From positions 1 through 64,000 of the forward strand of contig JAJXWV010000024.1 in assembly GCA_021781455.1 (NCBI GenBank): a DNA stretch of 64,000 nucleotides, in the 5' to 3' direction. The stretch's first letter is position 1, and each line of letters starts with the position of its first letter. The DNA is from Acidobacteriota bacterium. GTDB lineage: Bacteria; Acidobacteriota; Thermoanaerobaculia; Gp7-AA8. The notes under the pieces were generated by a model. The model had not been told where the DNA came from. It ran no database searches and was given only the letters and a program-made list of their open reading frames with translations. Both the position numbers and the translations under genes were made by a program. This document shows, one piece after another, positions 1 through 64,000 of the stretch.

Positions 1-231
1 GCCGACGCAGGCATAGCGGTGACTATGCTGAGGAGGCGCAACGAAGCTCACGGCGTCGAGACCAAGCCAGGTGGTACCAATTCAGCCGATACAGGCCACT
101 AGGGGTGTGCGGCGGCGCAAAACCAGCATTTTCGCGCCCCACCCTCCCAGATCCCTCGCTGACGCTCGGGATGACAAGGTCGGTAGCTCACCTGCGCGCA
201 AGGCGATGACCACCTGTCCGACTTCAGGCGG

Positions 232-1680
232 TCAGCGGAGCGGGAGCGACGCGTTCCAGGCCGACGCTTCGTGCGCGATGATGTCGTCGAGCGCGGCAGC
301 GAGATCGGGCGCAAGCGGGTGGGTCTCGCCGGCGCCTAACAACCTGGCTACTTCCGCGGTGGCGCGCTCTTCGGCTCTCATCGCCCCTTCCCTCTCCCAG
401 TCGCCGTAGCTCCCGCGGTCGATCACGGCGCCGGGCATCGACAGCTCACGCCGCCAGTTGCGCCGGGTGTGCTCGTGCGAGAGGAACTCCGGCTGGCTCA
501 CCACCTCGGCGATGAGCGCCGCCGCGTCGGTGGTATCCGCCTCGATGCCGCGCACCGCCCGCAGCGCCAGGCCGCAGGCCTCGTGGTCGAGGACCAGCTT
601 CTCCAGCGACTGCGTCAGCAGGAAGTCGAGCATGCCCGCACCAGAGATCATGTTCACCCCGGCCAGTGCGCCTAACAGCGCGCCCGTGCCGCTCTCCAGG
701 CCGGCCTGGTAGTCGACCGTCTTGGCGTCGGAGACACAGAGATAGCCGTGCGTGGGCATGTTCAGATGCCGTCCGACCTGCGCATACCCGGCGGCCAGCA
801 GCATCGTCTCCATTGCCCCCATGGGCGTCGTGCCGTGGCGCATGTCGAATGCCGTCGGAGCACCGCCGAAGATGAACGACGCGCCGGGCCGCACCAGCTG
901 GTGAATCACCAGCCCCGACAGATTCTCGGCGCAGTGCTGCACGATCGTGTGGTGCAGCGTCACCGGCGAGGTGGCCCCCGTCATCGGCATCGGGATCACT
1001 TCGGCCGGCACTCCGCTGCGCGCGCAGTCGATGAGGGCCTGGCAGCAGAGATCCGTCCACTTCAGCGGAGGGCTGACGCAGCAGTCGAACACCGCCAGAG
1101 GCTTGCGCGCGAGCTCGCTCTCTCCGCCGCGAATCGCCGCAAGCATGGCGAGCATCGGTGCGAAGCCGTCCTTGCGGAAGGTTCCGGTGACGATCGGCTT
1201 CCGGCCATGGCGCAGCGCGAGGTAGAGCCGGAAGCGATCGCCGATCTCCGGCGGAATATCGCCAGGAACGACGGCCGTCGACTGTGCCGAGTAGTTCGGC
1301 AGACCATCGACGAGCCGGACCAGATCGATGACATCGGCGGTCTTCGCCGCCCTCCGCCGCTGCGCGGTCGCATCGAGGACGTGAATGGCCGCCGATCCGG
1401 GATCGAAGTGGACCTGAAGGCCGCCGAGGTCGATGGCCGGGGCACCGTCGCGATCGTAGAGGAGGACGTGCGAGGGAACGGTCGCCAGGGCCGCCCGCAC
1501 CGAGGTCTCCGGAATGCGCAGGCGTCCCGCGCTCTCCTTCGCCCCAGCGGCCCTCAGCAGCTCTCGGGCTTCGCCGTTCTCGACTGCGACGCCGGTCGAT
1601 GCCAGGACGCGGCACGCCTCGCCGACGATCCGCTCGACTTCGGAAGGCTGCAGGAACTCGAGGGCATGCGATCCGTTCAT
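232..1680 (-). CDS. trimethylamine methyltransferase (MttB) superfamily protein, non-pyrrolysine type
   Basis: 482-aa ORF with MttB-like sequence (FGGAPTAFDMRHGTTPMGAMET, NMPTHGYLCVSDAKTVDYQAGLESG); no in-frame amber codon interrupts it. Confidence 0.85.
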   Translation of the reverse strand: MNGSHALEFLQPSEVERIVGEACRVLASTGVAVENGEARELLRAAGAKESAGRLRIPETSVRAALATVPSHVLLYDRDGAPAIDLGGLQVHFDPGSAAIHVLDATAQRRRAAKTADVIDLVRLVDGLPNYSAQSTAVVPGDIPPEIGDRFRLYLALRHGRKPIVTGTFRKDGFAPMLAMLAAIRGGESELARKPLAVFDCCVSPPLKWTDLCCQALIDCARSGVPAEVIPMPMTGATSPVTLHHTIVQHCAENLSGLVIHQLVRPGASFIFGGAPTAFDMRHGTTPMGAMETMLLAAGYAQVGRHLNMPTHGYLCVSDAKTVDYQAGLESGTGALLGALAGVNMISGAGMLDFLLTQSLEKLVLDHEACGLALRAVRGIEADTTDAAALIAEVVSQPEFLSHEHTRRNWRRELSMPGAVIDRGSYGDWEREGAMRAEERATAEVARLLGAGETHPLAPDLAAALDDIIAHEASAWNASLPLR

Positions 1681-1774
1681 CGCTCGAGTCTATCGCGAGC
1701 CTCCCGAACGTCAGCGAGGGATGTGGGAGGGCGGGTGGAGCGAGGAGTGACAGCGAAAGAGGGCACCACCCTTC

Positions 1775-2015
1775 CACCCAGATCCCTCGCTGACGCTTCC
1801 AAGAAACTCCCAGTGTTCATGCGAGCTCTGGCGTTCGTTACCCTTCTCCCCGCCGCAGCGGGGAGGAGGTGCCCAAGGCGTACAAGGGGTCTTTTTCTGA
1901 GCGAGAACGAGACCCCTCACCCCGGCCCTCTCCCCGCTGCGGCGGGGAGAGGGGGAACGATCGAACGTTTCTTCTCTGCGGTGTCGCGCCTGCGCGATTC
2001 GAGTGCTTGGGATGA
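1775..2015. repeat. Composite family B element (~240 bp, MITE-like)
   Basis: GATCCCTCGCTGACGCTTCCAAGAAACTCCCAGTGTTCATGCG ... CTTCTCCCCGCCGCAGCGGGG ... GAGACCCCTCACCCCGGCCCTCTCCCCGCTGCGGCGGGGAGAGGGGGAACGATCGAACG. Confidence 0.88.
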
Positions 2016-2104
2016 CAGAGGCTGTCCTGTGCCTCTCTTTCAATTCTTCCGCGACCAAAGTCCGCGCCATCCGAATTCCGCCGGGCCATAATGTCCCTCC
2101 CAAC

Positions 2105-2989
2105 ATGAACGACGACTGGCCTGCCCTTCCTCTCGCGTCCTGGCAGAAGACCTACGACACGCTCCACCTCTGGACACAGGTGATCGGCAAGATCAGAACG
2201 GCGCGGACGCCGCTGGTCAATCACTGGTGGAATGCCACGCTGTATCTCACCGGGCGGGGATTGACAACCTCGCCGATTCCGCTCGGTAACCGCGCCTTCG
2301 AGATCGCCTTCGACTTCTGCGACCACCGTCTGCGGATCGACACGAGCTGGGGACTGCGGCGGACGTTCGAGCTGCGTCCGCGACCGTGCGCGGAGTTCTA
2401 CGCATCGGTCATGAAGGCGCTGGCGGAGCTGAAGATCGAGGTGGAGATCAATCCGCTCTCCTCCGAGCTCCCCGAAAACATCCGCCTCGACCTCGATCGC
2501 GAGCACACCACATACGACCCCGAGTGGGCGAACCGCTGGTGGCGGATCACTGTGGCGGTGCACAACGTGCTGCAGGAGTTCCGAAGCCGCTTCATCGGCA
2601 AGTGCAGCCCGGTGCATTTCTTCTGGGGAAGCTTCGACCTGGCAGTGACGCGCTTCAGCGGCCGCCGCGCGCCGGCACGCGACGATCCGATGATGAGCGA
2701 GGCCTATTCGCACGAGGTGAGCAGCGCCGGATTCTGGCCCGGCAGCGGTCCGGTGGCCGATGCGGCGTTCTACGCGTACCACACGCCGCAGCCCGAGGGA
2801 TTCGATCGTGCCGCGGTCCGGCCCGCAGCGGCTCATTACGACTCGCAGCTCGGCGAGTACATCCTCATGTACGACGACGTCCGCACCTCCGCCTCGCCAC
2901 GCCAGACGTTGCTCGACTTCCTGCAGAGCACCTACGAAGCGGGCGCGATCCTGGCAAACTGGAACCGTTCCGAGCTGGAAAGGGGCTGA
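2105..2989 (+). CDS. DUF5996 family protein
   Basis: Internal ATG of the 2003..2989 ORF; MNDDWPALPLASWQKTYDTLHLWTQVIGKIR...NHWWN...GLTTSPIP pattern. Confidence 0.8.
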   Translation: MNDDWPALPLASWQKTYDTLHLWTQVIGKIRTARTPLVNHWWNATLYLTGRGLTTSPIPLGNRAFEIAFDFCDHRLRIDTSWGLRRTFELRPRPCAEFYASVMKALAELKIEVEINPLSSELPENIRLDLDREHTTYDPEWANRWWRITVAVHNVLQEFRSRFIGKCSPVHFFWGSFDLAVTRFSGRRAPARDDPMMSEAYSHEVSSAGFWPGSGPVADAAFYAYHTPQPEGFDRAAVRPAAAHYDSQLGEYILMYDDVRTSASPRQTLLDFLQSTYEAGAILANWNRSELERG

Positions 2990-2992
2990 GCC

Positions 2993-3262
2993 ATGGAAGC
3001 AAAGACCTGTGCCCACATCGAGGGCGTCGACGACGTCAAGCAGCCGAAGAAGCGCGAGTGCGAGGAGTGCGTGAAGATCGGATCGACCTGGGTGCATCTG
3101 CGCACGTGCCAGAGCTGCGGCGGCACGCGCTGCTGCGATTCCTCGCCGAACCGCCACGCCAGCAAACACGCCCGCGCCTCCAGCCATCCGGTCATCGCCT
3201 CCGCCGAACCGGGAGAGCGGTGGCTGTATTGCTATCCGGACGACGCGTACGGCGAGTATTGA
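2993..3262 (+). CDS. UBP-type zinc finger domain protein
   Basis: Small ORF with Cys/His pattern CEECVKIGSTWVHLRTCQSCGGTRCCDSSPNRHASKH. Confidence 0.8.
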   Translation: MEAKTCAHIEGVDDVKQPKKRECEECVKIGSTWVHLRTCQSCGGTRCCDSSPNRHASKHARASSHPVIASAEPGERWLYCYPDDAYGEY

Positions 3263-3266
3263 CACG

Positions 3267-3959
3267 ATGCCGCGTCCGCCAGCGAGAACGATTCAGAAGC
3301 CTCGTCCGACGAATCCGCCGTGGAAGATCGCCGCCCCCGCGGCCCTGCTGCTGGTCGTCCTGGTCTGGCTGTTCTGGCCGTCGCCGTACTCGAAGGTGAA
3401 GAACCTCGACTCGCGCGGCGCGAACATCATCGCCTTCGGCGACTCGCTCACCGCCGGATATGGCGCTTCACCGGGCCAGGACTATCCCTCCAGGCTCTCC
3501 GCTTTGATCGGACTGCCGGTGATGAACGCCGGCGTCAGCGGCGACACGACCGAGGGGGCGTTGGCGCGGCTCGACGCGGACGTCCTCTCGCGCGACCCGC
3601 GCATCGTTCTGGTCGGCCTCGGCGGCAACGACTTCCTGCGCGGCGTGCCGATCTCCACCACGGAAACGAACCTGCGCGAGATCGTGCGCAGGATCGAGAC
3701 GGCCGGCGCGATGGTCGTCGTTCTCGGCTTCCGATTCCCGAGCCTGACCGCCGACTACGAAAAGATGTACGGCGCGGTGGCCAGGGACAACCACTGCCTC
3801 TTCGTCGCCAACCTGCTGCACGGGATCGAGACCGATCCGAAGCTGAAGAGCGACGAGATCCATCCCAACGCCCGCGGCTACGAGCTGATGGCAGAGCGGA
3901 TCGCCGGTCCGTGCAGGAAGCTGATCAGGAAGGCGGACGCGGCGCGCGCACAGTCCTGA
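3267..3959 (+). CDS. GDSL/SGNH arylesterase (TesA-like lipase)
   Basis: N-terminal TM; IIAFGDSLTAGYGA block, GGNDFLRG block, DEIHPNARGY catalytic block. Confidence 0.88.
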   Translation: MPRPPARTIQKPRPTNPPWKIAAPAALLLVVLVWLFWPSPYSKVKNLDSRGANIIAFGDSLTAGYGASPGQDYPSRLSALIGLPVMNAGVSGDTTEGALARLDADVLSRDPRIVLVGLGGNDFLRGVPISTTETNLREIVRRIETAGAMVVVLGFRFPSLTADYEKMYGAVARDNHCLFVANLLHGIETDPKLKSDEIHPNARGYELMAERIAGPCRKLIRKADAARAQS

Positions 3960-4058
3960 GTCCTGAGTGCTGAGTGATCGCGCCACCGTCATCCTGAACC
4001 GGCGGAACCGCGCGACCGTCACTCAGGACTCAGCACTCAGGACTCAGGACTCAGGACA
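3953..4058. repeat. Phased 7-nt tandem-unit hairpin (CTGAGTN family)
   Basis: TCCTGAGTCCTGAGTGCTGAGTGA ... CACTCAGGACTCAGCACTCAGGACTCAGGACTCAGGAC; arms reverse-complementary; contains stop codons of both flanking convergent genes. Confidence 0.9.
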
Positions 4059-4779
4059 CCCGACCGGCGGCGAGCTTCGACTCGAGCGCGATCTGCATCA
4101 TGCGCCGCGTGTCGGGGTCGGCACACTCGAACGTCTTCTGCAGCTCCGCGAAGTCGAGGTCATTCCGCGCGATGGTGAAGCCGTCCTGCGGCTGTTCCGG
4201 CGAGGCCACGTAGTTCTTCTCCCATCCCGTGGGAGTGAGCCGGAACTGCGCGTAAGGCAGGTCGTCTTCCTCGAGATCGTCTTTGAAGAACCGCACCTGG
4301 CGAGTCCAGGAGTCGTCGAGCGACGGACGTGCAGCCGCAGGCGCAGGAGCGCGCTGCAGCGGCGGAGCGGCTGCCGGCCCGGGAACGACCGCGGCCTCGC
4401 CGGCGATTTCCCCGGCGCCGGCCTCCGCGGCCGCAGCGGGCTCCGCCATCGCGGGAACGGGGTCCGCAGTGGCGAGAACCGACGCGATCAGACTTTTCGC
4501 GTCGACGTCGACGGCCGTGAAATGAACGCCGCTCTGGTAGATCAGTCGCGATCCGCGACGGCCGGCAATCTCCGCGCGCGCAATCTGCACGGGCAGAGTG
4601 ATGGTGGTGCCCCCCCAGGAGATCCGCATCTGTGGGGCGTTGAGTGGAATGCGGTCTTCGTGCTCGATGCGTGCACCGACAGCGCTCAACTCGAGGAGTC
4701 GTGCGGAGACGCCGCTGACCGTCACCTCGACTCCTTCCGGAGCTTGAAACCGCGCCGCCGCTCGCCGCTCGTCAGTCAT
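4051..4779 (-). CDS. PilZ domain-containing protein
   Basis: MTDERRAAARFQAPEGVEVTVSG...LLELSAVGARIEHED pattern; start taken at the internal ATG. Confidence 0.7.
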   Translation of the reverse strand: MTDERRAAARFQAPEGVEVTVSGVSARLLELSAVGARIEHEDRIPLNAPQMRISWGGTTITLPVQIARAEIAGRRGSRLIYQSGVHFTAVDVDAKSLIASVLATADPVPAMAEPAAAAEAGAGEIAGEAAVVPGPAAAPPLQRAPAPAAARPSLDDSWTRQVRFFKDDLEEDDLPYAQFRLTPTGWEKNYVASPEQPQDGFTIARNDLDFAELQKTFECADPDTRRMMQIALESKLAAGRVS

Positions 4780-4833
4780 TCCGGCCAACAGTTTCGCACG
4801 ACCCGCATGAGAGGTGATAACGGGCGGCCGGGC

Positions 4834-4916
4834 GTAGGGACGCGCAGCAGCGCGTCCGCAACCTTGGCGGGCGGGCCACACGCGAGAGCTGCGGACGCGC
4901 TGCTGCGCGTCCCTAC
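4834..4916. repeat. Palindromic family A (GTAGGGACGCGCAGCAGCGCGTCCGC)
   Basis: Inverted arms of ~26 nt flanking a variable loop; also near 6972-7046, 15665-15746, 37567-37659, 52219-52289. Confidence 0.93.
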
Positions 4917-4927
4917 AGCGACCAGGT

Positions 4928-6178
4928 TCACACTTCGGCCGGCGTCTGCACCCGGGCAATCGCGTCGAGCACATCCTGCTCGGTCAGCACGCGGTTGCTG
5001 ACCTTTGCCGCGGCGAGGACGGCGCGGATCACTTCGGGAGTGCCGGGAAGGGCGCGCTCCGCGAGATACCAGACCACGTTCGAGTTGCCGGACATCGGGC
5101 CGATCTCGATCTCCTGCCGTCGTCCGATGAGGTGGGCCGGCACTCCGGAGTAGACCGAGTTCGCGAGCAGCTCCTGGCCGCGCTTGTGGGCTTTGACCAC
5201 GGCCGCCGCGTGCACGCCCGTCGCGGTTCGGAAGGCGTCCCGGCCGACGATCGCGGTATTGACGGCGATCGGAACAGCCGTTGCTTCAGAGACCGCGGCG
5301 GCATAGCGAGGAAGTTGGGTGAGGTCGTCCTCGCGCATCTTCATCAGCTTGAGGTTGACGAGCAGCTGTTCCATCGGCGTGTTGCCGACGCGCTCGCCGA
5401 TCCCGAGGGCCGTGCCGTGGACCCGCGACGCTCCTCCCTCGATCGCGGCCAGGCTGTTGGCGAGATCGAGACCGCGGTCGCGGTGGCCGTGCCAGTCGAT
5501 GCCCACGTCCACACCGAGCGACGCAATCAGCTCGCGCACGAAGGCGACGAGGTTGTACGCGCCGTCCGGGACGACCGCGCCGCAGGTGTCGCAGAGACAG
5601 ACGCGCGTCGCTCCCTCCTCGATTGCGGCCGTCAGCAGCACGCGCAGGTCCTCCGGAGAAGAGCGCACCGTGTCTTCGGTGACGTACGTGACCTCCAGGC
5701 CCTGGCGAACGGCAAAGGCGATGGCCTCGCGCGACTGCTTCAGGATGAACTCCAGGTCCCACTCCTCGGCGTACTGCCTGATCGGGCTGCTGCCGATGAA
5801 GATCATGGCCTCGATCGGAACGCCCGTGAGCTGGACGATGTCGGCCATAGGCTGAATGTCGACGGCCAGCGTGCGTGCTGCGCAGGTCGCGCGGATGCGC
5901 ATCCGCGCGCTGTCGATCTCACGGCAGAGCCGCACCACCGCGTCGCGCTGGCGCTGGCCCGCGCCGGGAAGGCCGATGTCCGCGCTGTCGATGCCGAAGC
6001 TCTCCATGAGGTGAAGGATCTCGACCTTGGCCTCGACGGGCGGGTCGACGACCGAGGGGCTCTGCAGTCCGTCGCGCAGCGTCTCGTCGTGGAGCATGAC
6101 GTGATCCGGCCAGCGGGCCTGCCGCTCGCCGGAGGACGACCAGTCGAATATCAGACGGCTCTCGTCGGGAATGGCCAT
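4928..6178 (-). CDS. DRE-TIM metallolyase family protein (2-isopropylmalate/homocitrate synthase or HMG-CoA lyase-like)
   Basis: LHDETLRDGLQSPSV motif; HGHRDRGLDLANSLAAIEGGASRVHGTALGIGERVGN. Confidence 0.8.
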   Translation of the reverse strand: MAIPDESRLIFDWSSSGERQARWPDHVMLHDETLRDGLQSPSVVDPPVEAKVEILHLMESFGIDSADIGLPGAGQRQRDAVVRLCREIDSARMRIRATCAARTLAVDIQPMADIVQLTGVPIEAMIFIGSSPIRQYAEEWDLEFILKQSREAIAFAVRQGLEVTYVTEDTVRSSPEDLRVLLTAAIEEGATRVCLCDTCGAVVPDGAYNLVAFVRELIASLGVDVGIDWHGHRDRGLDLANSLAAIEGGASRVHGTALGIGERVGNTPMEQLLVNLKLMKMREDDLTQLPRYAAAVSEATAVPIAVNTAIVGRDAFRTATGVHAAAVVKAHKRGQELLANSVYSGVPAHLIGRRQEIEIGPMSGNSNVVWYLAERALPGTPEVIRAVLAAAKVSNRVLTEQDVLDAIARVQTPAEV

Positions 6179-6207
6179 GTTCCTCCCCTGACAACGCGAG
6201 GGTGCGA

Positions 6208-6942
6208 TCAGGACAGCGCTTTCGCAGCGGCGAATTCTTCGGCGCGCTGCAGAAGCTGTTCGGCGCCTTTGATGTCGCCGCGCTGCCGCCTGATCAGTGC
6301 GAGGTGGTAGATGCTGCTGACCTCCCCCACCGCCTCGGCCAGGCTTTTCTCGAACTCGCGAGCGGCCGCGTCGAGATCCCCGCGGCGCTCGTAAATCACC
6401 CCCATGTGGTAGTGAGCCATGAGGTACTCGGGCGTGAGGATCATCGACTGCTGGAAATGCTCGAGCGCTTCCTCGAGCTGGCCGAGGTGAAAGAGCGAAA
6501 GCGCCAGTCGGTAATGCGCGGCCTTGTAGTCGGGATCGATGGAGAGGCAGTCGCGGAACGCGGCGGCGGCCGCCTTCATGTTGCCGCGGTGATAGCAGGC
6601 CACGCCGAGGTCGTAGTGGGCGAGGACGAATTTCGGCTCACTCCTGACCGCTCGTTCATAGCGATCGATGGCGCGGTCGAGCATTCCCTGGTGAAAGTAG
6701 AAGGTGCCGAGGATGTGATTGGCGAGGACGTTGTCGGGCTCGATGTCGAGGAGGCGCTCCAGATCGCGCTGCGCGTCGCGACTATTTCCCTCTCTTTCCT
6801 GTGAAAGCGAGAGGAGCAGGCGCCTGTCAGTCCAGGCGTCGCGAAGGAAGTTGCCGCATTCGGCGCAGAACTTGTCGGTCTCCGCTGCCAGCCGGCCACA
6901 GCGCTGGCAACGCGGGATCGGAGTGCTCTTCTGCTGGGACAT
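6208..6942 (-). CDS. tetratricopeptide repeat protein with N-terminal zinc-ribbon-like motif
   Basis: CQRCGRLAAETDKFCAECGNFL followed by several TPR-like 34-mers. Confidence 0.82.
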   Translation of the reverse strand: MSQQKSTPIPRCQRCGRLAAETDKFCAECGNFLRDAWTDRRLLLSLSQEREGNSRDAQRDLERLLDIEPDNVLANHILGTFYFHQGMLDRAIDRYERAVRSEPKFVLAHYDLGVACYHRGNMKAAAAAFRDCLSIDPDYKAAHYRLALSLFHLGQLEEALEHFQQSMILTPEYLMAHYHMGVIYERRGDLDAAAREFEKSLAEAVGEVSSIYHLALIRRQRGDIKGAEQLLQRAEEFAAAKALS

Positions 6943-6971
6943 CGATTCCTCCTGTTAGGTCGCGCTCACAA

Positions 6972-7046
6972 GGCAGGGACGCGCAGCAGCGCGTCCGCAG
7001 CTCTCCGCCACGCCGGAGTTGCGGACGCGCTGCTGCGCGTCCCTAC
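6972..7046. repeat. Palindromic family A copy
   Basis: GGGACGCGCAGCAGCGCGTCCGCAG ... GCGGACGCGCTGCTGCGCGTCCCTAC. Confidence 0.93.
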
Positions 7047-7049
7047 AAG

Positions 7050-7544
7050 TCACTGTTTCTCCGGACTGACCCGGGATTCGAGACAGAGCCTGGGAGCGGG
7101 GACGAAACCTTCGCTCTCGAAAAACGCGAGCAGGTCGAAATCGCTCCAGGCGACTTCGCTGCGGAACGTGGTCACGCCGAGAGCGCCGAGGTTGGAGCGG
7201 AGCTGCTGCAGAAGCGCGTGGCCGACGCCGCGGCCGCGGACATCGAGAGCCACGCCGATTGCGTCGATCGATGCGGCCGGCTCCACGATTCCGTACTGGC
7301 CGTAGTAGACGGAGGCGATCACGAAACCGAGGACGCGGCCGTCCGCCTCGGCGACGAGCGACATCTGCATCTCGGCCAGGCGCCGGGTCCGCTCCAGGAT
7401 CATGCGAAAGTACTGCGGCCGTTCGTGATGCGCGCTGACCGCGTCGATGGCCGTGATGACCGCGAGGTCCTCCTCGCGGATCGAGCGGACGATCAGGCTT
7501 GCGGTTTCCAAAGTCTCGTTCTCGGGCGACGTCGTTTCGACCAT
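7050..7544 (-). CDS. GNAT family N-acetyltransferase
   Basis: LIVRSIREEDLAVITAID...IDAIGVALDVRGRGVGHALLQQL. Confidence 0.82.
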   Translation of the reverse strand: MVETTSPENETLETASLIVRSIREEDLAVITAIDAVSAHHERPQYFRMILERTRRLAEMQMSLVAEADGRVLGFVIASVYYGQYGIVEPAASIDAIGVALDVRGRGVGHALLQQLRSNLGALGVTTFRSEVAWSDFDLLAFFESEGFVPAPRLCLESRVSPEKQ

Positions 7545-7555
7545 CGAAAATCTCC

Positions 7556-8275
7556 TCATCCGCCGATCAGCTGCCCGGAATCGACGCGCAGGACCTGACC
7601 GGTGATGCGGCGCGCGCCCGGGCCGGAAAGGAACGTCACCACGGCGGCGACGTCGTCCGGCTCGACGAGCTCGCCGGTGACAGTCTCCGCCGCCGCGGCA
7701 TCGCGCAGCTGTGACGGCAGCGACTCGGTCAGGGGCGTGCGCACCCAACCGGGCTCGACGACATTGACCATGATGCCGAAGCGGCCGGCTTCGCGCGATA
7801 CGGTCCTGGCCAGACCGACCAACCCCGCCTTGCTCGACGAGTACGCCGCGGTGCCGCGCTTCCCGCGCGATCCGTTGATCGATCCGATGAGCACGATGCG
7901 GCCGCCGCGGTCGCGCATCAGCGGCACGGCTTCGCGGATCAGAAGGAACGCGCCGCGCAGGTTGACCGCGTGAACGAAGTCCCAGTCCTCCAGGCGCATC
8001 TTCCAGGCCACGGCGTCGCGGGCGACACCGGCGGCATGGACGGCGATGTCGAGACCCCCGGCGCGCTTGCCGACCTGCGCGACCGCGGCGCGAACGGATT
8101 CTTCGTCGCGAAGGTCGCAGCGGATCGACTCCGCCTCCCCGCTGTCGAAGTCGACGAGGTCGAGCGAGAAAACGCGCGCGCCGGCGGAGGCGAGCTGGCT
8201 CACGATGGCGTGCCCGATCCCTCCGGCCGCACCTGTCACCGCGGCGATCTTCCCCGCGAGAGGAGTGGCGCTCAC
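7556..8275 (-). CDS. SDR family oxidoreductase
   Basis: GTG start overlapping the bcrD stop; VTGAAGGIGHAI, HAAGVARDAV, GSINGSRGKRGTAAYSSSKAG (catalytic S-Y-K). Confidence 0.85.
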   Translation of the reverse strand: MSATPLAGKIAAVTGAAGGIGHAIVSQLASAGARVFSLDLVDFDSGEAESIRCDLRDEESVRAAVAQVGKRAGGLDIAVHAAGVARDAVAWKMRLEDWDFVHAVNLRGAFLLIREAVPLMRDRGGRIVLIGSINGSRGKRGTAAYSSSKAGLVGLARTVSREAGRFGIMVNVVEPGWVRTPLTESLPSQLRDAAAAETVTGELVEPDDVAAVVTFLSGPGARRITGQVLRVDSGQLIGG

Positions 8276-9162
8276 GATGCGATCTCCGCGCGGCGCTCGA
8301 GCACACGATGTCTGTACGCGCCCCAGAGCGCTGCGCCGATCGCCCCGGCCAGATGCGAATGCGGATGCGTGTGGATCGTCATCTCCATCCCATCCTCGCG
8401 CGCCTTTTCCGAGAACGCGGCGGCCAGGCCGACGTCGGCAGCGAGCCCGCCGGTCAGCGCCACGTCCGTGGTGACGCCCATGGAGCGCAGCAGTTTCACG
8501 TAACGCCCGGCCATCGACAGGTGAATGCCCTTGAGGATGTCGGCGGCCTTGATGCCGCGGCTGACCATGTTGATGACGTCGGTCTCGGCGAGCACGGCGC
8601 AGATGCTGCTCACCGCTTCCGGCGAGGAGGCGTTGAGCGACATCGGCCCGACGTCCTCCAGCGCGATGCCGAGATAGCGGGCCACGTTCTCCAGGAACTG
8701 CCCCGTTCCGGAGGCGCACTGCGAGGTCATCTTGTAGTTGAGCACGCGGCTGCGCTCGTCGATCTTCATGGCCCGGGCGTGCAGCGCACCGATGTCGACG
8801 ACGGCCCGCGCCTGGGGCATCAGGAACTGCGCGCCGCGGGAGTGCGTGGTCATGCCGTAGAAATGGCCGCGGCGGAACTCGACCAGATCGCCTTCGCCGG
8901 TCGTGGCCACGTAAACCACGTCGCTCTCGCTGACGTTCGCCTTGTCCAGTGCCGCGTGCCAGCAGTCGGCGATCACCTTGCGCAGCTCGCGCCGGCGGAT
9001 GCGCTCCGCATGAAGAGCCACGATCTTCTCCCGTGTAGCACAGACATTCTTGTCTGTGCCCCCCGCCTGGGGAGCCTCTGCCACATCGAGAGTCGTCGTG
9101 AGCGCGACCTTCACCGCGCTCGATCCGACGTCGACACCGGCCGTGAGGAGCTCTCCGCTCAT
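8272..9162 (-). CDS. bcrD: benzoyl-CoA reductase, ATPase subunit D (BcrD/BadG-like)
   Basis: ASKHA ATPase: GVDVGSSAVKVAL, SQCASGTGQFLENVARYLG; adjacent to BcrA, B and C homologues. Confidence 0.85.
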   Translation of the reverse strand: MSGELLTAGVDVGSSAVKVALTTTLDVAEAPQAGGTDKNVCATREKIVALHAERIRRRELRKVIADCWHAALDKANVSESDVVYVATTGEGDLVEFRRGHFYGMTTHSRGAQFLMPQARAVVDIGALHARAMKIDERSRVLNYKMTSQCASGTGQFLENVARYLGIALEDVGPMSLNASSPEAVSSICAVLAETDVINMVSRGIKAADILKGIHLSMAGRYVKLLRSMGVTTDVALTGGLAADVGLAAAFSEKAREDGMEMTIHTHPHSHLAGAIGAALWGAYRHRVLERRAEIAS

Positions 9163-10559
9163 GCCGCCGCCTTCTTTTCCGCGCGCACCGCGAACAGCGC
9201 CGCACCGAGTGCACCGGTGTAGATCGACTCGTGAGAAATGTTGAGGGTCCGTTCGCCGTAGTTCTCGAGCACCAGGTCGCGCAACGCCGCCACCGCGGCG
9301 GCATTCCGCGCCACGCCTCCGGTGAACGTGAACTCGTCGGCGATGCCCCCCGAGCGCGCCAGCAGCGACATGGCCCGCAGGATGATGGCCCGATGAAGAC
9401 CCGCCAGGATGTCCTCGCGCTTCTGGCCCAACGCCAGGCGGTCGCGCAGCTCGGCGCCGGCGAAGACCGTGCAGGTGCTGTTGATCTTCACCCGATGATG
9501 GCTCTGCTGCGCGAGAGGACCGAGCTCGTGCAAACCGAGGTTCATCTCGTCCGCGATGTAGCCGAGATAACGGCCGCAGCCGGCGGCGCAACGGTCGTTC
9601 ATCTGGAAGCTGGTGACGATCCCCTCGGCGTCGACCTGGATGGCCTTCGTGTCCTGCCCGCCGATGTCGAGCACCGTGCGCGTCTTCGGGAACATGGCGT
9701 GAGCGCCGAGACCATGGCAGAGGATCTCGCTGCGGATCTGCTCCTTCGGGAACGGGAGCCGCTGCCGGCCGTACCCGGTGCCGACCGTGGCCGCCTCGAT
9801 CAGCTCGACCGAGCGGACGTCGTCGATGGCGCGGGTGAGGGCGTCGGCGTACCTGGCGAGGTCGAGCGCGCCCGGCGCTGCTCCATCGCCATCACCGCCG
9901 GGCGGGACGCCCGGCGGGTGCGGGCGGGACGCCCGCACTCCAGGCAGCGCCGCTTCGAGCGCCTGCCGGATGTGCGCGTTGAACGCGTCCTCCTCGATCG
10001 TGTTCTCCACGACCAGGATGGCGGCATCGAACATCGAGCAGAGCGTCTCGAACGTGATTCCCTTCGGATTCCCCCGCTCCTCGGCCAGATGCATGTAGTC
10101 GGCCGCGGCGATGTCGCGGAAGAAGTCGCTCTTGCGCGCGGCGCCTTCGGCGAAGTGCTCTTGCGCGCGCTCGATCATCCGGTCGACGATGTCTTCGATG
10201 GTGCGCGACAGCTCCTCGTGGTAAGGGCGATGCCGGGGCGTGTCCGCAGCGGCGAGCATCGACTTCCGCAGGCTGGCCAGCAGGGCCAGGTGCTGCTGCC
10301 GGCGGAAGTGGCGCTCCAGCAGCGGCAGGAAGAGGTCGCTGACGTGTCCGAGAGCCGGATCGCGGCGCATGCGCTCGCCGGTCATGCTGAATCGCGCTCG
10401 GACGAAGGCCTCGTCGCGCACGATGGCGCAGGCCACGTCGTAGTTGCTGCGGCTGTTGGTGATGCCGCGGCCGACCACCTGCTCGTCGTCGTCGAGAATC
10501 ACGGCCTTGGTGGTCGTCGAGCCGAGGTCGATGCCGACGAAGACGCGCATGCCGCTCAT
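9159..10559 (-). CDS. bcrA: benzoyl-CoA reductase, ATPase subunit A (BcrA/BadF-like)
   Basis: FVGIDLGSTTTKAVILDDD, DIGGQDTKAI, DRCAAGCGRYLGYIADEM; four-base overlap with bcrD. Confidence 0.87.
   Translation of the reverse strand: MSGMRVFVGIDLGSTTTKAVILDDDEQVVGRGITNSRSNYDVACAIVRDEAFVRARFSMTGERMRRDPALGHVSDLFLPLLERHFRRQQHLALLASLRKSMLAAADTPRHRPYHEELSRTIEDIVDRMIERAQEHFAEGAARKSDFFRDIAAADYMHLAEERGNPKGITFETLCSMFDAAILVVENTIEEDAFNAHIRQALEAALPGVRASRPHPPGVPPGGDGDGAAPGALDLARYADALTRAIDDVRSVELIEAATVGTGYGRQRLPFPKEQIRSEILCHGLGAHAMFPKTRTVLDIGGQDTKAIQVDAEGIVTSFQMNDRCAAGCGRYLGYIADEMNLGLHELGPLAQQSHHRVKINSTCTVFAGAELRDRLALGQKREDILAGLHRAIILRAMSLLARSGGIADEFTFTGGVARNAAAVAALRDLVLENYGERTLNISHESIYTGALGAALFAVRAEKKAAA
9896..9941. 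repeat. Palindromes inside bcrA
   Basis: CCGCCGGGCGGGACGCCCGGCGGG and TGCGGGCGGGACGCCCGCA back to back. Confidence 0.88.
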
Positions 10560-11833
10560 GAGGCCACCTTCGACTGCCGCTTCTGGTCGAGCATCTGCAG
10601 GTAGCTCTCGATGCGGTTCTTGATGTTGGCCGCGGAGAAGTAGCGGGGGTCGACGAGATCGCTCTCGATGAAGGCGCCGGGAACGCCGGTGCGCTGTTCG
10701 AGCTCGCGCAGCATCAGCAGCTGGCCGACGCTGAAGGAGTTGCAGCTCTTCACGCTGTTGATCAGGAGGCCGTCGGCCTTGTAGTCGCGGATGTAGCGCT
10801 CCAGCAGCGCCACGCGGGCGGGCAGGCCGAGGTTCGTGTAACAGCCGAGGCAGTAGTCGGCGAGGGTTTCCAGAGGATGATCGGGATCGTGGCGGAAGCC
10901 GGTGTCGTACAGGCCGCCCACCTTGGTGTACGTGCTGGCCACGACGACGGCGTCCTCCTCGTAGAACATGTGCCAGAACTCGCGGAAACTCGTCCAGTTA
11001 GGCGGCCCTTCCACGACCAGCCGGTAGCGCTCGTTCTCGAGCTGCCCGTCGGGCGTGATCGGACCTTCCCGTTTCGCGACGCGCTCCTCGATCTCGCGCC
11101 TCAGCGTCGCGTAGTACTCGATTCCCTCAGGCGTCCCGCGGAAGGCGCTGAAGATCGGGCCGATGTAGTAGACGCCGCCGAAATAGGCGTCGATCGGCGA
11201 AGGGACGTTGCGCGCGCTCTCGAGAACCCACACCAGGTCGTCTTCCGCTTTCGCGGAGAGGCGGAGCATCGAGCGGAGCCGCTCTTCGTCGAACTTCTTT
11301 CCGCTCACCTGCTCGAGCTTGGGGATGACCTCGCTCCGCAGCTGCTGCACGACGTAATCGCGCTGGTGCGGGTCGATGCGGCCGTCCGCCTGATACGGCA
11401 CGTGCAGCATGGCCACCGGGCAGTCGTACTCCTCGCGCAGCAGCTCGAACCACTTCATGAAGGTGAAGCAGCCGGTGTAGGAGAGGAGCAGCAGGTCGGG
11501 CTTCGGCAGTCGCTTGCCCGTCGGTCCGATGTTGCCCTTGCGCAGCATGCCGATGTCGCACTTCACGTACGTGCAGACGTCTTCGCTGTGCCCGTGCTTC
11601 TCCGCTTCGGCGATGTAGCCGCCGGAGAGCTTGCGCATGCCGGACTGCAGGGCGTTGATCTCCGGCAGCACCGGCAGCAGATCGAACGAGCGAACGAGCT
11701 CGTTGAGATTGCCCGGGACGAAGGTGTAGACGACCTTCTTCCCCTCTTCCGGCGCGCGGGCCAGGGCATCGAAGTGATCCGCCAGCAGCCGCTTCTGGAG
11801 AAGCATGGAGGGTTCTTTTTGGATGTCGCTCAT
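10556..11833 (-). CDS. bcrB: benzoyl-CoA reductase subunit B (BcrB/BadE-like)
   Basis: 2-hydroxyglutaryl-CoA dehydratase-fold subunit: LLLLSYTGCFTFMKWFELL, GPPNWTSFREFWHMFYEEDAVVVASTYTKVGGLYD, SVKSCNSFSVGQ. Confidence 0.88.
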   Translation of the reverse strand: MSDIQKEPSMLLQKRLLADHFDALARAPEEGKKVVYTFVPGNLNELVRSFDLLPVLPEINALQSGMRKLSGGYIAEAEKHGHSEDVCTYVKCDIGMLRKGNIGPTGKRLPKPDLLLLSYTGCFTFMKWFELLREEYDCPVAMLHVPYQADGRIDPHQRDYVVQQLRSEVIPKLEQVSGKKFDEERLRSMLRLSAKAEDDLVWVLESARNVPSPIDAYFGGVYYIGPIFSAFRGTPEGIEYYATLRREIEERVAKREGPITPDGQLENERYRLVVEGPPNWTSFREFWHMFYEEDAVVVASTYTKVGGLYDTGFRHDPDHPLETLADYCLGCYTNLGLPARVALLERYIRDYKADGLLINSVKSCNSFSVGQLLMLRELEQRTGVPGAFIESDLVDPRYFSAANIKNRIESYLQMLDQKRQSKVAS

Positions 11834-11847
11834 GCGCGGCCCCTCTG

Positions 11848-11968
11848 GAGTGCCGGCTTCCAGCCGGCCGCCGGCCGGGCATCCTGCCCGGCCGGTTTCG
11901 AGTGCGCTGAAGAGAAAGTCGCCGGGCTGGAAGCCCGGCAACCGGCCGGCAGGATGCCGGCACCCCGC
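11848..11968. repeat. Compound palindromes between bcrC and bcrB
   Basis: GTGCCGGCTTCCAGCCGGCCGCCGGCCGGGCATCCTGCCCGGCCGG ... GCCGGGCTGGAAGCCCGGCAACCGGCCGGCAGGATGCCGGCAC. Confidence 0.88.
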
Positions 11969-11969
11969 T

Positions 11970-13142
11970 TCATGGCGTGCTCCACAGGCGGATCGAATCG
12001 GAGAACGTGCCGGCCTGCTCGCGGATCACGGCGAACTGGCCGGTGTCCTCGGCGTACTTGAACTCGGTGTGCGGGATGCCGGCGCGATCGAGCGCGGCCA
12101 CGAGCATCGGCTGGTCGAGCAGCGCCGGATCGCAGAAGCTCGGCGCGCAGAAGACCACGCCTTCCGCGGAGTTGCGCTTGACGGAGTCGAGAAGCCAGCG
12201 CGCACGATCCCCGTCCGGCGAATAGCGCGAGGCGGTCGAGGCGCTGGCCGTCAGATAGGCGTCGACGAGATTCGAGAGCGGATCGCCGTCGACCGCCACA
12301 TCGCGCGTGAGCCAGCGCAGGCCGAGGAGAAGATCGTCGTCGACGGCCGAGCATCCGGCGCGCTCGAGCGTGACGACCAGGCCGTGTGGCGGCTGCTCGC
12401 AGAACATCCCCACCAGGACGACGCGGCTCTGGTCCTGCTCGCGGCGCGAGGAATCGAGCGGCGCCTGGCGAAGGTATGCGCGCAGCATTTGCGTGTGCTC
12501 CTCGGGCGGGAGCACGTTCCCGGCGCGAAGAAGGAGATAGACCTCGGAGAGCGGGAACACCCACGGGCGGCGGCTGCGCTCGCGGTAGAGATCGCGCAGC
12601 GCGGCGCGGTTGTCGTTGTAGACCGCGATGCTGGCGCGCAGGTCCTCGTCGTCGACAGGGTGTCCCGACAGCCGCGCGAAATCGTCCCGCATGGTCTCGA
12701 GCTCGCGGCGCCAGAACTGGCCGCCCACCGCGGGATCGAAATTCTGCGGGACGTCGACGTAGTGCACGTAGCGATCGGGAAAGAGCATTCGCCACATGCC
12801 GGAGAGATTGCGGATGACGTCGCAGATCGACGGGAAAAGCATTCCGTCGAGCACATCGAGCCGGCCGGAAAGCGCCAGCTCGATCGTGCTCCGCGGAATG
12901 CGGCAGATGTAGCTCTGGAAATAGGCGTCACCGCGGATGATCTCGAGGCGGTCGCCTCCGCCGACGACGCCGACCGGCAACATCCCGGCGGCATGGATCA
13001 GCTCGCGCGGAACGTAGATCGGCATGTGTCCGACCGCCTTACGCCCCGGCTTCGCCGCCTTCCACTTCGAGACCTGCGTCAGATCGAGGTCGTCGTGGAG
13101 GGAGCGGGCGAGCTGCAGCAGGTCTGTAAGAGTTGCGGTCAT
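11970..13142 (-). CDS. bcrC: benzoyl-CoA reductase subunit C (BcrC/BadD-like)
   Basis: GHMPIYVPRELIHAAGMLPVGVVGGGD...CRIPRSTIELALSGRLDVLDGMLFPSICDVIRNLSGMWR. Confidence 0.87.
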   Translation of the reverse strand: MTATLTDLLQLARSLHDDLDLTQVSKWKAAKPGRKAVGHMPIYVPRELIHAAGMLPVGVVGGGDRLEIIRGDAYFQSYICRIPRSTIELALSGRLDVLDGMLFPSICDVIRNLSGMWRMLFPDRYVHYVDVPQNFDPAVGGQFWRRELETMRDDFARLSGHPVDDEDLRASIAVYNDNRAALRDLYRERSRRPWVFPLSEVYLLLRAGNVLPPEEHTQMLRAYLRQAPLDSSRREQDQSRVVLVGMFCEQPPHGLVVTLERAGCSAVDDDLLLGLRWLTRDVAVDGDPLSNLVDAYLTASASTASRYSPDGDRARWLLDSVKRNSAEGVVFCAPSFCDPALLDQPMLVAALDRAGIPHTEFKYAEDTGQFAVIREQAGTFSDSIRLWSTP

Positions 13143-13212
13143 TGCGAGAACGCCTCGAATCGCGGCGGCGCGGGCCGCCGCCGCACCGGCCGGCTGGCAG
13201 CCGGCGCTCCGA

Positions 13213-14316
13213 TCACGCCTTCACCTCTTCGTGCGACGGCACCCACGGTGCGATCTGTTCGATCAGCTCATCGCTCCAGGTGGCGCCGGCGGCGAGACTC
13301 TGGCGGAGTTTCACGAAATCGACTTCGCGCTGCTGCTTCGTCCCGTAGTGGAAGGCTCGGAACCCGGCCTTGGCCTCGGTCATCATGTTCAGGGACAGCC
13401 AGGCGCGGTTCGATTCCCGGTTGCGGTCCCAGTGCTCGAGCTTGTGCTTGCGCACGCTCTCGATGGTCTTGGTCAGGCAGTCCGGCATCGTGTAGAGCAG
13501 CTTCGTGGTGAGGTCGTTGACGGCTTCGTCGAGAAGCGCCAGATCGACCTTGCCGCGAGCCATCAGCGCCTTCCCCTGCTCGCGCGCGGTGCCGTTCTTC
13601 ATCTCGCCGATGGCGATGCGGCCGTAGCCGTCGAGAATCCGGTCGGTGACCACCAGCGGATTCGGCACCCACTCGTCGTCGACCAGAAGCGCGGGAACGA
13701 TCTGGGTCAGTCCGCCGAGCCAGTAGAAGCGGTGCGCGCTCCAGGTCTGGCAGAGAGTGGCGCTCATCATCGCTCGCTCGATCCCGACGAAGAGCGGCAG
13801 GAAGTCGGTACTGCCGCCGTCGGGTGCCGAGCCGTGCTTCGGGCCGGCCTGGCTGAAGACCGCCAGGTCGCTGGAGATGGAGAAGTCGCAGGCCATCCCG
13901 ATCTCCTGGCCGCCGCCGACGCGGAGGCCGTTCACGCGACAGATCACCGGCTTGTCGCAGTGCAGGACCGCCGTGACCATGTCGTTGAAGAGGCGCATGT
14001 ACTGCCGGTACTCGCCGGGATTTCCGGCATAGACCTCGGCGTACTCGCGCGTGTTGCCGCCGGCGCAGAACGCAGCGGTGCCGGCACCGGTGAGGACGAC
14101 TGCCACTGCAGCGCGATCATTCGAGGCCTCGCGCAACGCCAGGATGACCTCCTTGATCATGCCGGTCGTGTAAGCGTTCATCTCGCCGGGGTTGTTCAAC
14201 GTGATCCGGACGCTGTGCAGCCCGTCGGCAGGCAGCCCCTGGTGATCGAGGACCGGTTGATGCGATACGAGGATCTCGCGCGGCGCGAAGCCCTCAACGA
14301 GGTCGTGGTTTTTCAT
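13213..14316 (-). CDS. oah: 6-oxocyclohex-1-ene-1-carbonyl-CoA hydrolase
   Basis: Crotonase fold with Oah/BamA-like features (LNNPGEMNAYTTGMIKE, GGNTREYAEVYAGNPGEYRQYMRLFNDMV, FYWLGGLTQIVPAL); gene context with bcr. Confidence 0.88.
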   Translation of the reverse strand: MKNHDLVEGFAPREILVSHQPVLDHQGLPADGLHSVRITLNNPGEMNAYTTGMIKEVILALREASNDRAAVAVVLTGAGTAAFCAGGNTREYAEVYAGNPGEYRQYMRLFNDMVTAVLHCDKPVICRVNGLRVGGGQEIGMACDFSISSDLAVFSQAGPKHGSAPDGGSTDFLPLFVGIERAMMSATLCQTWSAHRFYWLGGLTQIVPALLVDDEWVPNPLVVTDRILDGYGRIAIGEMKNGTAREQGKALMARGKVDLALLDEAVNDLTTKLLYTMPDCLTKTIESVRKHKLEHWDRNRESNRAWLSLNMMTEAKAGFRAFHYGTKQQREVDFVKLRQSLAAGATWSDELIEQIAPWVPSHEEVKA

Positions 14317-14331
14317 CAGAGCTTCTCCTCC

Positions 14332-15522
14332 TCAGCTGCGTGCGGCGCCCTGGAGCGCTCCCGCCTGTTCATGCGGCACGGACACTCCTGTCTGCGCCGC
14401 TCCTGGCACGAGCACCGGCCGCAAGCGGACCTTGTGGTTTTTCGCCGCCTCGAACAGATCGGGCAGCTCGTCGAGCGAATGCATTTCGACGTAGGGCGCA
14501 AGCGCCACCTTGCCGTCGAGAACCAGTTGCAGCGCCGCCGGGTACTTCTCCGGCGCGCAACCCCAGTTGCCTCGGGCCGTGGCGTCGAAGGCCATGAGGT
14601 TCGAAAGTCGCACTTCCACCTTTTCCGGAGTGAAGCCGACGACGGCGAGATAGCCGCCGAAATCGAGAAGGCCGAACGCGGTCTGCTGTCCAGCCGTCGT
14701 GCCGCTGGTCTCGAAGATCTTCAGGCCCGTGCGGCCGCGGCCCGTCTCGCTGGAAAGCGCACGGATCTTCGCCTTCAGCTCCTTCGGATTGAGATCCTTC
14801 GCGTTGAGCGTCAGGACCGCACCATGCCGCGAAGCGAGCTCGAGCCGGGCCGCGTCGACGTCGATGGCAACGACGGAGGCGCCTGCGGCGGCGGCAATCT
14901 GCACGCCGAAGCCGCCGACGCCACCGGCACCGACGAAGACGGCGATGTCATTCGAACCGACGCCGGCGCGGTCGACCGCTTCGTAAGGCGTGGTCACGGC
15001 GTCGGCGACGACCGAGAGCATCTCCAGGGTCGTTCCCGCTGGCAGCGTGTCCGGCACCGGGCAGAGGCCGCGAGCAGGCAGGAGCACATGCGAGGCGAAG
15101 CCGCCGTCGCCGTCGTTTCCGGGCATGAACTGCTTGCGGCAGATGGTCGGACGGCCGGCGCGGCAAGCTTCGCACTCGCCGCATGCGATCACGGCTGGAA
15201 CGACGACCGATCGGCCGAGCCATTCCTGCTTCCCTTCTCCCGCCGCAACCACCCGCCCGGCGATTTCATGGCCGAGGACGAGAGGGAGCGGATGGCGGGT
15301 CGGAACCCCGCCATACGCAAAGCCGATATCGGTGTGGCAAAGGCCGCAGCCGGCCACTTCGACGACGACTTCATCGGGCCTGGGGACGAGAGGAGCGAGC
15401 GGCTGCCGGAGGAGAGGGCCACCCGCGGCGGTGAGGTGAAATCCAGAGGCTCCGGAAATGGAAGACAACGATCGTTCTCCTGCGTCGTTCTGTTTTGTCG
15501 CACGATAGGAAGAGGGCCGCAC
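14332..15522 (-). CDS. had: 6-hydroxycyclohex-1-ene-1-carbonyl-CoA dehydrogenase (zinc ADH family)
   Basis: GCGLCHTDIGFAYGGVPTRHPLPLVLGHEIAGRV, CGECEACRAGRPTIC, VFVGAGGVGGFGVQIA; adjacent to oah. True start may be TTG at 15468. Confidence 0.85.
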   Translation of the reverse strand: MRPSSYRATKQNDAGERSLSSISGASGFHLTAAGGPLLRQPLAPLVPRPDEVVVEVAGCGLCHTDIGFAYGGVPTRHPLPLVLGHEIAGRVVAAGEGKQEWLGRSVVVPAVIACGECEACRAGRPTICRKQFMPGNDGDGGFASHVLLPARGLCPVPDTLPAGTTLEMLSVVADAVTTPYEAVDRAGVGSNDIAVFVGAGGVGGFGVQIAAAAGASVVAIDVDAARLELASRHGAVLTLNAKDLNPKELKAKIRALSSETGRGRTGLKIFETSGTTAGQQTAFGLLDFGGYLAVVGFTPEKVEVRLSNLMAFDATARGNWGCAPEKYPAALQLVLDGKVALAPYVEMHSLDELPDLFEAAKNHKVRLRPVLVPGAAQTGVSVPHEQAGALQGAARS

Positions 15523-15664
15523 AAACAGCTATGACGCATCGCACACGGCGTAGTGCGCCCAGTCGCTTCGCGCCTGTGCTGGCTGGCCTAAGCGCGACGC
15601 TGTCCGCTGACGTTTCCGCTCGCCCTTGTTCCTTGGATGAGCGATGGAAGTCGCCCTCGGTTCA

Positions 15665-15746
15665 GTAGGGACGCGCAGCAGCGCGTCCGCAACTCTGGTT
15701 TGAGGGAAACGACGGAAGTTGCGGACGCGCTGCTGCGCGTCCCTAC
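15665..15746. repeat. Palindromic family A copy
   Basis: GTAGGGACGCGCAGCAGCGCGTCCGCAAC ... GTTGCGGACGCGCTGCTGCGCGTCCCTAC. Confidence 0.94.
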
Positions 15747-15799
15747 TCCGCTGGGAGAGGGGAGAACCACGAATCCACAAAAGGTAGACTGAAAATCGA

Positions 15800-17437
15800 A
15801 TGAGCTCGACCGCACTCGACGCCGGGACCGCTCCCGGCTTCCCTGAGCGCCTGGCGCTGCGCGCCCTCGAGATCGGCGCGATCGTCGTGGTTCTCGTCGT
15901 CTCCACGCTCAACGTCTTCGATCTCGACCGCTTCTTCGTGCCGAAAGACGTGGCTCTGCACGTCACCGCTCTTGTGGTCGGACTCTTCTCACTCCGCGCG
16001 ATCCGGCGGACGGCGACCACGCGCCCCGACCTCTACCTGATCGGCTGGCTCGTCCTCGGCGCGATCTCGGCCGCGACGGCGACGAACCGGTGGCTGGGCA
16101 TGAGAGGCCTGGCCATCAGCGCTTCCGGCGCGGCACTTTTCTGGGCAGCCCGCGGTTTGCGGCAGTCGGGGCTGGCGCGACCGCTGCTCAATGCACTCGC
16201 CTTCGCCATCACGGCTGTCGCCATCACGGCACTGCTCCAGGCCTATGGACTGGAAACCCGGTTCTTCTCGCTCAATCGCGCCCCGGGCGGGACGCTCGGC
16301 AATCGCAATTTCGTCGGCCACGCCGCGGCGTTCGGGCTGCCGCTGGTGCTCTTCGCCGCCCTGCGCGCACGGCGCCTCTTCTTCGCCTGCGCCGCAGCCG
16401 CGGCCGTGACCGCAGCGCTCGTGCTAACCCGATCCCGCGCGGCCTGGATCGCCTGCGCCGCAGTCGGGATCGTCTTCATCGTCGCTCTGGTGGCGTCGAG
16501 CTCGCTGCGCCGCGACGGCAGGACCTGGAGACGGTTCGCCCTGCTCGTGGTCGTCGCCGGTCTGGCCGCCGTAGCCGCAGCATTTCTTCCGAACGCCCTC
16601 CACTGGCGCAGCGAGAACCCGTACCTCGAATCGATGAAGGACGTGGTCAGCTACGGCGAAGGCAGCGGCCGCGCACGGCTGGTCCAGTACGAGCGATCGC
16701 TGCGCATGACCGCATCCCATCCGCTCTTCGGCGTCGGGCCGGGAAACTGGGCGGTGGTGTACCCGAAGTTCGTTCCGCGCAGCGACCGGTCGATGAATCC
16801 GTCAGAGCCGGGCATGACGTTCAATCCATGGCCGAGCAGCGACTGGATCGCCTTCATTTCGGAACGCGGTCCCATCGCGGCCGTGCTCCTGGCCCTCTTC
16901 TTCTTCGGCATCGCAAGCTCCGCATTCCGGCAACTCGTACGGCGGCCACGGCGCCCGGAACCGCTTGTCCACGACGGCGACGTGGAGAATGCGCTGCTCG
17001 AGACGACGCTCCTGGCGACGATTGCGGCCGCGGTTCTGGCGGGGCTATTCGATGCCGTGCTCCTTCTTCCCCTGCCGACGCTGCTGGTCTGGACCGCGCT
17101 CGGCGCGCTCTGGACTCCCGACGAGGAGCCGGCCGGCGCACGGGGCCGGCTGCTTCACGGTTCGGCCGTAATCGCCGTCCTTGCCGTAGCGGCATTCGGC
17201 GCGTTTCGCAGCGGATCGCAGCTCCTGGCCATGGAGACGTACGCGACGCACAGCGACCGCGCCTCGCTCGAACGGGCCGCTCAGATCGATCCCGGCAACT
17301 ATCGCCTGCAGCTGAGGCTGGCCAGGATCGAACGCGGGCGGCAGCGGCGCTGCGACCATGCCCGCGCGGCTCACGAGCTCTTCCCGAATGCCGACGCCGC
17401 GCGCGCCCTCGCCCGCGGTTGCGAGGACGCGCCATGA
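15800..17437 (+). CDS. O-antigen ligase family membrane protein (Wzy/WaaL-like)
   Basis: Multiple TM segments; GGTLGNRNFVGHAAAFGLPLVL, LFGVGPGNWAVVYPKF. Confidence 0.8.
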   Translation: MSSTALDAGTAPGFPERLALRALEIGAIVVVLVVSTLNVFDLDRFFVPKDVALHVTALVVGLFSLRAIRRTATTRPDLYLIGWLVLGAISAATATNRWLGMRGLAISASGAALFWAARGLRQSGLARPLLNALAFAITAVAITALLQAYGLETRFFSLNRAPGGTLGNRNFVGHAAAFGLPLVLFAALRARRLFFACAAAAAVTAALVLTRSRAAWIACAAVGIVFIVALVASSSLRRDGRTWRRFALLVVVAGLAAVAAAFLPNALHWRSENPYLESMKDVVSYGEGSGRARLVQYERSLRMTASHPLFGVGPGNWAVVYPKFVPRSDRSMNPSEPGMTFNPWPSSDWIAFISERGPIAAVLLALFFFGIASSAFRQLVRRPRRPEPLVHDGDVENALLETTLLATIAAAVLAGLFDAVLLLPLPTLLVWTALGALWTPDEEPAGARGRLLHGSAVIAVLAVAAFGAFRSGSQLLAMETYATHSDRASLERAAQIDPGNYRLQLRLARIERGRQRRCDHARAAHELFPNADAARALARGCEDAP

Positions 17438-17557
17438 CGCGCGTCACCCGGCCACAGCACAAAACTCCTCGCACTGCGGCGGCGATCGCGTCATAAGACT
17501 CTTCTCGGAAACCGCGCCCGCTCCAACCACACGCCAAAGAGAAAGAAAGAAAGAGCC

Positions 17558-18766
17558 ATGTCTCACGAATACAAGGGACGCAACAGCAAAGCCATTCACG
17601 CCGGATTCGATCCCGCCGACCACAAAGGCGCGGTGTCGGTGCCGATCTACCAGAGCTCGACCTTCGCGTTCCCGAACGCCGAGGAGGGGGCGGCACGCTT
17701 TGCCGGAACCTCGTCCGGGCCGATCTACACGCGACTCGCCAATCCAACCGTTCAGGCGCTCGAAGACTGCGTAGCCCAGCTCGAAAACGGCTGCGGAGCG
17801 GTGGCGACGGCAACGGGCATGGCCGCTGTCAGCACCGTGCTGCTGTCGCATCTGCGCAGCGGCGACCATCTCATCGGCACTCATCCGCTGTACGGCCCGT
17901 CCCGCGGGCTGATCGACAAGTACCTGAGCCGCTTCGGCATCACGGCGACGTGGGTACCGGCCGCCGATTCCGCGGCGCTCGCCGCGGCGGTGCGGCCCGA
18001 AACGCGGATGGTGTACGTCGAGACCCCGGCAAACCCGACGCTCGACCTCGTCGATCTGGCGGCCGCCGTGAAGGTGGCGCGATCGGCGAGGATTCCGCTG
18101 GCCGTCGACAACACGTTCGCCGGTCCTCACCTGCAGCGGCCGCTCGAACAGGGAGCGGACATCGTCCTTCACTCCATGACCAAGTCGCTCAACGGCCATG
18201 CCGACGTGGTGGCCGGGATCGTGGTGGCGCGCGATCCGGCAGCGCTCGCGGCCTGCCGCGATGCCGCGATCACGTTCGGAATGACCATGGATCCGCATCA
18301 GGCCTGGCTGGTCCTGCGTGGCATCCGCACTCTCGGCATGCGCGTGGAGCGCGCCCAGGAGAATGCCTGGAAGATCGCCCGGTGGCTGGAGACGCACGGC
18401 GCCGTGGCGTGGGTGCGCTATCCCGGGTTGAAGTCGCATCCGCAGCACGAGCTGGCCCGTAAGCAGATGGCGGGTCCCGGCGCCGTGCTGGCCTTCGAGC
18501 TCCGCGGCGGAGTGGAGGCGGGACGCGAGCTGATGAACGGCGTCCGCCTGATCACCCTGGCCGTTTCGTTAGGCGGAGTCGAGTCGCTGATCGAGCACCC
18601 CGCCTCCATGACGCACAAGGGCGTTGCCGCAGACGAGCAGCTGCGCCAGGGCATCACGCCCGGTTTGGTCAGGCTGGCAGTGGGATGCGAGGACTACGAA
18701 GACCTGCGCACCGATCTGGAGAACGCGCTGGTGCGGGTCGAGGCGGCAGCGGAGACGCTGGGGTAG
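17558..18766 (+). CDS. trans-sulfuration PLP-dependent enzyme (cystathionine gamma-synthase/methionine gamma-lyase-like)
   Basis: VPIYQSSTFAF, YTRLANPTVQALE, VDNTFAGPHLQRPLEQGADIVLHSMTKSLNGHADVVAG, LGGVESLIEHPASMTH. Confidence 0.92.
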   Translation: MSHEYKGRNSKAIHAGFDPADHKGAVSVPIYQSSTFAFPNAEEGAARFAGTSSGPIYTRLANPTVQALEDCVAQLENGCGAVATATGMAAVSTVLLSHLRSGDHLIGTHPLYGPSRGLIDKYLSRFGITATWVPAADSAALAAAVRPETRMVYVETPANPTLDLVDLAAAVKVARSARIPLAVDNTFAGPHLQRPLEQGADIVLHSMTKSLNGHADVVAGIVVARDPAALAACRDAAITFGMTMDPHQAWLVLRGIRTLGMRVERAQENAWKIARWLETHGAVAWVRYPGLKSHPQHELARKQMAGPGAVLAFELRGGVEAGRELMNGVRLITLAVSLGGVESLIEHPASMTHKGVAADEQLRQGITPGLVRLAVGCEDYEDLRTDLENALVRVEAAAETLG

Positions 18767-18776
18767 AGCACGACCT

Positions 18777-18915
18777 CGGTCATTCTGAGCCGGTGCGACC
18801 ACGAGCGGATCGCGCCTGACAGCAGGCTCACCGCGATCGTGCAATCTGGAGACTCTTCGCCGCGCTCCGCCGCTCCACCCACCCGCTCTCCCCGCGGCTC
18901 CGCCGGCTCAGAGTG
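18777..18915. repeat. Family C element (TCACTCTGAGCCGGCG...GAAGAGTCTC inverted repeat)
   Basis: GTCATTCTGAGCCGGTGCGACC ... GGAGACTCTTCGCCGCGCTCCGCCGCTCC ... CCGCGGCTCCGCCGGCTCAGAGTGACG. Confidence 0.85.
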
Positions 18916-18934
18916 ACGGCGACAGGTGATGCAC

Positions 18935-19501
18935 TCACGCCCATTCGCAGACGTACTCGCAGACGTTGTCCCCACGGGCACGGCACTTCGTCTCGGTCAC
19001 CCGGACGTTGGTCCCGCCGCACATCTCGATGGCCTTGCGATGCCAGCCGACCACGGTCAGGCAATCGTGTTTGGAGACGGTGGCGCTGTCGTACGTTCGC
19101 AGGGCGGCCGTGTGGTCGCCGAGGCGCTCGTACTCGCGCCGGCCGGTGTCGTAGTAGGCCTGGTAGATCTGGGCGGCACGACGAAGCAGGCCGTGCGGAT
19201 CGCGATCGGTCATGAAGACGCGATGAGTGGATCCCAGGTTGTGCGCGGCCGACTTTTCACCCATCAGGATGAAGACCTTGTCGCCCATGCCCATCTCCGC
19301 GGCGATGGCGTCATCGAGACGTTCATTGAGGTCGAACGGATACCAGGCCGCCGCGAGCGCTCGCCCGCACGCCTTGCGGTCCTCCTCGGAAAGCCGCGCC
19401 AGCACTCGACCAGCCGCTTCTTCGCCGCCGTGCTCCCGAACGAATGCCAGGCGCGACTGGATCGCGCCGCCTTTGACCCTGCCTTTGCTCTCAGCTGCCA
19501 T
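18935..19501 (-). CDS. TIGR02265/DUF2378-like protein
   Basis: AAAWYPFDLNERLDDAIAAEMG, STHRVFMTDRDPHGLLRRAAQIYQAYYDTGRREYE, C-terminal CRARGDNVCEYVCEW. Confidence 0.6.
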   Translation of the reverse strand: MAAESKGRVKGGAIQSRLAFVREHGGEEAAGRVLARLSEEDRKACGRALAAAWYPFDLNERLDDAIAAEMGMGDKVFILMGEKSAAHNLGSTHRVFMTDRDPHGLLRRAAQIYQAYYDTGRREYERLGDHTAALRTYDSATVSKHDCLTVVGWHRKAIEMCGGTNVRVTETKCRARGDNVCEYVCEWA

Positions 19502-19655
19502 GAAACGAGGATACTCCGGTCCCTGGCTGTGGTTTACGGCAAAGCGGTCGTGCGACACCCGGTCTGCGGATGTCGCGATACTGCGGCAGTGTGACGGGCC
19601 ACGCCGAGAACCGTCCGCCGCTGTGGCAGCGTGGGCGCGAACGGAAGGAGTTGTG

Positions 19656-20033
19656 ATGCGAAAGATTCTCTATCTCGTGCTGGCGATCGTCGCCTGTCTC
19701 ACCGCCGCCATCGCGTTCGCGGACAAGATCCCGGCCACGGTCACGATCAATGCTGCAGCCAAGAAGCAGGCTCCGGTGGTCTTCCCGCATGAAAAACACA
19801 CGACGCTGGTCAAGACCTGCGACACGTGCCACCACACCAACAAAGGGCTGACCGCCGACTCGAAGGTGAAGGTCGAGAAGTGCTCCTCGTGCCACCTCAA
19901 GGCCCAGGGGAAAGTGTCGACGATGAGCGACATGAGTCTGACGAAGAACCCGATGCACATCCGCTGCGTCGGCTGCCACAAAACGCTGAAGAAGGGCCCC
20001 GTCACCTGCACGGCCTGCCACAAGAAGGCATAG
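19656..20033 (+). CDS. periplasmic tetraheme cytochrome c (c3/c7-like)
   Basis: Signal peptide plus four CxxCH motifs (CDTCH, CSSCH, CVGCH, CTACH) and an FPHEKH motif. Confidence 0.85.
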   Translation: MRKILYLVLAIVACLTAAIAFADKIPATVTINAAAKKQAPVVFPHEKHTTLVKTCDTCHHTNKGLTADSKVKVEKCSSCHLKAQGKVSTMSDMSLTKNPMHIRCVGCHKTLKKGPVTCTACHKKA

Positions 20034-20060
20034 GCGGCTGACTTCAGCCGCCGGGGGACC

Positions 20061-20270
20061 CCTCACCCGGCTTCGCCACCCTCTCCCCGCTTGCGGCGGG
20101 GAGAGGGGCAACAATTGAAGAATTCTCGCGTGAAGAATTCTCGCGAGCACCGGTTCATCGTCCTTGAGCCGGGCCGCCCTTCGTCGTTCTCGAACCGGGC
20201 GCCTGTTCGTTGCCCTTCTCCCCGCCGCAGCGGGGAGAAGGTGCCGAAGGCGGATGAGGGGCCTCTCAAA
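20061..20270. repeat. Family B related inverted palindromes
   Basis: CCCTCACCCGGC...CTCTCCCCGCTTGCGGCGGGGAGAGG ... CCCTTCTCCCCGCCGCAGCGGGGAGAAGGTGCCGAAGGCGGATGAGGGG. Confidence 0.85.
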
Positions 20271-21390
20271 CCTGGGCCGGTGTCAGCCCGAGCCCAGGTC
20301 CCTCCGGCAATACCAGCTTGCCGTTGACGACCTTGACCCCGACCCAGGGATCGTTCCCGATGAGCAGGTTGCCGTCGAGATCGGCGTAATCGACGAGCGG
20401 CGACAGATGCGCGGCGGCGGTCACGGAGACCGAGCTCGAGATCATGCAGCCGAGCATCGTCTTCATGCCCAGCGATTTTGCGGTCTTGATCATGGCGTAG
20501 GCCTGCTGCATGCCGCCGCACTTGTCGAGCTTCACGTTGATGCCGTCATAGGCCTCGGCGAGCTTCGGAATCGCGGCCAGGTTCACGCACGCTTCGTCGG
20601 CGATGATCGGTATGTGCACACGGCTGCGAACCCAGCGCGTCTCCTCGATCATCTCCGCGGGCAGCGGCTGCTCGATGAACTCGACTCCCTGTGACTCGAG
20701 CCAGTTGATCTTGCGCACCGCTTCTTCCTTGTTCTTCCATCCTTCGTTGGCATCGACGCGCAGCGGCTTCTTGGTGACCGCGCGAACCGCGGCCAGCGTT
20801 GCTTCGTCGGTGTCCAGCCCCACCTTGATCTTCAGCACGGGGAACGGCGCGGCTTCTTCCACCTTCAGCCGCGTGGTCTCGGGATTGTCGATTCCGATGG
20901 AAAATGTGGTGATCGGCGCGTCCGCGCGATCGAGGCCGTAGTGCTCGTAAAGCGGCACTCCGTGCTTTTTCCCGACCCAGTCCATCAGGGCGATGTCGAT
21001 TGCGGCCTGGGCCGCGTAGTTGCCGTGAAAACGCCGGCGCACCTCGGCCATGACCTTCTCGTAATGCAGGGGCGAGGACGAGAGGAGCAGATCGCGGATG
21101 CTCTCGACAGCCGCCTTGCCGCGCACGGCGTCCTCGTCGTAGCGGACGATCGGCGCGCCTTCCCCGATTCCGGTGATCCCGTCACGCGTCAGCTTCAGGT
21201 GAAGCGTGTCGCGATAGGCGCTCGATGACATGTGCGTCGTCCAGGTGTGCCGCAGATTCAGGCGGACGACTTTCGCTTCCAACGATGCGCCCTGCGGAGC
21301 GGCCGCTTCGGCAGCAGTGAGGATGCTGGATGGCAGCGAGGTGACCGCGGACGCGATGGCGGCGGTCTTCACGAATTCACGACGGTTCAT
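20266..21390 (-). CDS. TAT-exported dipeptide epimerase (L-Ala-D/L-Glu epimerase, enolase superfamily)
   Basis: MNRREFVKTAAIASAVTSLP Tat-like leader; LKIKVGLDTDEATLAAVRAVTKKPLRVDANEGW, IIADEACVNL, INVKLDKCGGMQQAY. Confidence 0.88.
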   Translation of the reverse strand: MNRREFVKTAAIASAVTSLPSSILTAAEAAAPQGASLEAKVVRLNLRHTWTTHMSSSAYRDTLHLKLTRDGITGIGEGAPIVRYDEDAVRGKAAVESIRDLLLSSSPLHYEKVMAEVRRRFHGNYAAQAAIDIALMDWVGKKHGVPLYEHYGLDRADAPITTFSIGIDNPETTRLKVEEAAPFPVLKIKVGLDTDEATLAAVRAVTKKPLRVDANEGWKNKEEAVRKINWLESQGVEFIEQPLPAEMIEETRWVRSRVHIPIIADEACVNLAAIPKLAEAYDGINVKLDKCGGMQQAYAMIKTAKSLGMKTMLGCMISSSVSVTAAAHLSPLVDYADLDGNLLIGNDPWVGVKVVNGKLVLPEGPGLGLTPAQV

Positions 21391-22244
21391 TTGAGCCTCC
21401 GAGCGGTGATGAAACGGGTGGTCCACGGTGCGTCGTCGAGGCGGCTGATCTGCACGTAGGGATGGTCCTGCCGCGTGGCGTGAATGAACTCGCCATTCCC
21501 GATGTACATGCCGGTGTGGTTGACCTTCTGGTCCTTGCCAAAATACAGGAGATCGCCGGGACGGAGGTCATTCCGTTCGACGGAGACCGAGCCGTCCCAC
21601 TTCGCCTGGACGCTCGCGTCGCGCGGCATGCTCACACCTCGCTTGCGCATGAGCATCTGCGTGAAACCGGAGCAGTCGTAGCCGAGGCTCGAGGTCCCGC
21701 CCCAGCGATAGGGCAACCCGAGAAACCTCTTCGCCAGAGCGATGGCCTCGGGAATCGACAGCGGTTTTGCGTCGAAGACGACGTCGCCCGCCTGAACCCA
21801 GGCGGGTGTGCCGTCCGGGAGGCGGACGGAAAAGTAGAGGTCCTCTTTGACCTGCTTCTGGCCGGTGATCTCGAGGCGCGAATCGAACGGCACCGTCACC
21901 ACCGGGCGATGCTTCTCGATGTCCGGCTCACGATAGAGGGCTGCGAAGAGGCTCGAGACGGTCGCCACTTTGCCGGGCGCGTACACGCCGTGGCTGATGT
22001 CGCCCGCAGGGATCCATCCGGTGTACTGGTCGGCGGTGCGGACTTTGAGCCAGCCGTCGCTCGCCTCGACCTGCTGCACGTCGCTCCCGAAGATGGCCTG
22101 TGAAACGACATCCGAATCGGTCGAGGCCGTCCGATACATGTCGGCCACCGGAACGGAAACAGTGAGGTGCTCCGCTTTCTGCGCACTTGCGACGGCGGCG
22201 ACGAGAAGCAGAAGGACGGCTGCCGTTCGAGTGAGTGTGTTCAT
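21387..22244 (-). CDS. NlpC/P60 family (C40) peptidase with SH3-like domains
   Basis: Signal peptide; GLPYRWGGTSSLGYDCSGFTQMLMRKRGVSMPRDASVQ, NHTGMYIGNGEFIHAT. Confidence 0.92.
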   Translation of the reverse strand: MNTLTRTAAVLLLLVAAVASAQKAEHLTVSVPVADMYRTASTDSDVVSQAIFGSDVQQVEASDGWLKVRTADQYTGWIPAGDISHGVYAPGKVATVSSLFAALYREPDIEKHRPVVTVPFDSRLEITGQKQVKEDLYFSVRLPDGTPAWVQAGDVVFDAKPLSIPEAIALAKRFLGLPYRWGGTSSLGYDCSGFTQMLMRKRGVSMPRDASVQAKWDGSVSVERNDLRPGDLLYFGKDQKVNHTGMYIGNGEFIHATRQDHPYVQISRLDDAPWTTRFITARRLK

Positions 22245-22363
22245 TGGTGATCCCCCGGCCTGCCCGGCCTAACTCACGGTGCCACAGGCCGGCGGGAGAG
22301 GTCAGTGTCTTTGCTCACCGATCCCAAATCAGCCGCGGGTGAAATGAGAATTGGCTCTGACAG

Positions 22364-22592
22364 CTGGCTGTCGAGGCGGCGGAGCCGCCGGCAGAATTTA
22401 GCGGCGGCCGTCAGGCCGCCGTCCGGTCGGCCCAACCCAACGTCCAAGCGCGCAGCGTGCGTCAGATCCTCGGCCTGCCTCCACGGCTTTCTGTCGGGCA
22501 CTTCGTGCCCTCGTACGCTGATGCGATCGCTCACTCCGGCGGCCTCACGGCCGCCGCTAAATTCTTACGGCGGCTACGCCGCCTCTCATAGC
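22364..22592. repeat. Family D composite element (~230 bp)
   Basis: GAGGCGGCGGAGCCGCC...AATTTAGCGGCGGCCGTCAGGCCGCCG...GTCGGGCACTTCGTGCCCTCGTACGCTGATGCGATC...CGGCGGCCTCACGGCCGCCGCTAAATTCTTACGGCGGCTACGCCGCCTC. Confidence 0.9.
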
Positions 22593-23510
22593 TCATTCCC
22601 TGCGCGGTACCGCGATTTCCAGAAGGTCGGATGCGACCTCGGTCGAGGGAAAGAGCGGCCGGGCGTCGGCCAGGAGCGGCGCGTCGTCCTCGTAGCGGGC
22701 CGACACGTGCGTGAGAATCAGCCGCTGCGGTGCCGCATCGCGGGCCACGCGCGCAGCCTCTTCCGCCGTGGAATGAAAGCGGTCGACCGCTTCCTGCGCG
22801 TGATCGTTCGCGTACGTCGCCTCGTGGATCATGACATCGGAGCCTCGCGACAACTCCGCGGCTGCGGCACAGGGCCGGGTGTCCGTGCAGAAGGCGATGC
22901 GTCTGCCGGGCCGGAGCGGACCGACGACCTCCTCGCTGCGCACGAGAGTTCCTCCGACGGTGACGTCGAGGCCGCGCTGCAGGCGTCCGAACAGCGGCCC
23001 TTCCGGCACGCCGAGAGCGCGAGCCTTGCCGACGTCGAAGGCGCCGGCGCGGTCGTCCTCGACGATCGAGTAGCCAAAGCAGGGAACGGAGTGCTGCAGG
23101 AGCGAGGCAAACACGCGATAGCCGGCGCCTTTGCGAACCCCGGCGCAGTCTGCAGGCCCGATCTCCACGACTTCCACGTCATAGGTCGTGCCGGGATACG
23201 GGATGGCGTCGAGGAATGCGCGCAGTCCTGGGGGGCCGTAGATCGTCAGCGGCGCGGTGCGTGCGTTGAGGCCGAGCGTGGCGATGAGACCGGGCAGACC
23301 GAAGAGGTGATCGCCGTGGAGATGCGTGATGAAGACGGCCTCGATGGCGCCGCTGCGGACGGGGCTGCGCATCAGCTGATGTTGCGTCCCCTCGCCGCAG
23401 TCGAACAGGAGCACGCGGCCGTCGAGCACCACGGCAACGGAGGAGACGTTCCGCTGGCGTGTCGGCGCCGCGGCACCCGTACCGAGGAAGACGATGCGGA
23501 TCTGGTCCAT
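22593..23510 (-). CDS. rnz: ribonuclease Z (MBL-fold tRNase Z)
   Basis: FLGTGAAAPTRQRNVSSVAV, FITHLHGDHLFGLPGLIATLGL, LTHVSARY. Confidence 0.9.
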   Translation of the reverse strand: MDQIRIVFLGTGAAAPTRQRNVSSVAVVLDGRVLLFDCGEGTQHQLMRSPVRSGAIEAVFITHLHGDHLFGLPGLIATLGLNARTAPLTIYGPPGLRAFLDAIPYPGTTYDVEVVEIGPADCAGVRKGAGYRVFASLLQHSVPCFGYSIVEDDRAGAFDVGKARALGVPEGPLFGRLQRGLDVTVGGTLVRSEEVVGPLRPGRRIAFCTDTRPCAAAAELSRGSDVMIHEATYANDHAQEAVDRFHSTAEEAARVARDAAPQRLILTHVSARYEDDAPLLADARPLFPSTEVASDLLEIAVPRRE

Positions 23511-23582
23511 TGCGGATTGGGGAGCGTACCCGAATCGAGAGCGCAGAGGGCAGAGGGCAGGGCGCGGAGCGCAGAGCGCGGC

Positions 23583-23712
23583 TTGTCATCCTGCTTGTCA
23601 TCCCGAGCGGGCGACGAGGGATCTGGGTGGGTGGGGCGCGCGCCCGGATCAAGAACGTCAGTTATCGTGCCGCCCGACCGCCCAGATCCCTCGCTGACGC
23701 TCGGGATGACAG
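23583..23712. repeat. Family F inverted repeat (CATCCCGAGCG...GAGGGATCTGGG)
   Basis: GTCATCCCGAGCGGGCGACGAGGGATCTGGG ... CCCAGATCCCTCGCTGACGCTCGGGATGAC; related copies near 112-175 and 1692-1800. Confidence 0.88.
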
Positions 23713-23747
23713 GTCGCCACCTGCGCTCTGCTCCCTAGCGCTCTGAT

Positions 23748-25466
23748 TCACCGCACCGCGCCGGCCGGCTGCGGCGCCGTCTCCATGGCGCGCACCGACT
23801 CCGCCACCTCGGCCTCGCCCAACTCGACGCTCTCCCGCGGATGGGCGAAGAAGTAACCCTGGATCAGCTCGATTCCCAGGTCGCGGCAGGTCTCGAACTC
23901 CTCCTGCGTCTCGATGCCCTCGGCCAGCGTGGTGGCGTTGATCTTCCCCGCCAGGTCGACCAGCATCCGCACCAGGTCCTGCTTGATCGGCTCCGACGAC
24001 AGCGTCGAGACCAGGCTCTTGGTCACCTTCAGGTAGTCGGGGGCCAGCGCGGCGATCGCTTCCAGCGAGGCGTAGCCGGAGCCGGCATCGTCGATGGCGA
24101 TCTCGATGCCCTTCTCGCGGAACTCCTCGAGCAACCCGCGGAATACGCGGTAGTCCTCGATGGCGGCGCGCTCGGTCAGCTCGAAGACGAATGCGCCGCG
24201 GTGCTCGGAGAAGAAGCTGACCATCTCGTGCAGTTTCAGCTCCTCGCCGAACATCTCCGCCTCGAGGTTGAGGAGGAACTTGCGATTGCGAAGGTCCATG
24301 TGCCGCAGGCGCTTCAGCGCGCAGTCGAGGGCGATGGCCTCCAGGGCCCACGCCAGTTTGGACTCCCGCGCGAACGAGAAGAGCATGTCGGAATTGCGGA
24401 ACGACGAGTGCGCCGGCCCGCGCGTGAGGATCTCGTAGCCGAAGATCGTGGCATCCCGGGCCCGCACGATCGGCTGGAAGAGGGTGGTCAGCCGCTTGCG
24501 CCGGATGATGTCGCGCAGCTCACGCGTGAGCTGTTTTCGGCGCTGCTGCTCGGCGTCGCGCACAGCGTCCGCGGCGATCTGCATGCCGTGGTAGATCTGG
24601 CGCTCGAGCCGGATCTGGGGCCGGTACTCGATCCGCGCCGCCCCGACATAGAAGCCGATCTGTTCCGGATGCATGTTCGGAAAGCGTTGCCGAAGCGTGT
24701 CGATGAGCTTCTGCCTGAGGTCGGCGGCCATGGCGTCGGCGGCCGCCTCGGCCGAGAGATCCTGTCCGCGCGTCTGGTGGAAGACGTAGAAGCTCGACCC
24801 GCCGACGCGCTGGGCCGCGAGGATGGCGTTGTGAAAGCGCTCCTTCGACTCGGCCGTCACCACTTCGCTGACGCGGCGCAGAAATTCGTCGAAGAAGGCC
24901 CATCCGTATTCGACCTCGATGCTCTCGAACTGCTCGATGTCGATGAAGACGATCCCGATCTCGCCCTGCTCGATGAGTGTTTCCTTGACCCGGTTGATGA
25001 TGACCGGCACCGTCGGGAATCCGCTGGCACGGTCGAACAGCAGGCTCTCGAAACCGCTGCGCCCCCCCTCTGGCCGTGGCTCCCGCGCCGGCTGGCGTGA
25101 CAGAAGAGCACGCACGCGCTTCACGACCTGGTCGCGGTCGAATGGCTTGACCAGGTAGTCGTCCGCGCCGACCTGCAGTCCAGTGAGGCGATCCTTCACG
25201 TCGCCACGCGCTGTGATCAGGACAACCGCGATCCCGGAGGTCCGCTGCACGTTCTTGAGCGCCTGGCAGACCTCCCAGCCGCTGCGCTTTGGCATGATCA
25301 CATCGAGGAGCGCCACGTCGGGCAGCCGCGCCTGCGCCAGGGCGAGCGCTTCTTCCCCGTCCGCGGCCACGATCATTTCGCAATCGAGAGCTCGCAGATA
25401 GGACTTCAGCAGCATGACGACATCTTCGTTGTCGTCTGCGATCAGCAGCAGCGGGCGGTCACCCAT
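23748..25466 (-). CDS. response regulator with REC, degenerate GGDEF-like and EAL domains
   Basis: REC (IADDNEDVVMLLKSYL...LLDVIMPKRSGWE); GGSSFYVF in place of GGDEF; EAL (FQPIVRARDATIFGYEILTRG, IDDAGSGYASLEAIAALAPDYLKV, AEGIET). Confidence 0.85.
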   Translation of the reverse strand: MGDRPLLLIADDNEDVVMLLKSYLRALDCEMIVAADGEEALALAQARLPDVALLDVIMPKRSGWEVCQALKNVQRTSGIAVVLITARGDVKDRLTGLQVGADDYLVKPFDRDQVVKRVRALLSRQPAREPRPEGGRSGFESLLFDRASGFPTVPVIINRVKETLIEQGEIGIVFIDIEQFESIEVEYGWAFFDEFLRRVSEVVTAESKERFHNAILAAQRVGGSSFYVFHQTRGQDLSAEAAADAMAADLRQKLIDTLRQRFPNMHPEQIGFYVGAARIEYRPQIRLERQIYHGMQIAADAVRDAEQQRRKQLTRELRDIIRRKRLTTLFQPIVRARDATIFGYEILTRGPAHSSFRNSDMLFSFARESKLAWALEAIALDCALKRLRHMDLRNRKFLLNLEAEMFGEELKLHEMVSFFSEHRGAFVFELTERAAIEDYRVFRGLLEEFREKGIEIAIDDAGSGYASLEAIAALAPDYLKVTKSLVSTLSSEPIKQDLVRMLVDLAGKINATTLAEGIETQEEFETCRDLGIELIQGYFFAHPRESVELGEAEVAESVRAMETAPQPAGAVR

Positions 25467-25534
25467 GGCTGGGTTCGGAAGTGTGCGTAAAACAGGCCAA
25501 GGCGGAAGGTAGTTTATCCCCGCGCCACCTGCCG

Positions 25535-25775
25535 CCCGGATCCCGCGCTGACGCTTCCAGGAAACTCCCTGTGTTTATGCGGGTTCTGGCGTTCGTTGCC
25601 CTTCTCCCCGCCAGCGGGGAGAAGGTGCCGAAGGCGGATAAGGGGTCTCCTTTTGCGCGAGAACGAGACCCCTCGCCCCGGCCCTCTCCATGCTGCGGCG
25701 GGGGGCGAACCATCGAACGTTTCTTCGCTCCGGTGTTGCGCCTCCGCGCGATTCGAGTGCTCGGGATGACAAGTT
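25535..25775. repeat. Composite family B element copy
   Basis: Same block order as 1775-2015 (AGGAAACTCCCTGTGTTTATGCGGG ... GGGGAGAAGGTGCCGAAGGCGGATAAGGGGTCTC ... CGAACGTTTCTTCGCTCCGGTGTTGCGCCT). Confidence 0.88.
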
Positions 25776-25972
25776 GGATGACAAGTCGCGGCGGCCGCGA
25801 TCGGGCCCGTTCTTCGCTAGGGATTTCCCGTCCGCGTGGTACGGCCGTTCGGTGACGCAATCCGCAGAGGCATCGTGACTTGCTCCGCTGCCGGCCCGTG
25901 AATGCGCCATCGGCCGAGGAACAGCTGTTGTGCTAACGTTGCGTCCCCTCAGCGCGGCACCGGGAGAGGTCA

Positions 25973-27376
25973 ATGATCAAATTCGGCACGTCGGGCTGGC
26001 GTGGCATCATCGGCGAGGATTTCACCTTCGACAACGTCCGGATCGCCACCCAGGGCATCGCAAACTACCTCAAAAATTCAGGACAGAAGGGCTCCGGCGT
26101 CGTCGTCGCCTACGACACGAGGTTCCTTTCCGAAAAGTTCGCCGCGGAGGCTTCGAAGATCCTGGCCTTCAACGGTATCCAGACCTTCCTCTGCACGCGC
26201 GACGTACCGACCCCATGCGCGGCCTTCGAGACGGTGCGCCGGAAAGCGATGGGAGCGATCAACTTCACCGCCTCGCACAATCCGCCCGAGTACAACGGCC
26301 TGAAGTTCTCGACCTCGAACGGAGCCCCCGCGTTGCCCGAGGTCACCGAGGCCATCGAGAGCGAGATCCACACGCTCGAGGAGAAGCACGAGCGCATCGA
26401 CGTCTATGACGTTCCGGAGCTGATCGAGACGATCGACCCGAAGGACCGCTACCTCAACGAGCTGCGGCAGAAGATCGACATCGAAACGATCCGCAAGAGC
26501 GGCCTGCGCATCGCCATCGACACGCTCTACGGCACTTCCCGCGATTACCTCGACTACTTCCTCATCGAAGCGGGCGTCGATGTGAAGACGATTCACAACT
26601 ATCGCGACCCGTACTTCGGCGGTTTCTCGCCCGAATGCAGCGAGAAAAATCTGGGCGACCTGCGCAAGGTCGTGGAAAACGAGAAATACGACCTCGGCCT
26701 CTCGACCGACGGCGACGCCGACCGCTTCGGCATCATCGACGACCGCAATCGCTTCGTCTCCCCGAACATGGTCATCGCGCTGGTGGCGCTCTACCTGAAG
26801 CGCTATCGCAACATCCCGGGAGGGCTGGCCCGCTCCGTGGCCACCACCCATCTCATCGACGCGATCGGAAAGAAACTCGACGTGCCGGTCTACGAGACGC
26901 CGGTCGGCTTCAAGTACATCGGCGAGCTGATTCTGGAAGACAAGATCGCCCTCGGCGGCGAGGAGAGCGCCGGCATGTCGATGTACCGCCACCTTCCGGA
27001 GAAGGACGGCGTCCTGGCCTGCCTGCTCGTCGCGGAGATGGTGGCCCGGACCGGGAAGAAGCTCGGTGAGCTGATCGAAGCGACGTTCCAGGAGTTCGGC
27101 TACTTCTACTCGAAGCGCGTGGACATGAAGCTCACGCCGCAGCTGAGGGACTCGCTCGCGGCCAAGCTGGCCAATCCGCCGAAAGAAGTCGACGGCCTGA
27201 CCGTGGCGAACGTGAACACCATCGACGGCGTGAAACTGGTGTTCGACGCGAACACCTGGCTGTTGTTCCGGCTCTCCGGAACCGAGCCGGTGGCCCGCAT
27301 CTACGCCGAGGCGTGCAGCCCGAAGGACCTCAAGCACGTCCTCGACGCGGGAAGAAAATTCGTGGCGCCAGCGTAG
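25973..27376 (+). CDS. phosphoglucomutase/phosphomannomutase family protein
   Basis: FGTSGWRGIIGEDFT, TASHNPPEYNGLK, STDGDADRFGIID, RLSGTEPVARIYAEA. Confidence 0.93.
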   Translation: MIKFGTSGWRGIIGEDFTFDNVRIATQGIANYLKNSGQKGSGVVVAYDTRFLSEKFAAEASKILAFNGIQTFLCTRDVPTPCAAFETVRRKAMGAINFTASHNPPEYNGLKFSTSNGAPALPEVTEAIESEIHTLEEKHERIDVYDVPELIETIDPKDRYLNELRQKIDIETIRKSGLRIAIDTLYGTSRDYLDYFLIEAGVDVKTIHNYRDPYFGGFSPECSEKNLGDLRKVVENEKYDLGLSTDGDADRFGIIDDRNRFVSPNMVIALVALYLKRYRNIPGGLARSVATTHLIDAIGKKLDVPVYETPVGFKYIGELILEDKIALGGEESAGMSMYRHLPEKDGVLACLLVAEMVARTGKKLGELIEATFQEFGYFYSKRVDMKLTPQLRDSLAAKLANPPKEVDGLTVANVNTIDGVKLVFDANTWLLFRLSGTEPVARIYAEACSPKDLKHVLDAGRKFVAPA

Positions 27377-27380
27377 AAGA

Positions 27381-27486
27381 GGCAGACTGCAGACCGCAGA
27401 CCGCAGACTGCAGACCGCAGTGCTGTTTCCCTTCTGTGGTCTGTGGTCCGCGGTCTGCGGTCCGCGGTCTGCGGTCTGCGGTCCGA
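27381..27486. repeat. Phased 7-nt hairpin (GCAGACC/GGTCTGC family)
   Basis: GCAGACTGCAGACCGCAGACCGCAGACTGCAGACCGCAG ... GGTCTGTGGTCCGCGGTCTGCGGTCCGCGGTCTGCGGTCTGCGGTCC. Confidence 0.9.
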
Positions 27487-27490
27487 CCCA

Positions 27491-27838
27491 ATGAAATACC
27501 CCTTCCAAAAGCACTTCCTCGTCTGCACGGGCGAACGATGCAACAACCCGGACCGGGGCATCGAGCGCGGAGAGTTCATCCGCGACGATTTGAAGGATCT
27601 CAATCGAGAGCGCGGGCGGAAATCGGTCGTGCGCGTTTGTTCCGTCTCGTGTCTCGATCTGTGCGATCACGGGCCGAACATGATCATCGACGGTGACGTC
27701 TACTCGCACCTGACCCGCGAGCTCGCCAAAGAGGTCTACTCCGGCGTGATGGGCGACGGCCCGCGCCGCGACGACCTGCAGCTGACGGTCGAGGAATTCG
27801 AGACTGGCGGCAGCAAAGCGGTGAAGAAGAAGCGATAG
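27491..27838 (+). CDS. (2Fe-2S) ferredoxin domain protein
   Basis: HFLVCTGERCNNPDRG...RVCSVSCLDLCDHGPNMIIDGDVYSHLT. Confidence 0.85.
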   Translation: MKYPFQKHFLVCTGERCNNPDRGIERGEFIRDDLKDLNRERGRKSVVRVCSVSCLDLCDHGPNMIIDGDVYSHLTRELAKEVYSGVMGDGPRRDDLQLTVEEFETGGSKAVKKKR

Positions 27839-27954
27839 CGGGCGCATCCGAGGCTCTGCGGCAACGACGGCGGCGCCTTCACCCAGAGCTGTGGAGAGCC
27901 GCGACGCTATTCGCAGGTCACGTGGATCTGCGCTCTTCCGCCGTCGCCACGAGA

Positions 27955-28207
27955 TCAAGGCGGCGCAGCCGTCAAGGCGGCGTAGCCGTCAAGGCGGCGT
28001 AGCCGCCGACAGAATTTAGCGGCGGCCGTCAGGCCGCCGGAGCAAGCAATCGCATCAGCGTACGAGGGCACGAAGTGCCCGACAGAAACTGGCAGAACAG
28101 ACACAATGATCTGTCGCGCGCTTCGCGTGCTCGGACGCTGGTTTGGGCTGATCGGACGGCGGCCTGACGGCCGCCGCTAAATTCTGTCGGCGGCTGCGCC
28201 GCCTCGA
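27955..28207. repeat. Family D composite element, inverted relative to 22364-22592
   Basis: Same blocks: AATTTAGCGGCGGCCGTCAGGCCGCCGGAGC, GATGCG/CGCATC...CGTACGAGGGCACGAAGTGCCCGACAGAAA, GGCGGCCTGACGGCCGCCGCTAAATTCTGTCGGCGGCTGCGCCGCCTC. Confidence 0.9.
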
Positions 28208-28231
28208 CAAAGGCCCGTCTGCGCTCGACGC

Positions 28232-29158
28232 TCACGCCTCGAACAGCGTGTCCACGTATGCCTGCGGGTCGAAGGGGATCAGATCGTCGGCGCCCTCGCC
28301 CACCCCGATGAATTTCACCGGGATGTCGAACTGCCGCATGATCGAAAGGATCACGCCGCCTTTGGCGGTTCCGTCGAGTTTCGTCACGACCATGCCGGTC
28401 AGCTTCGCCGCTTCCAGGAAGGCCTCGGCCTGATTGACGCCGTTCTGTCCGGTCGTCCCGTCGAGGACCAGCAGCGTCTCGTGGGGCGCGCCCGGCAGTT
28501 CCTTCTCGATGACGCGCCGCACCTTGGACAGCTCCTGCATCAGATGGGCTTTGTTGTGCAGCCGGCCGGCGGTGTCGATCAGCACGACATCGGTGCCACG
28601 CGATTTCGCGGCGGTGATCGTGTCATGCGCCACCGCGGCCGGATCCGATCCCGCCTTGTGCTTGACCATCGGCACGCCGACGCGGTCAGCCCACATCTGC
28701 AGCTGTTCGATGGCCGCGGCGCGGAAGGTGTCGGCAGCGCCGAGCAGAACGCTCTTCCCTTCGCCCTTCCAGCGCGCGGCGAGCTTGGCAATCGTGGTGG
28801 TCTTGCCGGTGCCGTTGACGCCCACGACGAGGATCACGAACGGTCTGGCCCTCGAAAGGTCGATCGTGGCGATCTGTCGCTCCGGGATGAGGGCCCGGGT
28901 CTCGTCGCGGATGACCTGGCCGAGTCGATCCATGGAAGTGATCTTCTCGTCGCGAACGCGTCCCTCGACGCGGCCGACGATCGACATGGTCAGCTCGGCC
29001 CCGACATCGGCCCCGAGCAACCCTTCCTCGAGCCCGTCGATGGCGTGTTTGTCGATCGGAAGGTCGGGCGTCATCGCCTCTTTGACCTTCTCGATGATCT
29101 CGGTGTGGGTCATGAAGAGCCCACGTTTGAGTTTCTGGAAGATTGATTGATCCGACAT
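28232..29158 (-). CDS. ftsY: signal recognition particle-docking protein FtsY
   Basis: GVNGTGKTTTIAKLA, DTFRAAAIEQLQMWADRVGVP, DTAGRLHNKAHLMQELSKVRRV, TKLDGTAKGGVI. Confidence 0.96.
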   Translation of the reverse strand: MSDQSIFQKLKRGLFMTHTEIIEKVKEAMTPDLPIDKHAIDGLEEGLLGADVGAELTMSIVGRVEGRVRDEKITSMDRLGQVIRDETRALIPERQIATIDLSRARPFVILVVGVNGTGKTTTIAKLAARWKGEGKSVLLGAADTFRAAAIEQLQMWADRVGVPMVKHKAGSDPAAVAHDTITAAKSRGTDVVLIDTAGRLHNKAHLMQELSKVRRVIEKELPGAPHETLLVLDGTTGQNGVNQAEAFLEAAKLTGMVVTKLDGTAKGGVILSIMRQFDIPVKFIGVGEGADDLIPFDPQAYVDTLFEA

Positions 29159-29182
29159 TGGATTGGTTCTGAAGTGATGAAC

Positions 29183-29290
29183 GGGTTACGCGGTTACGTG
29201 GTTGCGCGGTTGCGCGGTTACGTGGTGTAAGAGCGGATCGCGAAGCTCGCACACCGCGCAACCGCGGAACCGCGCAACCTCGCAACCGCT
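29183..29290. repeat. Phased 8-nt hairpin (GCGGTTAC/GCGGTTGC family)
   Basis: GGTTACGCGGTTACGTGGTTGCGCGGTTGCGCGGTTACGTGG ... CCGCGCAACCGCGGAACCGCGCAACCTCGCAACC. Confidence 0.88.
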
Positions 29291-29308
29291 TGGGTGGGCG
29301 GCGGGCAG

Positions 29309-30373
29309 TTATCTTTTCAACGCTCCTTCCCGATTGGACATCGACGACTTCACCATCTCCTCGTCGATGGTGATGACGCGCTGGCCGCCGTCGTTGGGGT
29401 CGAACTCCAGGTGCCGGATGACCCGGCGGAAGGTCTCCCGCAAGGCGCGTGCGCCGAGGCGCTTCTGGCGTGAGGCGTCCCAGGCGATGGCCACGAGAGC
29501 GCCGCGCGTGATCTGCAGGTCGACGCCGAAGCGGGTGAAGTATTCGCGCGAGGTGCGGAAAATCGAGGCATCGGGCTCGACGAAAATCCGCGAGAGGTCC
29601 TTCTCCGTCAGATCGTTGAGCACCACGATCGACTCGAATCGCGAGATGAACTGCGGGGTCATGCCGTATCGGAAGAGGTCGTCGTACTTGAGGTACTCCC
29701 GCAACTGGAACGGCAGCTCCTCGCGCACCTCGCCCGATGCCGACACCACCACGACCGGTTTCATCGGCTGCACGTCCTGTCCGATCACGGCCCGGCGCAG
29801 GACGCTGTCATAGAGATCCTCGAACGCCCCACCCGTCACGAACAACATGCCGGATGAGTTGACGGAGACGGTCTCGCCTTCCACCTCGAACTCGACGTTC
29901 TCGTTCTCCATCAGCGTCAGCAGCGCTTCCTGGGCGACGATTCCCCGGACGTTCGGCTGCGAGCCGACGTTCGCGCGGATCTTGTCGACTTCGTCGATGA
30001 ATACGATCCCGCTGGCGACCGAGCCGAGGAGCTCCTGGCGCGATGCGCCCGCTCCCATCAGCGATTTCGCGTTGTCGTACAGCCGCCCCAGCAGGAGTTT
30101 TCCGTACCCGGCCCTCTCCTCGGCGAGGACGTTGGCGTTGATGCGAACGACGTTCGCCAGGCCGCCCACCCCCGAGCGCATGAGGAAGTGCTCGACTGCG
30201 CGCATGATCGTCGTCTTGCCGGAGCCGGAGTTGCCGATCAGCAGGATGTTCGGCGCGGGATGCCCGACCAGGTGCTTGACGACCGCGACCGAGATCTCGC
30301 GGATGGCTTCATCCTGCCCGAGCACAGTCTTCTGCAGCTCGTCGAAGACGTCTTTGGGGCGGAGGGGAAACAT
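29309..30373 (-). CDS. ClpX-like AAA+ ATPase lacking the N-terminal zinc-binding domain
   Basis: VLGQDEAIREISVAVVKHL, LLIGNSGSGKTTIMRAV Walker A, IVFIDEVDKI Walker B, sensor residues. Confidence 0.85.
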   Translation of the reverse strand: MFPLRPKDVFDELQKTVLGQDEAIREISVAVVKHLVGHPAPNILLIGNSGSGKTTIMRAVEHFLMRSGVGGLANVVRINANVLAEERAGYGKLLLGRLYDNAKSLMGAGASRQELLGSVASGIVFIDEVDKIRANVGSQPNVRGIVAQEALLTLMENENVEFEVEGETVSVNSSGMLFVTGGAFEDLYDSVLRRAVIGQDVQPMKPVVVVSASGEVREELPFQLREYLKYDDLFRYGMTPQFISRFESIVVLNDLTEKDLSRIFVEPDASIFRTSREYFTRFGVDLQITRGALVAIAWDASRQKRLGARALRETFRRVIRHLEFDPNDGGQRVITIDEEMVKSSMSNREGALKR

Positions 30374-30397
30374 GCGCCGCGTATTCTACGGGATGAG

Positions 30398-30460
30398 GCA
30401 GACCGCGGACCGCGGACCGCGGACCGCAGACCGCAGACCGCAGACAACGGACCGCGGGCC
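30398..30460. repeat. Phased 7-nt repeat (GCAGACC family), mostly one arm
   Basis: GCAGACCGCGGACCGCGGACCGCGGACCGCAGACCGCAGACCGCAGAC downstream of a start region. Confidence 0.8.
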
Positions 30461-30475
30461 AAACCAGCGGAAGGC

Positions 30476-30645
30476 CCGTCACTCTGAGCCGGCGTAACCG
30501 CGGGGACGGGCGGGAGCGGTGGAGCGCGGCGAAGAGTCTCTTACCGGAACGATCAGTAGGGTTGAGACTCTTCGCCGCGCTGCCCCGCTCCACCCTCCCG
30601 CCCGTCCACCGCCCCCGCGGCTTCGCCGGCTCAGAGTGACGGGAG
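30476..30645. repeat. Family C element
   Basis: CCGTCACTCTGAGCCGGCGTAACCGCGGGG...GGCGAAGAGTCTCTTACC ... GAGACTCTTCGCCGCGCT ... CCGCGGCTTCGCCGGCTCAGAGTGACGG. Confidence 0.9.
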
Positions 30646-30726
30646 ACGCGGCTCTCCCTGGTGTGGGGCGGACTTTCGAGCCCGGGAGGAAGGGCAGGCT
30701 GGAAAGCCTGCCCCACACGGTCTGGC

Positions 30727-31344
30727 TCACCGCACCAGCGAGAATCCGACGGCGATGAGCAGCACGAGCACGATGGCCACCGAGATGTAGAAGGCCTGCA
30801 CCGTGGCGCGGTGCATGTTCACGCTCTCCCGAAGCTCGCCGAGGAGGTACTGAAAATACTCGATGCGAGGGCTTACGGTGCCCACCCGTTCCTCGGCTTG
30901 CGGATAGAGAACCTGATTGATCTCGGGGATGAGAACGACCGGGAGGAATGTCGCCCCTCCGCGCCGGACAATGAAGGCGTCCAGCGAGTCGTTGTACGGC
31001 TGATCGCCGTCGACGACGAGGCAATGGTAGACGGTCGTCAACTGCAGGATCGAGAGCGCCTTATCCTGGAAGCTCTTCGCCTTGTATGTGTTGACGACGG
31101 CCTCGGAGGTCTGCCGCAGGATGCGCTCGTTGAGCTCCGGGATGCGCGTGAAGATGAAGATCGTCTCGCCCGAAGCTACTGAGATCTTTTCCGGCCGGCG
31201 GAAGATGATCTCGCCGAACTGCTGCCACTCCTCGATCGGCTGGCCGGTGGTGAAGCCTTCCTCGCGGATGCGATCCATCAGCCGGGTAACGACATCGGTT
31301 CCTGCGGGGGACTCGATCGGCTTCTCAGCTTTGAGCTCTTGCAT
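30727..31344 (-). CDS. hypothetical protein with C-terminal TM helix
   Basis: Intact 205-aa ORF upstream of, and colinear with, the ClpX-like gene; TM near the C-terminus (AFYISVAIVLVLLIAVGFSL). Confidence 0.6.
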   Translation of the reverse strand: MQELKAEKPIESPAGTDVVTRLMDRIREEGFTTGQPIEEWQQFGEIIFRRPEKISVASGETIFIFTRIPELNERILRQTSEAVVNTYKAKSFQDKALSILQLTTVYHCLVVDGDQPYNDSLDAFIVRRGGATFLPVVLIPEINQVLYPQAEERVGTVSPRIEYFQYLLGELRESVNMHRATVQAFYISVAIVLVLLIAVGFSLVR

Positions 31345-31687
31345 ATTTCCTGACGAGACGAATCAGATCCTCGAATTCAAAAGGTTTGCCCATGTAGTCG
31401 TCGGCGCCGCAAATTCGAGCCTTTTCCGCCACGTCGCGGTCCCCCGAGAGCACGATATACGGAATCTCGCGCGTTTCCGGCTGCGCTTTGAGCGCGCTAC
31501 AGAGTGCCTCGCCTCCCATCCCTTTGATGGTCAGGTCGGCGAAGATCAAGGACGGCTTCAGCTCTGTGGCCCGCTGGAGCGCGGTCTGCCCGTCGGAGAC
31601 GACTTCGGAGCGTTCGCCGCTCCTCTGCAGGACGAGCGTGATCAGGCGCGCCACCTGCGGGTCGTCTTCCACGATCAGTATCACCAC
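31325..31687 (-). CDS. single-domain response regulator (CheY-like)
   Basis: VVILIVEDDPQVARLITLVLQ...LIFADLTIKGMGGEAL...GADDYMGKPFEF; GTG start proposed. Confidence 0.85.
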   Translation of the reverse strand: MVILIVEDDPQVARLITLVLQRSGERSEVVSDGQTALQRATELKPSLIFADLTIKGMGGEALCSALKAQPETREIPYIVLSGDRDVAEKARICGADDYMGKPFEFEDLIRLVRKYARAQS

Positions 31688-31728
31688 AACCTCTTTGTCC
31701 CTGAGGCGCCGCTCAGCGAAGGAGAACC

Positions 31729-31793
31729 AGCGGGCAGCGGGTAGCGGGCAGGGTCGGTCTCCTGTTCCCTGCACGCTGCACGCTGCCCGCTCA
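31729..31793. repeat. Phased 7-nt hairpin (AGCGGGC family)
   Basis: AGCGGGCAGCGGGTAGCGGGCAGGG ... CCCTGCACGCTGCACGCTGCCCGCT. Confidence 0.8.
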
Positions 31794-32273
31794 GGACTCG
31801 AACCGGATACGCACCTGCTTCCGCAGATGACCCGCCAGCGCTCCTGCCAGCGCGCCCGCGGCATTCGCGATTGCATCCGAGCCGGTCGTGACGGGAGCCG
31901 GCAGGAACGTCTGCCAGATCTCGATGGCCGCCGCGAAGACGATCCCGCCCGCCAGGGTCACCGCATACGTCCGCAGGCGCGGTCGTCCCGGCGCGTCGAG
32001 AGCGACGAAGGCCAGAAAGCCCCACGGCATGAAGAAAAGCACGTTCGCCGCGACCGGCCAGAGGATGGCCAGGGCGGTCGTGAAGGTGAGCGTTCCCTTC
32101 TGCTCGTCGCTCACCACCCGCATCACCAGCTCTTCGGACGAGCCCTTCGGCCGCACATAGGCCCGCCCCGAAAGAACGACGTAGAACGCGATCATGGCGA
32201 CGGAAACGAGGACGAGCAACGCCACCGTGACGCCCTTCGGCACCCGAATGACTCGCACTGCCCCTTTTCCCAT
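31791..32273 (-). CDS. VanZ family membrane protein
   Basis: NVLFFMPWGFLAFVAL...GGIVFAAAIEIWQTFLPAPVTTGSDAIANAAGALAGALAG. Confidence 0.82.
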   Translation of the reverse strand: MGKGAVRVIRVPKGVTVALLVLVSVAMIAFYVVLSGRAYVRPKGSSEELVMRVVSDEQKGTLTFTTALAILWPVAANVLFFMPWGFLAFVALDAPGRPRLRTYAVTLAGGIVFAAAIEIWQTFLPAPVTTGSDAIANAAGALAGALAGHLRKQVRIRFES

Positions 32274-32335
32274 GCTGTTCGATTATCCACATGCGACAGG
32301 AGCGGACAATTGCCAGATCAATACCATGGGAACCA

Positions 32336-32427
32336 AGTCCTGAGTCCTGAGTGCTGAGTGCTGAGTGCTGAGGACTTAGGTTTGAGTCGAGAATGGACGT
32401 TCGCTCAGGACTCAGGACTCAGGACTG
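32336..32427. repeat. Phased 7-nt hairpin (CTGAGTN family)
   Basis: AGTCCTGAGTCCTGAGTGCTGAGTGCTGAGTGCTGAG ... CTCAGGACTCAGGACTCAGGACT. Confidence 0.9.
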
Positions 32428-32467
32428 ACTTGAGCGTCGCACCTATCCGTTAGAATTCGAATAACTA

Positions 32468-35400
32468 ATGCCTCCCTCCGTTCCCCTCTTTTTCGGGCGC
32501 TATCGCGAGCTGGCCGCCGCGGTGGCCGCGCAGCTCGAGTCCAGCCGGAATCCTGACCCGTTGCGGGCGTGGACCGCGGAAGTCGTCGTTGCATCTCACG
32601 GCGTGGCGGAGGCGATTGCCCGCGTGCTTGGGGAGCGCGGTCGCGGAATGGCCGGGCTGCAGCTGCGAACGATCGACGGGCTGGCGCGCCGCATCGCGAA
32701 TGACGCCGGCGAGTTCCCGCGCGTGGCGACCGACGCCGAACGGCGGCTGGCGATGCGCAGCGCGATTCACTCCGTCGACGACCCGATCCTCCAGGGCCGG
32801 GGCATCGCCGCGATGCTGGAACGGTCGTATCGCGACGTGCGCGACAGCGGCCTGACTCTCGACGAGCTGCGCCGCCGCGCCCGCACTGCTCCGCTGCGCA
32901 ACAGCGATCGCACGCGCCTGGTCCTCCGCGTCTGGGGCGAGTACGAACGTCTGGTCGGACTCCTCGGCGCCATCGACCCCGCCGCGCTGCTGGCGCGCGC
33001 CGCCGAGCTCCTCGATCGCGGTGCCGCCGTCGTGCCGCAGATCGTGGCCGGGTTCTACGACCTGACCGGTGCGCAGCGCGCAGTGGTCGACGCGCTGGCG
33101 CGAGCGGGAAGGCTCGCCGGAATTCACGTGCCGGCCGGCGACTCCGAATCCTATCGATTCGCGCAGCCGCTGATCGCGAGCCTGCGGGAGATGAAGATCG
33201 TGCGATCGAGCCCCCTCTCCCCGCCGCAGCGGGGAGAGGGTCCGCGAAGCGGGGGTGAGGGGTCTCTGGCTTCTGCAGAGGACCCCTCATCCGGCCTTCG
33301 GCCACCTTCTCCCCGCTGCGGCGGGGAGAAGGGTCTCGATTCGACGACGCCTCGGAATTGGTCGGTGAGCGAGCACGAGCGGCGCGATGCGGAGATCGCC
33401 GAGACGTGCACGAGCATCGCCGCCCTTCTGCAGTCGGGAACGCCGCCGCAGTCGATCGGCATCGTGGCCCGCTCACTCGATCCGGCCGATGTGCACCTGT
33501 TCAACCGCTTCGCGGAGCGCTACGGCTTCCGCACCACGGCGGCTGAGGAATTGCCGCTCATCGGTCATCGGATCGGCCGCGGCGTCGCCAACATCCTCAG
33601 GATTCGCGAGCGCGGGCTTCAGCGCGTCGACGTCCTGGAGCTCATCCGCGACGGATTCCGGCCGAAGACGCGGATCAACGTCGACAAGGCAGACGAAGAG
33701 GCGCGGAAGAGACGCATCGCCGGCGGCAGCAGCGACGATCTGGCGCCGTTTCGGGAGCGATCGCTGGTCCTTCGCGATTACGTCGAGCTGGTGAAGGAGC
33801 TCGAGGACCTCACCTCCGCGATTGCCTCTCCCCTGCTGCGCGGCAGCGACTGGAGCGATTTCCTGATCTCCGTCGCGGGCCGCTTCACGGTTCGAACGGA
33901 GAGCGATGTCGCCGCCGCTCAGGAGATCGAAGCGATCGCGGCGCTGTTCGCGAACGGCGAGCGCATGAACATCCGCTTCGACGCGGCGTCGGTTCTGGAC
34001 GCCCTGGAGTGCGGGCGTCTCGCCCGCAACCGCGGCACGTCTCGTGCCGCGGAGCTCGAAGCATCAGCGCCGGGCGAGACGCCCGGCGCGAGCGGGCGGG
34101 ACGCCCGCACTCCTGAGCTCCCCCAGGTCTGGCTCGGCGACGTGATGCGCTTCCGCGGGCACGGCTTCGAGCACCTCTTCGCAGTGCGCATGCAGGACGA
34201 GCTCTTCCCGCAGCGCCGCCTCGAGGATCCTCTCCTTCCCGACAGCGACCGCCGTCTCCTCGGCGTGCGGCAGATCGGCGACGGCCGCGACGAGGAGCGC
34301 CTGCTCTTCCAGCTGATGCTCGACGGTACCTCGTCGATCCATTTCTCCTTTGCCGGCAGCGACGGCTTCGGCAAGATCCTCCGCCCGTCGCAACTCCTGA
34401 AGAACTTCGTGATCGAGCAGCAGCCGGAGCGGAAGCAGGAGCTGTTGAGGGACTTCTCGAAGGCGATTGCGAACGGGAGGTCATCGGGTCACCGGGTCAC
34501 CGAGTCGCCGGGTGAGGACACGACTCGCAGCACCAACCCGGTGACCCGGCGACCTCGTGACCCGGCGACCCCGATTCGTCAACTCCAGCTCATCGCCCGC
34601 GCCGGCACGAACGGGCCGTTCGACGGCTTCATCGACGACGACGCGCTCAGGCAGCACTTCGCGCACGCCCTCGAGCACGTCTCCCCCACCCAGCTCGAGG
34701 ATTTCGGCGAATGCCCGCAGAAGTTCCTCCTCAAGGTCATCCTGAAGGTCGAGAGCGTGGAAGATCCCGACCGCGAGCTCCAGATCAATCCGCGTGACAA
34801 GGGCAGCCTCGACCATCGAATCCTCGAGAACTTCTACCGCGGCATGTCGGACGACGATCTGGCCGAAGCGGAAGCACAGCTGCCGCAGCTGCCGGTTGCC
34901 CTCGTGTCGCGCCTGGAGGCGGCCATCGACGCGGAGTTCGACCGGCTCGATGCCACGGCTCCCCCCTTCAACCGCAACGTGCGCGCGATCGAGCGCCGGG
35001 CCACGCGCCGCATCCTTCGCGACTTCGTGGTCCGCGACCTCGCCGATCTCGCCGAAAACGGCCTCCGGCCGCGATGGTTCGAGTACAGCTTCGGCGACAA
35101 GTACCAGCGTCGCGAGGGCGGCGCCACGCATCCGGAGCCGTTCGTCGTGACCGCTGCGGGAATCCCCATCAGCATCGAGGGGCAGATCGACCGGATCGAC
35201 GTGGGCGGTCACGAGGTCAACCTCGAAACCTCGAAACCTCGCGACCTCGCAACCTCCGTCCATTTCCGCATCGTCGATTACAAATCCGGCAAAGCCATTC
35301 GCCACGTCAAGCTCGCCGACAAGATCGACCGCGGCGTCCGGCTGCAGCTCGCTCTCTACGCGATGGCCGTCGCGCAGTTCTTCGGAATCAGCGAGACCGC

Positions 35401-35689
35401 CATCCGCGGCACGATCAAGCCTCTCGTCACGGGCGATCAGAAGCTGGCCAGCTACGGCTTCGATCTGGCCACGCATGTCGACGGAGTCCGCGCGACGCTC
35501 GAGATCTTTGCATCATCGATCGCCCGCGGGTTCTTCCCGGCCTATCCCGACGACCGCGACTTCATCTCCTGCAAGTACTGCCCGGTGAATCACTCCTGCC
35601 GGACGAAGCACGATGCCGAGGAAGCGCGGGCGGTCAGGCAGTCGAAAGACCCGCGCACGCTGCTCGGCGAGCTGGGAGAGCGGCGATGA
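32468..35689 (+). CDS. AddB-like PD-(D/E)XK nuclease/inactive helicase subunit with Fe-S staple
   Basis: C-terminal RecB-like nuclease (GQIDRIDVGG...FRIVDYKSGKAIRHV) and Cys ligands ECPQKFLL...CKYCPVNHSC; overlaps the AddA-like gene by 4 nt; contains several in-frame repeats. Confidence 0.85.
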   Translation: MPPSVPLFFGRYRELAAAVAAQLESSRNPDPLRAWTAEVVVASHGVAEAIARVLGERGRGMAGLQLRTIDGLARRIANDAGEFPRVATDAERRLAMRSAIHSVDDPILQGRGIAAMLERSYRDVRDSGLTLDELRRRARTAPLRNSDRTRLVLRVWGEYERLVGLLGAIDPAALLARAAELLDRGAAVVPQIVAGFYDLTGAQRAVVDALARAGRLAGIHVPAGDSESYRFAQPLIASLREMKIVRSSPLSPPQRGEGPRSGGEGSLASAEDPSSGLRPPSPRCGGEKGLDSTTPRNWSVSEHERRDAEIAETCTSIAALLQSGTPPQSIGIVARSLDPADVHLFNRFAERYGFRTTAAEELPLIGHRIGRGVANILRIRERGLQRVDVLELIRDGFRPKTRINVDKADEEARKRRIAGGSSDDLAPFRERSLVLRDYVELVKELEDLTSAIASPLLRGSDWSDFLISVAGRFTVRTESDVAAAQEIEAIAALFANGERMNIRFDAASVLDALECGRLARNRGTSRAAELEASAPGETPGASGRDARTPELPQVWLGDVMRFRGHGFEHLFAVRMQDELFPQRRLEDPLLPDSDRRLLGVRQIGDGRDEERLLFQLMLDGTSSIHFSFAGSDGFGKILRPSQLLKNFVIEQQPERKQELLRDFSKAIANGRSSGHRVTESPGEDTTRSTNPVTRRPRDPATPIRQLQLIARAGTNGPFDGFIDDDALRQHFAHALEHVSPTQLEDFGECPQKFLLKVILKVESVEDPDRELQINPRDKGSLDHRILENFYRGMSDDDLAEAEAQLPQLPVALVSRLEAAIDAEFDRLDATAPPFNRNVRAIERRATRRILRDFVVRDLADLAENGLRPRWFEYSFGDKYQRREGGATHPEPFVVTAAGIPISIEGQIDRIDVGGHEVNLETSKPRDLATSVHFRIVDYKSGKAIRHVKLADKIDRGVRLQLALYAMAVAQFFGISETAIRGTIKPLVTGDQKLASYGFDLATHVDGVRATLEIFASSIARGFFPAYPDDRDFISCKYCPVNHSCRTKHDAEEARAVRQSKDPRTLLGELGERR
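33211..33333. repeat. Family B palindromes inside the addB-like CDS
   Basis: CCCCTCTCCCCGCCGCAGCGGGGAGAGGG ... CACCTTCTCCCCGCTGCGGCGGGGAGAAGGG; in frame as [17 protein letters not shown]...[17 protein letters not shown]. Confidence 0.9.
34007..34113. repeat. Nested palindrome cluster inside the addB-like CDS
   Basis: GAGTGCGGGCGTCTCGCCCGC / GCGGCACGTCTCGTGCCGCGG / GCGCCGGGCGAGACGCCCGGCGC / GCGGGCGGGACGCCCGCACTC. Confidence 0.9.
34479..34571. repeat. Phased 8-nt hairpin inside the addB-like CDS
   Basis: TCATCGGGTCACCGGGTCACCGAGTCGCCGGGTGA ... ACCCGGTGACCCGGCGACCTCGTGACCCGGCGACC; read in frame as SSGHRVTESPGEDTTRSTNPVTRRPRDPATP. Confidence 0.85.
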
Positions 35690-38600
35690 CCGCCGCTCCG
35701 CTGCAGCAGTCGTTCACGTTCGGGAAGGCACCCGATAGAGCTCCCGACGTCCCGCACCGCCGCAACGTCGTCATCGAGGCAGGCGCCGGAACAGGCAAGA
35801 CCACCGCCATCGTGGCCGAGGTGGTGAGGCTGATGCTCGAGGACGCGCAGCTCTCGCCGGAGCGCATCGTCCTGGTCACGTTCACCGAAAAGGCGGCCGG
35901 CGAGATCGCCGATCGAATTCACGCCGCCCTGGCCGAGCTCGACCTGCACTTCGACGATGAGCGCGTGGTCTGGCCGGTCGGATCCCCGAAGCCGCTGCTC
36001 GAAGTGCCGCCGGAAAAACGCCATGTGTGGCGGCAGGCCTGCGCCACCCAGCTCGCTTCGATCCACCTGCTGCGATCGCAGACGATCCACTCCTTCTGCC
36101 AGTCGCTGCTCCGGCAGTTCCCGATCGAGGCGGAGCTCGACCCGCAGTTCAAGATCATCGAAGGGTTCGAGCGCTCGCTGCTGTACTCCGAGCTCTACGA
36201 CGCCTGGATCGACGAGGAGACGCGCACCCGCGCCAGCGACGAGGCCCTGCGCGAATGGGAAGTCCTGCTCGCGCACGCCGGCTACCTCTTCCAGGTGCGC
36301 GACATGATCTTTTCGCTCGTGGACCGCCGCGACCTCCTCGGCGAGCGCAATCTCGAGTTCGGCTCCATCGAGGAGTTCGAGGACGACATGCGCTCGGCCG
36401 TGCTGGTCATTCGCGGTGCCGACCTGGAGACCATCGCGCACGAGGGCGCCAGGCGAACGTTCTCCTACCTGCAGCGCACAGAGCTTCCGGAGCGCGGCTC
36501 GGTCGACGGGTGGCTGGAGTACTTCGCTCCCATCGCCGGATCGATCCGCGAGATCGACCTGCCGAAGGGAAAGAACAACGCCGCGGTGAAGGAAGCGCTG
36601 CGGTGGCTCCGGACAGGGTCGAAGGGAAAGTCGATCCACGACCGTCTGGCCTCGCATCGCGCGGCCATGGCCCTGCACGCGCTGGCCGGGCGCTTCATCG
36701 CCTTCCTGGATCGCGAAAAGCGAAAACTAGGTGTCGTCGACTTCGACGATCTCCTCCTCCGCACCCTCGCGCTGCTCGACGACCCGGCGGTGCTCGAGCG
36801 CGTACGCCGGCAGTACGACTTCATTTTCGTCGACGAGTTCCAGGACACCGACCGCACCCAGGCCAGAATCCTCGACCGGCTGGCGCGCGACTCCGCGGGC
36901 GCGTACGTCGCCGGAAAGACCATCGTGGTCGGCGATCCGAAGCAGTCCATCTACGGCTTCCGCAGGGCCGATCCCGAAACGTATTTCCAGATGACGCAGC
37001 GGCTCGTCGCCGAAGGCGCCGACAAACGGATCATCGACGATCAGTACCGCAGCGACGCACCGCTGCTGGCGGCCATCAACGCCATCTTCGCCAGGCTCTT
37101 CCCGCCGCTGCCCGCACACGATCCGAATGTCTTCCGTCCGTCGTACAACGCCCTGCACGCCGCGAAAGGCGAGTGCGAACGCGAGATGGACGCACGCCTG
37201 ACGATCCTGCACGCCGACTGCGAGGAGTCGTCGGACCGCTTCGTTGCGGAGGCAGAGGCCATCGCCGCCTGGATCGAGTCACAGCGGGATGAGAATGGAT
37301 CGGACCTCAGGCGCTTCGCGCTGCTCTTCCGCAGGCTGACCATCATCGACGGCTACCTCGACACCTTCGACCGGCACGGGATCGAGTACGTGCTGCCGCC
37401 GACCAGGCTCTTTCTCGACCGCCCTGCGCCGGTGGCCATGATGGCGATCCTGCGCGCGATCGCCTATCCGTTCGACCGCGGCGCGCAGATTTCCGCAGCG
37501 CGCACCCCGTACTTCGCGCTGACCGACGAGGAGATCGTCAGGGGAACGGTGCAGCTGACGGATCCCGTAGGGACGCACAGCAGTGCGTCCGCTCCCCACG
37601 GGGAGGGAGCTACGGCAAACGACGACGAGAGCTGCGGACGCGCTGCTGCGCGTCCCTACGACGCGGATCCGTGGCTGTCGTTCACCTCCGCGATGACCGG
37701 TTACCGCGACGCCTCGCGCCAGCTGACGGTCTCGCAGTTGATGGACCTCATCGTCGAGACGACGGAGATCGAGCGCGTCCACGGCGCGCTTGCCGATCGT
37801 CATCGATCGCAGCGCCACCTCGATCACCTCCGGGCGCTGGCCTTCGACTACGACCAGCGCATCGGCGGCTCGGTGCGGCAGTTCGTCGACGAGATCGCCC
37901 GCCGCCGCAACGATCCCGACGAGATGGAACCGCTCCTCGCCGACGACAGCCGCAACGCGGTGCGCATCCTTTCCGTGCACGCCGCGAAGGGCCTCGAGTT
38001 CGAAACCGTGATCCTTCCCGACCTCGCCTTCGCCGCGGGGGGAAACGACGGAGCGCGCATCTTCGCCGTCGAGGAGCCGAAGAGCCTCGTGCTCTGCGCT
38101 CCCGATTCGATCTCCGCGCAGTTCCGCTTCACGAGCGACGGCGAAAAGCTCAAGCGCGTCAGCGTCCTTCGCGAGGAAGCAGAGGCGCGGCGCCTCTTCT
38201 ACGTGGCAGTGACGCGCGCCCGGACCGACGTGGTCTTCGTCCATAGCAAGGCCGCCAAGGTGAACAAGGGAAGCTTCTACGCCTGCCTGCGCGACGACGC
38301 CGGCATTCCCATCGACGACTTTACCTGGTCACCTGAGCGCCGGGTCGTACCGTGCAATGTCGCCGGCACTGCCGTCCCGATCGCACTCGAGACCGCATCC
38401 CGCGCCGACAGAACGGAGCGGCGGCGGCGCCGCCTCACCGACGAACGGCTGGAAGCAGAGCTCGCGGCGGCGCCGATCGTGCCGCTCGCTCTCCGCGATC
38501 CGGAGCCGCTCGAGACGCTGCCTGCGGCAGAAATCGCCGTGGCCCGCTCCGGGTTGCGAAACCGCAACGCCGGCCTTCTGCTGCACCGCTTCCTGGAGGT

Positions 38601-39006
38601 CTGGGACGGACGAGCCGCGGCGGGGCCCCTTCTCGATGCGCTGGCCGCGGAGCTCGCCGTGCCCCAGGCGACTGCAGCCCGCGTGCGGCAGCGCGTGGCA
38701 ACCCTGGCTCGATCGCCGGTCATGCAGCGCATCGCCGCAGCCGAGCCGGTCGGCCTGGAGGTGCCGATCCGCTACCTCGACGAAAAGGGCGCGCTCGTCG
38801 AGAAAAGGATCGACCGGCTGACGCGCGAGGAGGGCGGCGAGGTCGTCCTCGACTACAAGAGCGGCAAGCCGGACGAAGCGCGGCTGACGAAAGACCGCCA
38901 CCAGGTCGGCCAGTACTGCGCCGCGATCGCCGCCATCACCGGCCGTCCCTGCAGCGGCCTGCTCTGGTACATCGACGACGAGAGCGACGTCGTCGTCGAT
39001 GTGTGA
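35686..39006 (+). CDS. AddA-like UvrD/REP helicase with C-terminal RecB-type nuclease domain
   Basis: IEAGAGTGKTTAIVAEVV, FIFVDEFQDTDRTQ, VGDPKQSIYGFRRADPETY, LSVHAAKGLEFETVILPDL, VLDYKSGKP. Confidence 0.92.
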   Translation: MTAAPLQQSFTFGKAPDRAPDVPHRRNVVIEAGAGTGKTTAIVAEVVRLMLEDAQLSPERIVLVTFTEKAAGEIADRIHAALAELDLHFDDERVVWPVGSPKPLLEVPPEKRHVWRQACATQLASIHLLRSQTIHSFCQSLLRQFPIEAELDPQFKIIEGFERSLLYSELYDAWIDEETRTRASDEALREWEVLLAHAGYLFQVRDMIFSLVDRRDLLGERNLEFGSIEEFEDDMRSAVLVIRGADLETIAHEGARRTFSYLQRTELPERGSVDGWLEYFAPIAGSIREIDLPKGKNNAAVKEALRWLRTGSKGKSIHDRLASHRAAMALHALAGRFIAFLDREKRKLGVVDFDDLLLRTLALLDDPAVLERVRRQYDFIFVDEFQDTDRTQARILDRLARDSAGAYVAGKTIVVGDPKQSIYGFRRADPETYFQMTQRLVAEGADKRIIDDQYRSDAPLLAAINAIFARLFPPLPAHDPNVFRPSYNALHAAKGECEREMDARLTILHADCEESSDRFVAEAEAIAAWIESQRDENGSDLRRFALLFRRLTIIDGYLDTFDRHGIEYVLPPTRLFLDRPAPVAMMAILRAIAYPFDRGAQISAARTPYFALTDEEIVRGTVQLTDPVGTHSSASAPHGEGATANDDESCGRAAARPYDADPWLSFTSAMTGYRDASRQLTVSQLMDLIVETTEIERVHGALADRHRSQRHLDHLRALAFDYDQRIGGSVRQFVDEIARRRNDPDEMEPLLADDSRNAVRILSVHAAKGLEFETVILPDLAFAAGGNDGARIFAVEEPKSLVLCAPDSISAQFRFTSDGEKLKRVSVLREEAEARRLFYVAVTRARTDVVFVHSKAAKVNKGSFYACLRDDAGIPIDDFTWSPERRVVPCNVAGTAVPIALETASRADRTERRRRRLTDERLEAELAAAPIVPLALRDPEPLETLPAAEIAVARSGLRNRNAGLLLHRFLEVWDGRAAAGPLLDALAAELAVPQATAARVRQRVATLARSPVMQRIAAAEPVGLEVPIRYLDEKGALVEKRIDRLTREEGGEVVLDYKSGKPDEARLTKDRHQVGQYCAAIAAITGRPCSGLLWYIDDESDVVVDV
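37567..37659. repeat. Palindromic family A copy inside the addA-like CDS
   Basis: GTAGGGACGCACAGCAGTGCGTCCGC ... GCGGACGCGCTGCTGCGCGTCCCTAC; 93 nt, in frame. Confidence 0.93.
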
Positions 39007-39084
39007 GCACAGTCCCCGTCACTCTGAACTACTAAGTCGAAGTTTCTGCGCGCCACGCGAAGACTTCCTTGCACAAACGGCAGG

Positions 39085-39310
39085 GCGACCGGTCCCCTCG
39101 CCCCGTGCTCCCCGACGAACAACCTCGCAGAATTGATCCGCACGGGGCGAGGGGATGAAGGGGAGTGGGGTCGCGATTGCTCACGAAAACCCCACAATTC
39201 CTGAGAAATTCGAGGATCCTCGGTACCCCACTCCCCTTGCATCCCCTCGCCCCGCGGACCTTCGATCCGAGTGGTTGATGCATCGCGCCGCGGGGCGAGG
39301 GGACCTAAGA
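39085..39310. repeat. Nested large inverted repeat (CCCCTCGCCCCG modules)
   Basis: GGTCCCCTCGCCCCG ... CGGGGCGAGGGGATGAAGGGGAGTGGGGT ... ACCCCACTCCCCTTGCATCCCCTCGCCCCG ... CGGGGCGAGGGGACC. Confidence 0.85.
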
Positions 39311-39429
39311 GACATCTCCGGTTGCGGGCGAGCGGAGCGAGCCTGCGCTGTGTACTTCCTGTCTCTGTGGTGAGAATCCAGTAGCCGGATTCGCGGACTG
39401 GAAAGCAATCCGCAATAGAATCCCGCGCC

Positions 39430-40095
39430 ATGCCGCTGTACAAAGTCGTGCTGTTGTCGTTCGCGGCGATGATCACGATGGTCAATCCGCTGGCCGTCGT
39501 GCCGTCCTTCGTCGCCCTCACGCACGATGCCTCGGTCCGCACGCGCCGCGCCGTGGCCCTCGTCGCCGGACTGGCCTGCATGGCCGTCCTCACCCTCTTT
39601 CTGCTCGCCGGCAATTACGTCTTCCACATCTTCGGAATCACCGTGCCGGCCTTCCAGATCATGGGCGGCGTGATCTTTCTCACCAACGCTCTGCGCACGC
39701 TCGTTGACGACGACCGCCGCGCCTTCAACGTCGGCGGCGAAAAGCAGATGGCCGACAGCGACGTGCACAAGGCCGAGATGGATCCCTCGTCGGTCGCCAT
39801 CGTCCCCCTGGCCGTGCCGATGCTCTCCGGCCCCGGCGCCATCACCTCGGTCATGGTGCTGGTCAACCTCTATCCGGGAATCGAACAGAAGCTCGCCGTC
39901 ATCGTGGCCATCGTCGCCGTGGGCATCACCTCGTGGGCCGTGCTTCTCGCCGCTGTGCCTCTCTCCCAGGTCATCGGCGACCGCGGCCGCGCCGTCTTTG
40001 CGAAGATCATGGCTCTCCTCCTCGGTGCCATCGGAATCCAGTTCATCATCAACGGACTGAAGCCGGTGCTCGTCGAGATCATGCGCGCGGGCTGA
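39430..40095 (+). CDS. MarC family integral membrane protein
   Basis: Six-TM pattern; NPLAVVPSFVALT, VPLAVPMLSGPGAITSVMVL, IGIQFIINGLK. Confidence 0.9.
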   Translation: MPLYKVVLLSFAAMITMVNPLAVVPSFVALTHDASVRTRRAVALVAGLACMAVLTLFLLAGNYVFHIFGITVPAFQIMGGVIFLTNALRTLVDDDRRAFNVGGEKQMADSDVHKAEMDPSSVAIVPLAVPMLSGPGAITSVMVLVNLYPGIEQKLAVIVAIVAVGITSWAVLLAAVPLSQVIGDRGRAVFAKIMALLLGAIGIQFIINGLKPVLVEIMRAG

Positions 40096-40235
40096 GGCAC
40101 CCCATCACTCGGAGCCGGCCGAGCCGCAGCCCCGTCACTCTGAGCCGGCGGAGCCGCGGGGGCGGGGTTCTGCCGGCTCGGGATGAAGGAGCGCCTTCAT
40201 AATGTCCTCATGTTCCGGCATCGCGAGGTGCGCGC

Positions 40236-41117
40236 CTGAAAGCTCTCTTCCTGGTCAACGCCCGCTCCGGGCCGAACCGCCGCGCCAACGTCGCATCGCT
40301 GATCCGCTCCTCGTGCGACTGGCCGGCATTCGACGTCGTGGACTGCGAGGCGAAGGAGGATCTGGACGGCATCATCGCCGACGCGCAGCGCAGCGGATTC
40401 GAAGTGGTCTTCGCGGTCGGCGGCGACGGCACGGTCCACGAGGTTGCCAGGCGCCTCATCGGGACCGATCTGGCTCTGGCCGTCATCCCCACCGGCTCCG
40501 GCAACGGCTTCGCCCGGCACCTCGGATTTCCGATGGACGCGCGCGCCGCGATGAAGGCCTGCCGCGACCTCGGGCCGCTCCGCATCGACACCGCGGAGGT
40601 GAACGGCCTTGCGTACGTCGGCGTCATGGGCGTCGGGTTCGATGCCGTCATCGCCCACCAGTTCGCCGCTCATCCCGCGCGCGGGCTGCGGACGTACCTG
40701 CACGTCGGGCTGCGCGTGATCGGCCGGTATCGGCCCGAGGCGTACGAGATCGTTGCCGACGGCGAGACGATCTCGACGCGGGCATGGGCGGTCGACGTGG
40801 CGAACGGCTCGCAGTACGGCAACAACGCGCGCGTCGCCGCCAACGCCTCGATGCGCGACGGCCTGCTCGATCTCGTCGTGGTCCGTGACGTGAGCGTGCT
40901 TGCTGCGCCGCTGCTGGTGGGTCGCGTCTTCACCGGCTCACTGCACCATTCGCGCGGCGTGATCACGCGGCGCGTCTCCGAGGTGGTCATTCGCCGCGAG
41001 ACTGCAGGCGTTGCCCATGTCGACGGAGAGCCGATCGAGCTGGACGCCGAGGTGCGGGTGCGCGTGCGGCCACGATCGCTGAACGTGATCGCACCGCGGA
41101 ATGCAGATACGATCTGA
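40236..41117 (+). CDS. diacylglycerol kinase family lipid kinase
   Basis: FLVNARSGPNRR, VFAVGGDGTVHEVARRLI, IPTGSGNGFARHLGFP; start unclear (CTG 40236 or GTG 40338). Confidence 0.85.
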   Translation: MKALFLVNARSGPNRRANVASLIRSSCDWPAFDVVDCEAKEDLDGIIADAQRSGFEVVFAVGGDGTVHEVARRLIGTDLALAVIPTGSGNGFARHLGFPMDARAAMKACRDLGPLRIDTAEVNGLAYVGVMGVGFDAVIAHQFAAHPARGLRTYLHVGLRVIGRYRPEAYEIVADGETISTRAWAVDVANGSQYGNNARVAANASMRDGLLDLVVVRDVSVLAAPLLVGRVFTGSLHHSRGVITRRVSEVVIRRETAGVAHVDGEPIELDAEVRVRVRPRSLNVIAPRNADTI

Positions 41118-41199
41118 GCGGCCGCTCTGGCCATCCCGAGTGTCATCGAGGGATCCGGGCAGTCGGGCTGGCGCCTAACATGAGCGATTTCAGCGCATT

Positions 41200-41435
41200 C
41201 CGTGTCCTCCCGCACTCACAGGTCCCTCGCTGCGCTTACAAGAAACTCCCAGTGTTTATGCGGGTCTCGTGCATGTTGCCCTTCTCCCCGCCGCAGCGGG
41301 GAGAAGGTGCCGAAGGCGGAGAGGGGTCTCCTTTCGAACGACCGCGAGACCCCTCACCCCGGCCCTCTCCCCGCTGCGGCGGGGAGAGGGGGAACGATCG
41401 AACGTATCCACCCTCTGGCGAGGGATGACAAGTCG
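41200..41435. repeat. Composite family B element copy, immediately upstream of the MFS remnant
   Basis: Same block order (AAGAAACTCCCAGTGTTTATGCGGG ... GGGGAACGATCGAACGTATC). Confidence 0.87.
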
Positions 41436-41454
41436 TTTGGGCACAACGTCTGAA

Positions 41455-41972
41455 ATGAGCAGTCCAGAGCCACAGCCGCGCTCCCATCCGCTGCGCGCCC
41501 TTCGCCATCGCAATTTCCGCCTCTTCGTCAGCGGACAGCTGATCTCGCTCGTCGGCACCTGGATGCAGCAGGTCGCCCAGTCGTGGCTGATCTACCGCAT
41601 GACCGGCTCGCCCTTTCGATCGTGCTGCTGGTGCCGGTCGGCATCGCCATGATGGTGCAGATGGCGTCGTCGAACACGCTCATCCAGTCGATGGTGAAGG
41701 AAGAGTTCCGGGGGCGGGTGATGGCGGTCTATTCCATGACGTTCGTCGGCATCGGCCCGTTCGGTGCGCTGCTGGCGGGATCGCTGGCCGGCCGCATCGG
41801 CGCGCCCTGGACCGTGGCGCTCGGCGGAATGCTCACCCTCGCCGGCGCGGCCGCCTTCGCCGCTCACCTGCCGGCAATCCGCGGTGAAGCGAGAATGCTG
41901 ATCCTCGCCCAGCAGGCCGGCGCCGGCGAGCCGCCGGAACAGGCCACCGCGACGGGCGGAGAAGTGAACTGA
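41455..41972 (+). pseudogene. MFS transporter remnant: N-terminus fused out of frame to C-terminus
   Basis: Frame 1 reads [54 protein letters not shown]; another frame reads [54 protein letters not shown]; the middle of the usual MFS fold is missing. Confidence 0.82.
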
Positions 41973-41973
41973 A

Positions 41974-42047
41974 ATTTATGATTGATGATTTATGATTTGT
42001 AATTTAATTATCTGTTATCGGTTCATAAATCATCAATCATAAATTGA
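41974..42047. repeat. AT-rich phased 7-nt hairpin (TTATGAT/TGATGAT)
   Basis: AATTTATGATTGATGATTTATGATTTG ... CATAAATCATCAATCATAAATT. Confidence 0.88.
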
Positions 42048-42467
42048 TCATTCACCTGCCAGCTCCGCCACCAGTGCATCGATCCGCTTCTCCAGGTCGT
42101 CGCGCGTTTCGACGAAGCGCGCGAACTGCTCCCCTTCCGGCGCCCAGGAAGGATCCTCGATCGGCCAGTGCGCGATGCGCTTCGCGTTCGGCCACGAGGG
42201 ACAGGCTCGGGCGGCGGAATCGCAGACCGTCACGACCACGTCGAAAGCCTCGTTCTCGAACCGATCCGCGCTCTTCGACTCTGCATCGTGAATGTCGATC
42301 CCGATCTCGGCCATCGCGCGGATCGCGTTCGGATGGACCCACCCGGCGGGATGCGATCCTGCCGAGACTGCCTCCACCACCTCGCCATGGAACGCGTTCG
42401 CCAGCCCCTCGGCCATCTGGCTCCGCGCCGCGTTGCCCGTGCAGAGAAAGAGGATTCGCTTCTTCAT
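42048..42467 (-). CDS. arsC: arsenate reductase ArsC (LMW-PTPase family)
   Basis: ILFLCTGNAARSQMAEGLAN (CX5R loop), VVTVCDSAARACPSWP. Confidence 0.9.
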   Translation of the reverse strand: MKKRILFLCTGNAARSQMAEGLANAFHGEVVEAVSAGSHPAGWVHPNAIRAMAEIGIDIHDAESKSADRFENEAFDVVVTVCDSAARACPSWPNAKRIAHWPIEDPSWAPEGEQFARFVETRDDLEKRIDALVAELAGE

Positions 42468-42488
42468 GAGTTTCGTATCACGGCTGAT

Positions 42489-42591
42489 TTCACCGCAGAG
42501 ACACAGAGAGCACGGAGAAAGCCAGGAAGGAATCGTTCATCGGTTTCCCTCCCAAAAGACTCTGTGTTCTCTGTGCTCTCTGTGGTGAAAA
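42489..42591. repeat. Phased 7-nt hairpin (CACAGAG family)
   Basis: TTTCACCGCAGAGACACAGAGAGCACGGAGAAAG ... CTCTGTGTTCTCTGTGCTCTCTGTGGTGAAA. Confidence 0.85.
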
Positions 42592-42598
42592 AATCCAG

Positions 42599-43207
42599 CT
42601 AAGGAGAAAGCCGTTCGATGATCCAGTCCTTCGACTCCCGCAGGCGATACACGAAGCGATCGTGCAGCCGGTCAGGCCGTCCCTGCCAGAACTCGATCTG
42701 GTTCGGGATCACGCGATAGCCGCCCCAGTGCGGCGGGCGGGGAACGGGACGGTCGCGATGACCCTCTTCCATCTCACGGACTCGCTCCTCGAGATCGCCG
42801 CGCCCGAGGATGACCTTGCTCTGGTCGGAGGCCCAGGCGCCGATCTGGCTGCCGCGCGGGCGCGTCTGCCAGTACTCCTCCGATTCTTCCTCGGTCACCT
42901 TCACGATCGCTCCCTCGGCACGCACCTGACGCTCCAGCGACGGCCACCACCAGCAGAGCGCGGCGTACGGGTTGTCGTGGATCTGCATCCCCTTGACGCT
43001 GTTGTAATTCGTGAAGAAGACGAAGCCGCGCGCGTCGAAGTCCTTCATCAGGCAGATGCGCGAGGAAACGATGCCGTCACGCGAGGCCGTGGAGACCGTC
43101 ATCCCTTCCGGCAGCTCGGGCTGGGCCTTCTTCGCCTCTTCGAACCATTTCGCGAATTGCGCGAATGGGCTGGCATCGAGCTCGTTCTCAAGCAATTGTC
43201 GGCTCAC
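42599..43207 (-). CDS. pdxH: pyridoxamine 5'-phosphate oxidase
   Basis: SRICLMKDFDARGFVFFTNYNSVKG, RGSQIGAWASDQS, RPPHWGGYRVIPNQIEFWQGRPDRLHDR. Confidence 0.95.
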   Translation of the reverse strand: MSRQLLENELDASPFAQFAKWFEEAKKAQPELPEGMTVSTASRDGIVSSRICLMKDFDARGFVFFTNYNSVKGMQIHDNPYAALCWWWPSLERQVRAEGAIVKVTEEESEEYWQTRPRGSQIGAWASDQSKVILGRGDLEERVREMEEGHRDRPVPRPPHWGGYRVIPNQIEFWQGRPDRLHDRFVYRLRESKDWIIERLSP

Positions 43208-43764
43208 GCATGTCTCCTGTCCCGGGTCCTCTCGATTTTGCGGATCACGCGTGTCGAGGCCTCTTCGTTCATCAGGGCAACGGCTCGATCGAGCGCCACC
43301 CAGGCAAGGTCGTTCGACTCGCTGGGATCGATGCTGATCGCCTCGGGAAACGCAGTCCGTGCCAGAAAGCGCACGTCGAAGTGACGATGGTCGGGCTCGC
43401 CTTTCCCCGCCGGAATGGCATGGACGTCGAGGTCGAACACTTCATCGAAGACGAGCTCGAGATCGCGCAGCCCCGATTCCTCGGCACCCTCGCGCAATGC
43501 CGTCTGTACAGGGGACTCGTCGCCGTCCACATGGCCGCCCATCTGCAGCCAGCGATCGAGGCGCTTGTGATGGTGCAGCAGCAGGCGGTCGCCCTCGATG
43601 ATGAAGCAGCTGGCGGTGATGTGGCCGGGCGTGAACTGCTGCCGCGAGAAGGGAGCAGCAGTCGTCGACAGAAGCCCGATGATCGACGCGTGATGCAGCG
43701 CTTCGAGGGCATCCGCAGGAACGTAGGTGCCGAGCTGCTCGAGAAGTTCGGAGGCGCGAGTCAT
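43204..43764 (-). CDS. NUDIX hydrolase
   Basis: GGHVDGDESPVQTALREGAEESGL Nudix box. Confidence 0.9.
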   Translation of the reverse strand: MTRASELLEQLGTYVPADALEALHHASIIGLLSTTAAPFSRQQFTPGHITASCFIIEGDRLLLHHHKRLDRWLQMGGHVDGDESPVQTALREGAEESGLRDLELVFDEVFDLDVHAIPAGKGEPDHRHFDVRFLARTAFPEAISIDPSESNDLAWVALDRAVALMNEEASTRVIRKIERTRDRRHA

Positions 43765-43807
43765 GGTCTTCAGTCTATCGCGACCACGATTCCGTCACGC
43801 GCAGCCG

Positions 43808-44058
43808 CGGCGCCCGCCACTCTGAGCCGGCGCAGCAGCGGCGCCCGTCACTCTGAGCCGGCGGAACCGCGGGGAAGGTCGGGTGGAAGGAGCGGCGTAG
43901 CGCGGCGAAGAGTCTCCAGATGCGCAGATCGCGGTGAGCCTGCTGTCCGCTCCAAACCAACAAATCGTCCCGGTAAGAGACTCTTCGCCGCGCTCCACCG
44001 CTCCCACCCGCCCACCGCCCCCGCGGTTGCGCCGGCTCAGAGTGACGGGGGACTGCGG
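43808..44058. repeat. Family C element, compound
   Basis: CACTCTGAGCCGGCG repeated, GCGGCGAAGAGTCTCCAGATGC ... GTAAGAGACTCTTCGCCGCGCTCC ... GCGCCGGCTCAGAGTGACGG. Confidence 0.9.
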
Positions 44059-44109
44059 TTTCACGGCTCCGAATGACGGGGACTGCGGTTTCACCCGCTC
44101 CGAATGACG

Positions 44110-44544
<435 letters not shown>

Positions 44545-44576
44545 GCGGCCCGCAGTTTAGCCGGATCGCGCGGTCG

Positions 44577-44695
44577 ACCGTCACTGTCATCTGAGCCGGC
44601 GCAACCGCAACCCCCGTCACTCTGAGCCGGCGCAACCGCGGGGGCGGTGGGCGGGTGGGAGCGGTGGAGCGCGGCGAAGAGTCTCTTACCGGGAC
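44577..44695. repeat. Family C element, one-sided
   Basis: ATCTGAGCCGGCGCAACCGCAACCCCCGTCACTCTGAGCCGGCGCAACCGCGGGG...GCGGCGAAGAGTCTCTTACCGGGACG. Confidence 0.85.
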
Positions 44696-44777
44696 GGTCC
44701 TTGGTGTGGGGCGCGGTTTCCAGACCGCCAAGGGGGGGGCAGGGGGCAGGCTGGAAAGCCTGCCCTACACCGAAGCT

Positions 44778-45347
44778 CTAGTCCTCGCGCAGCAGCTGCT
44801 TGACGGTCTTCGCCACGTGCTCGGCGGCATCGCCGTCGGTCGAGCCGTAATACTCGCGGATGATCCCGTTCTTGTCCGCTATCGCGAATTTCGTGCTGTG
44901 CAGCAGCGGCTCGGTTCCCGGCGCGGGGGACTCCGCAGCGAGCTTGAAACCGTCGACCGAGAGGCGGACCGTGCTCGCGGGATCGCCGGTCGTGAGGAAC
45001 GTCCATCGCGGATCGTTGCGGAATTGCGCGGCGTACTGAGCGAGCTTTGCCGGTGTGTCGTGCACTGGGTCGACAGTGATCGACACGAAGCGCACCGGGG
45101 CGTCCTTGTCGATCTTCGTCGTGAGCTCGCGCATCTGCTGCGTCATCATCGGGCAGCTCGATGCACAGTTCGTGAAGATGAAGTCGTAGACCGTGACGTT
45201 GCCCTTGAGCGAAGCCAGCTTCAGCGGCTTGCCGCTGTCGGCGACCAGGGTCGCGTCGGGAACCGGAAACAGCTTCGGCAGGTCGGCTTTCGGCGAGCAG
45301 GCGGCGAGGGCGAGTGAAAAACAGACGATCGGAAGTTTGCGGAGCAT
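44778..45347 (-). CDS. SCO1/SenC family copper chaperone lipoprotein
   Basis: Lipobox LAAC; FIFTNCASSCPMMTQQMREL; SITVDPVHDTPAKLAQYA. Confidence 0.92.
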   Translation of the reverse strand: MLRKLPIVCFSLALAACSPKADLPKLFPVPDATLVADSGKPLKLASLKGNVTVYDFIFTNCASSCPMMTQQMRELTTKIDKDAPVRFVSITVDPVHDTPAKLAQYAAQFRNDPRWTFLTTGDPASTVRLSVDGFKLAAESPAPGTEPLLHSTKFAIADKNGIIREYYGSTDGDAAEHVAKTVKQLLRED

Positions 45348-45360
45348 AGTCAAAAGAAAA

Positions 45361-45440
45361 CGTTCAATGTTCAATGTTGAATGCTGAATGAGGAACGGCG
45401 CAGGCCACGATCGGCATTGAACATTCAACATTCAACATTT
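45361..45440. repeat. Phased 7-nt hairpin (ATGTTCA/ATGTTGA family)
   Basis: TTCAATGTTCAATGTTGAATGCTGAATG ... CATTGAACATTCAACATTCAACATT. Confidence 0.9.
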
Positions 45441-45445
45441 GTTCT

Positions 45446-46351
45446 TTACCGAGCCGCGATCACCAGCATCGTCATCACGACGACCAGATACAGATTCGAC
45501 GTCATGAACAGCCGGAAGGCCACGCGGTTCGAGCGGTCGAAGAAGAATCGGATCGACATCGCCAGTAGCGCGACGCCGGTTGCGATTGCGCCGGCCAGGT
45601 ACGCCCGGCCGGTCATTCCGGTGAGCGACGGAAGAACGCTCACGGCCAGCAGCGCCAGACTGTAGAAGATGGCCAGGCGCGCGGTGGCCGTTCCGTCGTT
45701 GTCGCGCACGGCCGTCATCACGAACCCCGCGCGGCCGTAGTCCTCGCGGTAGATCCAGCTGATGGCCATGAAGTGCGGCAGCTGCCAGAAGAAGAGGATT
45801 CCGAAGACGATCCAGCCGCCCGCGGCCAGGTGCCCCGTCGCGGCGGTCCATCCCATGAGCGGCGGAATGGCGCCAGGAACGGCTCCGATGATCGTACAGG
45901 CGGTGGAGATCCGCTTCAGCGGCGTGTAGACGAAGATGTAGCTGGTCAGCGTGAAGGCGCCGAGGATTGCGGTGAGCAGATTGACGGTGAGCGCCAGATA
46001 GGCCGTGCCGATGATCGCGATCGCGGCGGAGAAGAGCAGGGCCGCGCGCGGCGTGATGCGGCCGTCGGGCAGCGGGCGAAGGCGCGTGCGGCGCATCTTC
46101 GCGTCGTGGGCGCGCTCGACGTACTGGTTGAGGGCATTCGTGCCGGCGGCCACCATGGCCGTACCGACGAGCGTGTTGATCAGAACGAGCGCGCTGATGT
46201 GAGGCGCCGCGATGAGATATCCGGCCGCCGTCGTGATCAGAACCATCAGGACGATGCGCGATTTCGAGAGCTGAAGATAGTCCGCAATGGCGCTCTGCCT
46301 CGTGACAAGCCCCTCAACCGGCACGCTGTCCATGATCGCGATCTCGCTCAC
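45446..46351 (-). CDS. ctaB: protoheme IX farnesyltransferase
   Basis: NALNQYVERAHDAKMRRTRLRPLP and polytopic UbiA-like pattern; GTG start overlapping the ctaA stop. Confidence 0.93.
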   Translation of the reverse strand: MSEIAIMDSVPVEGLVTRQSAIADYLQLSKSRIVLMVLITTAAGYLIAAPHISALVLINTLVGTAMVAAGTNALNQYVERAHDAKMRRTRLRPLPDGRITPRAALLFSAAIAIIGTAYLALTVNLLTAILGAFTLTSYIFVYTPLKRISTACTIIGAVPGAIPPLMGWTAATGHLAAGGWIVFGILFFWQLPHFMAISWIYREDYGRAGFVMTAVRDNDGTATARLAIFYSLALLAVSVLPSLTGMTGRAYLAGAIATGVALLAMSIRFFFDRSNRVAFRLFMTSNLYLVVVMTMLVIAAR

Positions 46352-47346
46352 GCCGCAACCTCGCTTGCGACAAACGCACCAGCCTGCCGCTCGATCCGCT
46401 GTGACGCCGTGGCGCGCGCGCTCAACGCCAACAGAAGCGAGGTCGCCAACGTCGCGGCGCCGGTGACCACGTGGAAGCTGGTGATGCTCGCCAGCCGCAG
46501 CGCAGTCGCGCCGGCGAGCGAGTGGTACGCGCCCGGATTCGCGGAGCCGAACCACACCACTTTGGCTCCAAGGTAGATCTGCAGCGCAATCAGCCCCAGC
46601 AACACGGTCATCAGAGGCCGCAGGGCAGAGGCGGATCGATAGACCCGGACGGCCAGCGCGATCACGGTGATCGTCACCAGCGTCGCACCGACGCGGTGCG
46701 CGAAGTTTGCGGCGATGGCGACGCTCGTGAACGGAGGAATGAGCCGGCCGAACGACAGCGGAAAATCGGGAATGGCCAGGCCGGCGTTGAGGTGCCGCAT
46801 GAGCGCGCCCGCGAGAATCTGCAGATAGACGAGCGCCACCAGCAGCGTAGTCAGCCCGGTCGGCGCGTGCTCATCGCCCTCCCCTTCGCGCAGCCGCAGG
46901 AACGATTCCGACGTGAAGAACGCGATCGACATGTTCAGGCCGAGGAAGATCTCCGCCAGCCCGGCGTGCGAGATCGACACGGAGGGCGGCAGCAGCAGCA
47001 GCACCGTCAGACCGCCCAGAACGCCCTGGGCGACGACCGCGCCGAGCGCGCACCAGCCGAGGATGCGCACGAAGCGCTTCGGCTCGCGAAGCTGCAGTGC
47101 AAGGGCCTGGAAGACGGTCAACAGGCCGACGCTCGCCGCGATCATGCGATGGCCGTGCTCGTAGAAGATTCCGGCGATCATCGGCGGCATGAGCATGCCG
47201 TAGGACAGCGGCCAGTCGGGAACGGCCAGTCCGGAGCCGGTCGAGGTGACCATGGCCCCGGCGTAGATGAGGAAGAGCGTACAGGCCGCAACGACTTTCG
47301 CGTAGCGGCGGAGCCAGGTGGGGGTGGGCTGAATCGGAGTGATCAT
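46348..47346 (-). CDS. ctaA: heme A synthase CtaA/COX15
   Basis: STGSGLAVPDWPLSYG, HGHRMIAASVGLL, AHRVGATLVTITVI. Confidence 0.9.
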   Translation of the reverse strand: MITPIQPTPTWLRRYAKVVAACTLFLIYAGAMVTSTGSGLAVPDWPLSYGMLMPPMIAGIFYEHGHRMIAASVGLLTVFQALALQLREPKRFVRILGWCALGAVVAQGVLGGLTVLLLLPPSVSISHAGLAEIFLGLNMSIAFFTSESFLRLREGEGDEHAPTGLTTLLVALVYLQILAGALMRHLNAGLAIPDFPLSFGRLIPPFTSVAIAANFAHRVGATLVTITVIALAVRVYRSASALRPLMTVLLGLIALQIYLGAKVVWFGSANPGAYHSLAGATALRLASITSFHVVTGAATLATSLLLALSARATASQRIERQAGAFVASEVAA

Positions 47347-47356
47347 TTCTTATTGG

Positions 47357-47513
47357 TTACGAGGTCACGAGGTTGCGAGGTCACGAGGCTGCAGGCCCCA
47401 CGGTCTCGCAAGAATCGCGAACCGCTCATGATTTCAAAGATGGCTGGCCGCGCAGACCACGAGTTCTGAGGTCACCTCGTGACCTCGAAACCTCGTGACC
47501 TCGTGACCCCGTT
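47357..47513. repeat. Phased 7/8-nt hairpin (GAGGTCAC/GAGGTTGC family)
   Basis: GGTTACGAGGTCACGAGGTTGCGAGGTCACGAGG ... GAGGTCACCTCGTGACCTCGAAACCTCGTGACCTCGTGACC. Confidence 0.88.
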
Positions 47514-47538
47514 AATGACGTGCGCTACTCCTTTTTTA

Positions 47539-48360
47539 TCAGACATGCGGTGTCGTTGGCGACGAAGTCGTGGCCGCCTGGACGGGATTCGTGTCAGGGG
47601 CCGGTGAATTCTGTGCGACCTGCGATTTCATCCACGCCTGGAAGCCGGATTTCGTGTCCACCGTCAGCTGTCCGCGCATCCGGTAATGCCCCAGCCCACA
47701 GAGCTGCGCGCAGGCGATCTCCCAATGGTCGTCGGGGCCGGTCGCCTTCACCGGCGTGAAGTGGATGGCCACGTCCATCCCCGGAATGGCGTCCTGCTTC
47801 ACGCGCATCACCGGGAGGAAGAAGCTGTGGATCACGTCCTTTGACGTGATGTGGATGATGGCCGGCCGGTTCACCTCGAGGTGGAGCTGGTTGAGCGCGA
47901 CCACGTCGTCCTTGGCGTGAGGGTCGGTCATGTCGAGGCCGAGAGGATTGGTCGACGAGACGAGCTTGACGTCGCGGCGGCCGAAGATTCCATCTGCACC
48001 CGGATAGTGGGCGTTCCACGCAAACTGCTCGGCCACGATGCGCAGCTCCAGCGGATTGGTTTCGGGACCGGGGCGGTTCGTCCAGCGGTACCAGGCCGGA
48101 ATCGAGAAGCCGATGAGGAGGACCGCCTCGACGATGGCCACGCCGGCTTCGCTGTAAGTCGACCAGTGCGAGCGCATGCCGTGATAGTTCGCCTTCGGGT
48201 TCCTGTTCGCGTTGAAGCGCCAGAGGACGAAGAGGAAGTAGGCGCCCCAGAAGACGAAGAGGATCAGCATCAGCCAGTGCACGTAGGCATTGAGGCTGTC
48301 GAGCTGCGGCCCGTGCGCCGAGTAGTCGGGCGGCATGTACTGGGCGAGGAATTCTTTCAT
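47539..48360 (-). CDS. ctaC: cytochrome c oxidase subunit II (CuA-type)
   Basis: DVIHSFFLPVMRVKQDAIPGM; CuA segment CAQLCGLGHYRMRG; no heme c motif seen. Confidence 0.92.
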   Translation of the reverse strand: MKEFLAQYMPPDYSAHGPQLDSLNAYVHWLMLILFVFWGAYFLFVLWRFNANRNPKANYHGMRSHWSTYSEAGVAIVEAVLLIGFSIPAWYRWTNRPGPETNPLELRIVAEQFAWNAHYPGADGIFGRRDVKLVSSTNPLGLDMTDPHAKDDVVALNQLHLEVNRPAIIHITSKDVIHSFFLPVMRVKQDAIPGMDVAIHFTPVKATGPDDHWEIACAQLCGLGHYRMRGQLTVDTKSGFQAWMKSQVAQNSPAPDTNPVQAATTSSPTTPHV

Positions 48361-48730
48361 CGCGATTCTCCGGAGTGGTGAGAAGGAGAAGAAGAATTGA
48401 AAATTGAAAATTGAAAATTGAAAACTGGAAGGCTGACAGCACTTGGTTTAGCGCTTTCAATTTTCAATTCTCCATTTTCAATTTTCAATTCGATCTCTCC
48501 TTCAATGTCCATTGCGCGCCTCACTGCAGTTACTGGGCGAGGAATTCTTTCATCGCGATTCTCCGGAGTGGTGAGAAGGAGAAGAAGAATTGAAAATTGA
48601 AAATTGAAAATTGAAAATTGAAAACTGGAAGGCTGACAGCACTTGGTTTAGCGCTTTCAATTTTCAATTCTCCATTTTCAATTTTCAATTCGATCTCTCC
48701 TTCAATGTCCATTGCGCGCCTCACTGCAGT
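48338..48730. repeat. Tandem duplication (193 + 200 bp) of the ctaC 5' region with AT-rich heptamer hairpin
   Basis: Copy 1 48338-48530, copy 2 48531-48730; near-identical, differing by one ATTGAAA heptamer (four versus five units). Confidence 0.95.
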
Positions 48731-48966
48731 CCTCCCTCGATCAACTGGAACTGCTCCCGCCTCGCTCGCAGCGCTTTCGCTCGCCGCCAGAAGGTCCAGA
48801 ACAGGGCGATGAACCCGATCTGCACGAGGCCGATGATGGCGAGCATGAACAGGATTCCATTCGAGGCGCCCTTGTTCAGGTTGGAGGACGGATCGCCGAA
48901 ACAGACGGGGCAGGCGGATAAGGCGGACGGAAGAAGGCAGAGAGCCAGAGCGAGAAGCGAAGCCAT
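48721..48966 (-). CDS. small membrane protein in oxidase cluster
   Basis: MASLLALALCLLPSALSACPVCFGDPSSNLNKGASNGILFMLAIIGLVQIGFIALFWTFWRRA; signal peptide plus one TM. Confidence 0.6.
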   Translation of the reverse strand: MASLLALALCLLPSALSACPVCFGDPSSNLNKGASNGILFMLAIIGLVQIGFIALFWTFWRRAKALRARREQFQLIEGGLQ

Positions 48967-48969
48967 GGT

Positions 48970-49053
48970 CGCGCGGTTCCGCGGTTTCGCGGTTTCGCGG
49001 TGTTCGATACCCGCGCACCGCGCAACCTCGCAACCGCGCAACCGCGCAACCAG
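48970..49053. repeat. Phased 8-nt hairpin (GCGGTTTC family)
   Basis: GCGCGGTTCCGCGGTTTCGCGGTTTCGCGGTG ... CACCGCGCAACCTCGCAACCGCGCAACCGCGCAACC. Confidence 0.87.
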
Positions 49054-49058
49054 GTTCC

Positions 49059-49259
49059 TCATGGCAGCTCCTTCAGCTTCCGGAAAGTCCGCCGCCCGTA
49101 CTCGATCAGCAGTGCGCCGGCGGCGATGAAGAGGATTCCGAAGGCCAGCGAGCCGACGTTCCTCGACACCGCGAACGCGCGCAGCCCCCACACCGCGACG
49201 AACGCGCAGAGGAGCACCGAGGCGGAGATGAAGACGATGTGAAAAATGCGAAGCGACAT
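49059..49259 (-). CDS. small two-TM protein in oxidase cluster
   Basis: 66-aa hydrophobic ORF fitting between neighbours (MSLRIFHIVFISASVLLCAFVAVWGLRAF...). Confidence 0.55.
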   Translation of the reverse strand: MSLRIFHIVFISASVLLCAFVAVWGLRAFAVSRNVGSLAFGILFIAAGALLIEYGRRTFRKLKELP

Positions 49260-49672
49260 CAGTAGTGTCCGAACTTGTCGAGAACGTCGTGAACCGGCAG
49301 CCACAGCAGCAGCGCGAAGAAGATGCCGGTCAGGATCAGAACGCCGTAGATGACCTTCTTCTCGGTGAGCAGGTGCATGAAGAATCCCGCCACCAGGAAA
49401 CCCTTCATGCAGGCGATGGCGATGGCCAGGGCCATGGCCTGCCGGAGCGGCAGATGCAGCAGAAAGCGCGCGGCCACCGTGGCGCCGGTCAGCACTGCCA
49501 GCCCGGCGAACACGGTCAGGTACACCCGCATCTCCCGCCGGATCTCCTCCGGCGAGTGGTGCAGGTTGGCGTCGTGCACGCCCGCGTGGGTGTGCTCGTC
49601 TTCGGCCTCGCTCTGGGGAACCGGCATCGCGTCGGTCGGGGCGATGTCGGGAGTGATTGTCTGATCGGTCAC
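49259..49672 (-). CDS. cytochrome c oxidase subunit IV-like (CtaF)
   Basis: Three-TM protein following subunit III; MKGFLVAGFFMHLLTEKKVIYGVLILTGIFFALLL. Confidence 0.85.
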   Translation of the reverse strand: MTDQTITPDIAPTDAMPVPQSEAEDEHTHAGVHDANLHHSPEEIRREMRVYLTVFAGLAVLTGATVAARFLLHLPLRQAMALAIAIACMKGFLVAGFFMHLLTEKKVIYGVLILTGIFFALLLWLPVHDVLDKFGHY

Positions 49673-49682
49673 GCCAGCCTCC

Positions 49683-50294
<612 letters not shown>

Positions 50295-50306
50295 CTTTCC
50301 TCCTGA

Positions 50307-52199
50307 TCAGGCGACGACTGGTGCGGTGGGCGGGGCGAGCACCGGTGCCGGCTGCTCCACCACCGCGTTCTGCGGCAGGTAATCGGCATTGGTCGCTTCG
50401 GGGCTGTTGTACTCGTACGGTCCGCGGCGGACGATCGGCATCACTTCGAAATTGCCGTGCCGCAGCGGAGGCGAGCTCGTGGCCGCCCAATCCAGCGTGG
50501 TCGCTTCCCACGGATTCGAGCCCACCGTCACCTTGCCGCGCATGGCCTGGAAGGCGTTCCAGAAGAAGTTCACGATGAACGGGATCTGGAAGATCAGCAG
50601 CCCGATGGCCGACATGGACATGAACGGATTCGTCTGCGAGGCCACTTCCCTGGCGTGCGCGTACTGCATGCCGCCGTCGTAGAGCCGGCGCGAGATGCCT
50701 GCCAGTCCCTGGATGAACATCGGGAAGAAGATCCCGTTGATGCAGACGAACGAGCCCCAGAAGTGCACGCGTCCCCAGAAGTCGTTGAGCTTCCGCCCGG
50801 TGATCTTCGGGAACCAGTAGTAGATGCCGGCGAACATGGCGAAGATGGTCCCCGGCGCCACCACGTAGTGGAAGTGCCCGATGACGTAGTAGGTGTCGTG
50901 CAGGTGGATGTCGGTCGCCGCCAGGCCTAACGGCAGGCCGGTCAACCCTCCGATGCCGAACATCGGCAGGAAGGCCAGGGCGAACATCATCGGCGTCGTG
51001 AAGCGGATCGAGCCGCCCCACAGCGAGAGGAACAGCGCGCTGAGGATGATCACCGAGGGGATCGAGATGATCATCGTGGTGGTCTGGAAGAACGAGCTGA
51101 TGATCGTCCCCATCCCGGTCAGGAACATGTGGTGCGCCCAGACCACGAAGGACATGAAGCCGAGGAAGATCGTCGCGCTGACCATGGAGCGGTAGCCCCA
51201 CAGCGGCTTGCGGGTGTTGTTCGCGATCACCTCCGCGACGATTCCCATCGCCGGCAGGATCAGCACGTAAACCTCGGGATGCGCCAGGAACCAGAACAGG
51301 TGCTGCCACAGCAGCGGGTTGCCGCCGCCCGCGACCGTCAGCGGCGTGCCGCTGACCACCAGGCCGCTGGGCAGGAAGAAGCTCGTGTGCGCGACGCGGT
51401 CCATGAGCTGCAGCACGGCCGCGGCCTCGAGCGGCGGGAAGGCCAGCAGCAGCAGGAACGAGGTCACGAACTGCGCCCAGACGAAGAACGGCAGGCGCAT
51501 GAAGTTCATCCCCTTGGCCCGCAGCTGGACGATCGTGACGATGAAGTTCACCGATCCGAGCAGCGACGAGGTGATGAGGAAGATCATGCCCACCAGCCAG
51601 AAGGTCTGGCCTCGTGTGGCGATGTCGGAGAGCGGCGGATAGGAAGTCCACCCCGAGGCGGCCGTGCCGTCCTTGAGCGCGAAGCTGGAGAGCATGATCA
51701 GCCCGCCGGGCAGGTAGCACCAGTAGCTGGCCATGTTCAGTTTCGGGAAGGCCATGTCGGGCGCGCCGATCTGCAGCGGCACCAGGTAGTTTCCGAAGGC
51801 GCCCACGGCCAGCGGCACGATGGCCAGGAAAACCATGATCGTGCCGTGCATCGCGCCTAACTGGTTGTAGGCCTCCGGCAACAGCACTCCGCCGGGAGCG
51901 CGATTCTCGCCGAGGACCTTCATGACGCTGAAGGCCTGGCCCGGCCAGCCCAGCTGCAGGCGCATCAGGATCATCAGGCAGAAGCCGAAGAGCAGGAAAG
52001 AGAGCGCCGTGACGCCGTACTGGATGCCGATCCACTTGTGATCGGTGGAGAAGACGTAGCGCCGGATCCACGGCTCCTGGTGCGCCGCATGCTCGCGCTC
52101 CTCCGCTTCGGCCACGCGGAGAGCCTCGCGGAGCGCCTTCTCCGCGTCTCGCGCGTAGAGGTACTGGTCGCCAATCCGGATCTGTCGTTTCTGCGCCAA
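50307..52199 (-). CDS. ctaD: cytochrome c oxidase subunit I
   Basis: HLFWFLAHPEVYVLILPAMGI, WAHHMFLTGM, HDTYYVIGHFHYV haem/CuB ligand motifs. Confidence 0.97.
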   Translation of the reverse strand: MAQKRQIRIGDQYLYARDAEKALREALRVAEAEEREHAAHQEPWIRRYVFSTDHKWIGIQYGVTALSFLLFGFCLMILMRLQLGWPGQAFSVMKVLGENRAPGGVLLPEAYNQLGAMHGTIMVFLAIVPLAVGAFGNYLVPLQIGAPDMAFPKLNMASYWCYLPGGLIMLSSFALKDGTAASGWTSYPPLSDIATRGQTFWLVGMIFLITSSLLGSVNFIVTIVQLRAKGMNFMRLPFFVWAQFVTSFLLLLAFPPLEAAAVLQLMDRVAHTSFFLPSGLVVSGTPLTVAGGGNPLLWQHLFWFLAHPEVYVLILPAMGIVAEVIANNTRKPLWGYRSMVSATIFLGFMSFVVWAHHMFLTGMGTIISSFFQTTTMIISIPSVIILSALFLSLWGGSIRFTTPMMFALAFLPMFGIGGLTGLPLGLAATDIHLHDTYYVIGHFHYVVAPGTIFAMFAGIYYWFPKITGRKLNDFWGRVHFWGSFVCINGIFFPMFIQGLAGISRRLYDGGMQYAHAREVASQTNPFMSMSAIGLLIFQIPFIVNFFWNAFQAMRGKVTVGSNPWEATTLDWAATSSPPLRHGNFEVMPIVRRGPYEYNSPEATNADYLPQNAVVEQPAPVLAPPTAPVVA

Positions 52200-52218
52200 G
52201 CTAGCTCCTCCGACTTTT

Positions 52219-52289
52219 GTAGGGACGCACAGCAGTGCGTCCGCTCCCCCGTTGACGAAAGCTGCGGACGCGCTGCTGCGCGTCCCTAC
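52219..52289. repeat. Palindromic family A copy
   Basis: GTAGGGACGCACAGCAGTGCGTCCGC ... GCGGACGCGCTGCTGCGCGTCCCTAC. Confidence 0.93.
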
Positions 52290-52404
52290 GCCACCCGCCC
52301 TCTCCTGAGCCGGCGAACGACGGCTGCCATTCGGCCGTCGTTCGCCGGGGGCGCCTCAGGATTCCTGCCTCTGGTTTCCGTTGCTCCCTTGGGAACTGTT
52401 CATG

Positions 52405-52515
52405 GGGTGCGGGCATCCTGCCCGCCTCCGGTCGGGCATCTTGCCCGACCGGTTGTCGTTCCAGTCGCCAGGCTGGAAGCCTGGCGACTGGCGGGCTGGA
52501 AGCCCGCACCCCTTT
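52405..52515. repeat. Compound palindromes between ctaD and the cupredoxin-like gene
   Basis: GGGGTGCGGGCATCCTGCCCGCCTCCGGTCGGGCATCTTGCCCGACCGG ... GTCGCCAGGCTGGAAGCCTGGCGACTGGCGGGCTGGAAGCCCGCACCCC. Confidence 0.88.
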
Positions 52516-52518
52516 TCA

Positions 52519-53361
52519 TTACGACGCCTTGTATGTAATCGATACCTGCTTCGTCTCTTTCGGTCCGACGGTGATCTGCTGCTCCTGCGGCCCGTACTTC
52601 TCCTGCCACGACACCAGCGTGTAGGTCCCGGGCGGGAGGTTGGGAATGGTGAACGTGCCGTTCATCTGCGAGACCGCGTAGAACGGGTGCGGCATCACGG
52701 CCATGTACGACTTCATCCAGCCGTGGACGTCGCACTTGACCTTGAACGGCGTCATCTCCACCTTGTCGAACTTCTTCGTGGCCACCATCCCCTGAATCGG
52801 CTGACCCTCGTTGAACTGCGAGTTGACGACGGGCATGGCGTGCACGTTGTGCAGCGTCTGGTCGTCGTTCCTGATCTCGAGCGGCTGGTCGACACGCACC
52901 GCCTGCACGTGCGGGTAGTAGCGGCAGCCCTTCTGGTCGAGCGTGGCCGGAGTGGACGGCATCGGATAGTTACCCGGCGGCGGGTTCTTGATGTAGACGA
53001 GCACGTTGGCGAGATCGCCGGCCGCGTCGACCACCACCTCTTCGTCCTGCGCGTTCTGTCCGTTCGGATGCTGGGACGAGCAGTACGGATCGGCGTTCAT
53101 CTGGATCGTCGGCATCTTCGGTGCATTCCCGACGAGCTTCACGACACCGGTGATGGTGGCGGCGTCGGCCACGACCGGCACAGCGGCGGCAGCGGCAGCC
53201 GGCGCTCCGGACGTCGTTGCCGGCGCGCTGGCGGCCTGCGGCGCCTCGTCGTCCTCACCTTCGTCTTCCTTCGACGCCGCTTCGTGACCCTTGCCGCACG
53301 CGAACACGAACATCACCAGCGCGGCGGCGAACATGAGCGTTACGAACTTCTTGAGTGTCAT
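52519..53361 (-). CDS. lipoprotein with cupredoxin-like domain and carboxypeptidase-regulatory-like C-terminus
   Basis: Lipobox VFAC; NDDQTLHNVHAMP...KCDVHGWMKSYM resembles type-1 Cu ligands; FTIPNLPPGTYTLVSWQEKYG beta-sandwich. Confidence 0.7.
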   Translation of the reverse strand: MTLKKFVTLMFAAALVMFVFACGKGHEAASKEDEGEDDEAPQAASAPATTSGAPAAAAAAVPVVADAATITGVVKLVGNAPKMPTIQMNADPYCSSQHPNGQNAQDEEVVVDAAGDLANVLVYIKNPPPGNYPMPSTPATLDQKGCRYYPHVQAVRVDQPLEIRNDDQTLHNVHAMPVVNSQFNEGQPIQGMVATKKFDKVEMTPFKVKCDVHGWMKSYMAVMPHPFYAVSQMNGTFTIPNLPPGTYTLVSWQEKYGPQEQQITVGPKETKQVSITYKAS

Positions 53362-53379
53362 TTTTCTCCTTGTTTCTCT

Positions 53380-53442
53380 TGACGAGACCCCTCATCCGGC
53401 CTTCGGCCACCTTCTCCCCGCTGCGGCGGGGAGAAGGGCAAC
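53380..53442. repeat. Family B fragment
   Basis: GAGACCCCTCATCCGGCCTTCGGCCACCTTCTCCCCGCTGCGGCGGGGAGAAGGG. Confidence 0.85.
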
Positions 53443-53473
53443 CAACACATGCGTTTCATTTCCATCTCATTAC

Positions 53474-56400
53474 TCATCGCCCAGCTGTGACTCCTCCACC
53501 CTGCTCCGCCCGTCCGGTCTTCATGGCCGGCAGCTGCTTCGGCATCGAAGGAGGCGCAATCACGGCAGGCGCCTGGTTCGGCGCCGCCGCGCGAATCTGT
53601 GTGATGCCAATGCTCCAGATGTAGTCGCGCAGGTATTCGGTGAGCGCGACCGGGTCGGCCATGGTCCGCTTGAGATCTGCTTCGCTCTTGAAGTACGGCA
53701 TCAGGGCGGCCTTCGACTTCGCGAACTGCGGCGAGTCGATGGCGTTGGCCAGCGGCGAGATGAATCCGCCCGTGGCCGGATCGCGCGGGAAGTTCGCCGG
53801 CATGCGCGTGCCCGGGATCATCTCGTTGGGCCGGCGGATCCAGTCGGGAATCCAGTCGTGGCGCAGGCGCACCCGCGCCAGCGTGAGGTTCGGCGCCAGC
53901 GACTGCGTGCTGGCCGTCTTCGGCACCGGCGGCGCTTCCGGATTGACCGGAGTCGTGGCGTGGCACTGCGCGCAACGGAGCATGTTGAAGACTTCCCGCC
54001 CCACCGCCACGTTCGATGCCGGCGGCATGCTGTAGACCGCGTTGTCGAATTCGTGCGCCTTCCCTTCCGCGGCGAACATCCCCACCAGCGTGTTCGCCTC
54101 CGCATCCGTGAACTGGAACGTGGGCATGCGCACGCTCACCCACGGCCGGATCTTCATGACCGTCGGATCCTTGAGAAAATTGAAGAGGAACGGCGACTGG
54201 GCGCGAGCCCCCTCCGGCGTCAGGTCCGGCGGGAGGAAGTTCGTGTCCGAGATCAGCGAGGCGATGGCCCGCCCGTAGCCGTCGACGATGTGACAGGCGC
54301 GGCAGTTGTGCTGCGAGACGAGCTTCAGCCCTTCCTGGGCGGCACGCGTCTGCGGATCGGTCGCGGCGATCTTGTCCGCGCCGATCTGGTCCTTGGTCAG
54401 GCCCAGGACCACCGTCGTGACCAGCCGCGCTTCCTCCGGCGTGAGGTGGAAGTTCGGCATCTTCAGCTTGTCGTTGTAGGCCTTGGTGCGGAGATCGTCG
54501 TAGATGCGCGGGCTGCGCAGCTTGTTGTAGATCCACGACGGCACCGTGTGCAGCACGTGCTCGTGCACGCCATCCTCGGCCTTGTAGTCGTGCACGAATC
54601 CGAAGTCGAAGAGATGCAGCGCCTTCGACCCTTCGATGGTCAGGTCGGTGCCGATCGGCTTGAGGCCCTCGAATCCGTCGATGTTGTGGCAGGAGTAGCA
54701 GCCGTATTTCTCGATGCTCCGCTGGCCGAGATAGACGAGCTGCTCGTGCATCGGCATCGTCTTGAGCTTCGCCTCCGCATCGCGGTCGGTGCGGGTGTTG
54801 ACGAGATAGCCCTTGGCCAGTTCGCGAACCGCCTCCGGATCGACCGGGCGAATGGGCTTCTGCATGAACTGCGGCTTCTGCAGGGTGACCAGGTAGGCCG
54901 TGACGTCGGCGGCCTCCTGGTCGGACAGCCGCAGCGACGGCATCGGCGCCTCGGGGTAATACGCCTTCGGATTGCGCACCCAGTTGTAGATCCAGGCCGC
55001 GTTGGTCTTGGTTCCAACACCCGTGAGGTTGAAGCCGTAGTTGCGCTCCAGCGGGAAATCGGTGCGGCGCGCCAGGCGCATCTCGCCGGTCGTGGCGCCC
55101 TTCACCGTCTCGGTGTCGACGTGGCAGCCGAGGCAGCCGATCGTGTTGACGAGCTGCTTGCCGCGGGCGGCGTCGCCCGGGCCCGGCGCGGGCCAGACCC
55201 GGTGCTTCGACTTCGAAAAGAGGTACTCGACGATGGCGCGGATCTCCGCGTCCTGGTACTTGATGTTCTGGGCGCGCTCGGCGGCGGGCACGGCCGGCCC
55301 GACCATGTTGCGCTGGTAGAAGAACGACGGCATGCGCGTCGTGGAGCGGAAGTCGTGCGGCTCCGAGATCCAGCGGATGGCCCACTCCGGCGTGGTTTTC
55401 TCGGCGATGCCGGTCAGGTCGGGCCCGGGCTTGCGCAGGCCGGTGAAGCGCCAGTTGGCGATCTTGTGGCAGGCATAGCAGCCGATGAGCTCCACGGTCG
55501 CCTCGGCCCTGGTGATCTGGGCGCCGCCTTTGATCTGCACCTGGTTGGCGTGGCACTTCACGCAGCCGGCCTCGTAGTACTGCCGCGGATACATCGGCGT
55601 TTCGTCGAAGGGGTTCTCCTCGTATCCCCACTGGCGTTTGGCGACGTTCCAGAAGCCGGACCAGCGGCGCTCCATCTTCGCGTTAGGCGGGACGTGGCCG
55701 GCCCGGCCGAACTCCGTGGCCCGGTCCATTCCGTGATGGCAGGAGGTGCATCCGTACTCGAGCAGCGGATGCGCCGAGGCCGATCCCACGAAGAGGTCGA
55801 GCTTGGGATGCGTGCGCCAGGGATTGAGGATCTCCTGCGGCGCGTCCTGGATGCGCTTGAGCTGGGCGATGCGCTGCTCGGTGGCGGCGCGCTTGTTCTG
55901 CGGGATCTGATAGGTGTCGAGCTTCTGCTGCAGCTCGGCGGAGAGCCGCGCCGCTTCCTTCTTCGACTCGAAGCCCGGCTGGTCGATGGCCCGATGGCAG
56001 GTCTGGCAGCGGTCGACGCGCGGAACCTCCATGTAATTGACGTTGACGAACAGATCGGGCAGGACCACCTGGTCGATCTTGAAGGTCGGGCTGATGAAGT
56101 CGAGCATCGGGGCGTTCAGGATGAAGAACTGGCCGTTCGTGGAAACGGCGGCGAGCTGCTTTTTGACGAGGTCGATCGATGCGGTCAGCTGCTTCCTGGT
56201 GTCCTCGGCATCCTTGATCTTCTTCAGCCAGGCGTTCACCCGGGCCTGGACGGCGTCGCGATCGCGCGTCACGGCCTGCAGGCGCAGCTGCAGGTCGTCG
56301 ACGTGATTGGAGAGGTCGATGTATTCCTTCCGCGTCTGTGCCCGGTCGCGGCGCTTCTGCAGGACCGCCATCTCGAGCTCGTATCGCTTGGCGTCGAGGT

Positions 56401-56764
56401 TGGCCTTGGCGAAGCGGTAGTCCTCGTCCGCCGCGTAGTGCTGCCCTTCCCACTGATCGAGATCCCGCTGCGCCAGCACGTACTGCTGGCGGTGCGCGGC
56501 GATGGTGAGCTCCTGCTGCTTGATCTGTTTGTCGAGCTGCGCCATGCGCGTGCGGTTCTCGCCCTGCTGCGCGGCCCGCAGGTCCTGCTGCAGGCGCTCC
56601 TGCTGGATGCGAATGAACTCCCATTGGAACCACTTCCAGCCGCGGACGTAGTCGTAGAGCACGATCCCGCCGGTCACGAACAGGAGTCCGAGCGCCGACA
56701 CGGCGAAGATCAGATTGAGCTTCGCCATCGAGTAGTTGTGGGGGATCGGCTCTTGGGGTTTCAT
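53474..56764 (-). CDS. large membrane-anchored octaheme cytochrome c with N-terminal coiled coil
   Basis: N-terminal TM, long coiled-coil, eight CxxCH motifs (CQTCH, CTSCH, CVKCH, CYACH, CLGCH, CYSCH, CRACH, CAQCH). Confidence 0.88.
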   Translation of the reverse strand: MKPQEPIPHNYSMAKLNLIFAVSALGLLFVTGGIVLYDYVRGWKWFQWEFIRIQQERLQQDLRAAQQGENRTRMAQLDKQIKQQELTIAAHRQQYVLAQRDLDQWEGQHYAADEDYRFAKANLDAKRYELEMAVLQKRRDRAQTRKEYIDLSNHVDDLQLRLQAVTRDRDAVQARVNAWLKKIKDAEDTRKQLTASIDLVKKQLAAVSTNGQFFILNAPMLDFISPTFKIDQVVLPDLFVNVNYMEVPRVDRCQTCHRAIDQPGFESKKEAARLSAELQQKLDTYQIPQNKRAATEQRIAQLKRIQDAPQEILNPWRTHPKLDLFVGSASAHPLLEYGCTSCHHGMDRATEFGRAGHVPPNAKMERRWSGFWNVAKRQWGYEENPFDETPMYPRQYYEAGCVKCHANQVQIKGGAQITRAEATVELIGCYACHKIANWRFTGLRKPGPDLTGIAEKTTPEWAIRWISEPHDFRSTTRMPSFFYQRNMVGPAVPAAERAQNIKYQDAEIRAIVEYLFSKSKHRVWPAPGPGDAARGKQLVNTIGCLGCHVDTETVKGATTGEMRLARRTDFPLERNYGFNLTGVGTKTNAAWIYNWVRNPKAYYPEAPMPSLRLSDQEAADVTAYLVTLQKPQFMQKPIRPVDPEAVRELAKGYLVNTRTDRDAEAKLKTMPMHEQLVYLGQRSIEKYGCYSCHNIDGFEGLKPIGTDLTIEGSKALHLFDFGFVHDYKAEDGVHEHVLHTVPSWIYNKLRSPRIYDDLRTKAYNDKLKMPNFHLTPEEARLVTTVVLGLTKDQIGADKIAATDPQTRAAQEGLKLVSQHNCRACHIVDGYGRAIASLISDTNFLPPDLTPEGARAQSPFLFNFLKDPTVMKIRPWVSVRMPTFQFTDAEANTLVGMFAAEGKAHEFDNAVYSMPPASNVAVGREVFNMLRCAQCHATTPVNPEAPPVPKTASTQSLAPNLTLARVRLRHDWIPDWIRRPNEMIPGTRMPANFPRDPATGGFISPLANAIDSPQFAKSKAALMPYFKSEADLKRTMADPVALTEYLRDYIWSIGITQIRAAAPNQAPAVIAPPSMPKQLPAMKTGRAEQGGGVTAGR

Positions 56765-56769
56765 TGGTT

Positions 56770-56880
56770 CAGACCACAGACCACAGACCGCAGACCGCAG
56801 ACCACAGACCACAGTCGGAGGACGCCGTGAGACCGCGATCTGCGGTCCGCCGCCTGCGGTCTGCGGTCTGCGGTCTCGTC
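56770..56880. repeat. Phased 7-nt hairpin (AGACCAC/AGACCGC family)
   Basis: CAGACCACAGACCACAGACCGCAGACCGCAGACCACAGACCACAG ... CTGCGGTCCGCCGCCTGCGGTCTGCGGTCTGCGGTCT. Confidence 0.9.
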
Positions 56881-56881
56881 T

Positions 56882-58105
56882 TCATATGTTGAAAAAGATC
56901 TCCTGGATATGAACGATGTACTTCAGGTTGAACAGCCACCGCAGGACCATCTTGATCGGCAGCGCCATCATGAAAAGGAAGAGGAACGAGCCGACGTAGT
57001 AGCGCGGGCCGCCCATCTTCAGGTAGAAGCGGCGAAACGGTTTCGCGGCCAGCAGCGGCGGCAGGCTCAGGTACGCCAGTACCAGCAGGATCCCGAACGA
57101 CTCCCGCAGGATCCACAGCTTGGGCAGCGGCATGCCTAACAGCTTCACCCAGATGATCTCGGAGAGGTCGACGTTGACCAGTGGTACGAGCTTGTTCGGA
57201 TCCCAGTACTCGAACGGCCCGAAGAAGTTCCAGTTGGGGCCGCGCAGGAACGTGCCGGTGATGATCAGGAACGACCAGAGCACGAGGAAGCCGTAGAGAA
57301 AGACGCCGATCTCCCACTTGCGCTCGCGGAACGAGTAGTAGCCGTTGCCCTTTGGATTGGTGTCGATGTACGGGATGGCCATGAGGCCGACGATGATCAG
57401 CGTCGGCAGGACCACGCCGGCCAGCCAGGGGTCGAAGTAGACCAGCATCTCCTGGAGGCCGAGGAAGTACCAGGGGGCCTTGGCCGGATTCGGAGAGGAG
57501 GTGGGGTTGGCGGCTTCTTCGAGCGGCGCGCGCAGCGCGATCGACCAGACGATCATGACGATCGTCAGCAGGATCATGCAGAGCATCTCCGTGTAGACGA
57601 GGTCCGGCCAGGTGAAGAGCTTCTCGTCCGACTCGGTCTTCTCCCAGGGAATGCCGCCCGCGGCGAGCTGGCGGTCGTTGAGATAGGCCTTCCGCAGCGC
57701 AATCCAGGTGAAGATCCCGAGCAGGAAGATCATCGCGCCGATGGGCACGTTGTCGGGCTTGGCGGCGATGAGAAAGAAGTTCGGGTCGAGCATCGACAGG
57801 CCGAACGCCGCCAGGGCGCCGATCAGCAGCCGCAGCCCCACTCGCTTGTCCCACAGCCGGCCGCCGAGGTTGGACAGCATGAAGAGGATCACGAAGTAGG
57901 CGATGCCGAGGTACAGCAGCGGACGGACGGCGAAACCGACGACGACGAAGAGCGTGCCGAAGGCGATGAAGATCGCCCCCACCTTCGACCGGATCTTCCC
58001 CTCCAGCAGGTTGAAGAACACCACGAACGCGAAGACGGACGTCAACAGCAGGAACGAGGTCGACGCGGCGGACAGGGTGTTGATGAAGTCCTTGAGGAAG
58101 GTCAT
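56882..58105 (-). CDS. cytochrome b C-terminal-like subunit (subunit IV-like, extended)
   Basis: Polytopic 407-aa protein; NPTSSPNPAKAPWYFLGLQEMLVYFDPWLAGVVLPTL is typical of cyt b C-terminal/subunit IV. Confidence 0.88.
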   Translation of the reverse strand: MTFLKDFINTLSAASTSFLLLTSVFAFVVFFNLLEGKIRSKVGAIFIAFGTLFVVVGFAVRPLLYLGIAYFVILFMLSNLGGRLWDKRVGLRLLIGALAAFGLSMLDPNFFLIAAKPDNVPIGAMIFLLGIFTWIALRKAYLNDRQLAAGGIPWEKTESDEKLFTWPDLVYTEMLCMILLTIVMIVWSIALRAPLEEAANPTSSPNPAKAPWYFLGLQEMLVYFDPWLAGVVLPTLIIVGLMAIPYIDTNPKGNGYYSFRERKWEIGVFLYGFLVLWSFLIITGTFLRGPNWNFFGPFEYWDPNKLVPLVNVDLSEIIWVKLLGMPLPKLWILRESFGILLVLAYLSLPPLLAAKPFRRFYLKMGGPRYYVGSFLFLFMMALPIKMVLRWLFNLKYIVHIQEIFFNI

Positions 58106-58118
58106 CGTCGTTCACTTG

Positions 58119-58195
58119 TCTGGCTCCTGGCTCTTCGCTCTTGGCTCTTGGGTTCAGCCGAGGCCCAACAGCCAGGAGCTGAGAGCCAGGAGCCT
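58119..58195. repeat. Phased 7-nt hairpin (GGCTCTT/GGCTCCT family)
   Basis: CTGGCTCCTGGCTCTTCGCTCTTGGCTCTTGGG ... CCCAACAGCCAGGAGCTGAGAGCCAGGAG. Confidence 0.88.
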
Positions 58196-58202
58196 CTCGT
58201 CG

Positions 58203-58988
58203 TCACAACGGCCCGCTGATGCCGCCGTCCTTCCTCACGCGCCAGAAGTGAATGGCCATCAGGAATCCGGCGGCCAGAGGGATGACCATGCAGTGCAGCA
58301 CGTAGAAGCGCAGCAGCGTGGAGGGGCCGATCGACCGGCCGCCGATGAGCGCGAATCGCGCGTCGTCGCCGGCGTGGATCAGCCGTATGTCGCCAAGTTT
58401 TATGAGCCCCGACATGGGGCCCTCGTTTCCCGCGCCGGGTGTGGCGCGCGCCATGTTCGAGCCGACCGTGATGGCCCAGATGGCCAGCTGATCCCACGGC
58501 AGCAGGTACCCGGTGAATGAAAGCAGAAGGGTGAGCACCAGCAGGATCACGCCGATGTTCCAGTTGAACTCGCGGGGCGGCTTGTACGACCCGGTCATGA
58601 AGACGCGGAACATGTGCAGCCAGACCGCGATGACCATGGCGTGCGCACCCCAGCGGTGCATCTCCCGCATGATCCCGAAGGGCGCCTGCTCGCGCAGGTC
58701 CAGGATGTCGGTGAAGGCGTATTCGATCGTGGGGCGGTAATAGAACATCAGCAGCAGGCCCGTGACCGTCTCCACGAGAAACAGGAAGAACGAGGTCCCG
58801 CCCATGCACCAGGTGTAGCTCATGCGCACGCCGGAGCGGCGCACCTTGACCGGATGGAGGTGCAGGATCAGCGAGCCGAGGACCGCCAGGACGCGCTTGC
58901 GGTTCGTGTTCGGAATCCCGACCCGGAAGACCGACTTCCAGATCTGCGAATTGACGATGCCTTCCTGGACGGATTTGAGGTTCGCCAT
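58203..58988 (-). CDS. cytochrome b N-terminal subunit (b6-like)
   Basis: MREMHRWGAHAMVIAVWLHMFRVFMTGSYKPPREFNWNIGV, GYLLPWDQLAIWAITVG, RFYVLHCMVIPL haem-ligand segments. Confidence 0.93.
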   Translation of the reverse strand: MANLKSVQEGIVNSQIWKSVFRVGIPNTNRKRVLAVLGSLILHLHPVKVRRSGVRMSYTWCMGGTSFFLFLVETVTGLLLMFYYRPTIEYAFTDILDLREQAPFGIMREMHRWGAHAMVIAVWLHMFRVFMTGSYKPPREFNWNIGVILLVLTLLLSFTGYLLPWDQLAIWAITVGSNMARATPGAGNEGPMSGLIKLGDIRLIHAGDDARFALIGGRSIGPSTLLRFYVLHCMVIPLAAGFLMAIHFWRVRKDGGISGPL

Positions 58989-59006
58989 CGTGCTCCAGTT
59001 CGTGAA

Positions 59007-59074
59007 AGCTGTTGGCTGTTGGCTCTTGGCTCTTGGGGGGCGGCCCAAGAGCCAAGAGCTAAGAGCCAGGAGCC
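59007..59074. repeat. Phased 7-nt hairpin (GGCTGTT/GGCTCTT family)
   Basis: GCTGTTGGCTGTTGGCTCTTGGCTCTTGGG ... CCCAAGAGCCAAGAGCTAAGAGCCAGGAGC. Confidence 0.9.
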
Positions 59075-59075
59075 G

Positions 59076-59648
59076 CTACGTCTTGATGAACGAATCCGGA
59101 TTGGTCCACTCGCCGCGTTCCTGATGGAACTGGACCGACTTGTCGACGACGATCTGGCCATCCGCGGGATCGAGAAAGATCTTGGCCCGCTCCAGTGGGC
59201 GCGGGGCCGGGCCTTCGAAATTCACGCCGGTGCGGTAGTAGCCGCTGCCATGGCAGGGGCATTTGAATTTGTTCTGCGATTCGAGCCAGTTAGGCGTGCA
59301 GCCGAGGTGCGTGCAGACGGCGATCAGGGCGTACATCACCTTCTCGTTGCGCACGAGCCAGATGCCGTACTTCTCCTTCCAGCGCTCGTCGACTGCGCCG
59401 ACGGTGTAGTCGTTGAGGAAGCCGGCCTTGAATTTCTGGACCGGCTCGAAGAGGACGTTCGGGAACATGAAGCGGCCGAGGATGCTGGCCAGGCCGCCGA
59501 GTGCGGCGGCGAGGGCGACCCAGGCGGTGGTGAGGACGAGAGGAAAACTGCGGCGGGTGATCTCCCCCTGGTCGCGGATGTCCGCGGCGGCGCTCCCGGC
59601 CAGGGGAGTCTTCGGGGCGACTTGGAAGGGGGTGATTTCTTCCGCCAT
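59076..59648 (-). CDS. Rieske [2Fe-2S] protein
   Basis: CTHLGCTPNWLESQNKFKCPCHGSGY; N-terminal TM. Confidence 0.95.
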   Translation of the reverse strand: MAEEITPFQVAPKTPLAGSAAADIRDQGEITRRSFPLVLTTAWVALAAALGGLASILGRFMFPNVLFEPVQKFKAGFLNDYTVGAVDERWKEKYGIWLVRNEKVMYALIAVCTHLGCTPNWLESQNKFKCPCHGSGYYRTGVNFEGPAPRPLERAKIFLDPADGQIVVDKSVQFHQERGEWTNPDSFIKT

Positions 59649-59937
59649 GGGGATGTGAAGTGCTGGTGTGTCGCTAATATCGGCGAATCCGGAAACCATG
59701 TCAATTGAAAATGTGATCTTCGCTACACTGTAACGTGACGTAGCAAGTCGAGCGTGCAGTGGTAGTTGCGAGTTTCGACCCGGCATTTGACGCCGTCGAC
59801 GCCATCCTGAGCAGGCGAAATCGCGCCAGCCGTCACGTTGAGCCGTTCGAGCCGCTCCGCACGCCGCTCGTGTCGGCGAGCTTTTCCAGCGCGCCCAAGG
59901 GGGACAGGCTGGAAAGCCTGTCCCACACGCAGGCGAC

Positions 59938-60810
59938 CTACTTCAGCTCCGCCAGCGCTTCCCGCGCCGCCGACTGCACGCGCAGGCTCGAATCGCCCGA
60001 CAGCGGCTCGAGATCGGGAATCGCCTCGCGCCCGACGAGCCGCGTGATCGAGGAGATGGCCACGATCATCGCGTCTTCCTTCTGGTCTTCGCGCATGCTG
60101 CGAATCCCGTTCAGGTGCTGGCGGTCGAGCATCTCCCGCAACACGGGAAGGGCACGCCGGTCGCCGAACCGCGCCAGCGCCACGGCGGCGTTGAAGCGGA
60201 CGTCCGGCTGCGGATCGCTGAGCGTCGCGGCCAGAAGCGGGATCGCGCGCGGGTCGCCGATCGAGCCGAGCGCGTAGAGCGCCGTCACGCGCACGTCCTT
60301 CTCGTCGTCTCCGGCCGCTTTCATGACCTGCGGCACCGCGGCGGGATCGTGAAGCTCGCCGAGAGCGAGCAGCGCGTAGATCCTCGTCTCGACGTCCTTC
60401 TCGTCGAGCGAGGCCACCAGCAGCGGCGTGGCCCGGCGGTCGCCGAGGTTGCCGAGGACCATCGAGAGATAGCGCCGGACGCGGGGATCGTCGCTCTTCG
60501 AGGAGACGTAGAGCGCCGCCACTTCCTGCTCGAGGTTCGGGTACTTCTTCGCCTCGCCCCGCTTGAGCGACTTCGACAGCTGATAGGCCGCCTGCCACCG
60601 CTCGTGCGAGCTCCCCGACCGGATCTGGTTCAGGTAATCGGGGATGGACTGGCCGTCGGAGGCGAGCTTGCCGAACAGAAAGAAGACGCCGACGGCGATG
60701 ACCACGATGCCGAGCGGAAAGACGACGAACTGGAAGAGGATCGTGCGCGCCGATTCCTTCGGCACGTCAGCGGAGGGGTCGTCGGCGAAGTCGGGCTCGC
60801 GGGGAGGCAT
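59938..60810 (-). CDS. HEAT-repeat protein with N-terminal TM
   Basis: Repeated DPRVRRYLSMVLGNLGD / DEKDVRVTALYALGSIGDPRAIPLL / DVRFNAAVALARFGD units. Confidence 0.85.
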   Translation of the reverse strand: MPPREPDFADDPSADVPKESARTILFQFVVFPLGIVVIAVGVFFLFGKLASDGQSIPDYLNQIRSGSSHERWQAAYQLSKSLKRGEAKKYPNLEQEVAALYVSSKSDDPRVRRYLSMVLGNLGDRRATPLLVASLDEKDVETRIYALLALGELHDPAAVPQVMKAAGDDEKDVRVTALYALGSIGDPRAIPLLAATLSDPQPDVRFNAAVALARFGDRRALPVLREMLDRQHLNGIRSMREDQKEDAMIVAISSITRLVGREAIPDLEPLSGDSSLRVQSAAREALAELK

Positions 60811-60814
60811 ATCC

Positions 60815-60913
60815 AAGTGCTGAGTACTGAGTGCTGAGTACTGAGTGCTGAGTGCTGAGTGCTGAGAAGGCAGCGTCGCCCACTCAGTACTCAGCACTCA
60901 GTACTCAGCACTT
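60815..60913. repeat. Phased 7-nt hairpin (CTGAGTN family)
   Basis: AAGTGCTGAGTACTGAGTGCTGAGTACTGAGTGCTGAGTGCTGAGTGCTGAG ... CTCAGTACTCAGCACTCAGTACTCAGCACTT. Confidence 0.92.
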
Positions 60914-60918
60914 CGTCA

Positions 60919-61392
60919 TCACCTTCCGGTCCCGATCACGACAAACTCGGGCAGGTACGTCTTGAGCTGCGTGGGCGCCTCAGGCACGACGATGGCGTCC
61001 TTGTCGCAGACTGATTCGCAGAGGCGGCAGGCCACGCACTTGTCCTTCACCACCGCGGCGATCTTGTAGTGATTCGCCACCGTCTCGTCCTCGGCAGCCA
61101 CCATGGCGATGGCGTCGAACGGACAGATGTCGACGCAGAACTCGCAGCCGGTGCAGAGCTCCTTGATCACCTCCGCCTTCGGGATCTCCTTCGGCTTGAC
61201 GCGCGGGATCAGCTCACCGTGCTGGTTCTGGATGGCGTCCACCGGGCAGTAGATGCCGCAGACGGAGCAGTCGATGCAGCGCTCCGGGTGGATGTAGAAC
61301 ATCTCCTTGGTGGTGCCCCAGATCGTGTTGGTGGGGCACTTGACCTCGCAGACACCGCAGCCGATGCACTTGTCGGTGATGAAATGTGGCAT
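60919..61392 (-). CDS. polyferredoxin with four [4Fe-4S] motifs
   Basis: CIGCGVCEVKCP, CIDCSVCGIYCP, CTGCEFCVDICP, CVACRLCESVCDKD. Confidence 0.88.
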   Translation of the reverse strand: MPHFITDKCIGCGVCEVKCPTNTIWGTTKEMFYIHPERCIDCSVCGIYCPVDAIQNQHGELIPRVKPKEIPKAEVIKELCTGCEFCVDICPFDAIAMVAAEDETVANHYKIAAVVKDKCVACRLCESVCDKDAIVVPEAPTQLKTYLPEFVVIGTGR

Positions 61393-61409
61393 GGGATTGT
61401 GGAATCAGT

Positions 61410-62831
61410 TTAGCGTACGAACGCCACCACGGCCCGCTCATTCACGTACAACGGCTTGACTGTGCGCGTCTTGCGCAGGATTGACAGCTCCGGCGCGGCG
61501 CGCTCCCCGATCCAGACGAACGGACCCGCCGGCGCGGCCGTCTGCGGAGTCGGAAACGCACGCCATCCCGGATGAATTGCCTGCTCCGCCGGCATGGCCA
61601 GCAGATGAGCATGCACGTTCGCCGCCGCCTCGAGGTAGCAGTAGCCGGACGCGACCACGGTGTCGGTCGGGCGGACGTGAGCGGCGGTCCAGAGCGCGGC
61701 GGCGCGGTACGGATCGACGGAACGGCCGGCGTGATCGGCAATGCCCGCACCGGCGACGCTCACGCCGATGAGGAGAAACGCGGCCAGGAGCAGCCGCCGC
61801 AGCGGGGCACTGCAGGCGTCGAGGGAAGCGCCGATCCAGAGCACCAGCGGCACGGCGATCACGGATTCGAGGCGCATCGGGAAGTAGACGCCGGCGAGGA
61901 CGGCCGCGCCCAGCGGAATCAATGTCGCCGAGGCGGCGAAGACGAGCAGTGGGGAAAAGGCTCTGCGGCTGGCGAGCGGCGCCGCGATCGCGATCAGCAG
62001 CAGAACGGCCGCCGCCAGCACCAGCCAGCGTGGCACAGGAGCGAACAGTGCGTAGGGATAAGCACCGGCGAACGAGAGGTCCTGGGTCCACGACCAGCGC
62101 GACTCGTGCAGCCACTGCATCGCTTCGCGCGGCTGGTGCAGCGCGAGCCAGAAGCCGGGAATGAAGAGAACGATCGCCGCGAAAAACGCCGTCCCCCGGT
62201 GTAGCGTCCCCCCGTGTAGGACAGGCTTTCCAGCCTGTCCCTCGTGTAGGACAGGCTTTCCAGCCTGTCCCTCGTGTAGGACAGGCTTTCCAGCCTGTCC
62301 CCCGTGAACGACGAGCACCAGCGGAAAAAACAGCGCGCCGTAGTAATGCGAATACGCCGCCGCGACGAACATCGCCGCGGCGACGAACGGGCGATCGCTC
62401 CAGACCGCGAGCAGGCCAGCCGCTGCGAACATCGCACAGAGCGCGTAGGCGCGGGCATCGATGGCGAACAGCACCGCGGGCGGGTAGACCGCCAGCAGCG
62501 CAGCGGCGAGGAAGCGTACGTTCCCGAGCGGCCGCGCACTCACGATCAACGCCAGCGTGACCGTCGAGGCGATCAGCGACAGAACGCGAATGGCATCGAC
62601 CGAGCGCAGCGCCAGCGCATGCACGACGAAGTAGAACAGCGGCGGCCCGGAGTCGTGTCTCAGCGCCTCCAGAATGCCGGCGAACGGCTTCGACACGATC
62701 CAGAGGGTGAAGAGCTCGTCGAAGAACGGCTCGCGGACGCGGAGGAGCGCGATGCGAAGAGCCAGAAATACGAAGACGATCGCCGCGACGATCGCAGCCT
62801 GTCCGCGGCGGGATTCGAGAAGATCGTTCAT
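61410..62831 (-). CDS. GT39/ArnT-like polytopic glycosyltransferase family protein
   Basis: N-terminal REPFFDELFTLWIVSKPFAGIL (catalytic Asp-Glu region) and many TMs; contains three 10-aa repeats. Confidence 0.75.
   Translation of the reverse strand: MNDLLESRRGQAAIVAAIVFVFLALRIALLRVREPFFDELFTLWIVSKPFAGILEALRHDSGPPLFYFVVHALALRSVDAIRVLSLIASTVTLALIVSARPLGNVRFLAAALLAVYPPAVLFAIDARAYALCAMFAAAGLLAVWSDRPFVAAAMFVAAAYSHYYGALFFPLVLVVHGGQAGKPVLHEGQAGKPVLHEGQAGKPVLHGGTLHRGTAFFAAIVLFIPGFWLALHQPREAMQWLHESRWSWTQDLSFAGAYPYALFAPVPRWLVLAAAVLLLIAIAAPLASRRAFSPLLVFAASATLIPLGAAVLAGVYFPMRLESVIAVPLVLWIGASLDACSAPLRRLLLAAFLLIGVSVAGAGIADHAGRSVDPYRAAALWTAAHVRPTDTVVASGYCYLEAAANVHAHLLAMPAEQAIHPGWRAFPTPQTAAPAGPFVWIGERAAPELSILRKTRTVKPLYVNERAVVAFVR
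62213..62303. repeat. Three tandem 30-bp palindromic units (family E) inside a CDS
   Basis: CGTGTAGGACAGGCTTTCCAGCCTGTCCCT three times; encodes HEGQAGKPVL-type decapeptides in the minus-strand ORF. Confidence 0.95.
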
Positions 62832-62893
62832 CGCGTGTGGAGCGGGCGTTCCAGCCCGCTCCGGCGGCAGGCTGGAGAGCCTGCCCGCACCGG

Positions 62894-63280
62894 CTACGCC
62901 GCGGCCAGCAGGTCGGAGATCGTCTTGATCAGGTGCGACGACTGGATGGGCTTGGAGATGTACGCGTTCGCCCCCAGGGCCAGCCCGCGCTCCCGATCCT
63001 CTTCCGCCCCTTCGGTGGTGATGATGATGATGGGGATGGCCTTGAGCTGCGCATTCTGCCGCACCAGGGACACGAGCTTGAGCCCGTCCATGACCGGCAT
63101 ATTGATGTCGGTCAGGATCAGGTCGATCCTGTCGGGGCCGGACAGTTTCTTCAGCGCATCCACGCCGTCAACGGCCTCGATGATCTTCGCTCCCTTGAAT
63201 CGCTTCAGGGAAAACGAGATCAACTGGCGCATCGTCGGGCTGTCTTCGACGACGAGGAAGTTGGCGTTGTCGAGTGACAA
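62894..63280 (-). CDS. CheY-like response regulator
   Basis: LVVEDSPTMRQLISFSLKRF, DLILTDINMPVMDGLKLVSLVR, GANAYISKPIQ. Confidence 0.93.
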   Translation of the reverse strand: MSLDNANFLVVEDSPTMRQLISFSLKRFKGAKIIEAVDGVDALKKLSGPDRIDLILTDINMPVMDGLKLVSLVRQNAQLKAIPIIIITTEGAEEDRERGLALGANAYISKPIQSSHLIKTISDLLAAA

Positions 63281-63291
63281 ATTCGGCCTCT

Positions 63292-64000
63292 TCAGTTCGT
63301 GGTGAGCAGGTCGAGGAAGCTCTGGATGGTATTGAGCTTCCGTTCCGACTGCGAGTAAAGCTTCGAGGAAAAAATGGCCGTGGCCGCATGCGCGGCCAGC
63401 AGCGAGAAGAGCTCGTAATCGACAGCTGTGAAGGCGTCCTTCTGCTGCAGCAGCTTGTAGATGACGATCAGGCCGATGACGTGTTCCTTGATCTTCAGCG
63501 GCACGGCCGCGAGCGGCTTTTCGATCGTGACCCGGCCGCCTTCGACGTCCTGGTTGATGTAGTAGCTCTCTCCGGTGCGCGCCACCTGGCCGAGGACGCC
63601 CTCGCCCAGCCGCGTGGAGATGCTCTCCACCCCCGGCATGACGTCGCCGCCTTCGCTGGCGATGGTCTTGAGCTCGTTGGTCTTCTCGTCGAGCAGCAGG
63701 ATGGCGAACGACTCCGCCCCCACCAGGTTGATGATGATCTCCTGGACGATCTGCACGACCTCCTTGAAGTCGAGCGTGGAGTGGAGCTGGTAGCTGGCCA
63801 CGTAAAGGTTGGCCAGGTTGTTGTTCTGCTCCTCGATCTCGATGTAGCGGCTGGCGAAGTCCTTGTTCTCCTCTTCCACTTCGCGGAAGCGCTGGGCCAT
63901 GTGGCGGTTTTCTTCGGCCAGCTGCTGGACTTCGGCTCGGAGACGGTCGACTTCGTCGCGGGAGCTGCCGACCGAAGACTCGGTCTCCAGCGCGGCCAGG
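63292..64000 (-). CDS. GAF domain protein, partial (5' end beyond window)
   Basis: HSTLDFKEVVQIVQEIIINLVGAESFAILLLDEKTNELKTIAS...GVLGQVARTGESYYINQD; coding continues to the window edge. Confidence 0.82.
   Translation of the reverse strand, partial: LAALETESSVGSSRDEVDRLRAEVQQLAEENRHMAQRFREVEEENKDFASRYIEIEEQNNNLANLYVASYQLHSTLDFKEVVQIVQEIIINLVGAESFAILLLDEKTNELKTIASEGGDVMPGVESISTRLGEGVLGQVARTGESYYINQDVEGGRVTIEKPLAAVPLKIKEHVIGLIVIYKLLQQKDAFTAVDYELFSLLAAHAATAIFSSKLYSQSERKLNTIQSFLDLLTTN

Follow-up and report, generated by a model that had tools for sequence, protein, structure and literature searches.

A GT[AG]G-tagged REP element arrayed in a glycosyltransferase loop of a Thermoanaerobaculia bacterium, and other repeats in the same loop of its relatives

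Results

A three-unit palindromic array lies within a membrane glycosyltransferase gene

The window (the whole analysed stretch of 64,000 nucleotides, positions 1 to 64,000 of contig JAJXWV010000024.1, assembly GCA_021781455.1) carries a gene for a membrane glycosyltransferase that contains three 30-bp palindromic units (Table 1). A preliminary description made from the window had reported three identical tandem units in frame with the gene, their 30-nt period in phase with its codons, and this was borne out by Tandem Repeats Finder, by the exact cores and by the translation of the minus-strand ORF at 61410-62831, where the array reads as GGQAGKPVLHEGQAGKPVLHEGQAGKPVLH. The copies in the gene are direct repeats, not inverted pairs. 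Next to them lie pieces without a hairpin, namely a GTGTAG tag at 62199 and GTCCC tails at 62191 and 62206, which are probably units that have undergone deletion. The related single copies noted earlier between genes (30690-30720, 44740-44775 and 59893-59935) are also present, and a fourth, at 62866, had been overlooked.

Tandem Repeats Finder also returned numerous short arrays with a period of 7 bp (AGTGCTG/AGTACTG, CAGACCA and others), frequently as two neighbouring arrays, which make up another type of dispersed repeat in the genome. They lie at many places in the window, for example 4021-4057, 23538-23579, 27382-27483, 30401-30457, 32336-32426, 48395-48690, 56770-56876 and 60816-60912. 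It returned as well a 200-bp tandem duplication at 48338-48730 (two copies, 96% matches) with AATTGAA heptamer arrays inside.

Table 1. Features of the window, the REP-flanked RAYT gene of contig C39, and genes that contain REP copies in the sampled part of the genome
Feature	Position	Strand	Remarks
Glycosyltransferase gene (473 aa, GT-C fold, ArnT/PMT-like)	61410-62831	-	REP-encoded residues about 176-206; host of the three-unit array
REP array, three 30-bp units	62209-62306	+ (host gene coding strand -)	Tandem Repeats Finder: period 30, 3.3 copies, 97% matches
REP copy 1, tag GTGTAG and hairpin	62214-62239	+	core exact at 62220
REP copy 2, tag GTGTAG and hairpin	62244-62269	+	core exact at 62250
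REP copy 3, tag GTGTAG and hairpin	62274-62299	+	core exact at 62280
Remnants without hairpin, tails and one tag	62191-62213	+	Tandem Repeats Finder 62190-62219, period 15
REP copy upstream of glycosyltransferase gene	62866-62891	-	core match; decayed tag
Intergenic REP copy	59903-59928	-	core match
Intergenic REP copy	44745-44770	-	core match; GG..CC arm type
Intergenic REP copy	30693-30718	-	core match; GG..CC arm type
RAYT gene	C39:7536-8099		between response-regulator gene and kdpA; REPs on both sides
KdpB gene			two sites, six copies
KdpC gene			REP in C-terminal part
DNA polymerase III alpha subunit gene			intragenic REP
Class II ribonucleotide reductase gene			intragenic REP
M15 peptidase gene			REP near N-terminus; start uncertain
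Molybdopterin-dehydrogenase-type FAD protein gene			REP C-terminal
CcmH gene			REP after domain
NRPS gene			intragenic REP
PKS gene			intragenic REP

The repeat unit is a tagged hairpin dispersed through the genome

We searched the 4.88-Mb genome with the core of the unit, GACAGGCTTTCCAGCCTGTC, and found it at 214 places (105 forward and 109 reverse; ≤2 mismatches). The core read backwards had no match in the same genome and dinucleotide shuffles gave none either, which rules out a chance palindrome. From 92 copies in 864 kb of sampled sequence the consensus is GTGTRG-GRCAGGCTTTCCAGCCTGYC, followed by C and pyrimidines, with the fixed bases of the tag each conserved in 75-77 of 78 copies. The folded single strand is a 9-bp stem with a 4-nt loop, TTCC, and a stable hairpin forms on either strand. 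Two arm types, GA..TC and GG..CC, are maintained as pairs. If the arms varied independently, 45.7 of the 92 copies would have a Watson-Crick second stem pair (2-19), and 87 do. When 23 copies, including some from G009, a relative of another genus, were aligned, every stem cell was paired and four pairs had two-sided changes; sliding the partners as a control left no pairs with two-sided changes. In 21 cases in the sample, neighbouring copies form an inverted (+-) pair, their starts separated by 23-58 bp. Of the 92 copies 67 are intergenic, though 87% of the sample is coding.

A canonical REP is defined by a GT[AG]G tetranucleotide 0-2 nt from a hairpin with a stem of 7-20 and a loop of 2-5 nt (PMC6006769). 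The tag, hairpin, copy number, compensating changes and inverted pairs found here are those of the GTAG REP superfamily, and the repeat unit is a canonical GT[AG]G-tagged REP element.

The array encodes a disordered loop that orthologues do not share

Neither Pfam nor NCBIfam has a match for the window glycosyltransferase, and one orthologue matches PF11028 (3.6e-8). An AlphaFold model of the protein (pTM 0.83) has its best PDB matches in the ArnT GT-C glycosyltransferases 5f15 (E 2.4e-5; TM 0.50-0.55) and 5ezm (E 1e-4), and the invariant residues D38 and E39 form an acidic motif after the first helix, as in the GT-C fold. The earlier label of a GT39-like protein would therefore be apt for the modelled fold, but not for the family. 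In the model the insert is predicted to be disordered, with pLDDT <50 for residues 179-189 and 191-207, and is framed by confident helices at 163-173 and 209-222. Of the proposed extracytoplasmic or loop segment, it is thus the loop that the model favours, but not the extracytoplasmic side: in orthologues without the repeat the loop is short and Arg-rich, which under the positive-inside rule suggests that it lies on the cytoplasmic side.

Orthologues are present in most of the family, and the full-length ones are 43-59% identical with invariant motifs. The REP insert is missing from all 12 orthologous sequences aligned, which rules out an ancestral domain, a possibility that the preliminary description had set against its own reading. 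The missing Pfam match might also point to a pseudogene or a spurious gene call, in which case the repeat would really be intergenic. This is scarcely credible given the full-length orthologues with their invariant motifs, a codon-usage score of 109, the match to the ArnT fold and a frame that stays open across the array.

REPs lie inside ten sampled genes, clearest in KdpB

We then examined how often REPs occur inside genes, using a sample of 864 kb (18% of the genome) that consists mostly of contiguous contigs and partly of stretches picked for holding copies (C39, parts of C27 and C33, and the window), with genes called by codon usage in this analysis (coding fraction 0.873). Intragenic copies (25 of 92, in 10 genes; Table 1) are far below random expectation, yet many. 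The clearest case is KdpB, which matches E. coli KdpB over its length and has two stretches of extra residues relative to it, one in the loop that follows the first helix and one near residues 144-201; both inserts are missing in the congener G001, in four other relatives (five in total) and in E. coli. The NRPS and PKS genes are giant frames (>3,700 and >6,600 aa within the stretches read; L076 and L077, G000 C40:1-40000), and their REP-encoded peptides fall outside matched domains.

The REP unit is open in 5 of 6 reading frames, and in all 6 with a GTGG tag. Direct tandem copies are spaced by a multiple of three in 8 of 8 cases within genes, against 1 of 7 outside (Fisher p 0.0014); with arrays counted once the figures are 5 of 5 against 1 of 6 (p 0.015), a statistic of only five independent gene arrays that also depends on the codon-usage gene call. 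A different role for the palindromes would be as mRNA hairpins in attenuation or stability, with coding incidental. REPs elsewhere do influence mRNA (PMC8049555, PMC3733652) and the hairpin is stable on either strand, but the intragenic copies occupy central parts of long genes, in both orientations and several reading frames, where a stable terminator would be harmful, and we regard regulatory RNA as very unlikely.

One probable RAYT gene is flanked by the REP

There are 14 Y1_Tnp genes in the genome. One of them, on contig C39, has 10 REP copies within 1.5 kb (at 7336-7528 and 8167-8485); no REP copies lie near the other 13. Its protein carries NHVH, WQ and YIDMNP motifs, scoring 40.8 bits against PF01797 (cut-off 23) but 79.7 bits, just short of the curated cut-off of 80, against NF047646 (REP-associated tyrosine transposase). 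The locus has the makeup of a REPtron, a Y1 HUH transposase gene with the same REP on both sides, and from this position we infer that the C39 RAYT mobilised these REP copies. Related RAYTs (≤51% identity) are common in genomes where the REP is absent, so that a comparison of RAYT presence with REP presence across relatives is uninformative and physical flanking alone informs on the association.

The kdp operon is split by the REP-flanked RAYT (L075, G000 C39, 6638-14821). Of the 92 sampled copies, 18 fall within 20 kb here, a density roughly tenfold that found elsewhere.

A search of 396 genomes of the phylum placed the tagged REP in numbers in just two, this one (178) and G009 (88); three others have 1-3 stray matches, and the core has no match in the congener G001. 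G009 has a single Y1_Tnp gene, which is unflanked, and a search there for a REP-flanked RAYT found none, a point against the RAYT account. REPIN-bearing genomes without a RAYT exist in E. coli (PMC8049555). Transfer, or gain and loss, would each fit this patchy distribution.

In G009, REP-like units also occur four in a row, head to tail, with a 30-31 bp period and mostly with the tag GTGTAA (L144, C46:71000-76000, at 2799-2921), upstream of a carbonic-anhydrase-like gene and outside any gene. Since arrays of this period also form outside genes, the array form is not specific to proteins.

Other repeats occupy the equivalent loop in relatives

Alignment showed that four further repeats, each multi-copy, occupy the equivalent loop, one in each of four sequences that span three genera. 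The congener G001 has a 130-bp element, present in ~40 copies in its genome, whose ends GTCATCCCGAGC and GCTCGGAATGAC are related to each other, and G012 has the palindrome GGAGCGCGGGCGACCTCGCCCGCG (365 matches in G012, hardly any in other genomes). In G015, one paralogue carries GTGTGGGGACCGGCTTCAGCCGGTCC, a GTGG-tagged palindrome (9 matches in G015, 10 in G008 and 69 in G010), and the other CCCTCTCCCCGCGAGCGGGGAGAGGG, a palindrome present in five genomes of the family and so nearly symmetric that most places are counted on both strands. Together with the window REP, five repeat families share one loop. Two of them are in two species of the window's own genus, while G012 represents a second genus and the paired G015 paralogues a third. 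By alignment, then, related species filled the glycosyltransferase loop separately, each with its own different repeats.

The glycosyltransferase orthologues L055 (G012) and L054 (G006) have unusual inserts at other loops (ARATPPAPLPPGGRGR and TPERSEADGEAALIAAGRRRG) that resemble translated repeats.

The preliminary description had taken the array for decapeptide repeats whose copy-number change would allow length variation. A decapeptide repeat evolved by the protein, with copy number tuning its length, is not supported, because the unit is a dispersed, genome-wide and mostly intergenic palindrome that also occurs in unrelated proteins and in several frames, and because the loop of relatives holds other repeats. 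For a contingency repeat, retained since changes in copy number vary loop length and tune the enzyme, one could cite the in-phase 30-bp period, the identical units and the loop position, but recent duplication likewise yields identical units, and the dispersed unit, the unrelated repeats in the equivalent loop and the arrays outside genes in G009 leave such a function highly improbable.

Five repeat families in one loop raise a second possibility, that mobile repeats favour it through its sequence or single-strandedness, beyond tolerance. Five or more families of mobile repeat (REPs and a MITE-like element) would then have reached the loop independently, in different lineages of a single bacterial family, making it a recurrent landing site that evolves chiefly by repeat capture. 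We hold such a target or structural preference to be possible but rather unlikely: inserts that are tolerated can be expected to accumulate in a disordered, length-variable loop, the families found there share no sequence relationship and some orthologues seem to bear inserts at further loops. That a disordered loop tolerates inserts is enough to account for the repeated colonisation.

Discussion

We consider it highly likely that a GT[AG]G REP copied by a RAYT landed in a variable, disordered loop, was tolerated there and was then duplicated locally. In such a course of events, the RAYT (a Y1 HUH transposase of the IS200/IS605 group) would copy the REP hairpin in trans as single-stranded DNA, and one copy would have entered the length-variable loop of the glycosyltransferase gene in a recent landing. 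The insertion would be tolerated owing to the disorder of the loop and the largely open reading frames of the unit. Head-to-tail duplication by replication slippage or recombination, of which slippage is our presumed cause of the array, would then have left three units beside hairpin-less remnants; within a gene only length changes by a multiple of three would survive. The REP-encoded peptide itself is presumably near neutral.

A REP/RAYT system has reached the proteome of an Acidobacteriota lineage, where the conserved enzymes KdpB, DNA polymerase III alpha, ribonucleotide reductase, an NRPS and a PKS bear REP-encoded peptides. One loop independently filled by different mobile repeats amounts to a natural experiment on the sites at which a protein will take up additional sequence. 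In annotating this lineage, peptides like GQAGKPVLHE, DRLESLSYT and VGQAFQPVP are best treated as translated REPs rather than domains.

In a limited search of the open-access literature we found no earlier description of a colonised glycosyltransferase loop or a doubly invaded KdpB, and open-access papers that join REPs and RAYTs with Acidobacteria came to two (PMC3733652 and PMC6006769). The closest known systems are the GTAG REPs and REPINs with their RAYTs (PMC3733652; PMC6006769; PMC8049555), which share with the present repeat a hairpin that has GT[AG]G at its foot, many copies per genome, singlets alongside inverted pairs, a REP-flanked RAYT gene and mostly extragenic copies with some in frame within genes. 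GTGG-tag variants are known in Opitutus terrae (cited among the same papers). In contrast to those systems, the host here belongs to Thermoanaerobaculia (Acidobacteriota), and direct in-frame tandem arrays of 27-42 bp period lie in genes; GTAG repeats have been assigned to other phyla, the Acidobacteria of that study having TIR-flanked transposases (TIRYTs) (PMC3733652).

Rickettsia palindromic elements are likewise palindromes in frame in many genes for conserved proteins (PMC3733652), but their tag is CGTC and no dedicated transposase is known for them, whereas the present repeat has a GTRG tag and a RAYT flanked by its copies, and so we do not place it among them. A parallel to the loop is recB of Xanthomonas campestris and X. 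oryzae, where different REPs occur at about one gene site in different species (PMC3733652), although the glycosyltransferase loop holds five repeat families in three genera, including a MITE-like element of 130 bp. A 2013 report (PMC3733652) thus covered GTAG REPs with their RAYTs, the GTGG variants, REPs lying in frame inside genes and the case of several REPs at a single recB site. This kind of REP is already known; what is new is its member in Thermoanaerobaculia and a glycosyltransferase loop that has been colonised repeatedly.
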